Below, piece by piece: positions 1-64,000 of a stretch of DNA of 64,000 bases (the first letter of the stretch is position 1; each line of letters begins with the position of its first letter). The translations under genes were made by a program, and so were the position numbers. The stretch is from Chitinophagaceae bacterium (lineage in GTDB: Bacteria > Bacteroidota > Bacteroidia > Chitinophagales > Chitinophagaceae): NCBI GenBank assembly GCA_004322425.1, contig SCVJ01000004.1:27690-91689 (forward strand). Reading direction: 5' to 3'. The notes under the pieces were generated by a model. The model was given only the letters and a program-made list of their open reading frames with translations. It ran no database searches and had not been told where the DNA came from.

Positions 1-1
1 T

Positions 2-370
2 CGATTGGCAGATTGGTTTGGAGTGAAACAAATAGTTTGCAGTTTAAATTGTGCGGATGTGTACAATAGTAAGGTGGTTCAGTCTTCCATGGGAAGTATT
101 GCAAGAGTGCAAGTTGAATATCTTGATTTGAAAACTTGGTTTCAAGAAAATTCAGAATCAAGAATTTATGGTGCTACATTAAACGGGAGAGACGTTACTT
201 CGATGGAAAAAATAAAAAAAGGAATAATTGTAATTGGAAACGAATCGAAAGGAATAAGTGAAGAATTACTTCCGTTTATTAATGTACAAATTACAATTCT
301 AGGAAAAGGAAAGGCAGAATCACTTAATGCTGGAGTAGCAACTGGAATTATTCTTTCTCACCTTATCTAA
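2..370 (+). CDS. TrmH/SpoU-family RNA 2'-O-methyltransferase, 3' part
   Basis: This is the C-terminal SPOUT domain of an SAM-dependent RNA ribose methyltransferase; the gene begins before the window. The TTG start in the ORF track is an artefact: reading from base 2 gives R-L-A-D-W-F-G, the family's 'R.AdwFG' element. Later motifs are VIGNESKGIS (family motif 2, normally GNEgkGis) and ESLNAGVATGIIL (motif 3, SLN.s.A), which form the knotted SAM pocket. Its 3' end overlaps the convergent permease gene by 8 bp. The RNA target (23S rRNA or tRNA) cannot be told from this fragment. Confidence 0.9.
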   Translation, partial: RLADWFGVKQIVCSLNCADVYNSKVVQSSMGSIARVQVEYLDLKTWFQENSESRIYGATLNGRDVTSMEKIKKGIIVIGNESKGISEELLPFINVQITILGKGKAESLNAGVATGIILSHLI

Positions 371-1598
371 ATCGGATAGCTTTTATTGGAGTTATTTTAT
401 TGACTAAAAAACTGGGAATCATTAAAGACAAGAAACAAATTATCATTGTACCCAAACAAACTGCAGTAACTTGCCACCATACAATTTTTACAGCGGCAGT
501 ACTCATAAAATAAGCTTCTTCTTTTAATGTAATGAAACCTGTTTGTTGTTGAATAAAAAGTAATCCCAAACCTAATGCTGTACCTAAAATAATTCCTGTA
601 ATAGTTATTGTTATAGAATAACGTAGGAAAATTTTTTGAACAGTCCAATCAGTAGCGCCAAGTGTTTTTAGTACGCCAACCATTCTTACTCGTTCCAAAA
701 CCAATATAATAAGACAGGTAATTAGGTTGATAATAGCAACTAAAAGCATAAAGCCAATGAGCACATTTCGTGTTACATCTTGCATTCCCAACCAATCAAA
801 AATATTAGGATAAATGTCGCGTATGGTTTTTGTATCCCATTCCAAAGGGAATACATCCAACTCATATAATTCTTGACTTGTTTGTTGCATTTGATGATAG
901 TCATTCAGAAAAATTTCATATCCCCCAATTTGAGATGATTGCCAACCATTTAATCGTTGAATGAGTTTGATATCGGCAATTGCAAATGAATTATCATATT
1001 GTTCAATACCGGTTTTATAAATTCCTACAATTTCTAGTTTGTCGGGGCGTAATGTTCCATCTGGTCGAATGAAATAAATCAAAACTGAATCCTGCAATTT
1101 TAATTTTAGTTGATTGGCAGTATGTGTAGAGATAAGAATTTCTCTGGAGTAACTTGTTTCATTAAAATGCAACCATTTTCCTTCTTGAAGAAACTGATTA
1201 AAATGCTTGAAATCATAATTGCTATCCAAGCCTTTTACCATAATTCCCTCCATTTCATCTTTTGTTTTCAAAATTGAATAACGAGTTGCGAATGGATGAA
1301 TACTCTTTACTTGGGAATTATTCTTTAAAGCTGTAAGGACAGTATCGTTTTTAGTAATTGAAATTTCTTCAGAAGTTGGAGACCGGTCGCCTTGTTTGTA
1401 TTGTACGTGAATATGCCCCCAAAAACTAAAAATTTTTTGACTTACAGTTTCCTGAAATCCATTTACAAAAGATAACGTAATAATCATCACGGCTACACTG
1501 ATAGCGGTGGCAACAGCTGATAACCGAATGATAAATCGAGAAAATGATTTTTGACGATTAAAAGTAATTCGATTTGCTATGAAAGTTGAAAGATTCAA
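363..1598 (-). CDS. FtsX-like ABC permease (LolC/LolE type)
   Basis: Inner-membrane permease of the FtsX/MacB class, most like the LolC/E subunits that release lipoproteins from the inner membrane. One membrane segment lies near residues 20-48, followed by a large periplasmic domain to about 275, then three segments to the C-terminus. The cytoplasmic loop MVGVLKTLGATDWTVQKIF is typical of the family. The start is TTG, kept because the resulting MNLSTFIANR matches the conserved 'MNLxxFIAxR' N-terminus of Bacteroidota homologues. No LolD-type ATPase lies next to it, so the partner must be elsewhere. Substrate is inferred from family only. Confidence 0.85.
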   Translation of the reverse strand: MNLSTFIANRITFNRQKSFSRFIIRLSAVATAISVAVMIITLSFVNGFQETVSQKIFSFWGHIHVQYKQGDRSPTSEEISITKNDTVLTALKNNSQVKSIHPFATRYSILKTKDEMEGIMVKGLDSNYDFKHFNQFLQEGKWLHFNETSYSREILISTHTANQLKLKLQDSVLIYFIRPDGTLRPDKLEIVGIYKTGIEQYDNSFAIADIKLIQRLNGWQSSQIGGYEIFLNDYHQMQQTSQELYELDVFPLEWDTKTIRDIYPNIFDWLGMQDVTRNVLIGFMLLVAIINLITCLIILVLERVRMVGVLKTLGATDWTVQKIFLRYSITITITGIILGTALGLGLLFIQQQTGFITLKEEAYFMSTAAVKIVWWQVTAVCLGTMIICFLSLMIPSFLVNKITPIKAIRFR

Positions 1599-1614
1599 GC
1601 GGGTGTTTAATAAT

Positions 1615-1622
1615 CAAAAATA
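1615..1622 (-). promoter_or_regulatory. Bacteroidota -7 promoter element for the FtsX-like permease
   Basis: On the minus strand the bases read TATTTTTG, matching the Bacteroidota sigma factor -7 consensus TAnnTTTG. It lies 16 bases upstream of the TTG start codon. No clear -33 TTTG was seen. Confidence 0.4.
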
Positions 1623-1707
1623 GGAAGCGAAAAAGATTTAAGCGATTTTTCCTGATAATTTCACAATATTGTATTGAAAATACGTTTTAGTAGCAACAAT
1701 TATTTTC

Positions 1708-2985
1708 ATGAAATCAGTTTTAACAGCTTGTTTTTTATTGTTGACATATTTGGTGCAAAGCCAAAATCCCGATTTTAAGTATGGCCAATCAATTCAATCT
1801 GCACAATTATTAAAAAATGGGAATTCGCTAAATTTTCCTGTGCTAAAATTAAATAGTTCAGATGAACTACAGCTTTATTTTGACGACCTAGATGCAAAGG
1901 TTAAAAATTATTATTATACATATCAATTATGTAATAGCGATTGGTCTGTTTCATCACTAAATTCTTTTAATTATATAAAGGGGTTTCAAAACGTTCGTAT
2001 TAATACGTATAGAAATTCTTCAATAGCACTTACGCCATACATTCACTATCAAGCAAATATTCCAAGCAAATCAAGTGTAATTACTCGTTCAGGCAATTAT
2101 CTTTTGAAAATATTTTTAGATGCGGACACAGCAAAGCTTGTTTTTACAAAGCAATTTATAGTAGTGGACAAAAAAGTAGATGTAGTAGCCAATGTGTTAC
2201 AACCTTTTAGTGGCGAATTTTTTCGAACACATCAAAAGGTACAAATTGCGTTTACAGTGAATCAACAATTAAATGTTTTTAGTCCGCAAGATTTTTCCGT
2301 AGTGATACTGCAAAATAATGTTTGGAATAGTGCCGTGACGTTAATAAATCCATCTGTGTTTAGAGATAAGTATTTTGAATACAATGATGAGTTGCTTTCT
2401 ACTTTCTCTGCTGGAAAGGCGTGGCGATGGATAGATTTACGAAGTTTTAAATTGATGAGTGAAAGAATGACTCGTCTTGAAAAAAAATTGACACAAACTA
2501 ATGTTTTTGTAAAGACAGATGAGGAGCGGCAGCAGCAACCGCTAATTAATTATCGAGATATTAATGGAGTTCTTTTTATAGAAACTACCGATAACGTCAA
2601 TCCATTTTGGCAAGCCGATTATGCAACTGTTCATTTTAGTTTTTCACCTCCGGCTAATAAAGCTTATTACAAGAAAGATGTTTATTTGTTTGGCGAGTTG
2701 ACTAATTATGCTAAAAATGAAAATGCAAAAATGAGATTCAATGAAGAAAAAGGCATGTATGAAACTGAATTATTTTTAAAACAAGGTTTTTATAACTATA
2801 CTTATTGCATTGCGAATGAAAAAAATCAAACTGGACAAAATAATTTCAAAAATTTGGATGGAAATTATTGGGCAACAGACAATTCTTATACAGTTTTAGT
2901 GTATTATCATCCATTTGGAGGAAGAGCCGATGAATTGGTAGGAGTTACTACAATTAATTCAAATTTTCAGATTAGAAGCAATTAG
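1708..2985 (+). CDS. DUF5103 protein, type IX secretion system plug protein
   Basis: Exported protein of 425 residues with an N-terminal signal peptide (MKSVLTACFLLLTYLVQSQ). The whole mature part matches the DUF5103 pattern seen across Bacteroidota: an early 'YTYQLCNSDWS.S.L' element, 'F.NVRINTYRNS' and a C-terminal beta-rich region with 'G.F.NYTY'. In Flavobacterium the equivalent protein (Plug) occupies the periplasmic side of the T9SS outer-membrane translocon when cargo is absent, so this gene implies that the organism has a T9SS. No other T9SS gene is in the window. Recognition is from family resemblance. Confidence 0.8.
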   Translation: MKSVLTACFLLLTYLVQSQNPDFKYGQSIQSAQLLKNGNSLNFPVLKLNSSDELQLYFDDLDAKVKNYYYTYQLCNSDWSVSSLNSFNYIKGFQNVRINTYRNSSIALTPYIHYQANIPSKSSVITRSGNYLLKIFLDADTAKLVFTKQFIVVDKKVDVVANVLQPFSGEFFRTHQKVQIAFTVNQQLNVFSPQDFSVVILQNNVWNSAVTLINPSVFRDKYFEYNDELLSTFSAGKAWRWIDLRSFKLMSERMTRLEKKLTQTNVFVKTDEERQQQPLINYRDINGVLFIETTDNVNPFWQADYATVHFSFSPPANKAYYKKDVYLFGELTNYAKNENAKMRFNEEKGMYETELFLKQGFYNYTYCIANEKNQTGQNNFKNLDGNYWATDNSYTVLVYYHPFGGRADELVGVTTINSNFQIRSN

Positions 2986-3003
2986 CCAGCAAAAGCTTTC
3001 CCT

Positions 3004-3011
3004 TATCTTTG
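3004..3011 (+). promoter_or_regulatory. -7 promoter element for SRP RNA
   Basis: TATCTTTG fits the Bacteroidota consensus TAnnTTTG exactly. It ends 4 bases before the predicted 5' end of the SRP RNA, which is where transcription should begin. A -33 TTTG is not obvious. Confidence 0.6.
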
Positions 3012-3015
3012 CGAC

Positions 3016-3110
3016 GGCAGGTCTTACACGACCAGCTCCTGCTGAACCTCCCCAGAGCCGGAAGGCAGCAAGGATACGTGGTTGTAGCGGTGCGATGTGA
3101 GTAGCCTGCC
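3016..3110 (+). ncRNA. ffs: Signal recognition particle RNA (4.5S, small bacterial type)
   Basis: About 95 bases form a long hairpin. The ends GGCAGG and CCTGCC pair, and the apical part 'cctccccagagccggaaggcagcaagg' is the conserved SRP domain IV: the symmetric and asymmetric loops that bind Ffh, capped by a GGAA tetraloop in GCC-GGAA-GGC. A run of five T follows the closing stem at once, giving a factor-independent terminator. The RNA guides ribosomes making membrane proteins to the Ffh/FtsY pathway. The gene sits alone between the T9SS plug gene and a transaldolase gene with its own promoter element. Confidence 0.92.
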
Positions 3111-3140
3111 TTTTTAAAATAAATGATTCAAAAATTTAGC

Positions 3141-3794
3141 ATGAAATTTTTTATCGATACTGCAAATCTTGCACAAATTAAAGAAGCAAATGAGCTAGGA
3201 ATTTTAGATGGTGTAACCACGAATCCATCCTTGATGGCCAAAGAAGGCATTAAAGGGGAAGCTGCTATTATAAATCATTATAAAGCCATTTGTGAATTAG
3301 TGGATGGTGATATTAGTGCCGAAGTGATTGCAACCGATTTTGCAGGAATTGTAGAAGAGGGAAAAAAATTAGCAGCAATTCACAAAAATATTGTTGTAAA
3401 AGTTCCGATGATAAAAGACGGAATTAAAGCTATAAAATATTTTAGTGATGCTGGAATCAGAACTAATTGTACTCTTGTTTTTTCGGCTGGGCAAGCTATT
3501 TTAGCAGCAAAAGCTGGTGCCAGTTATGTTTCTCCTTTTATTGGAAGAATTGACGATAGCGGTTGGGATGGTGTGCAATTGATTGAACAAATTGTTCATA
3601 TTTTTTCTATTCAAGGATTTAAAACCGAAGTATTAGCAGCATCAATTCGTTTCCCCAATCATATTATTCGTTGTGCCGAAGCAGGTGCACATGTTTGCAC
3701 TTGTCCACTTGATTCCATTCTAGGTTTATTAAAACACCCACTTACAGATATTGGATTGGCAAAGTTTCTTGAAGATGCCAAAAAGACCCAATAA
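3141..3794 (+). CDS. Small transaldolase (TalC/fructose-6-phosphate aldolase family)
   Basis: A 217-residue TIM-barrel class I aldolase. The start is moved to the ATG giving [10 protein letters not shown], the standard N-terminus; the ORF-track start adds six unneeded residues. The Schiff-base lysine is K87 in VVKVPM. Members are often annotated fructose-6-phosphate aldolase (fsa), but residue F133 in SPFIGRID is Phe as in true transaldolases, where E. coli FSA has Tyr. I therefore predict transfer of dihydroxyacetone units in the non-oxidative pentose phosphate pathway. It follows the SRP RNA by 30 bases and precedes the hydroxyproline cluster by 45 bases. Confidence 0.88.
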
Positions 3795-3839
3795 ATTTTT
3801 GTAGATCAGTTTATTTTAAAATAACTAAAACTATTTTCT

Positions 3840-4736
3840 ATGAATTTTGAATGGAAAGGAGTTTTTCCTGCTTTACTTACGCCATTTACTGAGAAAGATG
3901 AGGTAGATTATGATTTGTTCAAAAAAAATTTGCAATCTCAGTTAGATGCTGGAGTTCATGGAGTAATTATTGGTGGATCGTTGGGAGAGGCAAGTACAAT
4001 TACACAATTTGAAAAAGAGCAACTTACAAAATGTGCGGTTGACTATGTTTCTGGAAAAATACCAGTCATAATGAACATTGCTGAAAGTACCACGAATGAT
4101 GCCATCCAGCAATCAAACAATGCAAAAAAATGGGGTGCTTCTGGATTAATGCTGCTTCCGCCCATGCGATATAAAACTGATCATCGGGAAACTGTGGGAT
4201 ATTTTAAATCTGTGGCAACACAAACAGATTTGCCAATTATGATTTACAATAATCCTGTAGATTATAAAATAGATGTAACGATTGATATGTTTGATGAATT
4301 AATTCAATGTAACAATATTACAGCAGTTAAAGAAAGCACACGAGATGTAACAAATGTTACTCGATTAAAAAATAGATTTGGAAATAGAATTAAGATTTTA
4401 TGTGGAGTAGATACATTGGCAATGGAAGAATTATGCTTGGGGGCAGATGGTTGGGTAGCAGGATTAGTCGATGCTTTTCCAAAAGAAACTGTAGCTATTT
4501 ATAATTTAGTTAAAGCAGGAAAAATTGACGAAGCCACAAAAATTTACAGATGGTTTATGCCATTACTCGAATTGGATATTCATCCCAAATTAGTACAATA
4601 TATCAAACTAGCTGCGGCTCAAACAGGCATTGGAAGTGAATTTGTGCGTCCTCCTCGATTAACTTTGATGGGAGACGAACGAGTTAAAGTTTTAAAAATT
4701 ATTAATGATGGAATTAAGTATCGCCCAATAATTTAA
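3840..4736 (+). CDS. DapA-family lyase, likely pyrroline-4-hydroxy-2-carboxylate deaminase
   Basis: 298 residues, full-length DHDPS/NAL-family TIM barrel. The proton-relay tyrosine is Y136 (IMIYNNP) and the Schiff-base lysine K164 (AVKEST). Alone it could be a dihydrodipicolinate synthase or another 2-oxo acid lyase, but it is the first gene of a run containing a hydroxyproline epimerase, an FAD amine dehydrogenase and a type III semialdehyde dehydrogenase. In known hydroxyproline clusters the DapA-like member deaminates and dehydrates delta1-pyrroline-4-hydroxy-2-carboxylate to 2-oxoglutarate semialdehyde. Ten bases separate it from the dehydrogenase. A 14-bp palindrome TTATTTTAAAATAA lies just upstream (3811-3824). 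Confidence 0.85.
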   Translation: MNFEWKGVFPALLTPFTEKDEVDYDLFKKNLQSQLDAGVHGVIIGGSLGEASTITQFEKEQLTKCAVDYVSGKIPVIMNIAESTTNDAIQQSNNAKKWGASGLMLLPPMRYKTDHRETVGYFKSVATQTDLPIMIYNNPVDYKIDVTIDMFDELIQCNNITAVKESTRDVTNVTRLKNRFGNRIKILCGVDTLAMEELCLGADGWVAGLVDAFPKETVAIYNLVKAGKIDEATKIYRWFMPLLELDIHPKLVQYIKLAAAQTGIGSEFVRPPRLTLMGDERVKVLKIINDGIKYRPII

Positions 4737-4746
4737 TAAAAAAAAT

Positions 4747-6237
4747 ATGTTTACTGATTCTACATCAAATGAAATAGGTATTGTGATGACAGAAGCTTGG
4801 GAAGCTTTTCACATTTATCGTAAAATGAGTTTGCAACGAAGAGCGGATTTTATGAAAACGATTGCATTTGAAATTGAAGCTTGCGGTGATTTGTTGATTC
4901 AAACAGCAATGGAGGAAACTAATTTGCCTGAAGTACGATTAAAAAATGAACGTGCCAGAACAATGTTTCAACTTAATCAATATGCCACTTTTTGTGAAGA
5001 AGGTAGTTGGTTGAATGCATGTATTGATACTGCGGTGGATGATAAAAATCCACCCAAACCAGACATTCGAAAAATGCTTGTTCCTATTGGACCAGTAGTA
5101 GTTTTTGGTGCTTCAAATTTTCCATTTGCATATTCTACTGCGGGTGGAGATACTGCGTGCGCCCTTGCTGCAGGTTGTTCAGTAATTGTAAAAGCACATC
5201 CCGCACATCCTAAAACTTCTACAATTGTAGCCAATGCAATTTATAAAGCAGTTGAAAAATGTAATATGCCCAAAGGAATATTTGCTCATGTTTTTGGACA
5301 AAGTTTTGAAGTCGGGAAAAATTTAGTAATGCATCCAAAAACTAAAGCTGTTGGTTTTACAGGTTCTTACATTGGTGGTAAACAATTATTCGATTGGGCA
5401 AACCAGCGTAAAGAACCGATTCCGGTTTTTGCAGAAATGGGAAGTGTAAATCCTATTTTTCTTCTTCAAGAGAAATTAAAAAAAGACACATCAAGTTTGG
5501 CGCAAAACATTGCGGCATCCATTACTTTAGGAATAGGTCAATTTTGTACAAATCCGGGATTGATTATTGGAATTGAAAGCGAGGAATTAAACTTATTTGT
5601 ACATGATTTGGGAAAGCTAATACAGCAAACAAACCCTGCTGCTATGCTGCATTCCGGAATTGTAAAATCTTACAAAAACAAAAAATCTGAATCCTTATTG
5701 CAGGAAGGAGTTCATTTAGTTGCTGAATCTGAAAAAGAAGTTAAAGAAAATGAAGGATTGCCTTCTGCGGCAACTACTACAGGCGCAATATTTTTAAATA
5801 ATCCTTTACTTCATCAAGAAATATTTGGCCCTTTTTCGTTAGTTGTTCGTTGTAAGGATTTGAACGAAATGCTTGAAGTAGCAATGCATTTAGAAGGTCA
5901 ATTGACAGCAACAATAATGGCTACAGAAAACGATTTTCTTCAAAGTAACAATTTAGTGGAAGCCATTAAAAATATTTGTGGCAGGTTTATTTTAAATGGA
6001 GTTCCAACTGGTGTTGAAGTTTGTACTAGTATGCAACATGGAGGTCCTTTTCCTGCATCAACAGACTCCAGGTTTACCGCAGTGGGAATAGACGGAATAA
6101 AAAGATTTGCCAGACCTATGTCTTTTCAAAATTGGCCTAATAATCTTCTACCAGATGAGTTGAAAAACGAAAATTCTCAAAAAATATGGCGAACGGTTAA
6201 TGGGCAATTGACAAAAGATGTTATTTTTTCAAATTAA
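4747..6237 (+). CDS. 2-oxoglutarate semialdehyde dehydrogenase (aldehyde dehydrogenase)
   Basis: A 496-residue NAD(P)-dependent aldehyde dehydrogenase. The Rossmann part shows FGASNFPFAYS and FTGSYIGG. The general base is E230 (FAEMGSVNP) and the catalytic nucleophile C267 (GIGQFCTNPG). The 'GQFCTNPG' and 'AEMGSVNP' wording is that of the 2-oxoglutarate semialdehyde dehydrogenases of hydroxyproline and pentose clusters rather than of betaine or succinate-semialdehyde enzymes. It would oxidise the product of the preceding deaminase to 2-oxoglutarate for the TCA cycle. It is tightly linked to its neighbours on the same strand. Confidence 0.88.
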   Translation: MFTDSTSNEIGIVMTEAWEAFHIYRKMSLQRRADFMKTIAFEIEACGDLLIQTAMEETNLPEVRLKNERARTMFQLNQYATFCEEGSWLNACIDTAVDDKNPPKPDIRKMLVPIGPVVVFGASNFPFAYSTAGGDTACALAAGCSVIVKAHPAHPKTSTIVANAIYKAVEKCNMPKGIFAHVFGQSFEVGKNLVMHPKTKAVGFTGSYIGGKQLFDWANQRKEPIPVFAEMGSVNPIFLLQEKLKKDTSSLAQNIAASITLGIGQFCTNPGLIIGIESEELNLFVHDLGKLIQQTNPAAMLHSGIVKSYKNKKSESLLQEGVHLVAESEKEVKENEGLPSAATTTGAIFLNNPLLHQEIFGPFSLVVRCKDLNEMLEVAMHLEGQLTATIMATENDFLQSNNLVEAIKNICGRFILNGVPTGVEVCTSMQHGGPFPASTDSRFTAVGIDGIKRFARPMSFQNWPNNLLPDELKNENSQKIWRTVNGQLTKDVIFSN

Positions 6238-6258
6238 TTGGCCTAAATTTTATTGATT

Positions 6259-8568
6259 ATGAAAAAAATAGCAATCCTTTTATTGTTTCCAACTTTTGTT
6301 TTTTCGCAATCTGTTTCGTTTACAACAGGCAGAGAAAAAATGGAGGCGTTTAAAAAGCAAACTGATTTATTAAATCAATCACAGTATAAAAATATTCAAT
6401 GGCGTCTAACTGGACCTGATACCAGAAGTGGGCGCTGTACGGATGTTGAGGGAATTACTGGCAATACCAATATTATTTATGCATCTTTTGCAACAGGTGG
6501 TTTGTGGAAAACAATAGATGGAGGTATCAATTGGCTTTCTCTTTTTGATCGTGAAGCAACTCAATCAATTGGAGATATCGCTTTAGCCCCATCCAATAAT
6601 GAAGTTTTATATGTTGGTACTGGCGAAGCAAATATTTTTCGTGCTTCACTTCCCGGCATAGGAATGTATAAAACAATTGATGGAGGAAAAACATTCAAAC
6701 ATCTCGGGTTGGAAAACACGGGAACCATTGCAAGAATACTTGTTCATCCGTTAAATGAAAATATAGTGTATGTTGCTGCAAGTGGTAATGAATGGAGTTA
6801 TAATTCAGATCGCGGTGTTTATCTTACAATGAATGGTGGAAAAACGTGGAATAAAATTTTAAATGAAAATGAAAAAAGTGGTTGTATTGATTTGGTAATG
6901 GATCCTTCTGATCCCAATACTATTTATGCTTCAATGTGGAATCGAATTCGGAGACGATGGAGTGATCCTATTCCTGAAGAGGGAGATAATATTTACAAAA
7001 CAACTGATGGTGGTTTAACTTGGAAAGTTATTAATAATGGGTTGCCTGAAACAAAAACAACAGGAAGAATCGGCTTAGCAATTTCAAAATCAAATCCCAA
7101 TATTTTGTATGCTTTTGTTGATGATCATAATAAAAAAAGAGAGCCACGAGATGGTGAAACGGATAGCTACGAAAGAAAAGTACAAAAAGTTGTAATTGGT
7201 GGCGCTATTTATCGAAGCTCAGATAAAGGAGCTCATTGGGAAAAAATGGGAGAAGTACACGATTTCTTCAAACCATTTTCGGGTACTTATGGTTGGGTGT
7301 TTAGTCAAATTAGAGTCAATCCTACCAACGAAAATGAAGTGTATGCTTTAGGTGTTTCCATGGGAAAATCTGTAGATGGCGGAAAAACATGGAAACAATT
7401 CCAGCCATCCGATAAAAAAAGCGAGTGGATTCATGGTGATAACCATGCTTTGTGGTTTGATGAAAAAAATCCAGAAAGAATTATTTTAGGAAACGATGGA
7501 GGTGTGAGTACAACATTTGACGGGGGTAAAATTTGGAATAATTTTTTTGATAAAATTCCAACTACACAATTTTATACAGTTGCCTACGACATGCAAAGGC
7601 CATTCAATATTTTTGGTGCTGTGCAAGATGAAGGAACAATGAGCGGCAACGAGAAAAATATTTTTGGTTCTTCTCAAGATTCAACTCTTCGACCGTGGAT
7701 AATGGCGCCAGGTGGCGAGGGTACGCAAATACAGGTCGATCCACAAAATCATAATATTGTTTTTTCAGCTTCTTACTATGGGCGCTTGATGAAAAGTGAT
7801 ATGAGTCAACCCAATAATACGAGAAGTAAAAAGATTTCAGTTTTTGATGTTGGTAGAATTGATTCTTTACGTGGCGAATGGATTGCTGGAACCTTAATGT
7901 CGAAATTTGATAATAAAGTTATTTATCACGGTTTGCAGCATTTATACAAATCGGAGGATAGTGGAAATTCTTGGAAATGTATAAGTGATGATCTTTCGCA
8001 TAATGATGCAACAAAAATGGGAGTGTATCCATATTTAATTTATCACCAAGCTATAACTACAATTTCGGAAGGTGAAAAACCCGGAATTGTTTACATTGGC
8101 ACTGATGATGGAAGAGTGTGGCTAACTAAAAATGACGGAACAAATTGGGAAGAAATTACAGAAGGATTGCCGGTAAATAAGCATGTTTCAAAAATCACTG
8201 CTTCTGTTTTTAATCCACAAAAAGTATATGTTGCCCTGAACGATCGGCGTCAAGATAATCACACTTCCTATTTATATGAATCTAATAATTATGGAAAAAC
8301 ATGGACTTCAATTGCAAGAAATTTGCCCAACTCGCCTGTGAATGTAATTATTGAACATCCGGAAGATTCTAAAATATTATTTTGTGGAACCGACATGGGA
8401 GTTTATATGTATAATAGTAAAATCCGAAAATGGAGTGCAATAAACGGAAATATTCCAGTTGCAGTTTCTGTAAATGATATGTTTATTCATCCACGCGATA
8501 AGAAATTAGTTATTGGAACTTATGGAAGAGGCGTATATGTATTAGACGATTTATCAAAAGTCAAATAG
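6259..8568 (+). CDS. Exported BNR-repeat (sortilin/VPS10-like) beta-propeller protein
   Basis: A 769-residue protein with signal peptide MKKIAILLLFPTFVFSQ; the ATG start is preferred over the TTG in the ORF track, two codons upstream. It carries repeated Asp-box/BNR motifs of the S-x-D-x-G-x-T-W type: KTIDGGINW, KTIDGGKTF, LTMNGGKTW, KTTDGGLTW, KSVDGGKTW, KSEDSGNSW, LTKNDGTNW and ESNNYGKTW, spaced as in ten-bladed VPS10/sortilin-like or xyloglucanase-like propellers. No T9SS C-terminal sorting domain is seen; the protein ends in GRGVYVLDDLSKVK. Relatives are annotated 'glycosyl hydrolase' on thin evidence. It lies inside the hydroxyproline cluster, 21 bases after the dehydrogenase, which suggests a role in obtaining that substrate (inference). 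Confidence 0.8.
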   Translation: MKKIAILLLFPTFVFSQSVSFTTGREKMEAFKKQTDLLNQSQYKNIQWRLTGPDTRSGRCTDVEGITGNTNIIYASFATGGLWKTIDGGINWLSLFDREATQSIGDIALAPSNNEVLYVGTGEANIFRASLPGIGMYKTIDGGKTFKHLGLENTGTIARILVHPLNENIVYVAASGNEWSYNSDRGVYLTMNGGKTWNKILNENEKSGCIDLVMDPSDPNTIYASMWNRIRRRWSDPIPEEGDNIYKTTDGGLTWKVINNGLPETKTTGRIGLAISKSNPNILYAFVDDHNKKREPRDGETDSYERKVQKVVIGGAIYRSSDKGAHWEKMGEVHDFFKPFSGTYGWVFSQIRVNPTNENEVYALGVSMGKSVDGGKTWKQFQPSDKKSEWIHGDNHALWFDEKNPERIILGNDGGVSTTFDGGKIWNNFFDKIPTTQFYTVAYDMQRPFNIFGAVQDEGTMSGNEKNIFGSSQDSTLRPWIMAPGGEGTQIQVDPQNHNIVFSASYYGRLMKSDMSQPNNTRSKKISVFDVGRIDSLRGEWIAGTLMSKFDNKVIYHGLQHLYKSEDSGNSWKCISDDLSHNDATKMGVYPYLIYHQAITTISEGEKPGIVYIGTDDGRVWLTKNDGTNWEEITEGLPVNKHVSKITASVFNPQKVYVALNDRRQDNHTSYLYESNNYGKTWTSIARNLPNSPVNVIIEHPEDSKILFCGTDMGVYMYNSKIRKWSAINGNIPVAVSVNDMFIHPRDKKLVIGTYGRGVYVLDDLSKVK

Positions 8569-8607
8569 AGTGAGTTTTTAGTATTGAAAAATTTTATCTC
8601 AATTGAA

Positions 8608-9663
8608 ATGAAAGATAAACCCATCACAAAATCCCTAACTGATTTTTCTACTAAGCAATTTTTGGGCCCCACTTTTCATTGTATTGATGCACATACTTGT
8701 GGTAATCCTGTTAGGCTTGTAGCAAGCGGTGGTCCTGAATTAGCTGGGAATAATATGAGTGAAAAAAGGCAACACTTTTTAAAAGAATACGATTGGATAC
8801 GAAAAGGATTAATGTTTGAACCTCGTGGTCACGATATGATGAGTGGTAGTATTTTATATCCTCCTCATGATTTACAAAATGATTTCTCGGTATTATTTAT
8901 TGAAACAAGTGGCTGCTTGCCCATGTGTGGGCATGGTACTATCGGTACAGTAACAATTGCTATTGAAGAAAAATTAATTTTCCCAAAAACACCCGGAAAG
9001 TTAAGAATTGAAACTCCCGCAGGATTAGTATTGATAGAATATAAAATGCAAGTTGATAAAGTAGAAAGTGTGAAATTGACAAACGTTCCTTCGTTTTTAC
9101 ATTCAACAGAATTAGTTATTGATTGTCCGGTTTTGGGCGAATTGGTAATTGATGTTGCATATGGAGGAAATTTTTATGCAATTGTGGATGTACAGAAAAA
9201 CTTTAAAGGATTGGAGTATTACTCTGTTGAAAATTTAATTGAATGGGCAAGAATTTTAAGAAAATCTATAAATGCTAAATATGAATTCTGTCATCCCCAA
9301 GATGCAACTATTAAAGGGTGTAGTCATATTTTATGGACTGGTGCTGTGGTTGATCCTGCTGCTACAGCAAGAAATGCTGTTTTTTATGGTGATAAAGCTA
9401 TAGATCGTAGTCCATGCGGAACTGGAACTTCTGCAAGAATGGCGCAATGGTATGCAAAAGGGAAATTGAAAAAAGGCGATAAATTTATTCACGAAAGTAT
9501 TATCGGAAGTAAATTTATTGGGTCTATTGAAGATGAACTTGAACTTAATGGAATCAAAGCAATTAAGCCAGGAATACAGGGATGGGCAAAAATTTATGGA
9601 TATAACATTATTTCATTAAATGAGCAAGATGATCCTTATGCTTTTGGATTTCAAGTTATTTAA
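8608..9663 (+). CDS. 4-hydroxyproline 2-epimerase (proline racemase family)
   Basis: A 351-residue proline racemase-fold enzyme; the start is moved from the TTG of the track to the first ATG (MKDKPITKSL). Both catalytic cysteines are present: C107 in MCGHGTIG and C270 in SPCGTGTSARMA. Two cysteines mean an epimerase or racemase; the related trans-3-hydroxyproline dehydratases have Ser or Thr in place of the first. It would turn trans-4-hydroxy-L-proline into cis-4-hydroxy-D-proline, the substrate of the next gene, 13 bases downstream. It follows the BNR gene by 39 bases. Proline racemase activity cannot be excluded by sequence, but the context favours hydroxyproline. Confidence 0.87.
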   Translation: MKDKPITKSLTDFSTKQFLGPTFHCIDAHTCGNPVRLVASGGPELAGNNMSEKRQHFLKEYDWIRKGLMFEPRGHDMMSGSILYPPHDLQNDFSVLFIETSGCLPMCGHGTIGTVTIAIEEKLIFPKTPGKLRIETPAGLVLIEYKMQVDKVESVKLTNVPSFLHSTELVIDCPVLGELVIDVAYGGNFYAIVDVQKNFKGLEYYSVENLIEWARILRKSINAKYEFCHPQDATIKGCSHILWTGAVVDPAATARNAVFYGDKAIDRSPCGTGTSARMAQWYAKGKLKKGDKFIHESIIGSKFIGSIEDELELNGIKAIKPGIQGWAKIYGYNIISLNEQDDPYAFGFQVI

Positions 9664-9676
9664 TTTATAATTTATT

Positions 9677-10924
9677 ATGAATAAAGTTGTAATTATTGGC
9701 GGAGGAATTATAGGATTAAATTGCGCTTATTATTTGCAAAAAGAAGGTCACGATGTAACTGTTATTGATAGTGGCGATATTACCAATGGATGCTCCTTCG
9801 GCAATATGGGATATATTTCTCCAAGTCATTTTACACCAATTGCAACTCCGGGAATTATCAGTCAGGGGTTGAAGTGGATGTTGAAATCATCTTCCCCTTT
9901 TTATATCAAACCTAGGCTCAATATAGATTTGATTAGATGGGGAATGAGTTTTTGGAAAAGTGCAAATGCAACAAAGATGGCGGAGAATATTCCCCATTTG
10001 AATAACCTATTACAATTGAGTAGATCATTGATGGTGGATATTAAACAAGATTTATCTGATTCATTTGATATGATTGAAAAAGGTTGTTGGATGTTGTACA
10101 AGCAAAAAAAAACTGGCGAACATGAAAAACATTTAGCCGATGAAGCAGAGAAGATGGGATTAAAAACAATAATTTGTAATGCACAACAAGTACAACAATA
10201 CGAAACCCAAGTTGAAGTTAATGTTGCTGGTGGGGTACTTTATTTGGATGACTGTCATATTAATTCTAGAAAATTGATGCAAGGTTTGCATACTTATTTA
10301 CAAAATAAAGGAGTAACTTTTTATCTTAATTCTGAAGTAAAAAATTTCGAACGATCAGGTGATAAAATTTCAGGAGTCATAATTAATAACCAGTTACTAA
10401 ATTTCGACGAACTCGTGATTGCAAACGGTTCTTGGATGCAACAACTTTCAAAATCACTTGGATTATATGTCCCATTGCAGCCCGGCAAAGGTTATAGTAT
10501 TATGTATGATAATCTTGAAAACAATCTTCAATATCCATCAATCTTAGTGGATGATCGAACTGCTACAACTCCAATTGGAAAATGGTTGCGTATAGGAGGT
10601 ACAATGGAACTAAGTGGGCATAGCGACAATATTTTAGATAAGCGTGTGATGGCAGTTTATAATGCTTTTAATAAATATTATCCATCAATGAAATTATCTC
10701 AACCAGATATTAAAAAAGCATGGTTTGGTTACAGACCTGTATCTCCCGATGGCATGCCCTACATTGGAAGACATAAGAGTTTCAAAAATCTTGTATTTGC
10801 CGGAGCGCATGCTATGTTGGGTGTTTCTGCGGCTGCGGCCACCGGAAAATTAGTTAATGAAATTGTTTCTCATCAATCAACTACAATTAATATTGAAGCA
10901 TTTAATCCCGATCGATTTAATTAA
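9677..10924 (+). CDS. FAD-dependent D-hydroxyproline oxidase/dehydrogenase (DadA family)
   Basis: A 415-residue amino-acid oxidoreductase with N-terminal dinucleotide fold VVIIGGGIIGLNCAYYL and a conserved C-terminal FAD segment PVSPDGMPYIGRHK...AGAHAMLGVSAAAATG. It would oxidise cis-4-hydroxy-D-proline to delta1-pyrroline-4-hydroxy-2-carboxylate, feeding the DapA-like deaminase at the head of the cluster. Family members pass electrons to oxygen or to quinone; which applies here is not visible. This is the last gene of the same-strand run. A plain D-amino acid dehydrogenase (DadA) is the alternative, weakened by the neighbours. Confidence 0.86.
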   Translation: MNKVVIIGGGIIGLNCAYYLQKEGHDVTVIDSGDITNGCSFGNMGYISPSHFTPIATPGIISQGLKWMLKSSSPFYIKPRLNIDLIRWGMSFWKSANATKMAENIPHLNNLLQLSRSLMVDIKQDLSDSFDMIEKGCWMLYKQKKTGEHEKHLADEAEKMGLKTIICNAQQVQQYETQVEVNVAGGVLYLDDCHINSRKLMQGLHTYLQNKGVTFYLNSEVKNFERSGDKISGVIINNQLLNFDELVIANGSWMQQLSKSLGLYVPLQPGKGYSIMYDNLENNLQYPSILVDDRTATTPIGKWLRIGGTMELSGHSDNILDKRVMAVYNAFNKYYPSMKLSQPDIKKAWFGYRPVSPDGMPYIGRHKSFKNLVFAGAHAMLGVSAAAATGKLVNEIVSHQSTTINIEAFNPDRFN

Positions 10925-11006
10925 TAGGATTGTTGATGGGGGAGGATAAAGTCATAGTGCTTATTTTTACATTTACTTCTTAACCAATAGAAGTTTTTTA
11001 CTAAGT

Positions 11007-12605
11007 ATGGATTATTTTTCTAAAAGAGTTCCGTATCGCCAAACAAATTATTTCAATAAAATAGTATTGGATTATATTGATCAAAATCCAGCTTTAGATT
11101 CTTTATACTCATTTAGTCCTTCTTTATCGGGTTTGAAAAAAGCGTTGGATAATCGAAAAAATAAATCCGTCAATCGCAAAGTTTTAGTCGACGAGTTGAG
11201 AAATCAATATAAAAATGTTGAGATTTCGGATGCTGTTCATCGCAATATTGAATTATTACTGTCGGACAAAACATTTACAATTGCAACGGCGCATCAGCCA
11301 AATCTTTTTACTGGCCCACTTTATGTAATCTACAAAATTGTTCACGCTATTAAATTAGCTGATTTCTGTAAAACTACTTTTTCTGAAAATAATTTTGTAC
11401 CTGTTTTATTCCTTGGTACAGAAGATGCAGATTTGGATGAATTAAATCATATTTATTTATGCGGTGATAAATTGGTTTGGAATACAAAACAGAAAGGTGC
11501 CGTTGGGCGAATGAAAGTAGATGAAAGTTTGATTCAGCTAATTGATTTAATGGAAGGTCAGCTAACTGTTGAACCTTTTGGGAAAATTTTATTTGACTTA
11601 TTAAGAAAGTGCTATCTTCTGAATGCATCAATTGAAGCGGCAACGTTTTCGTTTATTCATTCGTTGTTTGCAGATTTTGGATTGATTGTTTTATTACCTG
11701 ATAATGCTGTGCTGAAAAAAGAAATGGTTGCTGTTTTTGAAGACGAACTTTTGAATCAGTCAGCATCTGTGCTTGTGAACAAAGCAACAGAAAGGATTCT
11801 TGAAAAAGGCTACAAGCTTCAAGTTCAACCTCGCGAGATAAATTTATTTTATCTCCAATGTGATATTCGAGAACGAATTTTGAAACAAGGAAATAAATTT
11901 ACTGTTCAAAATACAGCTATCAGTTTTTCAAAAGACGAATTGTTAAATGAATTAATAACATTTCCTGAAAAATTTAGTCCCAATGTAATCCTTCGTGGTT
12001 TATATCAGGAAGCCATTTTGCCCAATATTGCATTTATTGGCGGCGGAGGGGAACTGGCATATTGGTTGCAATTCAAAGATTTGTTTGACAAGTTCCAAGT
12101 TCCTTTTCCAGCGTTGGTATTGCGTAATTCATTTTTATTGGCTGAAGAAAAGTGGAATAAAAAAATTGCAAAACTGGATTTTAATACTGAAGATTTTTTT
12201 GCACAAGCATCGGAATTAATAAAGCGCAGAGTTGCACAACTCAGTACATTAAATTTAAAACTTACAGAACATCATTCGACTGTTGAGGACTTATTCACGC
12301 AAATTAAGAAGCAGGTAGAGCCTGTTAGCGCCTCACTGTTGCAACATGTGGATGCTCTTGAGAAAAAGAATTTAAAACAATTGTTAGCACTGGAAAAAAA
12401 ATTGATGCGGGCAGAACGTAGAAAATATGTAGAAGCTCAAAGGCAGATTGAATCCATAAAAAATTATCTTTTCCCCAATAATGGATTGCAAGAACGACAC
12501 GAGAACAGTATGTATTACGTTGCTAAATTTGGGAAAGATTTTATTCAACAACTTTATCATCATTCACTGACTGTTGAACAGGAGTTTTCAATTCTATTTT
12601 TGTAA
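11007..12605 (+). CDS. bshC: Bacillithiol biosynthesis cysteine-adding enzyme BshC
   Basis: A 532-residue match to BshC, the last step of bacillithiol synthesis, which joins cysteine to glucosaminyl-malate. Recognisable blocks are TIATAHQPNLFTGPLYVIYKI, PVLFLGTEDADLDELNH and the middle segment FIGGGGELAYWLQ, with a long helical coiled-coil near residues 400-490 typical of the family. It stands alone, downstream of the hydroxyproline cluster and convergent with purE, with 6 bases between stop codons. The other pathway genes in the window are bshB1 at about 31.8 kb and a bacillithiol transferase-like gene at about 21.3 kb. Confidence 0.92.
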   Translation: MDYFSKRVPYRQTNYFNKIVLDYIDQNPALDSLYSFSPSLSGLKKALDNRKNKSVNRKVLVDELRNQYKNVEISDAVHRNIELLLSDKTFTIATAHQPNLFTGPLYVIYKIVHAIKLADFCKTTFSENNFVPVLFLGTEDADLDELNHIYLCGDKLVWNTKQKGAVGRMKVDESLIQLIDLMEGQLTVEPFGKILFDLLRKCYLLNASIEAATFSFIHSLFADFGLIVLLPDNAVLKKEMVAVFEDELLNQSASVLVNKATERILEKGYKLQVQPREINLFYLQCDIRERILKQGNKFTVQNTAISFSKDELLNELITFPEKFSPNVILRGLYQEAILPNIAFIGGGGELAYWLQFKDLFDKFQVPFPALVLRNSFLLAEEKWNKKIAKLDFNTEDFFAQASELIKRRVAQLSTLNLKLTEHHSTVEDLFTQIKKQVEPVSASLLQHVDALEKKNLKQLLALEKKLMRAERRKYVEAQRQIESIKNYLFPNNGLQERHENSMYYVAKFGKDFIQQLYHHSLTVEQEFSILFL

Positions 12606-12611
12606 GTACGG

Positions 12612-13157
12612 TTAATCGAATCTATTTTCCCATCCTTCTTTTTTCAGCTTCTTCACTTTCTTCAAAACTTCTTTATTTAAAGTTGTTTTATAATCTGCAA
12701 TTTTTTTGGATATCGCTTCGCTAGAAGTACCAATAATTTCTACGGCTAAAATTCCGGCATTTTTTGCAGCATTTAATGCAACCGTGGCCACCGGTACTCC
12801 ATTGGGCATTTGCAAAATAGAAAGTACAGAATCCCATCCATCAATGCTATTCGAAGATTTGATGGGTACGCCAATTACCGGTAGCGGAGTTAAGGAAGCA
12901 ATCATACCGGGTAAATGTGCCGCACCACCGGCTCCTGCAATTATTACTTTTAAACCTCTACTTTTTGCTTTTTTAGCATACGTCATCATTCTTTCGGGAG
13001 TACGATGCGCCGACACAACAGTTACTTCCTGAGCAATACCAAATTCTTTTAAAATTTTTGCTGCTGCTTGCATAACACTAAGGTCACTTTCACTTCCCAT
13101 AATGATTCCAACTATAGGTTTTTTTGTAAAAGATTTTTTGGTAATTGCTTTAGGCAT
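12612..13157 (-). CDS. purE: N5-carboxyaminoimidazole ribonucleotide mutase PurE
   Basis: A 181-residue PurE that moves the carboxyl group of N5-CAIR to give CAIR in purine synthesis. The signature [11 protein letters not shown] binds the substrate phosphate, and SAHRTPERM and [11 protein letters not shown] hold the active-site histidine and loop. It lies 58 bases downstream of purK on the same strand, so the two successive steps are probably co-transcribed. A lysine-rich C-terminal tail ([15 protein letters not shown]) extends past the core. Presence of purK implies the class I (N5-CAIR) route. Confidence 0.95.
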
Positions 13158-13215
13158 AAAAAATATTTGCTGTGTGAAAATAAAATTAAATTATTGAATT
13201 TTAAATTTCACTTGG

Positions 13216-14349
13216 TTAATTAGTATTAGGTAATGTTTTGGCAATTAATGTCCTCTTGATCTTATTTCCATTATACAATAAATCTTGTTTATCAATATTT
13301 AAAATAGTGACATGCCCCATTTTTCTTCCTGGCTTGGTTTGTTTTTTGCCATAAAGATGAACGAAGCAATTCGGAATTTTCAATACATCATTCAGCCCTT
13401 CATAATGAACAGCGCCTTGATGTCCTTCAGCTCCAATAATATTTACCATAATGGACGGCATTATAAAATTCGTATTTCCTAACGGATAATTTAAAATTAT
13501 TCGAAGTAGCATGTCGAACTGAGAACAATAATGCGCTTCAATAGTATGATGGCCGCTATTATGTACACGAGGTGCTGTTTCGTTTACAAAAACATTTTCA
13601 TTTCTATCTACAAACATTTCAACTGCAAAAATTCCAGGCGATTTAAAATTGCGAGCTACAGCCAATGCAATAGCTTCAATTTTATAGAGTGTCTGCTTTT
13701 GCAAATTTGAAGGACATATTTGATAGTCTAGCAAATTCAAATGCTGATCAAAATGCATTACCACCGGAGGGTACAAAGCTATTTCCCCGTTTTCATTAAT
13801 AGCTACTATTTGAGCTATTTCCTTTTCTATAGGGATAAATTTTTCTAAAATACTTGGTGAAAAAAAAGCCGTTGAAATATCTGCTTTGTTTTTTAATATT
13901 TGAACACCACGTCCATCGTAGCCACCTTCGGCAAGTTTTTGAACGGCTGGAAGAAAATCTATATTTTGTTCTAGCTCTTCTTTATTGTTAGTAATTATGA
14001 ACTCAGCGGTTGGAATTTGATGTGTTTGATAATATTGTTTTTGAAAAATTTTATTTTTAATTGTTCTTAATACCGAGGGTTTAGGAAAAATCTTTACACC
14101 CTCCTTTTCCAATTTTTCCAAAGCTTCCACATTTACATTTTCTATCTCAATTGTTAGTGCATCCAATTCTTTCCCAAATTGATACACAGCGTCAAAGTCT
14201 TTTATATCTCCTTTAATAAATTGATGGCAGAGGTGTGCTGCTGGACACTCTGCATCATTTTCTAAAACAAATGTTTCAATAGGATAGTTGGCGGCTGCTT
14301 GTAAAAGCATTCTACCCAACTGCCCTCCTCCAAGTATTCCAACTTTCAT
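13216..14349 (-). CDS. purK: N5-carboxyaminoimidazole ribonucleotide synthase PurK
   Basis: A 377-residue ATP-grasp carboxylase that makes N5-CAIR from AIR, bicarbonate and ATP. The N-terminal KVGILGGGQLGRMLLQAA is diagnostic, followed by ATP-grasp elements VQKLAEGGYDGRGV and FVNETAPRVHNSGHHTIEA. It is the first gene of a purK-purE unit and is divergent from hppD. Its ATG lies only 5 bases past a TATCTTTG promoter element, so the transcript may start at or almost at the start codon. Confidence 0.95.
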   Translation of the reverse strand: MKVGILGGGQLGRMLLQAAANYPIETFVLENDAECPAAHLCHQFIKGDIKDFDAVYQFGKELDALTIEIENVNVEALEKLEKEGVKIFPKPSVLRTIKNKIFQKQYYQTHQIPTAEFIITNNKEELEQNIDFLPAVQKLAEGGYDGRGVQILKNKADISTAFFSPSILEKFIPIEKEIAQIVAINENGEIALYPPVVMHFDQHLNLLDYQICPSNLQKQTLYKIEAIALAVARNFKSPGIFAVEMFVDRNENVFVNETAPRVHNSGHHTIEAHYCSQFDMLLRIILNYPLGNTNFIMPSIMVNIIGAEGHQGAVHYEGLNDVLKIPNCFVHLYGKKQTKPGRKMGHVTILNIDKQDLLYNGNKIKRTLIAKTLPNTN

Positions 14350-14354
14350 GTTCG

Positions 14355-14362
14355 CAAAGATA
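14355..14362 (-). promoter_or_regulatory. -7 promoter element for purK-purE
   Basis: The minus strand reads TATCTTTG, a perfect TAnnTTTG match. Only 5 bases separate it from the purK ATG, so the predicted start of transcription would leave almost no 5' leader. Confidence 0.5.
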
Positions 14363-14415
14363 AGTGCCTCTATTTTGGTAGCATCACATAATTAATTTGA
14401 CATAAAATATTTGAG

Positions 14416-14423
14416 TAACTTTG
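14416..14423 (+). promoter_or_regulatory. -7 promoter element for hppD
   Basis: TAACTTTG matches TAnnTTTG and lies 23 bases before the hppD start codon. A TTTG at 14396-14399 could be the -33 element, though its 16-base spacing is shorter than the usual 19 or so. Confidence 0.6.
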
Positions 14424-14446
14424 ATTTCAGAATTAATTAAAAAAAC

Positions 14447-15580
14447 ATGAGTATTCAAGTTGCTCCAAAAATAAATTCACAAGCACAAACTGATTTTCTG
14501 CCATTACTTGGAACAGATTATGTGGAATTTTATGTTGGCAATGCAAAACAAGCTGCACATTTTTATATGACTGCTTTCGGATTTCAAGCATTAGCGTATG
14601 CGGGTCCTGAAACAGGAATGAAAGAAAAAGCCAGTTTTGTTGTTCGGCAAAATAAGTTAACGATTGTTTTAACCACTCCCATACTAACTAATAATGAAGT
14701 TGCAGATCATGTGTACAAACATGGTGATGGAATTAAAACTATAGCGTTGGTGGTTAACGATGCAACAAGTGCTTGGGAGGAAACTACTAAGAGGGGTGCC
14801 AAAAGTTTTAAACTGCCTACGACATTGGAAGATAATAATGGAACCGTTGTTACTAGTGGAATACATATTTATGGAGATACTGTTCATGTTTTCGTGGAGC
14901 GTAAAAATTATCATGGAATATTTATGCCAGGGTTCAGAAAATGGGAAAATGAATACTTCAAACCAAAAGATACTGGGTTACTTTATGTAGATCATTGTGT
15001 AGGCAATGTGGGATGGAATCAGATGAATCCATGGGTAAAATTTTATGAAAACGTAATGGGGTTTAAAAACATTTTGAGTTTTGACGATAACGATATTTCT
15101 ACAGAGTATTCTGCTTTGATGAGTAAAGTAATGAGCAATGGAAATGGGTATGTAAAATTTCCAATTAATGAACCTGCCGAAGGAAAAAAGAAAAGTCAGG
15201 TTGAAGAATACTTGGAATTTTATCAAGGAGAAGGTGTGCAACATGTTGCTATGGCAACAAATGATATAGTAAAAACTGTAACGGAATTAAGAAATCGGGG
15301 AATTGAATTTTTGCGAGTGCCATCGTCTTATTATGATGATTTACTGGAACGTGTTGGAAGTATTGATGAGGATTTAACGCCTTTGAAAGAATTAGGTATT
15401 TTGGTTGATAGAGATGATGAAGGTTATTTGCTTCAAGTTTTTACAAAACCTGTGGAGGATAGGCCTACACTGTTTTTTGAAATCATTCAACGAAAAGGAG
15501 CCAAGAGTTTTGGGAAAGGAAATTTTAAAGCTTTATTCGAAGCAATTGAAAGAGAACAAGCCGAACGAGGCAATTTATAA
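14447..15580 (+). CDS. hppD: 4-hydroxyphenylpyruvate dioxygenase
   Basis: A 377-residue Fe(II) dioxygenase of tyrosine catabolism that converts 4-hydroxyphenylpyruvate to homogentisate. Two glyoxalase-fold halves are visible, DYVEFYVGNAKQAAHFYMTAFGF and VDHCVGNVGWNQMNPWVKFYENVMGF. Iron ligands are the His of DHCVGNV, the His of GVQHVAMAT and the Glu of LFFEIIQRKGAKSFGKGNF. The C-terminal GKGNFKALFEAIEREQ is the conserved helix over the active site. The next enzyme, homogentisate dioxygenase, is not in the window. A transpeptidase gene follows by 21 bases. Confidence 0.95.
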   Translation: MSIQVAPKINSQAQTDFLPLLGTDYVEFYVGNAKQAAHFYMTAFGFQALAYAGPETGMKEKASFVVRQNKLTIVLTTPILTNNEVADHVYKHGDGIKTIALVVNDATSAWEETTKRGAKSFKLPTTLEDNNGTVVTSGIHIYGDTVHVFVERKNYHGIFMPGFRKWENEYFKPKDTGLLYVDHCVGNVGWNQMNPWVKFYENVMGFKNILSFDDNDISTEYSALMSKVMSNGNGYVKFPINEPAEGKKKSQVEEYLEFYQGEGVQHVAMATNDIVKTVTELRNRGIEFLRVPSSYYDDLLERVGSIDEDLTPLKELGILVDRDDEGYLLQVFTKPVEDRPTLFFEIIQRKGAKSFGKGNFKALFEAIEREQAERGNL

Positions 15581-15601
15581 TCTTTATTGGATTCATATTT
15601 C

Positions 15602-16795
15602 ATGAAAATTTTATTTTGTTGCATTGTTTTCTTTTCTTGTACTTTATTTGACTTAAATAGTCAAGACTCAACTCCATTTAATTCAACTTTGCCATCATTC
15701 ATGGGATATCAAAAATCCCAACTTCGATCATCAGATGCAATTAATCGATTGACAGATACTTTAGAAAAACAGTTTGCAGCAAAGGGATTAACATGGCCTT
15801 CAAAGTTTGTTTACTTACGCAGTTTTAAATATGATGGACAATTAGAGTTGTGGGTTAAGAATGAAAGAAAGGAATCCTATAAATTATTTAAAACCTATAA
15901 AATTTGTGCATTGGCAGGAACGATGGGGCCAAAGAGAATGGAAGGAGATTATCAAGTTCCGGAAGGTTATTATTATATCAATGAATTTAATCCAAAAAGC
16001 AGTTATCATTTATCGTTGGGTTTAAATTATCCAAATACTTCAGATCAAATTTTGAGTGATTCATTAACTCCTGGCAGTGATATATATATTCACGGAAGTT
16101 GTGTAACGGTGGGCTGTATTCCATTAACGGATCCCCTTATTGAAGAGGTTTATACTATTAGTGCTTTTGCAAAAGAAATGGGGCAGGATTTCACTCCTGT
16201 TCATATTTTTCCTATACGGTTTAATGTTCCAAATAGTGTTGATTACCTTGAGAAAATTACAAAGAACGATGATGCATTGAAAGAGTTTTCAAAAACCTTG
16301 GAAGATGGGTTTATTTTTTTTGAAAAGCATAAACAGCTTCCAGTTATTATGATCAAAGAGGATGGGTCTTATATTGTGAATGAGGCATTGCCTAAAAAAG
16401 TAATTGTAAAAAATATTGAATCTGAGCCGGTCAAACAAAAATTAATTCAACATCGAGTTAGAAAAATAACGGCGTTAGCAAATATTGTCTATCAGTGGCC
16501 TACTTATCCCGGTGGTGGTGAAGCATTTATGAAATATCTCGATAAACTGGGTAAAGAGCTCGGAATATTATTGCCGGCTTCCAACAAAAAATTATATGCA
16601 CAAGTAGAATTCATAATTGATTATGATGGCGTGCCTGTAAATTTTAAAATATTAAAAGGATTAAATGGAGAGTTCAACGATGCTGTTATTACAAAATTGG
16701 AAACTACTATGCAAAATTGGTCTCCAGCAATTTTGCATGATAAACCTGTGGCCAAAAAATTAATTCAAACAATTTATATTTATACCTCACAATAA
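15602..16795 (+). CDS. Exported L,D-transpeptidase (YafK-like) with TonB-like C-terminal domain
   Basis: A 397-residue protein; the ATG giving MKILFCCIVFFSC is chosen because it starts a signal peptide. Residues 60-210 form a YkuD/YafK-type L,D-transpeptidase domain with the catalytic motif IHGSCVTVGCIPLTD (H164, C172), which crosslinks peptidoglycan or anchors proteins to it. Residues 295-397 (WPTYPGGGEAFMKYL...VEFIIDYDGVPVNFKILKG) resemble the periplasmic TonB C-terminal fold. It has no membrane anchor of its own beyond the signal peptide. It lies 21 bases after hppD and is convergent with the aspartate kinase gene. Confidence 0.8.
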   Translation: MKILFCCIVFFSCTLFDLNSQDSTPFNSTLPSFMGYQKSQLRSSDAINRLTDTLEKQFAAKGLTWPSKFVYLRSFKYDGQLELWVKNERKESYKLFKTYKICALAGTMGPKRMEGDYQVPEGYYYINEFNPKSSYHLSLGLNYPNTSDQILSDSLTPGSDIYIHGSCVTVGCIPLTDPLIEEVYTISAFAKEMGQDFTPVHIFPIRFNVPNSVDYLEKITKNDDALKEFSKTLEDGFIFFEKHKQLPVIMIKEDGSYIVNEALPKKVIVKNIESEPVKQKLIQHRVRKITALANIVYQWPTYPGGGEAFMKYLDKLGKELGILLPASNKKLYAQVEFIIDYDGVPVNFKILKGLNGEFNDAVITKLETTMQNWSPAILHDKPVAKKLIQTIYIYTSQ

Positions 16796-16797
16796 AT

Positions 16798-18060
16798 CTA
16801 TTGCATTAATGTTTGAACTGTTTCGATAGTTTTTTGTTGTAGCAATATATTTTTTCCAGCAGTTAATTGGCTAACTAATTCATCAGTATAATGACGTACT
16901 GTTAATAAGGTTAATCCTTTGGTTAGTTTAACTTCAAATTGCGATGCAGCAGCGGATGCCAATGTTTCAATTTTTTCTTTACTATCATCCAATACACAAA
17001 GAATACTAATAGCGCCATTCTGTGTTAGGTTTGGTTTGAGTTTTAATTTTTCAAGTAAAAGGAATAGTGCTGCAATTGGTTTTTCTTCAACAAATGAAAA
17101 ATCTTTTGAACTGAGTTCCATCATCACTTGATTTTCTTTTAATACAATTATTGGAGGCAAATTTTTTACAGGATGATTGTCCACAATAGTTCCCGGAAGG
17201 GTTGGGTCTAAAAAACATTTTACATAAAGTGGAATGTTTTTATTTTGAAGTGGCTTGATTGTTTTGGGGTGAATAACTTGCGCTCCATAATAAGCCATTT
17301 CAATAATTTCTGAGTAGTTCAAGTGTGCAATCGATTTGGCATCGCTGAATTGTTTTGGATCTGAATTCATGATGGCGGGCACATCTTTCCAAATAGTCAA
17401 GCTCTCCGCATTTAATAAATTTGCAAAGATTGCTGCTGTAAAATCGCTTCCTTCTCTTCCCAAAGTAGTGCTTTCATTTTCGTCAGTAGCACCAATAAAA
17501 CCCTGTGCGATGACGAATGGAGTTTTTTCAAATAGTGGAAGTATAGATTTTGTAATATGAGTATTTGTAATTTCCCAGTCAATAGAAGAATCTCTAAAAT
17601 TATTATCAGTTCGAATAATATCCCGAACATCAACCCACTTGTTTGCAATTCCAATTTCGTTTAAATAGTAACTAATAATTGTAGTGGAAAGTAGTTCTCC
17701 CACACATACTATTTGATCGTAATAATAATCGTATTGTCGTAAAGGATTATCGTGTAAAAGCCATTCCAATTCTGTAAAAAAAGTATTGAGTTGCGCTTCA
17801 CAACTTAAACTATGGGTTACTAATAGATTGTTTGAAAAATTAAGATGTTGTTTTTTAATCTGTTCAAAAAGGAGCTGGGCCTGTTCTTTGTTCCCATCAA
17901 AGAAGGCGTCTGTTAATTTTTCCAAGGCATTTGTAGTTTTGCCAAATGCAGAAATAACAATGATTGTTTTTTGTGCTTTATATTCTTGCAACAGTATTCC
18001 CAAATTCTTAATACGATCAACATTATTTACCGAAGCACCTCCGAATTTGAAAACTTTCAT
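16798..18060 (-). CDS. Aspartate kinase
   Basis: A 420-residue amino-acid kinase that phosphorylates aspartate, the first step towards lysine, threonine and methionine. The N-terminal KVFKFGGASVNN is the kinase signature; TTLGREGSDFTAAIFA and WKDVPAIMNSDPKQF form the aspartate and ATP pockets. The C-terminal 120 residues look like the paired ACT regulatory domains but diverge from E. coli LysC. There is no fused homoserine dehydrogenase. A TAACTTTA near-consensus -7 element lies on the minus strand at 18082-18089. Feedback control by lysine or threonine is likely but not readable. Confidence 0.9.
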   Translation of the reverse strand: MKVFKFGGASVNNVDRIKNLGILLQEYKAQKTIIVISAFGKTTNALEKLTDAFFDGNKEQAQLLFEQIKKQHLNFSNNLLVTHSLSCEAQLNTFFTELEWLLHDNPLRQYDYYYDQIVCVGELLSTTIISYYLNEIGIANKWVDVRDIIRTDNNFRDSSIDWEITNTHITKSILPLFEKTPFVIAQGFIGATDENESTTLGREGSDFTAAIFANLLNAESLTIWKDVPAIMNSDPKQFSDAKSIAHLNYSEIIEMAYYGAQVIHPKTIKPLQNKNIPLYVKCFLDPTLPGTIVDNHPVKNLPPIIVLKENQVMMELSSKDFSFVEEKPIAALFLLLEKLKLKPNLTQNGAISILCVLDDSKEKIETLASAAASQFEVKLTKGLTLLTVRHYTDELVSQLTAGKNILLQQKTIETVQTLMQ

Positions 18061-18105
18061 ACTAAAAGAAATTATTGGTTGTAAAGTTAAGTAAGCCAGA
18101 ATTCT

Positions 18106-18924
18106 TCAAAAAAGGGTAGTAGAAATTTTTTGACTTGGTAAAAAGGTTCGAAGGTAGATAGTGTCTTTACTAAATTTTTTCAATAATAACTGAGCTTCTT
18201 CCATTTCAGCTGTTGTAAATTGCGATTGATTACAGCGTAATGCTTGCTGAGAAACTATCCAATCTTTTTCGTCGCATTTAATTCGTACAGTTAACCATTC
18301 TTTTTTTACTGTTTTCCAATTTTCGAAAAGCCATTTTATTGTTGGGGTTGAAAAAGTGGATTGAGCTGTTTTATGTTCAGTTGGAATGCCGGTATAAAAT
18401 AATTGTTGAGGCCAAGAGGATTTTCCGGATTGAAAAATTTCAGAAACAATATTATGAACCATTCGATGATCGGTATGCCCATAGCCACCTTCAGGCCCCC
18501 AAGTGATGACAGCATCGGGTTTTATTTTTTCAAATAAATTCAAAAGTAAAAAACTTAAATCAGCACTAGAAGTGCTATTGGCTAATGTACCATCATTGAA
18601 TTCAAGAAAAATAGGGGGCTGTATTTTTAATGTTTGAGCAGTACAAATCAATTCTGCTTTTCTTGTTTTTGCTAATGAATCGCCGGCAGGAATTCCTGCA
18701 TGTTCTTTAATTCCTTTATTGCCATTGGTGGCTACTACTAAGTAAACTAAATATCCTTTTCTTGCATAATTCGATAATAAAGGTGCGATATTGGCCTCGT
18801 CGTCAGCATGTGCAAATACAGCCATTATAATTTTAGGTGAGTGGCTTTGACTTTTTTTTGTGAAATAGGTATCATTTCCGAAAAATAAAAATAATAAAGA
18901 AAATAAAATCAACTTAATTGACAT
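18106..18924 (-). CDS. Exported PIG-L/LmbE-family deacetylase
   Basis: A 272-residue zinc deacetylase of the PIG-L fold with an N-terminal hydrophobic segment (IKLILFSLLFLFFG) that should export or anchor it. Metal-site motifs are VFAHADDEANI (the usual AHPDDE with Pro replaced by Ala) and GHTDHRMVH. The family removes acetyl groups from N-acetylglucosamine-containing compounds. Being extracytoplasmic, it is unlikely to be the bacillithiol enzyme, and the window has a separate cytoplasmic BshB1. The substrate is unknown. It is divergent from fbp. Confidence 0.82.
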   Translation of the reverse strand: MSIKLILFSLLFLFFGNDTYFTKKSQSHSPKIIMAVFAHADDEANIAPLLSNYARKGYLVYLVVATNGNKGIKEHAGIPAGDSLAKTRKAELICTAQTLKIQPPIFLEFNDGTLANSTSSADLSFLLLNLFEKIKPDAVITWGPEGGYGHTDHRMVHNIVSEIFQSGKSSWPQQLFYTGIPTEHKTAQSTFSTPTIKWLFENWKTVKKEWLTVRIKCDEKDWIVSQQALRCNQSQFTTAEMEEAQLLLKKFSKDTIYLRTFLPSQKISTTLF

Positions 18925-18959
18925 AAGGGATGTTTTAGTATTTCAGTAAAAATAAAACT

Positions 18960-18967
18960 TACTTTTG
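18960..18967 (+). promoter_or_regulatory. -7 promoter element for the fbp operon
   Basis: TACTTTTG matches TAnnTTTG and lies 26 bases before the fbp ATG, at a plausible promoter distance. Confidence 0.55.
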
Positions 18968-18993
18968 TCCGTACCTACAATAATTAATCAAAA

Positions 18994-20010
18994 ATGAGTA
19001 ATAGAGTAAACAGGCAAGTTTTAACGTTGGATGAATTTACTATTCAGCAAATGCGTAATTACCCGCAAGCTACTGGTGAGCTAAGTAATTTACTGCGTGA
19101 TATTGGTCTTGCTGCAAAAAGAGTAAATGTAGAAGTTAACAAAGCAGGATTAGTGGATATTTTGGGTGATTTTGGTACTGTTAATATTCAAGGAGAGCAA
19201 GTAAAAAAAATGGATGTTTACGCCAACAATCAATTTATTGGTGTCTTAAAACACGGAATAAGTTGTGCTGGATTGGGTAGCGAAGAATTGGAAGACATCG
19301 TAATTTTTAACGACGAAATAAGCAACAACAGTAAATATGTTGTTGTCATCGATCCACTTGATGGCAGTAGTAATATTGATGTGAATGTAACCATTGGAAC
19401 TATTTTTGGTGTGTATAGGAGAGTAACAAAACCAGGCACACCGTGTACAATAGAAGATTTTTTACAGACTGGAAGAAATCAAGTGGCAGCTGGTTACGTT
19501 ATTTATGGATCTTCCACCATGTTGGTTTATGCAACAAAAAGGGGGGTAAATGGATTTACCCTTGATCCAGCCATCGGTGAATTTTGTTTAAGTCATCCAG
19601 ATATTAAATGTCCAGAATCAGGCAAAGTTTATTCTTTGAATTATGGAAACATTTTACAGTTTGGTGAAAAAATAAAAAATTATATAGAGCGTTGTCAAAA
19701 GAAATCAAAAAAGGATGGCGGGCCATACACCCAACGTTATGTTGGAAGTATGGTTGCCGATGTACACAGAAATCTTATTAAAGGAGGAATTTTTATGTAT
19801 CCGGGCACAGTAGATAAACCCAATGGGAAACTCCGACTTTTATACGAATGCAATCCATTTTCATTTATTGTAGAAGTGGCTGGCGGAAAAGCAAGTAATG
19901 GCAAGCAAGCCATTTTAGATATTGTTCCCGATCAATTGCATCAACGAACTCCTTTTTTTATTGGAAGTAAATTAATGATGGAAGAATTTGAATCGTGTAT
20001 GAATTCATAA
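18994..20010 (+). CDS. fbp: Fructose-1,6-bisphosphatase class I
   Basis: A 338-residue class I FBPase, the gluconeogenic step from fructose-1,6-bisphosphate to fructose-6-phosphate. The metal-binding signature VVIDPLDGSSNIDVNVTIGTIFGVYR is complete; RYVGSMVADVHR and GKLRLLYECNPFSFIVEVAGG form the sugar-phosphate pocket. It heads a same-strand run with a GNAT acetyltransferase (3-base gap), an ABC ATPase (9-base gap) and a DinB-fold protein (9-base gap), so the four are probably one transcript. Confidence 0.96.
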   Translation: MSNRVNRQVLTLDEFTIQQMRNYPQATGELSNLLRDIGLAAKRVNVEVNKAGLVDILGDFGTVNIQGEQVKKMDVYANNQFIGVLKHGISCAGLGSEELEDIVIFNDEISNNSKYVVVIDPLDGSSNIDVNVTIGTIFGVYRRVTKPGTPCTIEDFLQTGRNQVAAGYVIYGSSTMLVYATKRGVNGFTLDPAIGEFCLSHPDIKCPESGKVYSLNYGNILQFGEKIKNYIERCQKKSKKDGGPYTQRYVGSMVADVHRNLIKGGIFMYPGTVDKPNGKLRLLYECNPFSFIVEVAGGKASNGKQAILDIVPDQLHQRTPFFIGSKLMMEEFESCMNS

Positions 20011-20013
20011 AGA

Positions 20014-20469
20014 ATGGTTGAAATAATTGAATATGAAGAAAAGTATTTCCAGGACTTTAAAAAATTGAATTTAGAGTGGCTGGACAAATATCAATTAACG
20101 GAGAGTCATGATTTACTCATACTGAACAATCCTCAAAAAATGATTTTAGAAAGAGGCGGATTTATTTGGTTGGCAAAAGCTGAGTATGAAATAATCGGAT
20201 CGGCGGCAATTGTAAATGAAGGAGAGGGTATTTTTCAATTAGCAAAATTGTCTGTAACTCAGTCCTGGCAAGGCAATAGAATTGGGCAATTGTTAATTGA
20301 AACTTGTTTGTTAAAAGTAAGAGCAGTTGGAGCAAAGAAAATAGTTCTCTTTTCAAATCACCAATTAACCAAAGCACTTAGTTTGTATAAAAAATATGGA
20401 TTCAAACATATTGAAGTTGTGGAATCACCTTTCTTAACTTCGGATGTAAAAATGGAATTGGTTTTATAA
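20014..20469 (+). CDS. GNAT-family N-acetyltransferase
   Basis: A 151-residue GNAT fold protein. The acetyl-CoA binding block is LAKLSVTQSWQGNRIGQLLIETCL (motif A, with Q-x-x-G-N/R-I-G in place of the usual RxxGxG/A), followed by IVLFSNHQLTKALSLYKKYGF, the typical 'A..lY.k.GF' of motif B. It resembles small-molecule or protein acetyltransferases of the PA4866/ArsN2-like group, but I cannot name a substrate. It starts 3 bases after fbp, so translation may be coupled. A role linked to the downstream thiol-transferase-like gene is possible but speculative. Confidence 0.82.
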   Translation: MVEIIEYEEKYFQDFKKLNLEWLDKYQLTESHDLLILNNPQKMILERGGFIWLAKAEYEIIGSAAIVNEGEGIFQLAKLSVTQSWQGNRIGQLLIETCLLKVRAVGAKKIVLFSNHQLTKALSLYKKYGFKHIEVVESPFLTSDVKMELVL

Positions 20470-20478
20470 ATTAGCATC

Positions 20479-21240
20479 ATGTCAAACAGTATAATTTCAG
20501 TAAATAATCTAGTAAAAAATTACGGCAATTTTCAAGCTGTAAAAGGAATAAATTTTGAAGTTTTTGAAGGAGAGATTTTTGGATTGCTTGGGCCAAATGG
20601 AGCTGGAAAATCAACTACACTTGAAATAATTGAAACACTGAGAACTAAAACGAGTGGAGAAATTTTTGTTAATGGGTATAATATTGACGGGCAGCAGAAT
20701 GAAATTAAAAAAATTATTGGAGTACAATTACAAAGCAGCGGATTTTATCCTTTACTAAACTTAGTTGAACTGATTCAACTCTTTTGTGGATTATACAATC
20801 GAAATGTTGATGCATTGGAATTATTAGAGTTGGTGAATTTAAAAGATAAAGCAACAGCACAAGTAAAACAATTAAGCGGTGGGCAGAAGCAGCGTTTTTC
20901 AATTGCAACAACATTGATCAACAATCCGAAAATTATTTTTTTGGATGAGCCAACTACGGGACTCGATCCCCAAGCACGAAGAAGTCTATGGGGGTTGATT
21001 AAAAATATTCGCGCCAAAGGAACTTCTGTCATTCTTACTACGCATTATATGGATGAAGCCGAAGCACTTTGTGATCGAGTAGCCATTATGGATTTTGGTA
21101 AAATAGTTGCAATGGATTCACCAGATAAATTAATAGACAAGTTGGTTGCTACCGGATTTGAACGTCCAAAGGAAGTAAAAAAAGCAAATTTGGAAGATGT
21201 ATTTATTAATTTAACTGGACATTCATTACGAGAAGATTAA
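20479..21240 (+). CDS. ABC transporter ATP-binding protein (ABC-2/DrrA type)
   Basis: A 253-residue nucleotide-binding subunit with Walker A GPNGAGKST, signature LSGGQKQR, Walker B IIFLDEPTTGLD and switch histidine TTHYMDEAEALCDRV. The ending DVFINLTGHSLRED is the short tail typical of DrrA/ABC-2 export ATPases. No membrane permease gene is adjacent in this window, which is unusual since ABC-2 ATPases are normally paired. Substrate unknown. It lies in the fbp-led operon. Confidence 0.88.
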   Translation: MSNSIISVNNLVKNYGNFQAVKGINFEVFEGEIFGLLGPNGAGKSTTLEIIETLRTKTSGEIFVNGYNIDGQQNEIKKIIGVQLQSSGFYPLLNLVELIQLFCGLYNRNVDALELLELVNLKDKATAQVKQLSGGQKQRFSIATTLINNPKIIFLDEPTTGLDPQARRSLWGLIKNIRAKGTSVILTTHYMDEAEALCDRVAIMDFGKIVAMDSPDKLIDKLVATGFERPKEVKKANLEDVFINLTGHSLRED

Positions 21241-21249
21241 TTTTAACTT

Positions 21250-21789
21250 ATGAGTGATTTAATTGAAAAATTGAAGTATCCACTGGGAAAATTTGTATTA
21301 CAACCCTTTTCGGAAGAGTTAAAAGAGGAAATGTTGAACGAAATTCGAATACTTCCTTCTTTGTTAGAAAATGCAGTTTCTAATTTAGACGAAATTCAAC
21401 TGGATACAGCTTATCGTGAAGGTGGATGGAATGTAAAACAAGTTGTACATCATTTGGCAGATAGTCACATGAACGCCTATTGTCGGTTTAAACTTGCAGT
21501 AACAGAAAATAATCCTACCATAAAACCTTACAGCGAAAAGCTATGGGCCGAACTTAGCGATGTGCAATTGCCAATTAATATTTCAATTACACTTTTATTT
21601 GCGTTGCATCTTCGGTGGCATGAGTTTATGCATTGCTTGACAAAAGAACAATGGGAAAATTGTACTGTCTTCCATCCCGAAAAAAATATGAAAATGAATT
21701 TATGGCTGTTACTTGGAATTTATTCATGGCATGGAAAACATCATGTAGCTCATATAACTTCTTTGAGGGAAAGAATGAGCTGGAATTGA
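21250..21789 (+). CDS. YfiT/BstA-type DinB-fold protein, putative bacillithiol transferase
   Basis: A 179-residue four-helix DinB/YfiT-like protein. The metal-binding histidines are visible in GGWNVKQVVHHLADSH and SWHGKHHVAHI. The opening KYPLGKFV and 'WNVKQVVHHLADSHMNAYCRFKLAVTE' closely follow the YfiT/BstA group, zinc-dependent S-transferases that use bacillithiol in Firmicutes. Because bshC and bshB1 are also in the window, a bacillithiol-conjugating role is reasonable. It is the last gene of the fbp operon and is convergent with folC, with 3 bases between the stops. Confidence 0.8.
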   Translation: MSDLIEKLKYPLGKFVLQPFSEELKEEMLNEIRILPSLLENAVSNLDEIQLDTAYREGGWNVKQVVHHLADSHMNAYCRFKLAVTENNPTIKPYSEKLWAELSDVQLPINISITLLFALHLRWHEFMHCLTKEQWENCTVFHPEKNMKMNLWLLLGIYSWHGKHHVAHITSLRERMSWN

Positions 21790-21792
21790 AAC

Positions 21793-23088
21793 TCAAGTTA
21801 CTTCACCAATTAAATAAACACTTCCGCAAACAAGAATAAGATCTTTGCTTGAAGCTTTGGATTTAGCAGCTTGAATGGCAATATTTACTGAAGTATAAGC
21901 ATCTCCTAATAAATTCAAATTGCTAGCTTTTACTTTCAAATCAATTGATGAAATAGCTCTGGGAGTATTTGCTTGCGTAAAATAATAAGTCGCTTTTTGG
22001 GGCAACATTTGTAGGATTTTGTCAATTTCTTTATCTTTTACAAAGCCAATGACTAAATGCAATTGATGAAAATCAGTTATTTCAATTTGACGAATTAACT
22101 GAATGATTCCATCTTCGTTATGGGCTACATCCAAAATTATGAGTGGATGTTCTTGAATAATTTCCCATCTTCCGTGAAGTCCGGTAATTTTTTTTGTATG
22201 CGATAAACCATGTGCAATTGCTGAGTCGCTAATTTTTATTCCAACTCTATTTAAAGCAGCACAAGATTCTATAACGGTTAACAAATTTTTAGTTTGGTAG
22301 ATTCCTAATAAATCCAACTCGTATAACTTATGATCGGGTTTATTTTTTTCTTCAACTTCTACGGACAATTTATGTTTTTCCCAAGTCCATCCAATTGCGT
22401 TTCTATTTTCAGTTGCGAATATTAATGGAGCATTTTTTTTTGTAGCAATACTTTCGAAAACAGGTTTCGTTTCGGATAAAAATTCACCAATAATTACGGG
22501 AACTTCATTCTTAATGATTCCTGCTTTTTCAAAAGCAATTTTTTCAAGAGTATCACCCAGTAAATTTGTGTGATCCATGCCAATGGATGTAATAATTGAA
22601 AGTTCAGGTGTAATTATATTCGTACTATCTAATCTGCCACCCAATCCAACTTCAATAATCGCTATATCTACTTTTTGTTGTGCAAAATATTCAAACGTCA
22701 TAGCCACCGAAATTTCAAAAAAACTAGGATTGAGTTTTTCTATCAATGGTTTTATTCTTTCTGTAAATTCTATAACAAATTCTTTTGAAACTACTTCACC
22801 GTTAATTTTAATTCGTTCTCTAAAATCTTTTAAATGTGGAGATGTGTGTAATCCTGTTTTGTAACCTGCTGTTTGTAAAATAGAGGCAAGCATGTGGCTA
22901 ACAGAGCCTTTGCCATTGGTTCCCGCTACGTGTATGCTTTTCAATTGCTGCTGAGGATTTCCAAGAAAATTACAGAGTGCTGTAATATTGTTTAAATCAT
23001 TCTTCATTGCCGCGGCGCCTATCCGACTAAACAATGGCAATCGAGAAAAAAGATACTCAATGGTTTGGGAATAAGTGGCGGAAAACAT
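21793..23088 (-). CDS. folC: Folylpolyglutamate synthase/dihydrofolate synthase FolC
   Basis: A 431-residue Mur-ligase-fold enzyme that adds glutamate to dihydropteroate and folates. The ATP loop is VAGTNGKGSVSHMLASIL, followed by GLHTSPHLKDFRERIKING, the diagnostic FolC segment. VGLGGRLDSTNI and SIGMDHTNLLGDTLEKIAFEKAGI are the metal and substrate parts, and ILDVAHNEDGI begins the C-terminal ligase domain. It starts 17 bases after the TonB-like gene on the same strand. Confidence 0.95.
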   Translation of the reverse strand: MFSATYSQTIEYLFSRLPLFSRIGAAAMKNDLNNITALCNFLGNPQQQLKSIHVAGTNGKGSVSHMLASILQTAGYKTGLHTSPHLKDFRERIKINGEVVSKEFVIEFTERIKPLIEKLNPSFFEISVAMTFEYFAQQKVDIAIIEVGLGGRLDSTNIITPELSIITSIGMDHTNLLGDTLEKIAFEKAGIIKNEVPVIIGEFLSETKPVFESIATKKNAPLIFATENRNAIGWTWEKHKLSVEVEEKNKPDHKLYELDLLGIYQTKNLLTVIESCAALNRVGIKISDSAIAHGLSHTKKITGLHGRWEIIQEHPLIILDVAHNEDGIIQLIRQIEITDFHQLHLVIGFVKDKEIDKILQMLPQKATYYFTQANTPRAISSIDLKVKASNLNLLGDAYTSVNIAIQAAKSKASSKDLILVCGSVYLIGEVT

Positions 23089-23105
23089 AGTACTTCTAAA
23101 AAAAG

Positions 23106-23930
23106 TTAATCCTTAAGTTTGAAATTAAATACAACGGTTCCTTTCTGTCCCGATTCGGATTTCTCCAATTTTAATTCAAATGCTCGTCTGCGGGCAATTT
23201 CAATAAGTTTTCTATTGCCAGTTGTAGAACCCCGTGCTTGGTAAGTTGCAGAAACAACTCTTCCACTTGGTTCAGCAATAATATCTACAGCAATTTTTGC
23301 ATTTTCATTAAACTCATCTTCAAAACTTTGATCGGCAATTTGCAAAAATTTAGTTCCAAAATTTTTTCTCGGTCCGGAATAATTGGTGGCACCGGGAGTT
23401 CCGCCAATTACACCTTGATCTCCAGTTCCACTAGTCATTCCTTCGTTGCTTCCCTTCTCATAAGTTGTTGCTCCATTGCCACCATTTCCATTGTCGCCAG
23501 TTATTTTTCCAAGTACGGCCTTTGGTTTTGGAGCTGCCAAAGTTGCAACAGGTTTGTTTTTTACTTTTATAGTTTTATTATCCTTATTAATCTTACTGGC
23601 CACAGGTTTTGTAGCAACAGGCTTTTTAATGACGGGAGCTTCTTTGTCATCAGTTTCAAATTTTTTTGCTTCATCTTTTTCTATTGCAATAGGAGCAGCG
23701 TTTGTATTGAAGTTTTGCTCACTGGGTTCACTGGGTATTTGAGGTTGGTCATTCCCAAATCCAAGTTCATCATTGCCCAAATTAACTTCAATAAAGTCAT
23801 TTTGAGCAAACACTTCTATTTCGGGTAGCGGCCATTTTAAATAAATGAACGATAAAAATAAAAGCAGTGTTGCAAACAAAGTTATAAGTAACGCCTTCGT
23901 ATTTTTTGTTCTTTCAAATTGAGTAACCAC
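23106..23930 (-). CDS. TonB-like energy-transducer protein
   Basis: A 274-residue protein with a single N-terminal membrane helix (LLITLFATLLLFLSFIYL), a Pro/Lys/Ala-rich linker (VIKKPVATKPVASKINKDNK, KPVATLAAPKPKAVLG) and a Gly/Asn-rich stretch, ending in an approximately 70-residue domain (VDIIAEPSGRVVSATYQ...GTVVFNFKLKD) with the TonB C-terminal pattern. Such proteins link proton-motive force captured by ExbB/ExbD to outer-membrane receptors. Neither exbB nor exbD is next to it; folC follows. It may be one of several TonB paralogues. The functional call is by architecture. Confidence 0.65.
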   Translation of the reverse strand: MVTQFERTKNTKALLITLFATLLLFLSFIYLKWPLPEIEVFAQNDFIEVNLGNDELGFGNDQPQIPSEPSEQNFNTNAAPIAIEKDEAKKFETDDKEAPVIKKPVATKPVASKINKDNKTIKVKNKPVATLAAPKPKAVLGKITGDNGNGGNGATTYEKGSNEGMTSGTGDQGVIGGTPGATNYSGPRKNFGTKFLQIADQSFEDEFNENAKIAVDIIAEPSGRVVSATYQARGSTTGNRKLIEIARRRAFELKLEKSESGQKGTVVFNFKLKD

Positions 23931-23951
23931 TGAATTGAATTTTTTACTCTA

Positions 23952-23959
23952 CAAATTTA
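23952..23959 (-). promoter_or_regulatory. -7 promoter element for the TonB-like gene and folC
   Basis: The minus strand reads TAAATTTG, a TAnnTTTG match, 21 bases upstream of the start codon. Confidence 0.45.
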
Positions 23960-24027
23960 GAGAACTATTTTATTAAGTAATAAGCTTTATTGTTAAAAAG
24001 AATGGATTTTCTGGTATGAAAAGATAC

Positions 24028-24948
24028 TCAATTGGATTTGGCCTTCTGCTGAAAATTAGCCAACAGGATTCCAGAAAAAACTAAAATCATGCTGATGATA
24101 TGTGTTTTTGTAAATGTTTCATTTAGGATTATCACAGCTTCTAGCGTACTGAAAATAGGAATGAGGTTTCCAAACAAAGCTGTTCTTCCCGAACCTAATC
24201 GGGCAATTGCCGAATTCCAAAGTAAAAAACAAATAACGGAAGCGCCCAAACCAAGATAAAGTATGATGTAAACTAATTTACTATTCCACAAAATATTTGA
24301 CGATTGTGATGCTTCCCAAAAATAAAAGGGTAGGAGCATCAAGGTTCCCATCAAGAAAATAATAAATAAAAAATTAGGAGGTGATATTCCGGTTGGTTTA
24401 TTTTTTGCCATTGTGTTATAAATAGCAAAACAAAAAGCAGCTACTAAAATCCACATATCACCTTTTGAAAATTGAAAATTTAAAAGATTTTGGAAACTTC
24501 CTTTCGATAAAAGAAATAGGATTCCTGAAATACATAATATTATTCCACCCACTTTCATTCCATTAACTTTTTCTTTAAGAAAAATTCGAGCTAAAATAAT
24601 GGACATAATAGGCGAGGAGGTGGTTCCAATAAGTGCCAGATTGATGGCAGTGCTGTAATTCCCACCGATATAAACAAAAGTGTTGAATAAGGCAATACCG
24701 AAAAATGAAATCCCGGACAAGTAAAAAAATGATTTTTTAATAGCTTTACATTCTTTGATTACACTTTTTAATACGAAAGGGAAAAGTAGTGCTGTAGCAC
24801 AAAGCCACCGAAAAAAAGAAAGACTAATGGGAGGGATGTCGTTGATAACGCCACGAGCCACAATAAAATTCCCCGACCAAATAAAAGTGGCTAGGATAGC
24901 CAACATGATTCCAATGGATATTTTATTGGATGATGAAGTATCAGACAT
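24028..24948 (-). CDS. EamA/DMT-family transporter
   Basis: A 306-residue drug/metabolite transporter with about ten membrane helices in two EamA repeats. The first repeat begins ISIGIMLAILATFIWSGNFIVARG and contains the family's 'P..l...R' element (PPISLSFFRWLCA). The second repeat begins KGDMWILVAAFCFAIYNTMAKN. Relatives export amino acids or metabolites, but no substrate can be predicted. It lies 29 bases downstream of the radical SAM gene on the same strand, so the two may be co-transcribed. Confidence 0.85.
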   Translation of the reverse strand: MSDTSSSNKISIGIMLAILATFIWSGNFIVARGVINDIPPISLSFFRWLCATALLFPFVLKSVIKECKAIKKSFFYLSGISFFGIALFNTFVYIGGNYSTAINLALIGTTSSPIMSIILARIFLKEKVNGMKVGGIILCISGILFLLSKGSFQNLLNFQFSKGDMWILVAAFCFAIYNTMAKNKPTGISPPNFLFIIFLMGTLMLLPFYFWEASQSSNILWNSKLVYIILYLGLGASVICFLLWNSAIARLGSGRTALFGNLIPIFSTLEAVIILNETFTKTHIISMILVFSGILLANFQQKAKSN

Positions 24949-24977
24949 TGGGTTAATTTTTTTGAAAACGAAAATGT

Positions 24978-26276
24978 TTAGTTTGCAAAATCCAATTCAA
25001 AGTTTCCTTTTATTCGTTCGATGGGTGGATTGAAGTACCCAAATTTTAAATGAGGAAATTCATTTCGAATGTTTTGCAATAATTTATTAACACCCATACA
25101 TTCACCCGTTTCTGTAACGCCAATTTTTCCAAGATACCAATCGGGATCGATATTGAAGTTTCGCCATTGAATCATATTCAAATCAGTATCTAAAATAAAT
25201 TTGCGTAGTGCTTCATATTCTTCAAGGCTATCTGTCATACCGGGAAATACAAAATAATTTATAGAAGCCCATCCACCAAAACTTCGAACTACTTTAATAC
25301 ATTCTGCCAATGCTTCAAAAGAATAATTATTGGGACGATAATATGCTTCATAAATATTTTTTCGAACTGAATTTGTACTTACTCGAATTGAGTTTAATCC
25401 GGTTTCACATAAAACTTTTACAGCCTCTGGATTTGAGCCATTTGTATTTATGTTGATTGATCCTTTGGTAGTATGTTTTCTTATTTCTAAAATCGAATCA
25501 CGAATTGTTTCCCACATTAAAAGGGGTTCGCCTTCGCAACCTTGTCCAAAACTAACGACAGGAAATGGAGCTGTTTCTAGATGAGGAACAGTAAACTCAA
25601 CAATTTCTTCTGCTCTTGGTTTAAATGTTAATCTATCTTGAGTGGAAGTAATTGTTTCTTCTTGAGGTTGAAAAGAAATACATCCCAAACAATTGGCATT
25701 GCAAGCCGGAGAAACGGGAATGGGGCATTCCCATCTACCCAAAGAAAAATTTCGAGCGGCAGGACAATGATAAGTTTGACAACAATTATTCATTAAATGT
25801 TGCACCAATCTATTTTGCGGATACGCATTCAATAATTTTTCAGTTCCGATATTAATTTTTTGTTGATCGTAGCCAGAACTTTCTTGACGAATATCTTTTT
25901 CAATGCGAATGGCCGGGACATAAAATTTATTATTGAACCAACCAGCTGCTGTATAGCAAAATAATGGAAGTGTTGGTGCCTGTTTTGTCGACTCATAAGC
26001 AGCAAGATAAAACCCAGTATGCGCAGGAGGAATAAAAGCCGCTACAGCCCAGCCTTTTTCACACAAACGCATGTCGCCAGTTTTTAGATCTATTCCAATT
26101 GCCTTTCGTTCTGGTAATTCGTATAATGAACCACCATCTGGGAGTTCCATCCAATCGATCAAATCAATTGGAACAGCGTCCCAACCGGATCTGCCGGTTG
26201 CCAAAAGAGTAGTGTCTTCAAAAATATTACCCTTGCCATCTGAATAAAGAAGAAAGGGTGACGTAGTAAGAATCAT
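24978..26276 (-). CDS. Radical SAM protein of unknown function
   Basis: A 432-residue protein. The SAM-cluster motif is CNANCLGC (C192, C196, C199), preceded by an approximately 160-residue N-terminal region rich in aromatic residues and by four clustered cysteines (C165, C166, C171, C184) in NNCCQTYHCPAARNFSLGRWEC. The barrel shows a GQGCEGEPLL element (the family's 'GEP') and SININTNGSNPEAV. The extra cysteines could hold an auxiliary iron-sulphur cluster. I do not recognise the reaction; nearby genes (EamA exporter, small membrane protein) do not identify it. The first 160 residues match nothing I know. Confidence 0.8.
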   Translation of the reverse strand: MILTTSPFLLYSDGKGNIFEDTTLLATGRSGWDAVPIDLIDWMELPDGGSLYELPERKAIGIDLKTGDMRLCEKGWAVAAFIPPAHTGFYLAAYESTKQAPTLPLFCYTAAGWFNNKFYVPAIRIEKDIRQESSGYDQQKINIGTEKLLNAYPQNRLVQHLMNNCCQTYHCPAARNFSLGRWECPIPVSPACNANCLGCISFQPQEETITSTQDRLTFKPRAEEIVEFTVPHLETAPFPVVSFGQGCEGEPLLMWETIRDSILEIRKHTTKGSININTNGSNPEAVKVLCETGLNSIRVSTNSVRKNIYEAYYRPNNYSFEALAECIKVVRSFGGWASINYFVFPGMTDSLEEYEALRKFILDTDLNMIQWRNFNIDPDWYLGKIGVTETGECMGVNKLLQNIRNEFPHLKFGYFNPPIERIKGNFELDFAN

Positions 26277-26301
26277 TTTTATTGTCTAATTGGGAAAAAA
26301 G

Positions 26302-26835
26302 TTAGTGCGTAATCTGTTCTTTACAAAATTGATTAAAATCATTTTCATTGATGGAAAAACCATTTTTTGTTTCTAAGATTTCTGATTGTAAAATTTTATT
26401 GTTCTTTAAGTCAATTGTCAACAAACCGTCTTTTAATATCACATTGTCAACTTCAATCCACGAAATTATTTTTACTGGAAAAGATGGGTAGGTAATTTCA
26501 GTTTTAGCGATAATAATTTTCAGTTCTTTCGTCGCCCAAAAAACAAGAAAGATGAAAAGTAGGTTGATGCTTGCTAACCAATAAATGCCGTATGTCAACC
26601 ATACTATTGCGGTGAGTAATATCAAAGCGATGAGTAATTTTTTAGGAGTTGTTTTTTTTGTCAAACTAAAAAATAAAATAGGTAGAACGGTTAATACAAT
26701 GAGGAGTATTTTGTCTGAAGATTTCGCAAATAACATCCATAAAGTGGTAAAAAAATTAACAGTTATAATAACCCTGCCAACAATTCGATATCTTATTTGG
26801 TAATCGTTTTTTATGGAAAGCTCAAAGTTGTACAT
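26302..26835 (-). CDS. Small membrane protein, unknown function
   Basis: A 177-residue protein with two pairs of hydrophobic segments (VIITVNFFTTLWMLFA, KILLIVLTVLPILFFSL, LLIALILLTAIVWLTYGIYWLASINLLFIFLVFW), followed by an approximately 70-residue soluble tail (ELKIIIAKTEITYPSFPVKIISWIEVDNVILKDGLLTIDLK) that resembles a small bacterial PH-like domain. It lies 3 bases downstream of the agmatinase-family gene and 25 bases upstream of the radical SAM gene on the same strand, so all may share a transcript. No function is assigned. Confidence 0.7.
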   Translation of the reverse strand: MYNFELSIKNDYQIRYRIVGRVIITVNFFTTLWMLFAKSSDKILLIVLTVLPILFFSLTKKTTPKKLLIALILLTAIVWLTYGIYWLASINLLFIFLVFWATKELKIIIAKTEITYPSFPVKIISWIEVDNVILKDGLLTIDLKNNKILQSEILETKNGFSINENDFNQFCKEQITH

Positions 26836-26838
26836 GAG

Positions 26839-27882
26839 TTACGAATTACTGGCAATTAGTAAATTACACAATTTGAATAGTATTCTTGCACTCACATTGG
26901 CATCCCAGTCAGTTTCACTAATTCCTGTTTCGCATAAATCAAAACCAATTATTTTCTTTCCACTTTTTAAAATAGTTTTAAACAAATAATATACTTGTTC
27001 AATTTCTAACCCACTTTGTACAGGTGTACCAGTGTTGGGGCAAAGTTTGGGATCTAATCCATCAACATCAAAACTTATGAAAATATGATTGGGAAGTGAA
27101 AAAACAATTGAATCAACCAATTGCTTCCATGTTTCCCCTTCGTACATTCTTTCTTTAATGTCACGATCAAAAAAACTAATAATGCGAGAACTATTATCGG
27201 AAGCAAATTTCAATTCTCCTTCGCTAAAATCGCGAATACCTACTTGAACCAATTTTACAATTTGTGGAATTTCATTTAGAGCATTATACATGATACTGGC
27301 GTGAGAATAGATAAATCCTTCGTAGGCTACACGCATATCAAAATGAGCATCTATTTGAAGAATTCCAAAATTTCCATGTTTTTCTGCAATTGCTTTAAAA
27401 AATCCAAGTGGAGTGCTATGATCACCTCCTAATAGCCCAACAAGCTTTCCATTGTCTAATAATCTTTTCGTTTGCTCGTAAACCCAATTATTAAGAAAAC
27501 CACTGCCTTCGTTTACTTCTTTCAAGGTTTTGATCATAAACTGATTATCCTCAACTTTTTCGCCTTTAGAAATATAATCGATATACAATTCAGCTTCTCT
27601 TCTTAGATAATCACTTTTCATCTGAATTTTTTTATCGATTGGTAGCATATAAAATCCTTGCTTCCAACCATCTGGAGAGTTGAAATCGAATAGATCTACT
27701 TGCATACTGGCAGTAAAAATATGAGATGATGCTCTAGCTGTACCTGCGCCATAACTAACAGTTACTTCCCAGGGTACAGGGAGTATTATAAGTCTTGCGG
27801 TTTCCTCGGTAAAAGGCAATCCAAAAATATTGTAATTGGGGTTCCCGGCACTGTCGGGATTAAAGTTTGAAAGATCAGTCAT
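26839..27882 (-). CDS. Agmatinase/arginase-family (ureohydrolase) metalloenzyme
   Basis: A 347-residue ureohydrolase. The binuclear metal ligands are complete: GGDHS, DAHFDMR and SFDVDGLDP, with a conserved Glu in GFDLCETG. The family hydrolyses guanidino groups to urea. The N-terminal FGLPFTEETARLIILPVPWEVTVSYGAGTARASSHI is typical of the 'agmatinase family' of Bacteroidota and cyanobacteria, whose substrates differ (arginine, agmatine, or guanidine in recently described nickel enzymes). rocD in this window would suit an arginase but is 27 kb away. Substrate left open. Confidence 0.82.
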   Translation of the reverse strand: MTDLSNFNPDSAGNPNYNIFGLPFTEETARLIILPVPWEVTVSYGAGTARASSHIFTASMQVDLFDFNSPDGWKQGFYMLPIDKKIQMKSDYLRREAELYIDYISKGEKVEDNQFMIKTLKEVNEGSGFLNNWVYEQTKRLLDNGKLVGLLGGDHSTPLGFFKAIAEKHGNFGILQIDAHFDMRVAYEGFIYSHASIMYNALNEIPQIVKLVQVGIRDFSEGELKFASDNSSRIISFFDRDIKERMYEGETWKQLVDSIVFSLPNHIFISFDVDGLDPKLCPNTGTPVQSGLEIEQVYYLFKTILKSGKKIIGFDLCETGISETDWDANVSARILFKLCNLLIASNS

Positions 27883-27999
27883 GGTTGAGTTTATTCAAAA
27901 ACGGTGCAAGTTACAAAGAGTATTTGAAAAGAGAGAAGAACAGAATATTTGAGTAAATTTTTTGCTTTAAATCACAATTAAGAAGTGAAGGTTTTGAGT

Positions 28000-28007
28000 T
28001 AACTTTG
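28000..28007 (+). promoter_or_regulatory. -7 promoter element for ccmE-ccmF
   Basis: TAACTTTG, followed by CGG, matches TAnnTTTG. It is 42 bases before the ccmE ATG within the 167-base divergent region between the agmatinase-family gene and ccmE. Confidence 0.55.
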
Positions 28008-28049
28008 CGGCTGCTATTTTCTATTAACGAATAAAAGTGGAGTAGGGGT

Positions 28050-28475
28050 ATGAAAAAGAGTCATGTTTTCTTTCTTGTTTTAATAATTGCTGCAATTGCA
28101 GTTTTAATTAGCCTTTTGCCTTACGGCGAAAGTACTGCGATGAGTTCTTACGAAACAGTTTACACTGCCAAAGAAAAGGAAGGAAAATTTGTACATCTTG
28201 TTGCTAAATTAGATACAAGACAACCCGTAGAATATGATGCTTTAAAGAATCCCAATTACTTAAGTTTTACAGCTGTCGATTCATTGGGTGCTACCGTGAA
28301 AATTGTTTATCACAATGCTAAACCCGATAACTTGGAACAAAGCGAAAGATTAGTAATGAAAGGTAGAATGAAGGGAGAGCAGTTTGAATGCAAAGAAATT
28401 TTAATGAAATGTCCTTCCAAATACACAGATGATCCGAATCGTATGGAACAAAGTATTATAAACAATACTAACTAA
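28050..28475 (+). CDS. ccmE: Cytochrome c maturation haem chaperone CcmE, CxxxY type
   Basis: A 141-residue periplasmic haem chaperone with an N-terminal membrane anchor (HVFFLVLIIAAIAVLISLLP) and an OB-fold domain. CcmE binds haem covalently and hands it to CcmF for attachment to apocytochromes. In E. coli the haem is held by the His of 'LAKHDENY'. Here the aligned segment reads LMKCPSKY: the His is replaced by Cys (C121) with Tyr four residues on (Y125). This CxxxY form is known from Ccm systems of some sulphate reducers and archaea. It is 6 bases upstream of ccmF. Confidence 0.88.
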   Translation: MKKSHVFFLVLIIAAIAVLISLLPYGESTAMSSYETVYTAKEKEGKFVHLVAKLDTRQPVEYDALKNPNYLSFTAVDSLGATVKIVYHNAKPDNLEQSERLVMKGRMKGEQFECKEILMKCPSKYTDDPNRMEQSIINNTN

Positions 28476-28481
28476 ATAGTC

Positions 28482-31025
28482 ATGGAATATATCGGCGAAC
28501 ACTTGATGCCCGGAAAAATGGGACATCTCTTGATAATTATTTCGTTTGTAACATCGCTCTTTGCAGCGGGTGCTTATTTACTTTCTTTTCGATCAGGAGA
28601 AAATTTAGCAAAGCAACTTTCTTGGAAAAAATTAGCTAGAATTTTTTTCTTCATTGATGTGGTTGCCTTTTTGGCAATTTTTATAATTCTTTATTCACTA
28701 ATTGCAAATCATCGGTACGAATATTTTTATGTGTATAAAAATTCGGGAAATGATTTAGAACCAAAATATATATTCAGTTCACTTTGGAGTGCTTCTGAAG
28801 GAAGTTTTATTCTTTGGGCTGTTTGGCATGCTATTCTTGGAATGATTTTGATTTTCACATCCAAAAAATGGGAAGCACCGGTTATGATGGTTTTATCATT
28901 GATGCAAGCTTGTTTGTCAACAATGTTATTGGGAGTTTATGTGGCGGGAGTAAAAATTGGCAGCAATCCATTTGTTTTATTTAGAGAACAAATGCCGGAT
29001 TTACCCATTTTTACTTATGCAGATTATGTTTCCAAAATAGCAGACGGTAATGGGTTAAATCAGTTGTTGCAGAATTACTGGATGGTTATTCATCCACCAG
29101 TTTTGTTTTTAGGATTTGCAAGTGTCATTGTTCCATTTGCTTTTGCAATTGCTGGGTTAATGACTAAAAAATTGGGTGAATGGACAAAACCCGCACTTCC
29201 ATGGACACTTTTTTCTGCCGCAATTTTAGGAGTTGGTGTAATGATGGGTGCAGCCTGGGCTTATGAATCGTTAAGTTTTGGAGGATATTGGGCTTGGGAT
29301 CCTGTTGAAAATGCATCGCTTGTTCCGTGGATGGTTCTTGTTGCCGGAATTCATACTGTAGTAATTTACAAAAACACAGGTCGATCGTTAAACTCAAGTT
29401 TCTTGTTAATCTTACTTTCATTTATTCTCATTATTTATTCAACTTTTCTCACAAGAAGTGGAATATTGGGCGAAACTTCGGTGCATTCTTTTGCAGATTT
29501 AGGAATGAATGCCCAGCTTTATTTGTTTCTGTATGTATTTTTCTGGCTTCCTTTATTTGTTTTAGTTAATGGAATAAAAAAGAAACTTATTGTTTTTGGA
29601 ATTTCAATAGCTTTTTTAATTCTTGCAAACTTTGTACACCCATTATTTACAGTGATAGCACCCTTGCTTGCAATAGTTGGTTTTATGTGGCAGTTTCAAA
29701 TGGTTGTTCCTTCGCACAAAAAAGAGGAAGAAGGTTCATCACGAGAGTTTTGGATGTTTATTGGATCAATTGTGCTTTTCTTTTCATCATTATTTATTAT
29801 TGGTCAAACTTCATTGCCCGTTTACAATAAAATATTTGGTACAAAATATGCACCGGCTGAGGATGTTGAATTTTCATACAATCGGATTCAGATTTTTATT
29901 GCTATTATTATTGGATCGCTTACTGCAGTTGGCCAATATTTCAAATATCAAAAAACGGTTAAAAAATATTTTTTAAAAAAGATATGGGTTCCCGCTTTGA
30001 TTAGTCTTGTTTTTTCAACTCTAATAATTGTATGGGGCGATATTAACTATAACAAATATGGGATTGGATTTTTGGCTTCCATTTGGATAGCAGTGGCCTG
30101 TAGTATTTTTGCAGTTGTTGCCAACTTTTCCTATATCTGGATTGGCATTAAGGGTTCACTAAAACTTTCCGGACCATCAGTAGCTCATTTTGGATTTGGA
30201 TTAATGTTATTTGGAATTTTAATTTCATCGTCAAAAAAAGAAATACTTTCTTACAACACTAGTGGCATTTCCATAAACTTTGGTCCCGATAGTAAAGAAA
30301 ATACAGGAGAAAACTTAACTCTTGTAAAAGGCGTGAGAATGGATATGGGAAAATATTGGGTAACTTATCATAGTGATTCAATACATCCCAAAAAATCGCA
30401 ATGGTATTATCATATCAAATTTGAAAGTAAAGACGGGAAAGAAAATTTTACAATTACTCCAGATGCTTTTGTAAATTATCAAGGCAATGAAGGATTAATG
30501 GCCAACCCCGATGCAAAGCATTACTGGAATAGAGATGTTTTTGGCTACATAACTGCCATGGCAGATCCTGAAAGAAATAGTGATACTGCCTCGTTCGAAA
30601 AAAATATTGTAAAAATTGGGGATTCAATTTTTTATTCAAGAGGTTATATCATTTTGGAAGATATAGTAACCAATGATAATTTGCCTGCCGAAATTTTTGG
30701 CCCCAATGGAAAACTTTTTGAAGCCAAATTAAAAATTGTGGCTACTTCGGGTTCTCATTATACGTCTGTACCAAGATTGGCAATTGCAAAAGAAATTGCA
30801 TTAGCAGTTCCAGATACAATTATGTCAGAGAGTTTAGTATTTCAATTAAATAAAGTGGAAGGAACAACAGCAGAAATTGGAGTAAAAGAGTCTAATTCTG
30901 TCCTTCAATATATCACACTCAAAGTTTATAAATTTCCTTTCATAAATGTCCTATGGTTGGGAACAATTTTTATGGCTGTAGGATTTTGTATTAGCATGAT
31001 TCGTCGCGTTCGATTGAACAAATAA
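28482..31025 (+). CDS. ccmF: Cytochrome c haem lyase CcmF/CcsA-type
   Basis: An 847-residue polytopic membrane protein with the haem-handling WWD-type segment GGYWAWDPVENASLVPWM and conserved flanking elements WMVIHPPVLFLGF and LTRSGILGETSVHSF. The C-terminal approximately 250 residues form a periplasmic domain before a final helix (VLWLGTIFMAVGFCISMIRR). It is longer than E. coli CcmF, as in Bacteroidota homologues. It works with CcmE to attach haem to CXXCH motifs. CcmA, B, C, G and H are not in the window. Confidence 0.92.
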   Translation: MEYIGEHLMPGKMGHLLIIISFVTSLFAAGAYLLSFRSGENLAKQLSWKKLARIFFFIDVVAFLAIFIILYSLIANHRYEYFYVYKNSGNDLEPKYIFSSLWSASEGSFILWAVWHAILGMILIFTSKKWEAPVMMVLSLMQACLSTMLLGVYVAGVKIGSNPFVLFREQMPDLPIFTYADYVSKIADGNGLNQLLQNYWMVIHPPVLFLGFASVIVPFAFAIAGLMTKKLGEWTKPALPWTLFSAAILGVGVMMGAAWAYESLSFGGYWAWDPVENASLVPWMVLVAGIHTVVIYKNTGRSLNSSFLLILLSFILIIYSTFLTRSGILGETSVHSFADLGMNAQLYLFLYVFFWLPLFVLVNGIKKKLIVFGISIAFLILANFVHPLFTVIAPLLAIVGFMWQFQMVVPSHKKEEEGSSREFWMFIGSIVLFFSSLFIIGQTSLPVYNKIFGTKYAPAEDVEFSYNRIQIFIAIIIGSLTAVGQYFKYQKTVKKYFLKKIWVPALISLVFSTLIIVWGDINYNKYGIGFLASIWIAVACSIFAVVANFSYIWIGIKGSLKLSGPSVAHFGFGLMLFGILISSSKKEILSYNTSGISINFGPDSKENTGENLTLVKGVRMDMGKYWVTYHSDSIHPKKSQWYYHIKFESKDGKENFTITPDAFVNYQGNEGLMANPDAKHYWNRDVFGYITAMADPERNSDTASFEKNIVKIGDSIFYSRGYIILEDIVTNDNLPAEIFGPNGKLFEAKLKIVATSGSHYTSVPRLAIAKEIALAVPDTIMSESLVFQLNKVEGTTAEIGVKESNSVLQYITLKVYKFPFINVLWLGTIFMAVGFCISMIRRVRLNK

Positions 31026-31104
31026 GTTTCAATTTTATAATTATTTTATGCTTTTTTAGCTTGAGATATTATTTACAAGATACTTATTGTTGTAATTTAG
31101 TTAA

Positions 31105-31773
31105 ATGAAAAAGTGGTTGGCAAAACTTGGGTTGAGTTTTACAATAGCCACACTATTTTTTTTTCATACAAGCTTCAGTCAAGAAAATAATCCATTACCA
31201 ACTCAGCATGAAAAATGGGGAAAATCGGATACAATAATTACGCAAGCAATTTTTTATCAAGAAGAATGGATGCCATTTAAAGAGTTAGAAAAAGCTTGGG
31301 TTTCCAATTTGTCTGATAAGCAATTGGCAAAATTCATTCAAGAGTGGACAAGGTTGCGCAATGCTGTTTATGTAACGTATCCTTATGCAAAAACTGCTGG
31401 TATATTAATGAATGATATCAATTTCAACTTAGCCAACGTCAGCAATAAAAAAGAAAGGAAAAAATATATTAAAATGCGAGAAGAAGAATTGAGAGATAAA
31501 TTTGGCGAGCCATTGACCAATCTTTCCGTATTTCAAGGAAAAATATTGATGAAATTAATTAACCGTCAAACGGGAAATAATTGCTACGAAATTGTAAAAG
31601 AATATCGTGGCGGAGTTGCAGCTCGCCTTTATCAAACGGTTGCTTTTTTCTTTGGCTCTAGCTTGAAACAGGATTGGGATTTATCTGAAAATGTTGATAA
31701 ACAAATTGAAGGTTTTGTGAAAGAGATTGATGGCCTTTGGTACAATAATACAATTCTTGAAAAAGGAGATTAA
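31105..31773 (+). CDS. DUF4294 exported protein, unknown function
   Basis: A 222-residue protein with a signal peptide (LGLSFTIATLFFFHTSFSQ) and a DUF4294 core: RLRNAVYVTYPYAKTAGILMNDINFNL, KKERKKYIKMREEELRDKFGEPLTNLSVFQGKILMKLINRQTGNNCYEI. The family is common in Bacteroidota and has no known function. It lies 79 bases after ccmF and 49 bases before bshB1 on the same strand. Confidence 0.8.
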   Translation: MKKWLAKLGLSFTIATLFFFHTSFSQENNPLPTQHEKWGKSDTIITQAIFYQEEWMPFKELEKAWVSNLSDKQLAKFIQEWTRLRNAVYVTYPYAKTAGILMNDINFNLANVSNKKERKKYIKMREEELRDKFGEPLTNLSVFQGKILMKLINRQTGNNCYEIVKEYRGGVAARLYQTVAFFFGSSLKQDWDLSENVDKQIEGFVKEIDGLWYNNTILEKGD

Positions 31774-31822
31774 AAATTGTTGTATTATTAGGAATTGATA
31801 ATATAAAGTTAGAATTTAAAAT

Positions 31823-32560
31823 ATGAAACTAGATATATTGGCTATTGGTGCTCATCCCGACGATGTAGAACTTAGTTGTTCCGGAACAATCATAAACGAA
31901 GTTAAGTTAGGAAAAAAAGTAGGAATTGTTGATCTCACACAGGGAGAATTAGGGTCAAGAGGTTCCATAGAATCTCGATATGAGGAAGCAACCAAAGCTT
32001 CTTTCATTTTAGGAATTCAAGTTCGGGAGAATTTAAAAATGCGAGATGGCTTTTTTGAAAATAATGAAACAAACCAATTGAAGTTAATTTCGATTATTCG
32101 GAAATATCAACCCAAAATTATTTTGGCCAATGCAACAGCAGATCGTCATCCAGATCATGGAAGAGCTGCTCAATTGGTAAAAGACGCCTGCTTTTTGTCG
32201 GGGTTAATTAAGGTGAGAACAAAGGATGAAGAGGGAAGCGATCAACTTCCTTATCGGTCTGAACATGTTTTCAATTATATTCAAGACCGCTATATTGAAC
32301 CAGACTTTGTGGTAGATATTACAGCCTCTTTTGAACAAAGAATGAATGCGATAAAATCGTATACCTCACAGTTTTATAGTGCTGAAAATAAAGGAACTGA
32401 ACCCGATACTTATATTTCTACTCCCGAATTTTTTGAATCAATTACTGCAAGAGCAAGGCTAATGGGTAAAAAAATTGGCGTTACTTATGGGGAGGGTTTT
32501 ACATCTGCAAAAAGGGTGGGTATTCGAAATTTTGATTCTTTAATTGACCATAATTCATAA
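31823..32560 (+). CDS. bshB1: Bacillithiol biosynthesis deacetylase BshB1
   Basis: A 245-residue cytoplasmic PIG-L/LmbE deacetylase with zinc motifs IGAHPDDVELSCSGTI and ADRHPDHGRAAQLV. The segment VDLTQGELGSRGS and the closing GKKIGVTYGEGFTS are diagnostic of BshB1, which removes the acetyl group from N-acetylglucosaminyl-malate in bacillithiol synthesis. Its partner bshC is 19 kb away in the window; bshA is not present. It has no signal peptide, unlike the PIG-L protein at about 18.1 kb. Confidence 0.9.
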   Translation: MKLDILAIGAHPDDVELSCSGTIINEVKLGKKVGIVDLTQGELGSRGSIESRYEEATKASFILGIQVRENLKMRDGFFENNETNQLKLISIIRKYQPKIILANATADRHPDHGRAAQLVKDACFLSGLIKVRTKDEEGSDQLPYRSEHVFNYIQDRYIEPDFVVDITASFEQRMNAIKSYTSQFYSAENKGTEPDTYISTPEFFESITARARLMGKKIGVTYGEGFTSAKRVGIRNFDSLIDHNS

Positions 32561-32605
32561 TCCCTTTTCAGTTTGTTTTTTAGTATAAATCTTATCAAAA
32601 GGGTA

Positions 32606-32613
32606 TAACTTTG
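32606..32613 (+). promoter_or_regulatory. -7 promoter element for the desaturase gene
   Basis: TAACTTTG, within TATAACTTTGCCC, matches TAnnTTTG and lies 22 bases upstream of the ATG. An AAAAGGG just before it could pair with CCCTTTT about 40 bases upstream; no role is evident. Confidence 0.55.
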
Positions 32614-32635
32614 CCCTAATTTTTAAAACAAATAA

Positions 32636-33700
32636 ATGGCAACTCCAAAATTTTCAAAAATTACTCAATCTTTTTATTCCGATTTAAAAACTAGGGTCAA
32701 TTCTTATTTTGAAGAAGTAAAAATGTCTCCAACAGGAAACTTTCAACTTTTTTTCAAAGCAGTCATTCTATTAGTTGTATTTGCTTTGGTTTATGCTCAT
32801 CTTGTTTTCTTTACACCATCAATTGTTTTGGCTATTTGTGAGTGTGTTTTTCTTGGCGGCCTTGTTGCTGCCATAGGGTTTAATGTAATGCATGATGGAG
32901 CTCATGGTAGTTTTAGCAAGTATAAAAGTATTAATACGTTTGCATCATTTTCTTTAAATATATTGGGAGGTAGCAGCTATATGTGGAATATGAAACACAA
33001 TATTATTCATCACACTTATACCAACGTAGAAGGAGTTGATGACGATATTGAAATTCAGCCATGGATGCGCATGAGTGATTCTCAAAAAAAGCATTGGATG
33101 CATAAATATCAGCATTTATATTTCTGGATTTTTTATTCAATACTTTATATAAGCTGGATGTTTGTTACAGATTATATGAAATATTTTAAAGGAAAAATTG
33201 GTGAAATAAAAATTACAAAAATGAAGTTTTCTGATCATCTTGTTTTTTGGGGATTCAAGGCTGTTCATTTAGTTCTATTTATTGGTTTGCCAATTTATAT
33301 GCTTGGCTTTACCAACTGGCTAATTGGTTTTTTAGCACTTACAATTTTTGCAGGCCTTATATTGAGCATTGTATTTCAATTAGCCCATACAGTAGAACAT
33401 ACTGCTTTTGTAATGCCTGATGGTGAAACTGGAAATATTGAAGATGAATGGGCAAAGCATCAAGTAAAAACGACTGCTAATTTTGCTACGCACAATAAAT
33501 TAATTTCTTGGTTAGTGGGTGGACTTAACTTTCAAATTGAACATCACTTGTTCCCAAAAATTTCACATATTCATTATCCTGCTATTAGTAAAATCATAAA
33601 GCAGGTGTGTAAAGAATATGGCCTAGTCTACAATGAATATCCCAGAATGCGATATGCCTTGGTTTCACATATCAGCTATTTAAAGCATATGGGTAGATAG
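32636..33700 (+). CDS. Membrane fatty acid desaturase (acyl-lipid/acyl-CoA type)
   Basis: A 354-residue diiron desaturase with the three histidine boxes HDGAH, HNIIHHTYTN and QIEHHLFP, and membrane helices around residues 40-85 and 160-240. The third box beginning with Gln places it with front-end (delta-5/6-like) desaturases, here without a fused cytochrome b5 domain. It would introduce double bases-pairing-independent cis bonds into membrane lipid acyl chains, i.e. simple acyl unsaturation, probably adjusting fluidity. The exact position of desaturation is not predictable. Single-gene transcript. Confidence 0.88.
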   Translation: MATPKFSKITQSFYSDLKTRVNSYFEEVKMSPTGNFQLFFKAVILLVVFALVYAHLVFFTPSIVLAICECVFLGGLVAAIGFNVMHDGAHGSFSKYKSINTFASFSLNILGGSSYMWNMKHNIIHHTYTNVEGVDDDIEIQPWMRMSDSQKKHWMHKYQHLYFWIFYSILYISWMFVTDYMKYFKGKIGEIKITKMKFSDHLVFWGFKAVHLVLFIGLPIYMLGFTNWLIGFLALTIFAGLILSIVFQLAHTVEHTAFVMPDGETGNIEDEWAKHQVKTTANFATHNKLISWLVGGLNFQIEHHLFPKISHIHYPAISKIIKQVCKEYGLVYNEYPRMRYALVSHISYLKHMGR

Positions 33701-33795
33701 TTTTAATTTCATATAGATAAGGGGTCTAAATTTTTAATTTATAAATGTGAATCTTGTTTTTAATTAACAGTTGTTAGTTAAAAAAATCTTCTCCT

Positions 33796-33803
33796 TATAT
33801 TTG
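33796..33803 (+). promoter_or_regulatory. -7 promoter element for acyl-CoA dehydrogenase
   Basis: TATATTTG followed by CCGCG matches TAnnTTTG and lies inside the ORF-track extension, 18 bases before the ATG at 33822. It therefore argues for the shorter protein. Confidence 0.55.
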
Positions 33804-33821
33804 CCGCGAAAAAATATAGTC

Positions 33822-34979
33822 ATGCAATTTCAACTTAGTGAAGAGCACTTAATGATTCAAAAAGCAGCAAAAGATTTTGCTGAAAATGAATGTAAGTCGG
33901 GAGTTATTGAGAGAGACGAAAAACAACTATTCCCAAAAGAGCAAGTAATGAAGTTGGCTGATTTAGGTTTTTTAGGGATGATGGTAGATCCCATCAATGG
34001 AGGAGCCGGCATGGATACGCTCAGTTATGTTTTGGCAATGGAAGAAATCAGTAAATGGGATGCAAGTACAAGTGTTGTGATGAGTGTCAACAATAGTTTG
34101 GTTTGTTTTGGATTACAAGAATTTGGCAACGATTTTCAAAAGAAAAAATATCTTGTTCCATTAGCACAAGGGAAAAAAGATGGTGAATTATACATCGGCG
34201 CTTTTCTTTTAAGCGAGCCCGAAGCTGGGAGTGATGCTACAAGTCAGCGTACAATTGCAGAGGATAAAGGCGATCACTATTTAATTAATGGGACCAAAAA
34301 CTGGATTACAAATGGCAGTACTGCTTCTGTGTATTTAGTGATGGCACAAACTGACGCTTCAAAAGGAACAAGAGGAATTAATACATTAATTGTAGAAAAA
34401 AATTGGCCCGGAGTTACAGTTGCTGCAAAAGAAAATAAATTGGGAATTCGTGGAAGCGATACCAATACAATTATGTTTACGGATGTAAAAGTTCCTAAAG
34501 AAAATCGAATAGGCGCTGATGGGTTTGGTTTCAAATTTGCAATGAAGACTTTGGCTGGTGGTCGCATTGGAATTGCATCTCAGGCTTTGGGAATTGCGAG
34601 CGGTGCTTATGAATTGGCAAAAGAATATTCCAAACAAAGAAAGGCTTTTGGAACCGAGATAATGAATCATCAAGCCATTGCTTTTAAGTTGGCAGATATG
34701 GCAACTAGAATTGAAGCGGCTAGGTTACTTTGCTTAAAAGCAGCATGGGATAAAGACAATGGGTTGGATTATACCCTTAGCAGTTCAATGGCAAAAGTGT
34801 TTGCTTCAGAAACTGCTATGTGGGTTACTACTGAAGCTGTGCAAATTCACGGAGGTTATGGTTTTGTAAAGGAATACCATGTAGAGCGATTAATGAGAGA
34901 TGCAAAAATTACTCAGATTTACGAAGGTACCAGCGAAGTACAGCGGATTGTCATCAGCCGAAGTATTCTAAAAAAATAA
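33822..34979 (+). CDS. Acyl-CoA dehydrogenase
   Basis: A 385-residue flavoenzyme of fatty acid or branched-chain beta-oxidation. The start MQFQLSEEHLMIQKAAKDFA is preferred: the 17 extra residues of the track overlap a promoter element and match nothing. FAD/substrate motifs are LSEPEAGSDATSQ and WITNG; the catalytic Glu lies in QIYEGTSEVQRIVISRSIL. The 'short/branched chain' class is most likely from the length. Electrons would go to EtfAB, also encoded in the window. Confidence 0.93.
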   Translation: MQFQLSEEHLMIQKAAKDFAENECKSGVIERDEKQLFPKEQVMKLADLGFLGMMVDPINGGAGMDTLSYVLAMEEISKWDASTSVVMSVNNSLVCFGLQEFGNDFQKKKYLVPLAQGKKDGELYIGAFLLSEPEAGSDATSQRTIAEDKGDHYLINGTKNWITNGSTASVYLVMAQTDASKGTRGINTLIVEKNWPGVTVAAKENKLGIRGSDTNTIMFTDVKVPKENRIGADGFGFKFAMKTLAGGRIGIASQALGIASGAYELAKEYSKQRKAFGTEIMNHQAIAFKLADMATRIEAARLLCLKAAWDKDNGLDYTLSSSMAKVFASETAMWVTTEAVQIHGGYGFVKEYHVERLMRDAKITQIYEGTSEVQRIVISRSILKK

Positions 34980-35039
34980 TTTTCAAAAATTTGTTTTCTT
35001 TTTGATGAAGAAATTCATCTGCTTATTCTATTTTTAGTT

Positions 35040-35675
35040 ATGGCAATTCAAAAAGAAGCTTTTTTAAAGATCAAAAGTGAGTTAGAAAAAAAGCACATAA
35101 CTCTGGTTGCAGTTTCTAAAACTCAATCCATAGATTCTATTCTTCAATTATACGAATTGGGGCAAAGAGATTTTGGAGAAAATTATGTACAGGAATTAGT
35201 AGAAAAGCACAAACATTTACCTTCCGATATCCGTTGGCATTTTATTGGCCATTTGCAAAGTAACAAAGCAAAAAAAATCATTTCTTTTGTTCATTTAATT
35301 CAAACCGTTGATTCTTTAAAATTATTACAGCAGTTGAACAAGGAAGCAAAGAATTGCAACCGAAATGTAAACTGTCTTTTGCAAGTCCGTATGGCTCAAG
35401 AGGAAACAAAATTTGGTTTGAACGAAGTTGAACTGTCAAATGTTTTAGAAAACAAATTTGAGAATGTATCAGTTTGTGGATTAATGGGATTGGGAACTTT
35501 AACCAATGATGTAGTAAAAACTAGGGAAGAGTTTTCCTTTCTTAAGCGTTTACAGGATAAAATTCCTACAGCCAAAATACTTTCAATGGGAATGAGTAGC
35601 GATTTTAAAATTGCAATTGAAGAAGGAAGTACACTCGTGCGCATTGGAAGTTTACTATTTGGAGAAAGAAATTGA
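35040..35675 (+). CDS. YggS/PROSC-family PLP-binding protein
   Basis: A 211-residue PLP-binding protein involved in vitamin B6 homeostasis. The PLP lysine is in LVAVSKTQSID, with FGENYVQEL, WHFIGHLQSNKAK, GLMGLGTL and LSMGMSSDFKIAIEEGSTLVRIGSLLFG, all diagnostic of the family. It is shorter than E. coli YggS by some 20 residues but has all core blocks. A small exported protein gene starts 15 bases downstream. A 6-bp hairpin (GATGAA-gaaa-TTCATC, 35004-35019) precedes it without a T-run. Confidence 0.92.
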   Translation: MAIQKEAFLKIKSELEKKHITLVAVSKTQSIDSILQLYELGQRDFGENYVQELVEKHKHLPSDIRWHFIGHLQSNKAKKIISFVHLIQTVDSLKLLQQLNKEAKNCNRNVNCLLQVRMAQEETKFGLNEVELSNVLENKFENVSVCGLMGLGTLTNDVVKTREEFSFLKRLQDKIPTAKILSMGMSSDFKIAIEEGSTLVRIGSLLFGERN

Positions 35676-35690
35676 GATTAATTTTACAGT

Positions 35691-36212
35691 ATGAAAATAG
35701 TATTGGTCATCCTCTTTCTAACTACACTAAACACTTACGCGCAAGATTGTCAGCTTAAGGATGAAAAAGATCGATATAACCAAGGCACAAGAATTACTAC
35801 GGGATTTAAATCGATAGGAGTGGGAAGCGATAAATTTTTATTTTCCGTTTCAGCAGATAAAACCGAAGTAGATATTTTTTTTGTATTGGAAAAATCAGCT
35901 CTTTGTTTTAATGAATTTTCCAGAGCTATGATACAATTTGAAAAAAGACAAAAAGGATCTTTTAGAAATGGAGGAACGACAAACTGCAAAGGATTTTTTC
36001 ATTTTATTTTTCCAAATCAACAAAATTTGAATGCCAATTTGAATAATCTTTCTTTTAAAAAAATAGAAAACATTCAGTTTACTGGTAACGAAAATGAAAA
36101 AAAAATAATTACGATTCAACCCAAAGATCAATCCATCATTCTTGAGTCTGTGGCTTGTATCTTGTCAGAACTGGAAAAACTTAGGGTTGATACATGGAAG
36201 CCCCATCGCTAA
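35691..36212 (+). CDS. Exported protein of unknown function
   Basis: A 173-residue protein with a clear signal peptide (MKIVLVILFLTTLNTYAQ) and four cysteines in the mature part, suggesting disulphides. Features are a KIENIQFTG segment and a C-terminal IILESVACILSELEKL helix. I do not recognise a family. It is probably co-transcribed with yggS. An AGTAGA-gatt-TCTACT hairpin (36214-36229) follows the stop codon directly and may help to end the transcript, though no T-run follows. Confidence 0.65.
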   Translation: MKIVLVILFLTTLNTYAQDCQLKDEKDRYNQGTRITTGFKSIGVGSDKFLFSVSADKTEVDIFFVLEKSALCFNEFSRAMIQFEKRQKGSFRNGGTTNCKGFFHFIFPNQQNLNANLNNLSFKKIENIQFTGNENEKKIITIQPKDQSIILESVACILSELEKLRVDTWKPHR

Positions 36213-36252
36213 TAGTAGAGATTTCTACTTTGGATAGCTTTCTATTATAATG

Positions 36253-36260
36253 TAAATTCG
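36253..36260 (+). promoter_or_regulatory. Possible -7 element for glnS (TTCG variant)
   Basis: TAAATTCG resembles TAnnTTTG with the third T replaced by C, the same variant as before groES and nusB. It is 23 bases before the glnS ATG. Confidence 0.35.
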
Positions 36261-36283
36261 CGTCTATCAAAGGATTTACAACG

Positions 36284-37972
36284 ATGATAGTCGATAATTC
36301 ACCAAATCAAAAGAGTCTTAATTTTTTAGAAGAAATTATTCAATCAGATTTAAGCGCTGGAAAGTATAAATCAATCCTCACAAGATTTCCTCCAGAGCCA
36401 AATGGTTATTTGCATATTGGTCATGCCAAAAGTATTTGTTTGAACTTTGGCTTAGGATTACATTTCGGCGGGAAAACCAATCTTCGTTTTGATGACACGA
36501 ATCCTGTTACTGAAGATACAGAATACGTTGAAAGCATTAAAGAAGATATTCGGTGGTTGGGTTTTCAATGGGCTAATGAGTTTTATGCTTCTGATTATTT
36601 TGAACAAATATTTCAATTTGCTATAAAACTTATAGAAAATGGACTGGCTTATGTAGATGATTCAACTTCGGAAGAAATTGCAATGCAAAAAGGAACTCCG
36701 ACTCAGTCTGGCTCACGCAATAAATATTCAGAAAGAACTGTTGAAGAAAATCTGAAATTATTTAATGATATGCGTGCTGGAAAATTTAAGGATGGCGAAA
36801 AAGTACTTCGTGCAAAAATTGATATGAGTAGTTCAAATATGTTGATGCGGGATCCAATTCTTTACCGCATAAAACATGCACATCATCACCGTACGGGTAA
36901 TGATTGGTGTATATATCCCATGTATGATTTTGCACATGGACAAAGTGATTCTCTTGAAAATATCACTCACTCTATTTGTACTTTGGAGTTTATTCAACAT
37001 CGTGAATTATATGATTGGTGTATTAATAAGTTAGCAATTTTCCCATCTCAACAGTTTGAATTTGCTCGCTTGAATATTTCCTATACCGTAATGAGCAAAC
37101 GGAAATTATTGGAATTAGTTAACGAAAATTATGTGAATGGATGGGACGATCCAAGAATGCCTACTATCTCTGGATTGAGAAGGAGAGGTTATACACCAGT
37201 GAGTATTCGTGATTTTTGTGAAAAAATTGGAGTGGCAAAACGTGAAAATTTAATTGATGTGGGATTATTAGAATTCTGTGTTCGGGAACATTTGAATAAA
37301 ATTGCTGAAAGACGAATGGTGGTTTTTGATCCTATAAAAGTTGTGATTACGAATTATGAAGTTGCTACTCAAAACGAGGAGAGTTTGTTTTTAACTACTG
37401 AAAATAATCCAGAAGATCCGCATGCGGGAAGTAGAAAAATTTCTTTTGGGAAGGAAATTTTTATTGAACGAAATGATTTTATGGAAAATCCACCAAAAAA
37501 ATATTTTCGATTAGCACCTGGACAAATGGTTAGGTTAAAATCTGCTTTCATTATCAAATGTGACGAAGTAATAAAAAATGAACATGGAGAAATTACTGAG
37601 TTGAGATGTACCTATTTCCCTGAAAGTAAAAGTGGTAGCGATGTTTCGGGTTTGCAAGTGAAGGGAACAATACATTGGGTAAATGCAAATGAAAATATTG
37701 CAATAGAAGTAAGAGAATACGACAGATTATTCAAAGTAGAAAATCCTGCCAAAGAAGAAGGCGATTTTAAAACATATATTAATATTGATTCACTAAAAAC
37801 TGTAAAAGGGTTTGCAGAAAAATCTTTAAATGAAGTTTCTAGCAATGAGAGATTTCAATTTCTACGAAAAGGATTTTATTGTTTGGACAAAGATTCTTCT
37901 AAAGATAAATTAATCTTTAATCGAACTGTTACATTGAAAGATGGTTGGGCAAAAGATGCAAAGAAAAATTGA
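36284..37972 (+). CDS. glnS: Glutamine--tRNA ligase
   Basis: A 562-residue class I aminoacyl-tRNA synthetase. The HIGH box is in PPEPNGYLHIGHAKSICLNFG and the KMSKS box is YTVMSKRKLL. FDDTNPVTEDTEYVESIKEDIRWLGF and the anticodon-binding beta-barrels (DPIKVVITNYE..., RLAPGQMVRLKSAFIIKCDE) are those of GlnRS, not GluRS. Having GlnRS means that glutaminyl-tRNA is made directly. It is convergent with the membrane protein gene at 38 kb; an AGCT..GCAA-ctt-TTGC-AGCT hairpin spans the 27-base gap. Confidence 0.96.
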   Translation: MIVDNSPNQKSLNFLEEIIQSDLSAGKYKSILTRFPPEPNGYLHIGHAKSICLNFGLGLHFGGKTNLRFDDTNPVTEDTEYVESIKEDIRWLGFQWANEFYASDYFEQIFQFAIKLIENGLAYVDDSTSEEIAMQKGTPTQSGSRNKYSERTVEENLKLFNDMRAGKFKDGEKVLRAKIDMSSSNMLMRDPILYRIKHAHHHRTGNDWCIYPMYDFAHGQSDSLENITHSICTLEFIQHRELYDWCINKLAIFPSQQFEFARLNISYTVMSKRKLLELVNENYVNGWDDPRMPTISGLRRRGYTPVSIRDFCEKIGVAKRENLIDVGLLEFCVREHLNKIAERRMVVFDPIKVVITNYEVATQNEESLFLTTENNPEDPHAGSRKISFGKEIFIERNDFMENPPKKYFRLAPGQMVRLKSAFIIKCDEVIKNEHGEITELRCTYFPESKSGSDVSGLQVKGTIHWVNANENIAIEVREYDRLFKVENPAKEEGDFKTYINIDSLKTVKGFAEKSLNEVSSNERFQFLRKGFYCLDKDSSKDKLIFNRTVTLKDGWAKDAKKN

Positions 37973-37999
37973 GAAGTGAGAGCTTTGCAACTTTTGCAG

Positions 38000-39244
38000 C
38001 TATTTAAACCCAAAAATAAATGGGAAAACAAAGATTACTATCATTGTCCAAATACTATAAACTGTTAGGTATTTCGAAATTGTTTTTTCTACCTCCTCTA
38101 TTTCACACTTCTTTTTTATTACTTTAAAAAGGTTGAATGTTACTAAAAGTAGATTTGTGAAGATTAATAAATTGCCTCCCAATACTGCTAATCGGTTGGG
38201 TGTGATTCCCCCCAATTCAAAAATTCTAAATAATATAGCAGATAGAGCAATTCCGTTAACGATAATAGTAACGAATGATAATAGAAAGAGAAAAATAAAT
38301 TCTGTCTGACTCGATTTTGTTTTTGAAGTTTCAGCAATTGAAAAGAAAATTATTGCCATTACGCCAATGAGCATAGCATTAAAAAGCATAAGAAAATCTC
38401 TGTCATTGTAAAGATCCTTTCCTGAAAAAATTACTGCAACCAAATAGGCAACAAGTGTAATTAAAACAAGTGGGCAAAATAGTTTAGCAATTACAGGCGA
38501 TACTCTATTAATTAGTTGAGGATTTGATTGCGTGATAAATGTGCTAAGAAGTGGAGCTGCAGCCAAACCAAAAACAATCACATATTCAGTATAAAATGTT
38601 TCAATTTTAAAACCTAGTAATTCAAAAAGTCCGATTGATAAACCGGTTAAAAGTCCTCCTGAAATTAATAGAAGTCCTGTTAATATTAAAAAGTCACCAT
38701 TGAATTTTAGAAAATCAATACGTTTTTGATCATTGCTAAGTTTTCCTCCAACAAATGCAAATCCTAAAATTGTCCAAAGGAATAAGGGCAAATGAATGCA
38801 AGCCAGCTTTAAAGTGTCGCTATTATTATTGGGTAATAAGTTTATGAAAATCAATGCCAATAAAGTGACAATTGATATAATTAAAAGTTTCTTGGGAAGA
38901 AGTTTAGTCTTCCATGAAAAATAGATTGTCAAAAGTGGGAATACAATAAAACTCACATTTCTTTGATAGAAAGATTCTTCAGGAATATTAAATAGCAAGG
39001 GAAACTTGGCAATGATACCGGCTAGCAGCGAAGCTATAATTACAAAAGTCAATTCATTTTTACTTCCCCAAGAAATTTCTTGATTTGTATAATTCAGTCT
39101 TTCGTTCCAGAAATTTGCAATTGGTTTTTCTTTAATTTCTGGATATAATAAGGAAAACTCTTTTTTAAAAATTGTCGAATTGTCTTGGTATAATTTTTCG
39201 AGCTGCTTGGAATTTTCAATGTTGGCTAGAATTTCTTCTCTCAT
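38000..39244 (-). CDS. Polytopic membrane protein, DUF4153-like
   Basis: A 414-residue protein with about ten membrane helices after an approximately 70-residue soluble N-terminal part (MREEILANIENSKQLEKLYQDNSTIFKKEFSLLYPEI). The overall plan and the segment FIVFPLLTIYFSWKTK resemble DUF4153 proteins of Bacteroidota, whose function is unknown. No catalytic motifs stand out. It lies 28 bases downstream of the methylmalonyl-CoA mutase gene on the same strand, but a shared function is not implied. Confidence 0.65.
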   Translation of the reverse strand: MREEILANIENSKQLEKLYQDNSTIFKKEFSLLYPEIKEKPIANFWNERLNYTNQEISWGSKNELTFVIIASLLAGIIAKFPLLFNIPEESFYQRNVSFIVFPLLTIYFSWKTKLLPKKLLIISIVTLLALIFINLLPNNNSDTLKLACIHLPLFLWTILGFAFVGGKLSNDQKRIDFLKFNGDFLILTGLLLISGGLLTGLSIGLFELLGFKIETFYTEYVIVFGLAAAPLLSTFITQSNPQLINRVSPVIAKLFCPLVLITLVAYLVAVIFSGKDLYNDRDFLMLFNAMLIGVMAIIFFSIAETSKTKSSQTEFIFLFLLSFVTIIVNGIALSAILFRIFELGGITPNRLAVLGGNLLIFTNLLLVTFNLFKVIKKKCEIEEVEKTISKYLTVYSIWTMIVIFVFPFIFGFK

Positions 39245-39272
39245 CTTGATTTGTATTTGATTAGTGATTTAT

Positions 39273-40832
39273 TTATTTATATTCTCCAAAAACTTTTCGT
39301 AAAGCATCTGAAATTTCTCCTAAAGTACAATTATTTTCAACCGCTTCTATTACATACGGCATCAAGTTTTCTTCAGTCTTTGCTTTTTCAGATAATTGAG
39401 AAAGCAATTTAGATACTTTATCATTATCGCGATGCTTTTTTAATGTTAAAATTTTTTCAATTTGAATATTTCTAATTTCATCTTTGATGGTTGGAGATCC
39501 TTGGGATACTTCTTCTTGTGTTTGAAATTTGTTTAAGCCAACAATAATTTTTTCACCTGTTTCTATTTTTTTCTGATACTCATAAGCACTATGTGCAATT
39601 TCGTTTTGCATAAAACCGGTTTCAATTGCATTGACGCTTCCACCTAATGCGTCTATTTTTTCTATCAATTTCAGTGCTTCCATTTCTATTTCTGTAGTAA
39701 GCGATTCAATAAAATAGGAGCCAGCTAATGGATCGGAGCAATCGGCAACACCTGTTTCAAATGCAATAATCTGTTGGGTGCGAAGAGCAATTTTGGCAGC
39801 TTCTTCCGAAGGTAAACTAAGGGCTTCGTCGTATCCATTGGTATGCAATGATTGAGTGCCTCCAAGTACAGCTGCCAAGGTTTGAATTGTTACTCGAGAT
39901 ATATTATTCAGTGGTTGTTGTGCAGTTAACGTGCTTCCTCCTGTTTGTGTGTGAAAACGAAGCATTGTGGCTTTGGGATCGGTTGCTCCCAAATCTTTCA
40001 TAATAGTTGCCCATAATTTTCTTGCAGCTCTAAACTTTGCAATTTCTTCAAACAAATTATTATGAGCATTAAAAAAGAAAGAAAGCCTTTTCCCAAATAC
40101 ATTAATATCTAAACCTTTTTTTTGTGCAGCCTTCACGTATGCTTTTCCATTACTCAGCGTAAAAGCAATTTCTTGCACAGCAGTACTTCCAGCTTCACGA
40201 ATGTGATAACCAGAAATTGAGATGGTATTCCATTTTGGAAGTTCCTGACTACACCATTCAAAAATATCGGTAACAATTCGTAACGAAGGTTTTGGAGGAT
40301 AGATATAAGTTCCCCGCGCAGCATATTCTTTTAAAATATCGTTTTGAATTGTTCCTGAAATTTTTTGTAAGTCAGCGCCTTGTTGTTTTGCCATTGCTAC
40401 ATAAAATGCAAGTAGAATAAATCCGGTGGCATTAATTGTCATTGAAGTACTAACATTTTCTAATGGAATTCCTTTGAAAAGTGTTTTCATGTCTTCAAGA
40501 GAATCTATTGCCACACCTACTTTTCCAACTTCTCCTTCAGCCAACGGATGATCGCTGTCGTAACCAATTTGTGTTGGTAAGTCAAATGCAACACTTAATC
40601 CATTTACACCTTGTGATAATAAATAATGATATCGCTTGTTGCTTTCTTCTGCAGTAGAAAATCCTGCATATTGTCTCATCGTCCATAACTTTCCACGATA
40701 CATATCTTTTTGAATGCCTCGAGTAAATGGGAATTCACCAGGTTGTTCCAAGTTTTGTTTACAATCAGTTTGAGAATAAACAGGTTTGATTTCTATTCCT
40801 GAATCGGTGTATTTTTTCAAATCATTTTTCAT
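39273..40832 (-). CDS. Methylmalonyl-CoA mutase, catalytic (large) subunit without B12 domain
   Basis: A 519-residue acyl-CoA mutase TIM barrel that ends before the cobalamin-binding domain (no DxHxxG motif), so it needs a separate B12 subunit. Substrate-selecting residues are Y55 ([10 protein letters not shown]) and R173 ([10 protein letters not shown]), 118 residues apart as in methylmalonyl-CoA mutase; isobutyryl-CoA mutases have Phe and Gln there. It would interconvert succinyl-CoA and methylmalonyl-CoA. Other blocks are [15 protein letters not shown] and [17 protein letters not shown]. Its start overlaps the preceding small gene by 4 bases (ATGA), indicating coupled translation. Confidence 0.88.
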
Positions 40833-41332
40833 TGCATCAATTTTCTTGCTTCATAATTTAAAGCGTCCAAAACAATAATATGAAGTGCATTTTTGTCCTG
40901 CTTTAATATTATTTCTAATAAAAGTTTGTTTAGTTCAAACGCTTTTGCATGAGTTGTCAAAGTTTGTGCTACTTGATTTATGATGAGCATATTTTGATCT
41001 TTTAGTTTTTGAATGGATTGCCAAGAGGAAGGCTTAACATAAATTTGTTGAGAGCAATTGTATTCAAATTCTTGTTTGATATGAGACAGTAAAAGCAGTT
41101 GCATTTCCTTAGCCGATAAATCGGGATTATTTATTCTGCTTACCAAATTTGGAATGGCAATTCGCTCTGCCAATACCACTAATCGCTCATAAGCTTGTAA
41201 TTGGAGTGGCTTTGTAGAAAATGAGGATTCTTTTTTTTGTGGTTTAATTTTAAGGTTCCAATTATAGATGATAAAAAAAGAAAGAGCCAGTGAGAAGGCG
41301 GCTAAAATAAAAGCGAAAGCAGAAAAATCCAT
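40829..41332 (-). CDS. Small membrane-anchored protein upstream of methylmalonyl-CoA mutase
   Basis: A 167-residue protein with one N-terminal membrane helix ([20 protein letters not shown]), a basic linker and a helical C-terminal domain ([57 protein letters not shown]). I do not recognise a named family, though the pattern looks conserved in Bacteroidota. Its stop overlaps the start of the mutase gene by 4 bases, so the two are translated together. Whether it helps the mutase or the arrangement is accidental is unknown. Confidence 0.7.
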
Positions 41333-41411
41333 ACGTACTTTTTATAGGAGTAAAAATACAGCAAGTTAATTTTCTTTCCCGAAATAGATAATAGCTTAAA
41401 TCCCGAAGTTG

Positions 41412-41419
41412 TAGTTTTG
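41412..41419 (+). promoter_or_regulatory. -7 promoter element for the IscA-type gene
   Basis: TAGTTTTG matches TAnnTTTG and lies 16 bases before the ATG at 41436. Confidence 0.5.
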
Positions 41420-41435
41420 TATATAATTCTAGAAA

Positions 41436-41780
41436 ATGGAAATTTTAAACAAAACACCTGTTCAATTAACAGAAGGAGCCATAAAGGAAGTGAAGCGATT
41501 AATTTCTCAAGAAGGTTTTGATGCTTCTCAGTTTTTACGCGTAGGTGTAAAAGGTGGTGGCTGTTCTGGCATGACGTATGTAATTGGTTTCGATAAAAAA
41601 GACGAAAATGACGATTTTTTTGAAGTTGAAGGAATCTCTTGTATTATTAATAAATCACATATTCTTTATCTTGCTGATATGGAAATTAACTGGGAAGAAG
41701 GATTGAATAATCGTGGATTTACTTTCAAAAATCCAAATGCAAGTTCTACTTGCGGCTGCGGAACTTCATTTGCAGTTTAA
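41436..41780 (+). CDS. HesB/IscA/ErpA-family iron-sulphur carrier
   Basis: A 114-residue A-type carrier that passes iron-sulphur clusters to target proteins. The three conserved cysteines are in KGGGCSGMTY and the C-terminal STCGCGTSF. Core elements VQLTEGAIKEVKRLI, LRVGVKGGGCSG and GFTFKNPNASSTCGCG are complete. The SUF/ISC genes are not nearby, so it is a stand-alone gene, followed by a hairpin that probably ends the transcript and is shared with the convergent secDF. Confidence 0.93.
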   Translation: MEILNKTPVQLTEGAIKEVKRLISQEGFDASQFLRVGVKGGGCSGMTYVIGFDKKDENDDFFEVEGISCIINKSHILYLADMEINWEEGLNNRGFTFKNPNASSTCGCGTSFAV

Positions 41781-41805
41781 CTTTTAGCACAAAATTATTT
41801 AATAG

Positions 41806-41833
41806 AAAATGCCTCTCTTTTGAAAGGCATTTT
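41806..41833 (+). terminator. Probable terminator after the IscA-type gene
   Basis: AAAATGCCT and AGGCATTTT form a 9-bp stem around a 10-base loop. It ends in four T on the plus strand and starts with four A, so it could work on both strands for the convergent iscA and secDF genes. The short T-run makes it moderate. Confidence 0.55.
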
Positions 41834-41868
41834 GCGTATCGGAATCTTAATTTTTATTTTTTGTGAAT

Positions 41869-44800
41869 CTAAACAAGACCAGCTTCACCAAGTGGTTTGT
41901 TTTTTGCTAAATCAACAAGTATAGGCGCCGCAACAAAAATTGAAGAATAAGTACCTGTAACAACTCCAATTAACATTGCAAATGCAAATCCTCGCGTTAC
42001 TTCTCCACCAAAAATGAATAATATTAAAATGGTAAGAAATACAGTAAGAGAAGTCATTATGGTTCTACTAAGTGTATCGTTAATAGCTCTGTTGATAATG
42101 GTTTCTTTTGTAGCACCTTTCAGATTTCGACTGTATTCACGAATCCTATCAAATACAATTACTGTATCATTCATTGAAAAACCAATAACTGTAAGTATGG
42201 CTGCAATAAAATGCTGATCCAGTTCAAGTGGGAAAGGAACAATATTTTTCAAAAATGAAAATGCAGCGAGAGTTACCAATACATCATGTAACAACGCAAT
42301 AATAGTACCCGCAGAATATCTCCAATCGCGGAAACGAATAAAAATATAAATAGAAATAATTAGTAAAGACCAAAAAGTAGCCCACTTAGCACCCGATTTC
42401 AAATCGTCTGAAATGGTGGGTAGTACTGTTTTTGAGCCTAATTTATAATCAGTAACAAATTCTTCGAAACTGATAGCGGGGATATGATTTTTTAATCCTT
42501 CAAATAGTTTTCTTTCTACTTGCACTTGCACTCCATCGCTTGGATCATTTATTAAATAAGATGTAGTAATGTCAAGTTGATTGTCAAGCCCAATAGTTTT
42601 GATAATAGGATTTTCTCCAAAAGATTTTTCGACATCTTTTCGTACTTGTTCTACATCAAGTGTTTTTCCTTTTTCAAATTGAATAACAAAACTGCGTCCT
42701 CCTTTAAATTCAACTCCTTGATGGAAACCATTGAATATAGCAGCAACACCTAATAGCAATACGGCAACGGAAATTCCATAGGCATATTTACGATATTCGA
42801 TAAATTTAAAATTTGCTTGTTTGAAAATGCTTTTGCTGATTCCTGTAAAATATTGAAGATGACGTTGTTTACCGGTAAACCAATTTGTTACCCAACGGCT
42901 CACCAAAATACCACAAAAAAGAGACAGAAGAATTCCCAATATTTGTGTAGTGGCAAATCCTTTTACAGGCCCCAAACCAAAATAAAATAAAATGATTGCC
43001 GTAAGTAAAGTGGTTACGTGGGCATCCAATACTGGCGGCAACGAACGACGATAGCCTTCATTTATAGCAAGTTGATATCCTTTGCCTCGAGTTAATTCTT
43101 CTTTTATCCTCTCATAAATAATTACGTTTGTATCCACAGCCATACCAATGGTTAATACTAAACCTGCAATACCTGGAGCAGTAAGCGTAGCTCCAAGTCC
43201 GGCTAAAACTCCTACGGTAAAAAGTAAGTTAAGTATAAGAGCAATATTGGCTATCCAACCGCTTGTGTTATAATAAACAAGCATTAGTAAAAAGATAATA
43301 ATAAAAGAAATTGAAAATGCTTTAAGACCTCCGTTAATTGCATCGGCACCCAACGTTGGACCCACTACTTGATCTTGAACAATCTTTGCCGGAGCGGGTA
43401 GCTTTCCTGCTTTCAAAATATTTGCTAAATCTTGTGCTTCTTCAATTGTAAAATTTCCACGGATTTGAGATCTGCCTCCTTCAATTTTTTCGTCTGCAAC
43501 AGGAGCTGAGTAAACTACATCATCCAACACAATTGCTATAGGAACCGATTTTTGAGCACTCTTTTCAGTTAATGTTGCCCAATCACTTCCGCCTTTCGGA
43601 CTCATAGTCATTTCAACAATTGGGTTACCAGTTATCTGCTCAAAATCCTGACTAGCTGAAGTAACTGCATCACCTTCTAAAGGAGCTTTATCTGCACCAT
43701 ATGTTTTTATTGCATAAAGTGGAACAAATTCATTTTTCTTTCCTGTAATATTATCACTTTCAGCAATTCCATAATAAAATCTAATATCTGCAGGTAACTT
43801 ACCTATTATTCCATCCAAATTAAGAATGCCTCTCAAAGTGGCGGTATCTTTAATTGGAACATAACCCAAAGCTGCTGGATAACTTACTTTTCCAGTAGTT
43901 GGATTTTGATACGGCGATACGAATTGAATATACTCTCCAAGAGATCGTTTCTTCTTTGTACTAGCAGTATCGGAAGTGGATTTACTTCCAGCGATAATAT
44001 CTGAAAGTTTATCGGAAGATTTTTTTGAAGTAGTATCAATTTGATTTACAGTAGTTGCACTATCAATGGTAGCAGTTGTGCCACTCATAATATCATTAAA
44101 AGCCTGATCGGCTTGCAACAGAGAGGCATCGAGCTCGGCAATATTGTACACTTCCCAAAATTGTAAGTTAGCAGAAGCTTGCAAATATTTTCTTACTCTT
44201 TCTTCGTCATCAATACCCGGAAGTTCAACCGTGATAATTCCTTTTCCTTCTTCAAGGCTAATATTAGGTTGTGCTACACCAAACTGATCGATACGACTAC
44301 GCAACACTCTAAATGTTCTATTAACGGCTTCTCCAGCTTCTTTGCGAACTAATTCAAGAACTTTTGTATCGTTTGCATCAATTGCAATTTGATCTTGGTT
44401 GGCAGCAGAAAACAATCCTGCCAATTTCCCTTCGCCAGCTATTTTTTTATATTCATCATAGAATAATGAAATAAAATCAGCATCGCTATTTGCTTTTTGT
44501 TTATTAGCATTTTCTAATGCTTTAGTAAACAGAGGGTCTTTTGAGTTATTACTCATCGAACGAAGCAAACCAGTTAGTTCAACTTCCATCGTTACGTTCA
44601 CGCCTCCTTGCAAGTCTAATCCAAGGTTTAATTCAGATTCTTTTGATTTTCGATAACTATGACCGAACCAAGTAATTTTTGTGTCTTTAGTACTATCGAG
44701 TAACTGTTTTACACGATTTTTATAAATGCTACTAAGTCCATCGGGATATTTTTCTGGTGAATCATATTTTTTGGCATCAGGATAAGTGGCATTCATAAAT

Positions 44801-44922
44801 TGCTGGGCACTTGCTTCCATCTTACTTTCATGTTTGTTTACAAACCAAGTAAATGAAAGAAGGAAAACTGAATACACTATCAATAGTATAGTAAAAAAGC
44901 GGACCAATCCTTTCAGTTGCAT
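41869..44922 (-). CDS. secDF: Protein translocase SecDF fusion
   Basis: A 1017-residue fusion of SecD (about 1-690) and SecF (about 700-1017), each an RND-type unit with six membrane helices. SecD shows LGLDLQGGVNVTMEVEL, RIDQFGVAQPNISLEEGKGIITVELPG and the helical block GLVLTIGMAVDTNVIIYERIKEEL. SecF shows FKGGRSFVIQFEKGK and FSMNDTVIVFDRIREYSR. It uses proton flow to help proteins leave SecYEG on the periplasmic side. A Ser/Thr/Lys-rich insert (around residues 280-320, TSKKSSDKLSDIIAGSKSTSDTASTKKK) lies in the first periplasmic domain. yajC is nearby but in another operon. Confidence 0.95.
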   Translation of the reverse strand: MQLKGLVRFFTILLIVYSVFLLSFTWFVNKHESKMEASAQQFMNATYPDAKKYDSPEKYPDGLSSIYKNRVKQLLDSTKDTKITWFGHSYRKSKESELNLGLDLQGGVNVTMEVELTGLLRSMSNNSKDPLFTKALENANKQKANSDADFISLFYDEYKKIAGEGKLAGLFSAANQDQIAIDANDTKVLELVRKEAGEAVNRTFRVLRSRIDQFGVAQPNISLEEGKGIITVELPGIDDEERVRKYLQASANLQFWEVYNIAELDASLLQADQAFNDIMSGTTATIDSATTVNQIDTTSKKSSDKLSDIIAGSKSTSDTASTKKKRSLGEYIQFVSPYQNPTTGKVSYPAALGYVPIKDTATLRGILNLDGIIGKLPADIRFYYGIAESDNITGKKNEFVPLYAIKTYGADKAPLEGDAVTSASQDFEQITGNPIVEMTMSPKGGSDWATLTEKSAQKSVPIAIVLDDVVYSAPVADEKIEGGRSQIRGNFTIEEAQDLANILKAGKLPAPAKIVQDQVVGPTLGADAINGGLKAFSISFIIIFLLMLVYYNTSGWIANIALILNLLFTVGVLAGLGATLTAPGIAGLVLTIGMAVDTNVIIYERIKEELTRGKGYQLAINEGYRRSLPPVLDAHVTTLLTAIILFYFGLGPVKGFATTQILGILLSLFCGILVSRWVTNWFTGKQRHLQYFTGISKSIFKQANFKFIEYRKYAYGISVAVLLLGVAAIFNGFHQGVEFKGGRSFVIQFEKGKTLDVEQVRKDVEKSFGENPIIKTIGLDNQLDITTSYLINDPSDGVQVQVERKLFEGLKNHIPAISFEEFVTDYKLGSKTVLPTISDDLKSGAKWATFWSLLIISIYIFIRFRDWRYSAGTIIALLHDVLVTLAAFSFLKNIVPFPLELDQHFIAAILTVIGFSMNDTVIVFDRIREYSRNLKGATKETIINRAINDTLSRTIMTSLTVFLTILILFIFGGEVTRGFAFAMLIGVVTGTYSSIFVAAPILVDLAKNKPLGEAGLV

Positions 44923-45002
44923 ACGAGTAGTTTTCTTTTTTGTCCTTTTGGAGGCTACAATTTTGTATCCAACAAGCGGATTTTAATTTTTTTAAAGAGC
45001 GG

Positions 45003-45010
45003 CAAAGATA
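45003..45010 (-). promoter_or_regulatory. -7 promoter element for secDF
   Basis: The minus strand reads TATCTTTG, a perfect TAnnTTTG match, 80 bases upstream of the secDF ATG. The implied leader of about 75 bases contains no obvious strong hairpin. Confidence 0.5.
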
Positions 45011-45112
45011 ATGGTTTCGAGCAGAAAAAGTGGCTAAATTGGAGGTAACAAATCCTTTTCAATTTTTTATTTGGTACTCATGAAATTCGTCATTGTTAAC
45101 TTATGTTTTAAT

Positions 45113-45120
45113 TACATTTG
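45113..45120 (+). promoter_or_regulatory. -7 promoter element for the aminotransferase gene
   Basis: TACATTTG matches TAnnTTTG and lies 36 bases before the ATG at 45157. Confidence 0.5.
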
Positions 45121-45156
45121 TTGCGTTAAAAAAGATCCTCAAATAGTACTTTCAAT

Positions 45157-46347
45157 ATGAAAATGTCTTCCAAACTGAATAGATTTAGCGAACCAGAAAC
45201 TTTGAAAATGGCTAAATTAGGTCGAGAACTTCGTGCAAAAGGAGTGGATATTATTGACCTCAGTTTAGGAGAACCAGATTTTGACACACCACAACATATA
45301 AAAGACGCAGTAAAAAATGCAATTGATGAAAATTGGAGCCACTACACTCCCGTAGCAGGTTTTGCAGATTTACGCGAAGCTGTTTGTTTCAAACTTAAAC
45401 GAGATAATCAACTAGAATACAGTTCAGAAAACATTGTTATATCTACTGGCGCTAAACAAAGTTTGGCAAATGCCATACTTACATTAGTTGACGATGGAGA
45501 TGAAGTAATTATTCCTGCTCCTTTTTGGGTTTCTTATTCAGAGATGGTAAAAATTGCCGGAGGTGTTCCCAAAATTGTAAAAACAGAGGAGCAAAATAAA
45601 TTCAAAATAACTCCTTCACAATTAGAAGAGTCCATTACTGAAAAGTCAAAACTTTTTTTATTTTCATCTCCTTGTAATCCCAGTGGAAGTATTTATTCCA
45701 AAGAAGAACTATCTGCTTTGGCAAATGTTTTCAGAAAAAATCCCAATATTTATATTATTTCCGATGAAATCTATGAATACATTAATTTCATTGGGAAACA
45801 TGAAAGCATAGCTCAATTTGATTTTTTAAAAGATCGAGTTATTATCATCAATGGACTGAGTAAGGGTTTTGCTATGACAGGTTATAGACTTGGTTATCTT
45901 GCTGCCGAAGTTGAAATTGCCAAAGCCTGTGAGAAATGGCAGGGACAATTTACAAGTGGCGCCAATTCTGTAACACAAAAAGCTGCAATTGTCGCTTTAA
46001 CTCAAGGCATCGAAGCTTCCATGAAAATGAAAGAGGAGTTTACCAAACGTCGTAATCGAATTCTCGAAATCTTAAGAGAAATTCCTGATGTAGTTTGTGT
46101 TGCTCCAGACGGTGCTTTTTATATTTTCCCCAACGTAAAATCTTATTTCGGAAAATCAAATGGTAAAGAAACAATTACCAATTCCGATGAACTATGTATG
46201 TATTTGCTAAATGAAGGACATGTTTCAACCGTTACAGGGCGTGCATTTGGCGAGCCCAACTGCATTCGAATTTCTTTTGCTAGCAGTATTGAAAAAATAG
46301 AAATAGGAATGAACAGAATTAAAAATGCATTGGAAAGGCTTAAATAA
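45157..46347 (+). CDS. Aspartate aminotransferase-like class I aminotransferase
   Basis: A 396-residue PLP-dependent fold type I aminotransferase of the Ib subgroup. The opening IDLSLGEPDFDTP, the PLP lysine in NGLSKGFAMTGYRLGYLA and the substrate arginine in NCIRISFASS are all present. These enzymes move amino groups between aspartate and 2-oxoglutarate; some members accept prephenate or aromatic acids. An ATG two codons downstream (MSSKL) is an equally good start. It is convergent with coaE, with 3 bases between the stop codons. Confidence 0.92.
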   Translation: MKMSSKLNRFSEPETLKMAKLGRELRAKGVDIIDLSLGEPDFDTPQHIKDAVKNAIDENWSHYTPVAGFADLREAVCFKLKRDNQLEYSSENIVISTGAKQSLANAILTLVDDGDEVIIPAPFWVSYSEMVKIAGGVPKIVKTEEQNKFKITPSQLEESITEKSKLFLFSSPCNPSGSIYSKEELSALANVFRKNPNIYIISDEIYEYINFIGKHESIAQFDFLKDRVIIINGLSKGFAMTGYRLGYLAAEVEIAKACEKWQGQFTSGANSVTQKAAIVALTQGIEASMKMKEEFTKRRNRILEILREIPDVVCVAPDGAFYIFPNVKSYFGKSNGKETITNSDELCMYLLNEGHVSTVTGRAFGEPNCIRISFASSIEKIEIGMNRIKNALERLK

Positions 46348-46350
46348 AAT

Positions 46351-46944
46351 TTACTTTTCAAGAACTTTATCCAAAAAGTATTGATGTAGTTTTAAAATTT
46401 GTGGTGTTAATAATTCTTTTTCGTCGTTGACAACTACAAAATGGCAACGCTTTATTTTTTCATTTTCATCCAATTGATTGCTTAAACGTTTCTCCACTTC
46501 CTCTTTACTGATTCCATCGCGTTCCATCACTCTTTTAATGCGAATATGCTCGGGAGCTGAAACACCAATTATAAAATCAAGTTTTTCAGAAGCGCCTGCT
46601 TCAAAAATCAAAGCAGCTTCTTTTATAGAGTAGGGTGTAGTTTGTTTTTCCATCCATTCTCTTGCATCTAAAAGTGTAGCCGGATGAACTAAAGAGTTTA
46701 AGAGGTTCAATTTTTGCGAATCTTTAAAAACTATTGAGGCAAGTAATGCACTTTTCAATTTACCATTTTCATAAATTTCTGCTCCAAAATTTTTAATCAA
46801 TTCTAATTTTAATTGATGATTACTAGTCATTAAGCGTTTAGCTTCTTTATCAGCATAATAAACTGGAATTCCCAACACTTCAAAAATTTGTGCTACCGTT
46901 GTTTTACCACTTCCAATTCCTCCCGTTAAACCGATTTTTAACAT
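46351..46944 (-). CDS. coaE: Dephospho-CoA kinase CoaE
   Basis: A 197-residue P-loop kinase for the last step of coenzyme A synthesis. The Walker A region is KIGLTGGIGSGKTTVAQIFEVLG, followed by VYYADKEAKRLM and LIFEAGASEKLDFIIGVSAPEHIRIKRVMERDGIS, all standard CoaE. It is the last gene on the minus strand after nusB-DUF1573-yajC but lies beyond the yajC terminator, so it may have its own promoter in the 105-base gap. Confidence 0.95.
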   Translation of the reverse strand: MLKIGLTGGIGSGKTTVAQIFEVLGIPVYYADKEAKRLMTSNHQLKLELIKNFGAEIYENGKLKSALLASIVFKDSQKLNLLNSLVHPATLLDAREWMEKQTTPYSIKEAALIFEAGASEKLDFIIGVSAPEHIRIKRVMERDGISKEEVEKRLSNQLDENEKIKRCHFVVVNDEKELLTPQILKLHQYFLDKVLEK

Positions 46945-46994
46945 AGTACTGTTGTAATGAACTTCAAATTTCAGTTAAAAATTCAAACGGGCAT

Positions 46995-47026
46995 AAAAAA
47001 TCTCAAGCAAAATATTCTGCTTGAGA
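46995..47026 (-). terminator. Factor-independent terminator after yajC
   Basis: On the minus strand TCTCAAGCA and TGCTTGAGA form a perfect 9-bp stem with an 8-base loop, followed by six T. It lies 24 bases past the yajC stop and separates yajC from coaE. Confidence 0.8.
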
Positions 47027-47049
47027 TGTAATAATAAATAAAATGCAAC

Positions 47050-47379
47050 TTATTTTTTGTCAGCAGGTTTGTTCAACGCAGCTGTCCAATCCATACTAAT
47101 CGCACTCTTCTCAATTTTTAAATAACTTCCGGGGCTTACCTCCAAATTCAATGTCCCGTCTTCATTTACTTTGTTGATGGTACCATGAATGCCGGCAATC
47201 GTTACAATTTTATCTCCTTTCTGAAGATCGTCGATAAACTTTTTCTGACTCTTCGCTTTTTTAGCTTGCGGGCGAATGAAAAATAACCAAAATGTAAGAA
47301 TGATAGCTCCCATAAAAATAAGAGAAGTCATATTACCAAATGGACCTGAAGACGGTGCTTGTAAAAAATAGATGTTCAT
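47050..47379 (-). CDS. yajC: Preprotein translocase accessory subunit YajC
   Basis: A 109-residue inner-membrane protein that associates with SecDF. One membrane helix (LIFMGAIILTFWLFFI) is followed by the hallmark RPQAKKAKSQKKFIDDLQKGDKIVTIAGIHGTINKV. It lies 19 bases after a DUF1573 lipoprotein gene and ends at a strong terminator. The secDF gene is 2 kb away under its own promoter. Confidence 0.93.
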   Translation of the reverse strand: MNIYFLQAPSSGPFGNMTSLIFMGAIILTFWLFFIRPQAKKAKSQKKFIDDLQKGDKIVTIAGIHGTINKVNEDGTLNLEVSPGSYLKIEKSAISMDWTAALNKPADKK

Positions 47380-47398
47380 AATTATAGTTGTTAAATTT

Positions 47399-47851
47399 TT
47401 AGTTTTTTGTAGATTTTGTTAAAACAGAAACATTAAAAACGAGTACACTTCGAAGTGGATTTGTATTTGCATCCACATAAACTTCTTTTGAATTTAAAGT
47501 GCCACCACGATTATCACTGTTGAATTTTGCTTTGATCTTTCCTTCTTTTCCTGGAGCAATAGGTTCGGTTGGTGTTTCAGGAATTGTACAACCACATTGC
47601 GCAGAAACATTGGAAATGATTAGTGGATAATTGCCAATGTTTTTAAAACGAAATGCAACTTCTACTTCTTGCCCTTCTATAATTTCACCCATTTCTTGAA
47701 TAGTATCATCCAACCATTGGATACGTGTATAATTTGTAGTATCGATAATAGTTACTTTATCGTTGGCGGCATTATTTACCTCAGCACTATTTTTATTCTT
47801 GCAAGCAAAAATCAAAAAGGAAATAAAGAGGATTGAAAATATTTTTTTCAT
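47399..47851 (-). CDS. DUF1573 lipoprotein
   Basis: A 150-residue lipoprotein. The start is moved to the ATG giving MKKIFSILFISFLIFAC, a lipoprotein signal with cysteine C17 in the lipobox IFAC; a promoter element just upstream at 47873 also excludes the longer start. The mature part is an Ig-like DUF1573 domain with the motif NVSAQCGCTIPETPTEPIAPGKEGKIKAKFNS. The family is widespread in Bacteroidota and has no settled role. It is probably co-transcribed with yajC. Confidence 0.85.
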   Translation of the reverse strand: MKKIFSILFISFLIFACKNKNSAEVNNAANDKVTIIDTTNYTRIQWLDDTIQEMGEIIEGQEVEVAFRFKNIGNYPLIISNVSAQCGCTIPETPTEPIAPGKEGKIKAKFNSDNRGGTLNSKEVYVDANTNPLRSVLVFNVSVLTKSTKN

Positions 47852-47872
47852 TAGTTCAGTAAAATGAAGTTG

Positions 47873-47880
47873 CAAATGTA
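47873..47880 (-). promoter_or_regulatory. -7 promoter element for the DUF1573 gene and yajC
   Basis: The minus strand reads TACATTTG, a TAnnTTTG match, 21 bases upstream of the start at 47851. It overlaps the longer start of the ORF track. Confidence 0.5.
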
Positions 47881-47921
47881 TTAAAAAGCTTGAATCTAAT
47901 TTTTAAATGAATCCAAATGGA

Positions 47922-48848
47922 TCAATTCTTTTTAAAAGCAATTTTTCCCATTTTATCAGTTAGCAACAATTCCTTATGAATAGTATCTAAAATACCATTT
48001 ACAAAATGCCCGCTTTGAGCAGTGCTGTAATCTTTTGCAAGATCAATATATTCGTTAATGGTAACTTTTGGAGGAATTGTTTCGAAGTACAAAAATTCTG
48101 CAACACCCATTTTCATTAATATCATATCTATAAGTGCAATTCTTTCGGGGTCCCAATTTTTCAATTTGGGAATGATCAGTTCTTGTAAGTAATTCGATTT
48201 TTCAAGAACTGATTGTAATAATTTTTTTGCAAAGTCACGCTTTTCGTCACTTATTATTTTTGTTAGTTCGAAAGAATCGGGTTTGTTCAAATAGTTAATA
48301 AATAATGGAACAACCATTTCGCCGTCATCATCCCAGTTGCAAAATATTTCTTCTATATAAGAAACAAAATTTTCATTAGCAAGCATCAATTTATCAATAA
48401 TGAAGATTAGAATATTTTTATCCTCTTTGACTTCTCTGTTTTCTGTGATGTAATAGTTTTTATACTCTGGTGTTTCAATCAATTGTGAATACACTTTTCG
48501 AATTAAATCTTTATTAAGTTTATGCTCTTTATTTATTTTAGCGATAGATGATTGAAGTAGTTCATCTTTCTGAAGTCTTTCAATAATACTGTTGTTGGTA
48601 ATTTTTGTATTGACATGCAAGTCTTCATAGTTGGGTAAATGCTTACTGGAGCGTTGAGCAGCATCCGTTGTAGCATAGCTACAAACTTCAATTAAAAAAG
48701 AATTGAGATAGATTAATAATTTGCTAGTTTGCTCAAAATGAGAATTTAATATTCTATCAGCTTCTTGAGACACTATTTCATTTTCACGAGTGGTAAGTGT
48801 ATAGATAGTCTGCATCACTTTTACTCTAATATTTCGTCTGCTAATCAT
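47922..48848 (-). CDS. nusB: Transcription antitermination factor NusB, long Bacteroidota form
   Basis: A 308-residue NusB. The N-terminal MISRRNIRVKVMQTIYTL and C-terminal ERIALIDMILMKMGVAEFLYFETIPPKVTINEYIDLAKDYSTAQSGHFVNGILDTI are the conserved parts that bind boxA RNA and NusE. The middle is an insertion that makes it twice the length of E. coli NusB, as usual in this phylum. It supports rRNA operon antitermination. It is divergent from groES, sharing a 256-base intergenic region. Confidence 0.92.
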   Translation of the reverse strand: MISRRNIRVKVMQTIYTLTTRENEIVSQEADRILNSHFEQTSKLLIYLNSFLIEVCSYATTDAAQRSSKHLPNYEDLHVNTKITNNSIIERLQKDELLQSSIAKINKEHKLNKDLIRKVYSQLIETPEYKNYYITENREVKEDKNILIFIIDKLMLANENFVSYIEEIFCNWDDDGEMVVPLFINYLNKPDSFELTKIISDEKRDFAKKLLQSVLEKSNYLQELIIPKLKNWDPERIALIDMILMKMGVAEFLYFETIPPKVTINEYIDLAKDYSTAQSGHFVNGILDTIHKELLLTDKMGKIAFKKN

Positions 48849-48870
48849 GTAGTAAGAACTGTTTGGGCGG

Positions 48871-48878
48871 CGAAGATA
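48871..48878 (-). promoter_or_regulatory. Possible -7 element for nusB (TTCG variant)
   Basis: The minus strand reads TATCTTCG, a TAnnTTTG match except for one T replaced by C, 22 bases before the nusB ATG. The divergent groES has the same variant. Confidence 0.4.
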
Positions 48879-49045
48879 AGTGAATCTTAAGAACGAATTC
48901 GATCGTCAATGATTATTGTTTTTTATTAAACTGAAAAATTGGCATTATTAATTCCTGAATCATAATGGAGTGAAAGAATTATGACAGATTACGTTGAACA
49001 CATGTAATTATTGCAGATTAGTAAAAGACGGTATGGTATTTTCAG

Positions 49046-49053
49046 TACCTTCG
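49046..49053 (+). promoter_or_regulatory. Possible -7 element for groES-groEL (TTCG variant)
   Basis: TACCTTCG, followed by CAG, is 51 bases upstream of the groES ATG. No CIRCE (TTAGCACTC) repeat was found in the 256-base nusB-groES gap, so HrcA control is not supported. The rest of the gap, 48879-49045, shows nothing else I can name. Confidence 0.4.
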
Positions 49054-49104
49054 CAGACCAGAAAATCTAATTCTTTTTTTACAAAAATTAAAATTTATAC
49101 AATT

Positions 49105-49386
49105 ATGGCTAAAAAGCTAAATGTTACCCCGTTGCACGATAGGGTAATTGTAAAACCAGCACCAGCTGAAGAGAAAACTGCCGGTGGAATTATTATTCCC
49201 GACACAGCAAAAGAAAAACCACAACGCGGAACTGTTATTGCTGCAGGACCTGGAAAAAAAGATGAACCCGTTACTGTAAAACCCGGGAATACTGTTCTGT
49301 ATGGTAAATACGCAGGAACAGAAATTCAAATAGATGGTGAAGAATTGTTAATCATGAGAGAAAGCGATATTCTAGCAATCGTTTAA
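49105..49386 (+). CDS. groES: Co-chaperonin GroES
   Basis: A 93-residue co-chaperonin. The start is the ATG of [19 protein letters not shown]; the 37 extra residues in the ORF track cover the promoter element and are not coding. The mobile loop [21 protein letters not shown] and [28 protein letters not shown] match the family throughout. It forms the seven-fold lid on GroEL. groEL follows after 31 bases. Confidence 0.97.
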
Positions 49387-49411
49387 CCCAATAATTTTTA
49401 ATATAAAATAA

Positions 49412-51049
<1,638 letters not shown>

Positions 51050-51075
51050 TCAACTATAGGATTGAAATAATATTG

Positions 51076-51104
51076 AATCCCGCTTTCAAAGCGGGATTTT
51101 TTTT
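51076..51104 (+). terminator. Factor-independent terminator after groEL
   Basis: AATCCCGCTT and AAGCGGGATT form a perfect 10-bp stem with a 3-base loop, then a run of T (eight counting the last two of the stem). It lies 27 bases past the groEL stop. Confidence 0.9.
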
Positions 51105-51135
51105 GCAATCATTTCTCCCGAAAAAATATCTACCG

Positions 51136-51143
51136 TACCTTTG
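51136..51143 (+). promoter_or_regulatory. -7 promoter element for the ABC-F gene
   Basis: TACCTTTG, followed by CCCCC, matches TAnnTTTG and lies 22 bases before the ATG at 51166. Confidence 0.6.
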
Positions 51144-51165
51144 CCCCCTCAAAAAAATGAACTAA

Positions 51166-52791
<1,626 letters not shown>

Positions 52792-52839
52792 TTTTTATAG
52801 ATGCATTCTCTTTCCTATCTTCCCTTTTAAAATTTGCGA

Positions 52840-54267
52840 ATGAGTGCGAACCAACTGGAAAGAAAATTTGGACTTTTAACCTGTGTTTCCATTGTTGTGG
52901 GTGCTGTAATAGGCAGCAGTATTTTTATGAAACCCGCCACCATGGCAACGCAAGTGGGTTCTCCTGAAATTTTATTATTAGTTTGGGTTGTTGCAGGAAT
53001 TGTTTCTCTTTTTGGAGGAATGATCAATGCTGAAATAGGAACTATCTTACCAAATACGGGTGGTCAGTTTGTTTATTTCAAACACATGTATGGAGATTTT
53101 GCAGCATTCATTTATGGATGGTCTTCATTCATTGTTATTAATACGGCTGCTTTAGCTGCTATTGCTTTTGTGTTTGCACAATATGCAGAGGTATTTATTC
53201 AGTTGCCGCGACTAACACCAGAACTGGAACAATCTATTCAATTAACTATTCCCGGAATTGGTAAACTTTATTTGTTGGAAAATTTAGGAGTAAAAAGTTT
53301 AGCCATAATTCTTATTGTTTTGATAACAACGGTGAATTATTTTAGTTTGAGACTAGGAGGAAAGGTACAAGTAATTTCTACTTTTTTAAAAGTAGGAGTT
53401 TTGCTTTTTCTTATTGGAACTATTTTCTTTTCAGGAAAAGGACAAGTCCAAAATTTTTTTTACGACTCCAAAGAAATAAGTCTTTCGCTTTGGGGAACAA
53501 TAGCTGGATTTGTAGCAGCTACTTCAGGTGCTTTGGCAGCTTATGACGGATGGAATAATCTGGGTTTCATTGCTGGAGAAATTAAAAATCCAGCAAAAAA
53601 TATTCCTCGCGGATTATTCATTGGATTAGTAATTTGTATTCTATTATATATACTTACCAATCAGGCTTATTTGTATATGACTCCCATCGATGAGATGAAG
53701 CAATCTTCATTAGTTGCTGCAGATGCTTTATCAAAAACATTGGGAGTTGCTGGTGGTGGATTAATTGCCTTGATGGTTATGATTTCAACGATGGGTGCTG
53801 CCAATGGAAATGCCTTGCCTTGCGCCAGAGTTACTTTTGCAATGGGGGAACAAAAATTATTTTCATCCTGGACTGGAAAAGTTCATCCGCGATATAAAAC
53901 ACCTGGAAACGCTTTGTGGTTACAGTGTATCTGGACTTGTATGTTTGTTATTTCTGGATCATTTGAAATGCTGACCGATATGTTTGTATTTGTAACATGG
54001 ATATTTTATGGATTTGGAGCCTACGGACTTTTTGTGTTAAGGAAAAAAATGCCTGATGCACATCGGGAGTATAAAACTTGGGGATATCCGGTTGTTCCAA
54101 TTATTTTTATTTTGTTTGCCGCTTTCTATTTTGTAGTTACCCTTTTCACTGAAATAACTAATTATTATTCAGGAAAAACCGAGTTTATAAATTCAATTTA
54201 TGGAATTGTACTAATGTTAACAGGCGTTCCTGTTTATTGGTTTTATAAAAGAAAAAAGAATAAATAA
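52840..54267 (+). CDS. APC-superfamily amino acid permease
   Basis: A 475-residue inner-membrane transporter with about 12 helices. The start is the ATG giving MSANQLERKFGLLTCVSIVVGAVIGSSIFMKPA; the track's TTG start adds two residues. TM1 with 'G..iGssIF' and AYDGWNNLGFIAGEIKNPAKNIPRG are typical of the LAT/basic amino acid permease group. It should be a sodium- or proton-driven amino acid symporter or exchanger; the substrate is unknown. The small membrane protein gene follows by 19 bases. Confidence 0.88.
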   Translation: MSANQLERKFGLLTCVSIVVGAVIGSSIFMKPATMATQVGSPEILLLVWVVAGIVSLFGGMINAEIGTILPNTGGQFVYFKHMYGDFAAFIYGWSSFIVINTAALAAIAFVFAQYAEVFIQLPRLTPELEQSIQLTIPGIGKLYLLENLGVKSLAIILIVLITTVNYFSLRLGGKVQVISTFLKVGVLLFLIGTIFFSGKGQVQNFFYDSKEISLSLWGTIAGFVAATSGALAAYDGWNNLGFIAGEIKNPAKNIPRGLFIGLVICILLYILTNQAYLYMTPIDEMKQSSLVAADALSKTLGVAGGGLIALMVMISTMGAANGNALPCARVTFAMGEQKLFSSWTGKVHPRYKTPGNALWLQCIWTCMFVISGSFEMLTDMFVFVTWIFYGFGAYGLFVLRKKMPDAHREYKTWGYPVVPIIFILFAAFYFVVTLFTEITNYYSGKTEFINSIYGIVLMLTGVPVYWFYKRKKNK

Positions 54268-54286
54268 TTTTACACAAAGTCGAAAC

Positions 54287-54682
54287 ATGAATTTCAAAAA
54301 ATGGTTTGGTTACTTTTCCGCAATACTATTGGTGATTGGCTGTTTTATGCCTTGGATAAGTATTGCCTCGAAAGATATTATGATATCAGGAGTTGATGCA
54401 ACCGGTACTAATTTTGGAAAACCCGCTTTTGCTCATTTTGTTTTTACTGTACTCTTTGTTATTTTTCATTCCATTCCAAGATTGTGGGCTAATCGATGGA
54501 ATTTATTAATTGTTGCTTTGAATAGTGCTTGGACAATCAAAAATTATTTTATTATTTCTGCTTGTTTTATGGGAGATTGCCCACATAAAGAATTGGGGTT
54601 ATTCTTAGTTCTTATTGCTACAGTATTTATGTTTATTTCTGCACTTTTCCCAGCAAAAACAATTAATAAAAATAAGAAGTAG
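54287..54682 (+). CDS. Small membrane protein of unknown function
   Basis: A 131-residue protein with four predicted membrane helices (WFGYFSAILLVIGCFMPWI, FAHFVFTVLFVIFHSI, a middle one around LLIVALNSAWTI, and LGLFLVLIATVFMFISALFP). The opening 'Y.S.ILLVIGCFMPW' resembles small uncharacterised Bacteroidota proteins. It is 19 bases after the permease and convergent with rocD, with 5 bases between the stops. No function is assigned. Confidence 0.65.
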   Translation: MNFKKWFGYFSAILLVIGCFMPWISIASKDIMISGVDATGTNFGKPAFAHFVFTVLFVIFHSIPRLWANRWNLLIVALNSAWTIKNYFIISACFMGDCPHKELGLFLVLIATVFMFISALFPAKTINKNKK

Positions 54683-54687
54683 TTTAT

Positions 54688-55923
54688 TTAGTCAAGAATG
54701 TTCAAACTTACTTTGATTATTTCAACGCATTCTAAAATTTGATCTTTTGTAATTGTAAGTGGTGGAGCAAAACGAATCTTGTCACCATGCGTTGGTTTTG
54801 CTAATAAATTATTTTCCTTTAATTCAAGACATAAATTCCATGCAGCATCCTTGTCGGAATGATTGATAACAATTGCATTTAAAAGTCCCTTTCCACGGAC
54901 AAGGTTCAAATATTTTGAATCTATTTCTTTTATTTTGGATCGAAACAATTCTCCCATAGTTGCAGCATTCTCAATTAAGTTTTCATCTTTTAATACTTGC
55001 AATGCAGCTATTGCTACTTTACAAGATAATGGGTTTCCACCAAATGTACTTCCATGTTGTCCGGGTTTTATCGTAAGCATTATTTCGTCATCGGCTAGTA
55101 CAGCACTCACCGGCATCGTTCCGCCACTTAATGCTTTTCCTAAAACTAAAATATCGGGACGAACATTTTCGTAATCGCAAGCAAGTAATTTTCCAGTTCT
55201 TCCCAATCCTGTTTGAATTTCATCAGCAATAAATAAAACATTATTTTTTTCGCATAGCAATTTGGCTTGAGATAAATAACCGTTATCGGGAACCAATACT
55301 CCGGCCTCTCCCTGAATTGGTTCTACTAGAAATCCTGCTATGTTTTTATTTTCTAATGCAAGTTGAAGGGAATTAATATCATTGTATGGAATGGAAATAA
55401 ATCCTGTAGTTAATGGGCCAAAATTTTTCCTAGATGGTTCGTCGGTACTAAAAGAAATAATAGTTGTTGTTCTGCCATGAAAATTTCCATCACAAACAAT
55501 AATAATTGCATCACTTTCATTAATTCCTTTTACTTCATAAGCCCACTTGCGACATAATTTAATGGCAGTTTCTACTGCTTCAGCTCCTGAATTCATGGGC
55601 ATTACTTTATCATAACCCAAATAGGAAGTAATAAATTTTTCGTATTCACCCAGTGAAGAGTTGTAAAATGCGCGGCTTGTTAAAGTAAGTTGCTGTGATT
55701 GTTGAATTAATGCTTGAGTTATAATTGGATGACAATGTCCTTGATTAACTGCCGAGTAACCACTCAAGAAATCATAATAGCGTTTGCCATCAACATCCCA
55801 AACAAAAACACCTTCGCCACGATCTAATACTACTGGAAGGGGATGATAATTATGTGCACCAAATTTTTCTTCAAGAGAAATATAATGTGCTGTTTTTTCT
55901 GATTGGGTAATTGTTGATTGCAT
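54688..55923 (-). CDS. rocD: Ornithine aminotransferase RocD
   Basis: A 411-residue PLP class III aminotransferase converting ornithine and 2-oxoglutarate to glutamate semialdehyde and glutamate. N-terminal [49 protein letters not shown] is diagnostic of ornithine-oxo-acid transaminase. The PLP aspartate is in [15 protein letters not shown] and the Schiff-base lysine in LGKALSGG. It would feed arginine or ornithine into glutamate. The 185-base region upstream holds two hairpins and may control it. Confidence 0.94.
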
Positions 55924-56108
55924 GAATAATAAGTTTATGAATTAATATAGAAAAAGTATCCGTTTACTTTTGTAAACGGTAAATGGCACCTATCCTCGAT
56001 GATTGAGTAAATCGAGATTGGAGGAAAGGAAAAAAGATATGAACGACTTGTTTTTGATAAATCAAATTTTTGCGAAAGGTAAATACTTTTATTTAATTGA
56101 GAAACATT
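55924..56108 (-). promoter_or_regulatory. Structured leader/intergenic region before rocD
   Basis: Between ispE and rocD (both minus strand) the RNA would contain CTCGAT-ttactcaatc-ATCGAG (6-bp stem, about 55995-56016), then the perfect 8-bp hairpin CCGTTTAC-aaaa-GTAAACGG (55959-55978), followed by AT, AC and five T. A TACCTTTC near-consensus -7 element lies at 56074-56081. The second hairpin could end ispE transcripts or act as an attenuator in the rocD leader. I know no named riboswitch that fits. Confidence 0.45.
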
Positions 56109-56933
56109 TCAAATTAAGGAAAGTAGTAATTCTTTTTTTATGTAATTCTCGGGGGTTGAAATATTAATTGACTGGTCTTTAGCAAAAAATCCAAACACGG
56201 CCGATCCGCTTCCACTCATGGAAGCATAAACTGCGCCTGCATTGTAAAGATTTTCTTTTATTTCTTTTAATTCTGGATAGAGTTTAAAAATTGGATTTTC
56301 AAAATCGTTTATTAAGTTGTCTTTCCATGTTTCAATAGGTTGTTGAATTATTGTTTTAACTGAAATTTTAGGAACTACACTTTGAACAATCGAATAAGCA
56401 ACCGATGTAGCCACATGGATACCGGGATGAATTAGTAAAATTTTATAACCCGAAAAATCAAGATTGAGTTTTTCTAAGATTTCACCTTTCCCTGTTGCAA
56501 AGCAAGGACTGTTATCAATAAAAAACGAACAATCGCTACCAATTTGTGCTGCGTAGTATTTGAGCTTGTCGGCAGTTAGTTGAAGATTAAATTTTTGGTT
56601 GAGAAGTGTAAGAGTAAAAGCAGCATCTGCACTTCCTCCGCCAAGTCCTGCGCCAATTGGAATGTTTTTATGAAGGTGAATTTTAACAGCAGGAAGGTTT
56701 GAAAAATCTTTTTTTAAAAGGTTAAATGCATTTATGCATAAATTATTTTCACTCTGTTCGGGTAATGGAATTCCTGAAGTGGAAAACTGAAATTCATTTT
56801 CTGTTTCAATAATTTCCAGCGATTCTTTTAATGGAATAGGATAGAAGATCGTTTCAATGTTATGAAAACCGTCATTTCTTTTATTAAGAATTCGAAGACC
56901 AAGATTTATTTTACAATTGGGGAAAGTAACCAC
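56109..56933 (-). CDS. ispE: 4-diphosphocytidyl-2-C-methyl-D-erythritol kinase IspE
   Basis: A 274-residue GHMP kinase of the MEP isoprenoid pathway. The opening PNCKINLGLRILNKRNDGFHNIETIFYPI is the IspE substrate-binding stretch; the ATP loop is NIPIGAGLGGGSADAAFTLTLLN, and the C-terminal MSGSGSAVFGFF is the GHMP motif 3. It shows that the organism makes isoprenoids by the non-mevalonate route. It lies upstream of rocD without an evident functional link. Confidence 0.95.
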   Translation of the reverse strand: MVTFPNCKINLGLRILNKRNDGFHNIETIFYPIPLKESLEIIETENEFQFSTSGIPLPEQSENNLCINAFNLLKKDFSNLPAVKIHLHKNIPIGAGLGGGSADAAFTLTLLNQKFNLQLTADKLKYYAAQIGSDCSFFIDNSPCFATGKGEILEKLNLDFSGYKILLIHPGIHVATSVAYSIVQSVVPKISVKTIIQQPIETWKDNLINDFENPIFKLYPELKEIKENLYNAGAVYASMSGSGSAVFGFFAKDQSINISTPENYIKKELLLSLI

Positions 56934-57002
56934 AATGAATATTTGAAAATTGAAATTTGAAAAAAGGAAAAAAGAATTTTATTGCCTTGAACGATTTACT
57001 TT

Positions 57003-57593
57003 CTAGTTTTTTTTTCGGTTGTTAATTTCATCTCTAATGGCGATGGCGCGAATGTAATCTTCATTTTTGAGCACATCAGACAAAAGAGCAGTTAATTCTT
57101 GTAAGGTCATTTTTTTTAAATCAGTACTAAGACCCACTTCCTCAACGGGTACTTCTTTGGCAACTTTTCTTTTGGTAGTTGTTTTTTCGATAACAATTCC
57201 TGCACTATCCAAAATATTTTTGTACGTGTAAATAGGGCAACCAAATCGAACGGATAAAGCAAGGGCATCGGAAGTTCTGGAATCAATTTCTACTGTATCA
57301 GTATCTGAAGAGCAAATTAATTTGGAAAAAAATATTCCTTCCTGTAAATCACAAATTATAATTTCATGCAATGTGATATTAAACAAGTTGAAAAAATTTT
57401 TCATCAAGTCGTGCGAAAGAGGACGACTTGGTTGCATTTTTTCAAGTGCTACAGCTATGGCTTGAGCTTCACAACCGCCAATTACAATTGGAAGTTGTCT
57501 TGCTCCGTTTACTTCTCCCAATAAAACCGCATAAGAATTCGTTTGCGTGGTGCTATGAGATAAAGCGACTATTTCTAATTCAATTTTCTTCAT
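57003..57593 (-). CDS. Bifunctional nuclease (BFN/DUF151) family protein with UVR-like tail
   Basis: A 196-residue protein; the ATG giving MKKIELEIVALSHS is preferred over the TTG of the track. Residues 1-135 are a BFN/DUF151 domain: LPIVIGGCEAQAIAVALEKMQPSRPLSHDLMKNFF and VEIDSRTSDALALSVRFGCPIYT are the family's blocks; plant members show DNase and RNase activity. The C-terminal 35 residues (MTLQELTALLSDVLKNEDYIRAIAIRDEINNR) resemble a UvrB/UvrC motif. The combination is common in Bacteroidota; its cellular role is unclear. Confidence 0.88.
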   Translation of the reverse strand: MKKIELEIVALSHSTTQTNSYAVLLGEVNGARQLPIVIGGCEAQAIAVALEKMQPSRPLSHDLMKNFFNLFNITLHEIIICDLQEGIFFSKLICSSDTDTVEIDSRTSDALALSVRFGCPIYTYKNILDSAGIVIEKTTTKRKVAKEVPVEEVGLSTDLKKMTLQELTALLSDVLKNEDYIRAIAIRDEINNRKKN

Positions 57594-57638
57594 ATACAAG
57601 CTTGATCAACTTCAAGAGAGTTGAAATATTTATGTACA

Positions 57639-57646
57639 CAAATATA
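57639..57646 (-). promoter_or_regulatory. -7 promoter element for the BFN gene
   Basis: The minus strand reads TATATTTG, a TAnnTTTG match, 45 bases before the ATG at 57593. Confidence 0.5.
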
Positions 57647-57698
57647 AAAAATTATGTACTTCAAAAGTGCAATGGAACTGAGTAGTTGCTAAAGCGGA

Positions 57699-58661
57699 TT
57701 AATTGGATTTAAGCTGTTGAAAGGCTTGTGTTAATTTAGGAAGTATTTCAAAAGCATCTCCGATGATGCCATAATCGGCCGCTTTGAAAAAAGGTGCTTC
57801 CGGATCTTTATTAATAACCACAATTACTTTACTTCTGTTAATTCCTGCCAAATGCTGAATGGCGCCTGAAATGCCAATGGCAATATACAAAGTTGGTGCA
57901 ATGGTAGTTCCTGTTTGTCCCACATGTTCGTTATGTGGCCTCCAATTCGCATCCGCCACAGGCCTACTGCAAGCTGTTGCCGCATGAAGTACTTTAGCAA
58001 GATCTTCAACTAAACCCCAATTTTCAGGACCTTTCAAACCTCTTCCAGCACTAACCACAATTTTAGCTTCTGTTAAAGAAACTTCTCCACTTAATTTATT
58101 AACAGCAATAATTTTTACAGCAGAGTTCATCGCCGGCACTTCATGTTGAATTATTTCTGCTGTACCTTCTTTTACAACAACTTGATATGCGTTTGGATTC
58201 AAAGTGACAATTTTTATTTCAGTTTTGATAGAAATATGCGCAAACGCTTTTCCTGAAAAAACAGCTTTTTTAACAACAAAGCCGTTGTTTACATCAGGAA
58301 TTTCAATAACACCACTTACTAATCCAGCCTTAAGACGGGCTGACAAGCGCGGTGCTATCGCTTTTCCAGCAATATTATTGGAAAGAACCAAAACTTTTGA
58401 TTCCGTTTTATCCATCAACGCAGCAATGGTTTTTGAATAAGTTTGATCATCGAAATGATTTAATGATTCACTACTAAAATGGTGAATAGCCGTGACTCCA
58501 TATTTGCCTAAAGCAGTTAAGTCATCAGTAACGGTTCCTAAAATAATACCGTGAGCAGTTGTATTAAGTTTTTCCGCAATTTTTACACCATATGAAATAA
58601 CTTCCAAGGAAGAATTCTTTACATGGCCATTTGCAACTTCAATAAATATTAAAACAGACAT
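57699..58661 (-). CDS. etfA: Electron transfer flavoprotein alpha subunit
   Basis: A 320-residue ETF alpha subunit that holds FAD and passes electrons from acyl-CoA dehydrogenases to ETF:quinone oxidoreductase. The C-terminal FAD domain has VVSAGRGLKGPENWGLVEDLAKVLHAATACSRPVADANW, followed by GQTGTTIAPTLYIAIGISGAIQHLAG and VVINKDPEAPFFKAADYGIIGD, the standard signature. It lies 30 bases after etfB on the same strand. Confidence 0.96.
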   Translation of the reverse strand: MSVLIFIEVANGHVKNSSLEVISYGVKIAEKLNTTAHGIILGTVTDDLTALGKYGVTAIHHFSSESLNHFDDQTYSKTIAALMDKTESKVLVLSNNIAGKAIAPRLSARLKAGLVSGVIEIPDVNNGFVVKKAVFSGKAFAHISIKTEIKIVTLNPNAYQVVVKEGTAEIIQHEVPAMNSAVKIIAVNKLSGEVSLTEAKIVVSAGRGLKGPENWGLVEDLAKVLHAATACSRPVADANWRPHNEHVGQTGTTIAPTLYIAIGISGAIQHLAGINRSKVIVVINKDPEAPFFKAADYGIIGDAFEILPKLTQAFQQLKSN

Positions 58662-58691
58662 ACTATGAGTTTGTTTTTTAAAATTATATAA

Positions 58692-59435
58692 TTAAATAAC
58701 TTTTGCTTCTTCACGCAATAAACGAACTAATTCTTCGGGATTATCAACTGGAATTAATTTTACACCAGATTTTTGAGGTGGTAATTCAAATCTGTCAATA
58801 TGCGTTAAAGTAGTCACAGCAATGGGTTCAGCTACTTTTAAAGGTTTAGATCTTGCCGCCATAATTCCTCTCATATTTGGAATTCTCGCTTCCGCAATTC
58901 CTTTTTGGCAACTAACGACAAGTGGTAAATCAACTTCGCAAATTTCTTCACCACCTTCAATTTCGCGAGTAATGGTGCAAGTTGTTGACTTTATTTCAAA
59001 CTTAGTAGCCAATGAAAGATACGGGACTTGTAAAAGTTCTGCCACCATTCCACCAATGGAAGAACCATTAAAGTCAATCGTTTCTTTTCCTGTAAATATT
59101 AAATCATAATGGCCTTCTTTAGCTATCGATGCAATTTGAGCAGCCGTATAATAACTATCACCACTTGTAGCGTTTATTCTAATTGCTTCGTCGCCGCCCA
59201 ACGCCAATGCTTTCCTAATAATGGGATCGCTGTCAGTCTCGCCAACTGTTATCAAATGAATCACAGTAGCAGGATCTTTTTCTTTTAATTCAATAGCGCG
59301 AACAAGTGCGTACCATTCGTCATAAGGATTAATAATCCATTGAACACCTTGTGTATCGAATTTCGTATTATTATCTGTGAAGGCTATTTTTGCCGTTGTA
59401 TCCGGCGATTTACTGATGCAAACAAGTATCTTCAT
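58692..59435 (-). CDS. etfB: Electron transfer flavoprotein beta subunit
   Basis: A 247-residue ETF beta subunit, the AMP-binding partner of EtfA. MKILVCISKSPDTTAKIAF, INPYDEWYALVRAIELKE, FTGKETIDFNGSSIGGMVAELL and PNMRGIMAARSKPLKV are the family blocks. It is first in an etfB-etfA unit. The acyl-CoA dehydrogenase at 33.8 kb is a likely electron donor. Confidence 0.96.
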   Translation of the reverse strand: MKILVCISKSPDTTAKIAFTDNNTKFDTQGVQWIINPYDEWYALVRAIELKEKDPATVIHLITVGETDSDPIIRKALALGGDEAIRINATSGDSYYTAAQIASIAKEGHYDLIFTGKETIDFNGSSIGGMVAELLQVPYLSLATKFEIKSTTCTITREIEGGEEICEVDLPLVVSCQKGIAEARIPNMRGIMAARSKPLKVAEPIAVTTLTHIDRFELPPQKSGVKLIPVDNPEELVRLLREEAKVI

Positions 59436-59479
59436 TGACTCGATTTATTATTCAAAAATTGGTTGTTTATGCAACCAAG

Positions 59480-59487
59480 CAAAGATA
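59480..59487 (-). promoter_or_regulatory. -7 promoter element for etfB-etfA
   Basis: The minus strand reads TATCTTTG, an exact TAnnTTTG match, 44 bases before the etfB ATG. Confidence 0.55.
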
Positions 59488-59536
59488 AGTTCCGGATTTC
59501 TATTTGCAGAAAATTTTAGAAAATATTTTGGCGTTT

Positions 59537-59848
59537 ATGACTCGTATTGAACAATTAAAAGAATTTTTAAAGCTAAATCAAAAGGACAGTTTTCTGCAAC
59601 ACGCGTTGGCTTTAGAATATATTAAATTGAATAAGGAAGAGGAGGCGAAAGATTTGTTTGAGTCAATTTTAGAAAATAATCCCGCTTATGTGGGAAGTTA
59701 TTATCATTTTGCAAAGCTGTTGGACAGAATTGGAAAAACGGATATGGCTATTAGTATTTATCAAAAAGGAATGGAAGTAGCAAAAAATGCTAATGATCTG
59801 CACACATTCAATGAATTAAAATCTGCTTACGAAGAATTAGTATATTAA
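59537..59848 (+). CDS. Small TPR-repeat protein
   Basis: A 103-residue soluble protein; the ATG giving MTRIEQLKEFLKLNQKDSFLQHALALEYIKLNKEEEAKDLF is preferred to the track's TTG start. It has two to three tetratricopeptide-like helix pairs, including LFESILENNPAYVGSYYHFAKLLDRIGKTDMAISIYQKGMEVA, so it probably binds another protein. It ends 1 base before the tilS start, suggesting coupled translation. The partner is unknown. Confidence 0.8.
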   Translation: MTRIEQLKEFLKLNQKDSFLQHALALEYIKLNKEEEAKDLFESILENNPAYVGSYYHFAKLLDRIGKTDMAISIYQKGMEVAKNANDLHTFNELKSAYEELVY

Positions 59849-59849
59849 A

Positions 59850-61196
59850 ATGGATTTGATTACTCAATATGCGGAAAACATTCGACAACACCATCTTTTC
59901 AATTCAAAAGATAAGTTGTTGTTGGCAGTTAGTGGTGGCGTGGATTCTGTCGTCTTGTGTGAATTATGCCATCATCTGAAATATGAATTTAAAATTGCAC
60001 ATTGTAATTTTCAATTACGCGGTAAGGAGAGTGAAAGAGATGAAAATTTTGTAAAAAGTTTAGGAGAAAAATATGGAGTGGAAGTGATTTTTAAAAAGTT
60101 TGCAACAAAACAAATTGCCTCTGCACAAAAAATATCAATTCAAGAAGCAGCGAGAAATTTACGATATGAATGGTTTAGTAATTTGCTAATTGAGTTGCAC
60201 TCAAAACAATTTAATCTTTTACTAACGGCTCACCATCGAGATGATGACATTGAAACGGTATTGATGAATTTTTTCAAAGGAACCGGAATAGCTGGATTGA
60301 GAGGCATTTTGCCAAAAAATGGAAATATCATTCGTCCGTTACTATTCGCTTCTAAAGAAATTATTCTATCCTTTGCTCGTGAACAAAATTTAGAGTGGGT
60401 GGAAGATAGTTCAAATGCCGAAATCCATTATTCTAGAAATAAATTTCGGTTAGAAATTATTCCTAAACTAAAAGAAATTTTTCCAGCGGTGGAGGAAAAT
60501 CTGGCTAATACCATTCAACGATTTAAGGATATTGAAATTATTTACAATCAAGCCATTGAGATTCATAAAAAGAAATTGGTCGAAAAAATAAATGAGGAAG
60601 TTCATATTCCTATTTTGAAGTTAAAGCAGTCAGAGCCACAAACCACGATCATTTATGAATTAATTAAAGAGTTTGGTTTTGTTTCTAAACAAGTAGATGG
60701 GGTAAAAAAATTGTTGGATAGCGAATCGGGAAAATTCATTCAATCCGACACGCATCGGATTATAAAAAATAGAAATTGGTTGATTATTGCTCCATTGAAT
60801 TTTCAACATGCAGAAACTATTTTGATTGAAGAGAAAGCTAGTGAAACTGAATTTTTGAATGGCAAATTAAAATTTGACCAGATTGAAAATTCAGACAAAA
60901 TAAAAATGCCAAAGTCGGAGATGGAAACATTACTTGATGCTGATTTGATTAGTTATCCTTTACTGCTGCGAAAGCCAAAGCAAGCCGATTACTTTTATCC
61001 GTTGGGAATGAAAAAGAAAAAAAAGCTCGCTCGGTTTTTTATTGATCAAAAGCTTTCTAAAACAGAGAAAGAAAAAATTTGGATTTTAGAATCTAACAAA
61101 AAAATTTGTTGGATTTTGGGACTTCGTATTGATGATAGATTTAAAATTACAGGCAATACAAAAACTATTTTGAAACTGAGTTTAGAAGTTGGTTAA
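59850..61196 (+). CDS. tilS: tRNA(Ile)-lysidine synthase TilS
   Basis: A 448-residue N-type ATP pyrophosphatase that converts C34 of the minor tRNA-Ile (CAU) to lysidine so that it reads AUA. The P-loop is LAVSGGVDSVVLCEL; NFQLRGKESERDENFV and LLTAHHRDDDIETVLMNFFKGTGIAGLRGI, VEDSSNAEIHYSRNKFR are specific to TilS. A C-terminal domain (KKKKLARFFIDQKLSKTEKEKIWIL) binds the tRNA. Its 3' end overlaps the convergent rhomboid gene by 15 bases. Confidence 0.96.
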   Translation: MDLITQYAENIRQHHLFNSKDKLLLAVSGGVDSVVLCELCHHLKYEFKIAHCNFQLRGKESERDENFVKSLGEKYGVEVIFKKFATKQIASAQKISIQEAARNLRYEWFSNLLIELHSKQFNLLLTAHHRDDDIETVLMNFFKGTGIAGLRGILPKNGNIIRPLLFASKEIILSFAREQNLEWVEDSSNAEIHYSRNKFRLEIIPKLKEIFPAVEENLANTIQRFKDIEIIYNQAIEIHKKKLVEKINEEVHIPILKLKQSEPQTTIIYELIKEFGFVSKQVDGVKKLLDSESGKFIQSDTHRIIKNRNWLIIAPLNFQHAETILIEEKASETEFLNGKLKFDQIENSDKIKMPKSEMETLLDADLISYPLLLRKPKQADYFYPLGMKKKKKLARFFIDQKLSKTEKEKIWILESNKKICWILGLRIDDRFKITGNTKTILKLSLEVG

Positions 61197-61829
61197 ATAT
61201 CCTGTGATATCAGTAATAAATTTTTGTAAAATCGGATAATCCGTAAAAAAATAACCGCAAACGATTAAGAAAGCGATACCATAAAGTCCACCCCAAATAT
61301 GCGCAGAATGATTGACGTTGTCTTTTGCTCTTTTTTCAAAAATAGTGGAGGCAATTAAATACAAGAATCCAAAAATAAAACCTGGAATCATTACGGGAAT
61401 AAAAATCAGTCCCATTTTTTGTAGTGGAAATAGTAAAATAAAGGCAAACACCACGGCTGACACGGCTCCCGAAGCACCCAAACTTCTATAGTTGTGATCG
61501 TTTTTATGTTTCGAAAAAGTAGGTAAAAGACAAAACAATAAAGCGCTAGCATACATCAACAGATATAGAATTTTTCCATATTCCTTAAAAATTACTGCAA
61601 AAGCTGATTCCACCGTTTCTCCAAAAATGTAAAATGCGTACATGTTAAATAACAAATGCCCCCAATCTGCATGAATCAATCCACAGGAAATAAATCGATA
61701 CCATTGATTATTTTGCGAAATAGCAGGTGGATAAAAAATTAAATTATTTAAGAGTGTACGATTACTAAATCCAAGGAAGGATACCACAGAAGTTGCAATT
61801 ATTATTGTGAGTGTAATAGATATTTCCAT
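61182..61829 (-). CDS. Rhomboid-family intramembrane serine protease
   Basis: A 215-residue six-helix membrane protein. The catalytic serine is in LGASGAVSAVVFAF and the histidine in NHSAHIWGGLYG, the two residues of the rhomboid dyad; HADWGHLLFNMYAFYIFG is the conserved second-helix block. It cleaves membrane helices of unknown substrates. It lies 20 bases after rlmH on the same strand, so the two probably share a transcript. Confidence 0.92.
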   Translation of the reverse strand: MEISITLTIIIATSVVSFLGFSNRTLLNNLIFYPPAISQNNQWYRFISCGLIHADWGHLLFNMYAFYIFGETVESAFAVIFKEYGKILYLLMYASALLFCLLPTFSKHKNDHNYRSLGASGAVSAVVFAFILLFPLQKMGLIFIPVMIPGFIFGFLYLIASTIFEKRAKDNVNHSAHIWGGLYGIAFLIVCGYFFTDYPILQKFITDITGYLTNF

Positions 61830-61849
61830 AATGCGAAGTTGTATTTTTT

Positions 61850-62323
61850 TTATTTATGATGATATTTTTCGTTACGAAGAATTGTACAGGCTCTATAAAT
61901 TTGTTCTGCCAAAATTAGTCGAACCAATTGATGCGGGAAAGTAAGTTGCGACAAACTCCAGCAACAATTAGCACGCTTTAATATAGTCGCATCAAGTCCA
62001 AATGCACCACCAATTAAGAAGATTAAATTTTTTACACTTTCATTTGCTCTTTTTTGTACAAACAAAGCAAGTGCTTCCGATGAAAACTGCTTCCCGTTTT
62101 CATCCAAGGCCACCAAATAATCGGCTACATTCAATCGTGCTAAAATAAGTTCAGCTTCCTTTTTCTTAAGTTCAGCTGTTGACAAGGATCCTACATTTTT
62201 TGGCGGTGGAATTACTGTCCATTGTAAAGAAAAGTAGTTACCAATTCTTTTTGTAAAATCATCCAGCGAAGCTTTCAGTTGATTGTCGTTTGTTTTCCCG
62301 ATCGTCCAAATATGTATTTTCAT
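61850..62323 (-). CDS. rlmH: 23S rRNA (pseudouridine1915-N3)-methyltransferase RlmH
   Basis: A 157-residue SPOUT methyltransferase, the normal length. The SAM-binding knot is FLIGGAFGLDATILKRANCCWSLSQLTFPHQLVRLILAEQIYRACTILRNEKYHH, including the diagnostic RLILAEQIYRA and the C-terminal YHH. LDENGKQFSSEALA is the other family block. It methylates pseudouridine 1915 in helix 69 of 23S rRNA. It is divergent from the amidohydrolase gene. Confidence 0.95.
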   Translation of the reverse strand: MKIHIWTIGKTNDNQLKASLDDFTKRIGNYFSLQWTVIPPPKNVGSLSTAELKKKEAELILARLNVADYLVALDENGKQFSSEALALFVQKRANESVKNLIFLIGGAFGLDATILKRANCCWSLSQLTFPHQLVRLILAEQIYRACTILRNEKYHHK

Positions 62324-62394
62324 GATTTCCTACCGTTCGTAAAAAAAAATAGTGGAATTGATTTGGTTTGTAAATTACCCGATAACTTTATAAA

Positions 62395-63978
62395 ATGAGA
62401 AAAAAATATTTATTCTTAGTTGTATTTTTTACAACAACAGTTTTGCTGAATGCACAAATTCAAAAAGCTCCTGAAAGAAAAGAAGGCGATGGCAATTGGT
62501 CACAACTCATCATACGAGGAGTAATGTTGATTAATGGAACAGGTGCGCCTGCAACAGGACCTGTGGATATTATTATTGAGAATAATCGGATTATTAGAAT
62601 TGCAAATGTGGGTTATCCGGGTTTACCCATCAACCAACAAAGAAGACCTAAATTGAAAGAAGGTGGAAAAGAATTGAATTGTGAAGGGATGTATGTGCTT
62701 CCTGGCTTTATTGATATGCACGGACATATTGGAGGATCGGAACAAGGAACTCCTGCCGAATATGTTTTTAAGCTTTGGTTAGCGCACGGCATTACTACTA
62801 TTCGCGATCCTTCTTGTGGGAATGGATTGGATTGGGTTTTAGATCAAAAACAAAAAAGTGCAGAAAATAAAATTACAGCTCCACGCATTTATGCTTATTC
62901 AGGATTTGGACAAGGAGCGAAACAACCCATCACTACTCCCGAACAAGCAATAGCATGGGTAAGAGAAAATGCAAATAAAGGATCGGATGGCATCAAATTT
63001 TTTGGAGCACCTCCAGCCATTATGGATGCTGCCATTCGTGAAAATAAAAAATTGGGATTACGATCTACTTGCCATCACGCACAAATGAGTGTGGCGCAAT
63101 GGAATGTTTTAAACTCTGCCCGTGCCGGTATGACTTCGATGGAACATTGGTATGGATTACCCGAAGCTTTATTTACCAATACCACCATTCAAAATTATCC
63201 ATTGAATTTTAATTATAACGACGAACAACATCGTTTCGAAGCAGCAGGAAAACTTTGGAAACAAGCGGCTCCACCTTTTAGCGATCATTGGAATAAAGTA
63301 ATGAATGAACTTATTGCGCTTGATTTTACGCTCGATCCTACTTTTAATATTTATGAAGCAAGCCGCGATTTACATAGAGCACGCCGATTGGAATGGCACG
63401 AAGACTACACCTTGCCAAGTTTATGGAAATTTTATGAACCAAGCCGTCAATCGCATGGTTCGTATTGGTTTAATTGGGGAACCGAACAAGAAATGGAGTG
63501 GAAAGAAAACTACCGTTTGTGGATGACTTTTATTAATGAATATAAAAACAGAGGAGGAAGAGTAACTACGGGAAGTGATAATGGCTACATTTATCAAACC
63601 TATGGATTTGGTTATATCCGCGAATTGGAGCTTTTGCGTGAAGCAGGTTTTCACCCATTGGAAGTAGTTCGTTCTGCCACACTTTATGCTGCTCAAGCAT
63701 TGGGAGCCGATAAAGATTTAGGATCAGTTGAAGTGGGCAAACTTGCAGATCTTGTAATTGTAAATGCCAATCCATTGGAAAATTTACAAGTATTGTACGG
63801 CACAGGCGCCATTCGGTTAGATAATGAAAATCATGCGCAACGAGTAGGAGGTGTTCAATACACCATTAAAGACGGCATTGTGTATGATGCAAAAAAATTG
63901 TTGGCCGATGTAAAAAAAATGGTGGACGACGAGAAAGCAAAAACAAATTGGAAGCTGAAGCAACCGGGGGTGAAATAA
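62395..63978 (+). CDS. Exported amidohydrolase (imidazolonepropionase-like)
   Basis: A 527-residue metal-dependent hydrolase with signal peptide RKKYLFLVVFFTTTVLLNAQ. The metal-binding HxH is in GFIDMHGHIGG; later ligands are in STCHHAQMS, GMTSMEHWYG and TTGSDNGYIYQ. Composite beta-sandwich ends (GTGAPATGPVDIIIENNRI at the N-terminus and LGSVEVGKLADLVIVNANPLENLQ at the C-terminus) are typical. Such exported members often act on cyclic amides or dipeptides, but the substrate is unknown. Its promoter may be TAACTTTA 10 bases before the ATG. An ATG at 63995 probably begins the next gene. Confidence 0.88.
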   Translation: MRKKYLFLVVFFTTTVLLNAQIQKAPERKEGDGNWSQLIIRGVMLINGTGAPATGPVDIIIENNRIIRIANVGYPGLPINQQRRPKLKEGGKELNCEGMYVLPGFIDMHGHIGGSEQGTPAEYVFKLWLAHGITTIRDPSCGNGLDWVLDQKQKSAENKITAPRIYAYSGFGQGAKQPITTPEQAIAWVRENANKGSDGIKFFGAPPAIMDAAIRENKKLGLRSTCHHAQMSVAQWNVLNSARAGMTSMEHWYGLPEALFTNTTIQNYPLNFNYNDEQHRFEAAGKLWKQAAPPFSDHWNKVMNELIALDFTLDPTFNIYEASRDLHRARRLEWHEDYTLPSLWKFYEPSRQSHGSYWFNWGTEQEMEWKENYRLWMTFINEYKNRGGRVTTGSDNGYIYQTYGFGYIRELELLREAGFHPLEVVRSATLYAAQALGADKDLGSVEVGKLADLVIVNANPLENLQVLYGTGAIRLDNENHAQRVGGVQYTIKDGIVYDAKKLLADVKKMVDDEKAKTNWKLKQPGVK

Positions 63979-64000
63979 AATTTTAATAGAAAAAATGAAA

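Follow-up and report, generated by a model that had tools for sequence, protein, structure and literature searches.

Cysteine-type CcmE, in which a cysteine takes the place of the haem-binding histidine of the chaperone, has been described from archaea and Desulfovibrio under the name System I* (PMC3601427). The variant and the exact CPSKY motif appeared in print between 2006 and 2011, and CPSKY is the commonest motif of the bacterial proteins (25 of 36 genomes, mostly of delta-proteobacteria, plus Chloroflexi and Firmicutes), as given in the FEBS J review of 2011 (PMC3601427). A sequence-only reading of the locus studied here had placed such proteins in some sulphate reducers and archaea, a range that is too narrow in view of the Chloroflexi and Firmicutes already included. 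The Desulfovibrio ccm operon with its cysteine-type CcmE is functional in E. coli without CcmG and CcmH, and loss of CcmH in System I* is frequent, not obligatory, with about one third of the bacterial cases retaining it (PMC3601427). In Methanosarcina acetivorans CcmE, C120 is required for haem attachment (PMC9084895). The excerpts found on the variant do not name Bacteroidota among the cysteine-type organisms. PMC3601427 was the sole match in a literature search for the motif; no paper stating that the whole of the Bacteroidota is of the cysteine type was found in a search of mainly open-access literature, and the papers found held no report of haem attachment to any Bacteroidota CcmE.

The window, i.e. 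the whole analysed stretch of 64,000 nucleotides from a Chitinophagaceae bacterium, contains an open reading frame (Table 1) that was confirmed by sequence comparison as a genuine CcmE haem chaperone with cysteine replacing the haem-binding histidine. The Pfam CcmE model (PF03100) matched it with 46.4 bits (cut-off 24.6), while the NCBIfam equivalog models scored far under their cut-offs, a reflection of sequence divergence. The haem-site segment reads EILMKCPSKYTDD, including C121 and Y125, and the C-terminal end of the 141-residue protein reads ...KEILMKCPSKYTDDPNRMEQSIINNTN. Cys121-Pro-Ser-Lys-Tyr125 occupies the place of E. coli His130-Asp-Glu-Asn-Tyr134, so that the histidine of the HXXXY motif of classical System I is absent from the site and the CXXXY that marks System I* stands in its column. 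When the PDB was searched with a profile of 45 Bacteroidota CcmE sequences, the histidine of E. coli CcmE (LAKHDENY, PDB 8ce8/1sr3) and the cysteine of D. vulgaris CcmE (MTKCP, PDB 2kct) both fell in the column of Cys121; PDB 1j6q was matched as well. C121, P122, S123 and Y125 were invariant in the 45-sequence alignment, which argues that the motif is not due to chance. The sequence-only reading had identified the protein as CcmE with Cys121 at the haem site and Tyr125 kept; the Pfam score and the modelled OB-fold bear out the first point, and reading frame, coordinates and motif proved exact for the second. The alignment with E. coli and Desulfovibrio CcmE that it proposed as a check put histidine and cysteine in register, with no conserved histidine at the window's haem site. 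Scanned for promoters, the ccmEF region yielded no more matches than shuffled sequences did.

Table 1. Features of the ccmEF locus in the window and of related loci in other Bacteroidota
Feature	Position	Strand	Description
arginase-family protein	26839..27882	-	oriented divergently to ccmE; neighbour conserved among Chitinophagaceae
ccmE	28050..28475	+	ATG at 28050, stop ending 28475; 141 aa
ccmE regions			residues 3-22, N-terminal membrane helix; about 44-119, OB-fold barrel; then a flexible tail carrying C121-P-S-K-Y125
C121 P S K Y125 codons	28410..28424	+	haem-attachment motif; position from alignment and ORF coordinates
ccmF	28482..31025	+	847 aa, cytochrome c synthetase; enlarged C-terminal periplasmic region
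DUF4294 protein	31105..31773	+	3' of ccmF in many Chitinophagaceae; conserved neighbour
tail-less CcmE-like paralogue	L247:1501-1878	+	
tail-less CcmE-like paralogue	L250:1498-1869	-	
tail-less CcmE-like paralogue	L243:5629-6009	-	
tail-less CcmE-like paralogue	L244:5112-5528	-	further loci in other genomes

The AlphaFold model of the protein (mean pLDDT 87) shows the CcmE architecture of N-terminal membrane helix, OB-fold barrel and flexible tail, with the last barrel strand ending at residue 119 and the loose tail beginning at Lys120-Cys121. The top fold matches of the model were CcmE structures (8ce8_E, 1j6q and 1lm0), and D. vulgaris CcmE (2kct) was found at rank 13 (E 0.05). 'Pizza' beta-propeller designs, which topped the single-sequence search of the PDB, were rejected since no segment passed alone and the motif was left uncovered; they disappeared when the profile was used. 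Nup160 (9hcj), matched by both profile and fold, was put down to a shared OB-like segment.

The ccmE stop codon is separated from the ccmF start by 6 nt. CcmF retains the WWD motif (FGGYWAWDPVENASLVPW) and all four haem histidines, H204, H291, H335 and H569, corresponding to H173, H261, H303 and H491 of E. coli. Most of its surplus length comes from an expanded segment that links the TM-His2 helix to the final membrane helix. Because CcmF proteins of 17 other Bacteroidota span 743-958 aa, 847 aa is a normal length for the phylum; the long CcmF directly after ccmE that had been pointed out earlier is thus present, but its length is usual. The order arginase - ccmE - ccmF - DUF4294, complete or partial, is common to many Chitinophagaceae genomes, and no known link to cytochrome maturation was found for either the DUF4294 gene or the arginase-family gene. 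In other families ccmC, ccmD, ccmE and ccmF are clustered, in one case together with an ATPase gene and ccmB.

Further partner genes were found elsewhere in the genome. Genes for CcmB, CcmC and CcmD_alt (65 aa, PF20077, 84 bits) lie in a row on another contig (C301), apart from ccmEF, so that CcmB, CcmC, CcmD_alt and CcmF are all represented, and CcmA by ABC ATPase candidates only. These candidates scored alike, none of them above the TIGR01189 cut-off in this genome; the best-sized is C43:9472-9981. The window's own ABC ATPase (20479-21240) headed the TIGR01189 list and was rejected as CcmA, being a generic ATPase of 253 aa without a ccm neighbour. The ATPase adjoining ccmB in another Bacteroidota locus (L050) matched another ATPase of the window's genome equally well. 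Among the ccm parts suggested for a genome-wide search, ccmB and ccmC were thus recovered and ccmA as candidates, whereas CcmH (PF03918) gave no match in this genome and none of its thioredoxin-like proteins came up to the DsbE/CcmG cut-off. The Cytochrom_C_asm domain is confined to CcmC and CcmF, and a third such protein was not found in the genome; hence there is no CcsA and no System II. Across 396 Bacteroidota genomes PF03918 yielded 11 matches, four of them above the cut-off. The match inspected in one of these 11 genomes (L035:1213-2004, minus strand, family f17) was rejected as a plain CcmH; it is a zinc-ribbon protein in which two short cysteine repeats (CGCGSCN..., CPCGQCN...) are of a CcmH-like kind, and represents the closest approach to CcmH met in the Bacteroidota sampled. 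At a further locus (L244:6043-7131, minus strand; genome G128), a CcmC of 362 aa has its usual part preceded by an N-terminal extension that resembles a small beta domain.

Potential clients were also present. A haem-copper oxidase subunit I gene was found at a separate locus, with a putative subunit II gene and an alternative complex III cluster alongside. Its putative ActA contains six CXXCH motifs and its putative ActE the sequence NCGICHG (subunit II, ActA and ActE were named by reading the sequences). Given these oxidase and c-type cytochrome genes, the bacterium is very likely an aerobe requiring c-type cytochromes. The proposal that a Bacteroidota aerobe uses the variant chemistry is in keeping with the oxidase, the cytochromes and the cysteine site; the trait is not peculiar to this bacterium.

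With high confidence, we regard CcmE as the haem chaperone of an ordinary cysteine-type Ccm (System I*), which is probably the only c-type maturation route here. Gene identity, cysteine at the site, single copy, most partner genes, clients and phylum-wide conservation (see below) were all seen directly, and CcmH was not detected. CcmC, CcmD_alt and CcmAB would load haem onto CcmE, where Cys121 would most likely be joined to a vinyl group of the haem by a thioether bond, and Tyr125 would ligate the haem iron. CcmF, which has a WWD motif and a haem b of its own, would receive the haem from CcmE and attach it to the CXXCH motifs of apocytochromes (e.g. ActA and ActE) without CcmH. That haem is bound covalently, by what chemistry, and in which direction it is passed on are extrapolated here from Desulfovibrio and Methanosarcina. 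Even among cysteine-type proteins the covalent step is under dispute, since in vitro the binding of ferric haem by D. vulgaris CcmE was non-covalent, via C127 (PMC3884852). Haem may accordingly be held by thiolate-iron coordination only, with no thioether, and passed to CcmF as a reversible ligand, as would also suit the remark of the 2011 review (PMC3601427) that a thioether is expected to be hard to break. This alternative is unlikely, if worth keeping in mind: covalent haem binding in E. coli has been demonstrated for D. desulfuricans CcmE (PMC3601427), and M. acetivorans CcmE gives a haem-stained gel band that depends on C120 (PMC9084895).

The proposed System I* assignment also draws on copy number. 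No second CcmE, of the His type or any other, was found in the genome, whose assembly is estimated to be 100% complete; the cysteine-type protein is its single CcmE, and the genome is, as in System I*, without a His-type CcmE. It had been stated beforehand that a second, His-type gene would speak against the assignment, and the genome search gave one CcmE. The notion that the window's copy is degenerate and a true His-type CcmE is encoded elsewhere found no supporting evidence; it is opposed by the intact reading frame, the strictly conserved motif, the adjoining ccmF and the same type of site in every relative read, and by the single-copy result it is refuted, barring a gene missing from the assembly, leaving it with a negligible probability.

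The distribution of the cysteine site was then assessed across the phylum. PF03100 matched in 253 of 396 sampled Bacteroidota genomes, and a Bacteroidota-specific profile added at least two further CcmE proteins; 18 other PF03100-negative Bacteroidia genomes yielded no CcmE with this profile either. Two closely related Chitinophagaceae genomes (G254 and G392) have a divergent CcmE below the Pfam PF03100 cut-off that was recovered by the Bacteroidota profile, and annotation by Pfam only would miss the chaperone there. In 137 CcmE loci of other Bacteroidota genomes, picked to cover the strongest and weakest scorers and many families, the haem site read CPSKY in 136 cases, CPSRY in one and contained histidine in none; E. 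coli CcmE, included as a control, showed KHDENYT in the same alignment columns. In one genome (G273; L153:495-942, minus strand), CcmE is spread over two frames, owing to a frameshift or an assembly error, with the CPSKY end intact. A scan of named genomes for L[TVM]KCPSKY returned at least 557 confirmed relatives, a number that is uninformative on frequency as the scan was seeded with the motif. Among the best 80 of these, all carry Bacteroidota labels but for a single MAG under a Sphingomonadales label and a single uncultured bacterium. CPSKY-type CcmE is thus the rule among the Bacteroidota sampled, and the window's copy is ordinary. The sequence-only reading had considered the cysteine site noteworthy in this organism, a view at odds with CPS[KR]Y in all 137 other Bacteroidota proteins and with the earlier publication of the motif. 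Recent horizontal acquisition of ccmEF from an archaeon or a sulphate reducer, for which the several recorded moves of cysteine-type Ccm genes between archaea and bacteria (PMC9084895) could be adduced, is hardly credible, given that CcmE and its gene order are shared by many Chitinophagaceae, that the motif is common to the whole Bacteroidota sample, and that the closest sequences among the matches listed come from Chitinophagaceae (MAGs with 70% and 53% identity, Flavihumibacter with 64-54%), identity declining from 70 to 53% with relatedness.

An additional CcmE-like protein, about 116-126 aa long and lacking the tail and any haem-binding Cys/His motif, was observed in 16 sampled genomes from four other Bacteroidota families (f23, f25, f34 and f49; Table 1); none was found in the window's genome. 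Its gene lies nearly always immediately 3' of a CPSKY-type ccmE and is followed by ccmF where the sequence extends that far, the exceptions being G192 (about 0.65 kb away), G280 (an extra gene before ccmF) and G168 (on a separate contig). Profile comparison with CcmE gave a probability of 98% over 111 columns, ending one residue before the haem cysteine, and histidines are conserved in GHVHGG...FHATQ. An earlier description of this paralogue was not found in the literature search. It is possible that it acts as an extra haem relay or a substitute for CcmH. The broader scheme, in which all Bacteroidota would rely on a cysteine-type Ccm without CcmH, CcmF would replace CcmH by means of its enlarged C-terminal periplasmic domain and, in some families, the tail-less OB protein (GHVHGG...FHATQ) would relay haem from CcmE to CcmF, is speculative and, in our estimate, unlikely.

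By itself the window's ccmE is a plain instance of a published variant, and the phylum survey is the more useful result. It indicates that cysteine-type CcmE is the norm in a large, largely aerobic phylum and no mere peculiarity of archaea and sulphate reducers; the textbook histidine chemistry may therefore not be general in bacteria. The survey further brings out aerobes without CcmH, kin to the cultivated Flavihumibacter and Chitinophaga, in which the thioether-breaking step could be studied.

Compared with System I CcmE of E. coli (H130; 8ce8, 1sr3), the window's protein shares family, fold, tyrosine and position beside ccmF, but it has cysteine where E. coli has histidine, and CcmH was undetected in its genome. 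M. acetivorans (C120) has CXXXY and no CcmH, as in the window's genome, whereas its CcmF is split in two genes and CcmD is absent; the window's genome has one CcmF of 847 aa and a CcmD_alt gene. System I* CcmE of Desulfovibrio (D. desulfuricans; D. vulgaris, 2kct) likewise has cysteine at the same place, an OB-fold and no use of CcmH, but a single ccm operon including ccmD stands against at least two ccm loci and a CcmD of the CcmD_alt type. From CcmE of other Bacteroidota (Thermoflavifilum, Flavihumibacter and Chitinophaga) the window's protein shows no noteworthy difference, sharing with them the same KCPSKY and, where examined, the ccmE-ccmF pair and the long CcmF.
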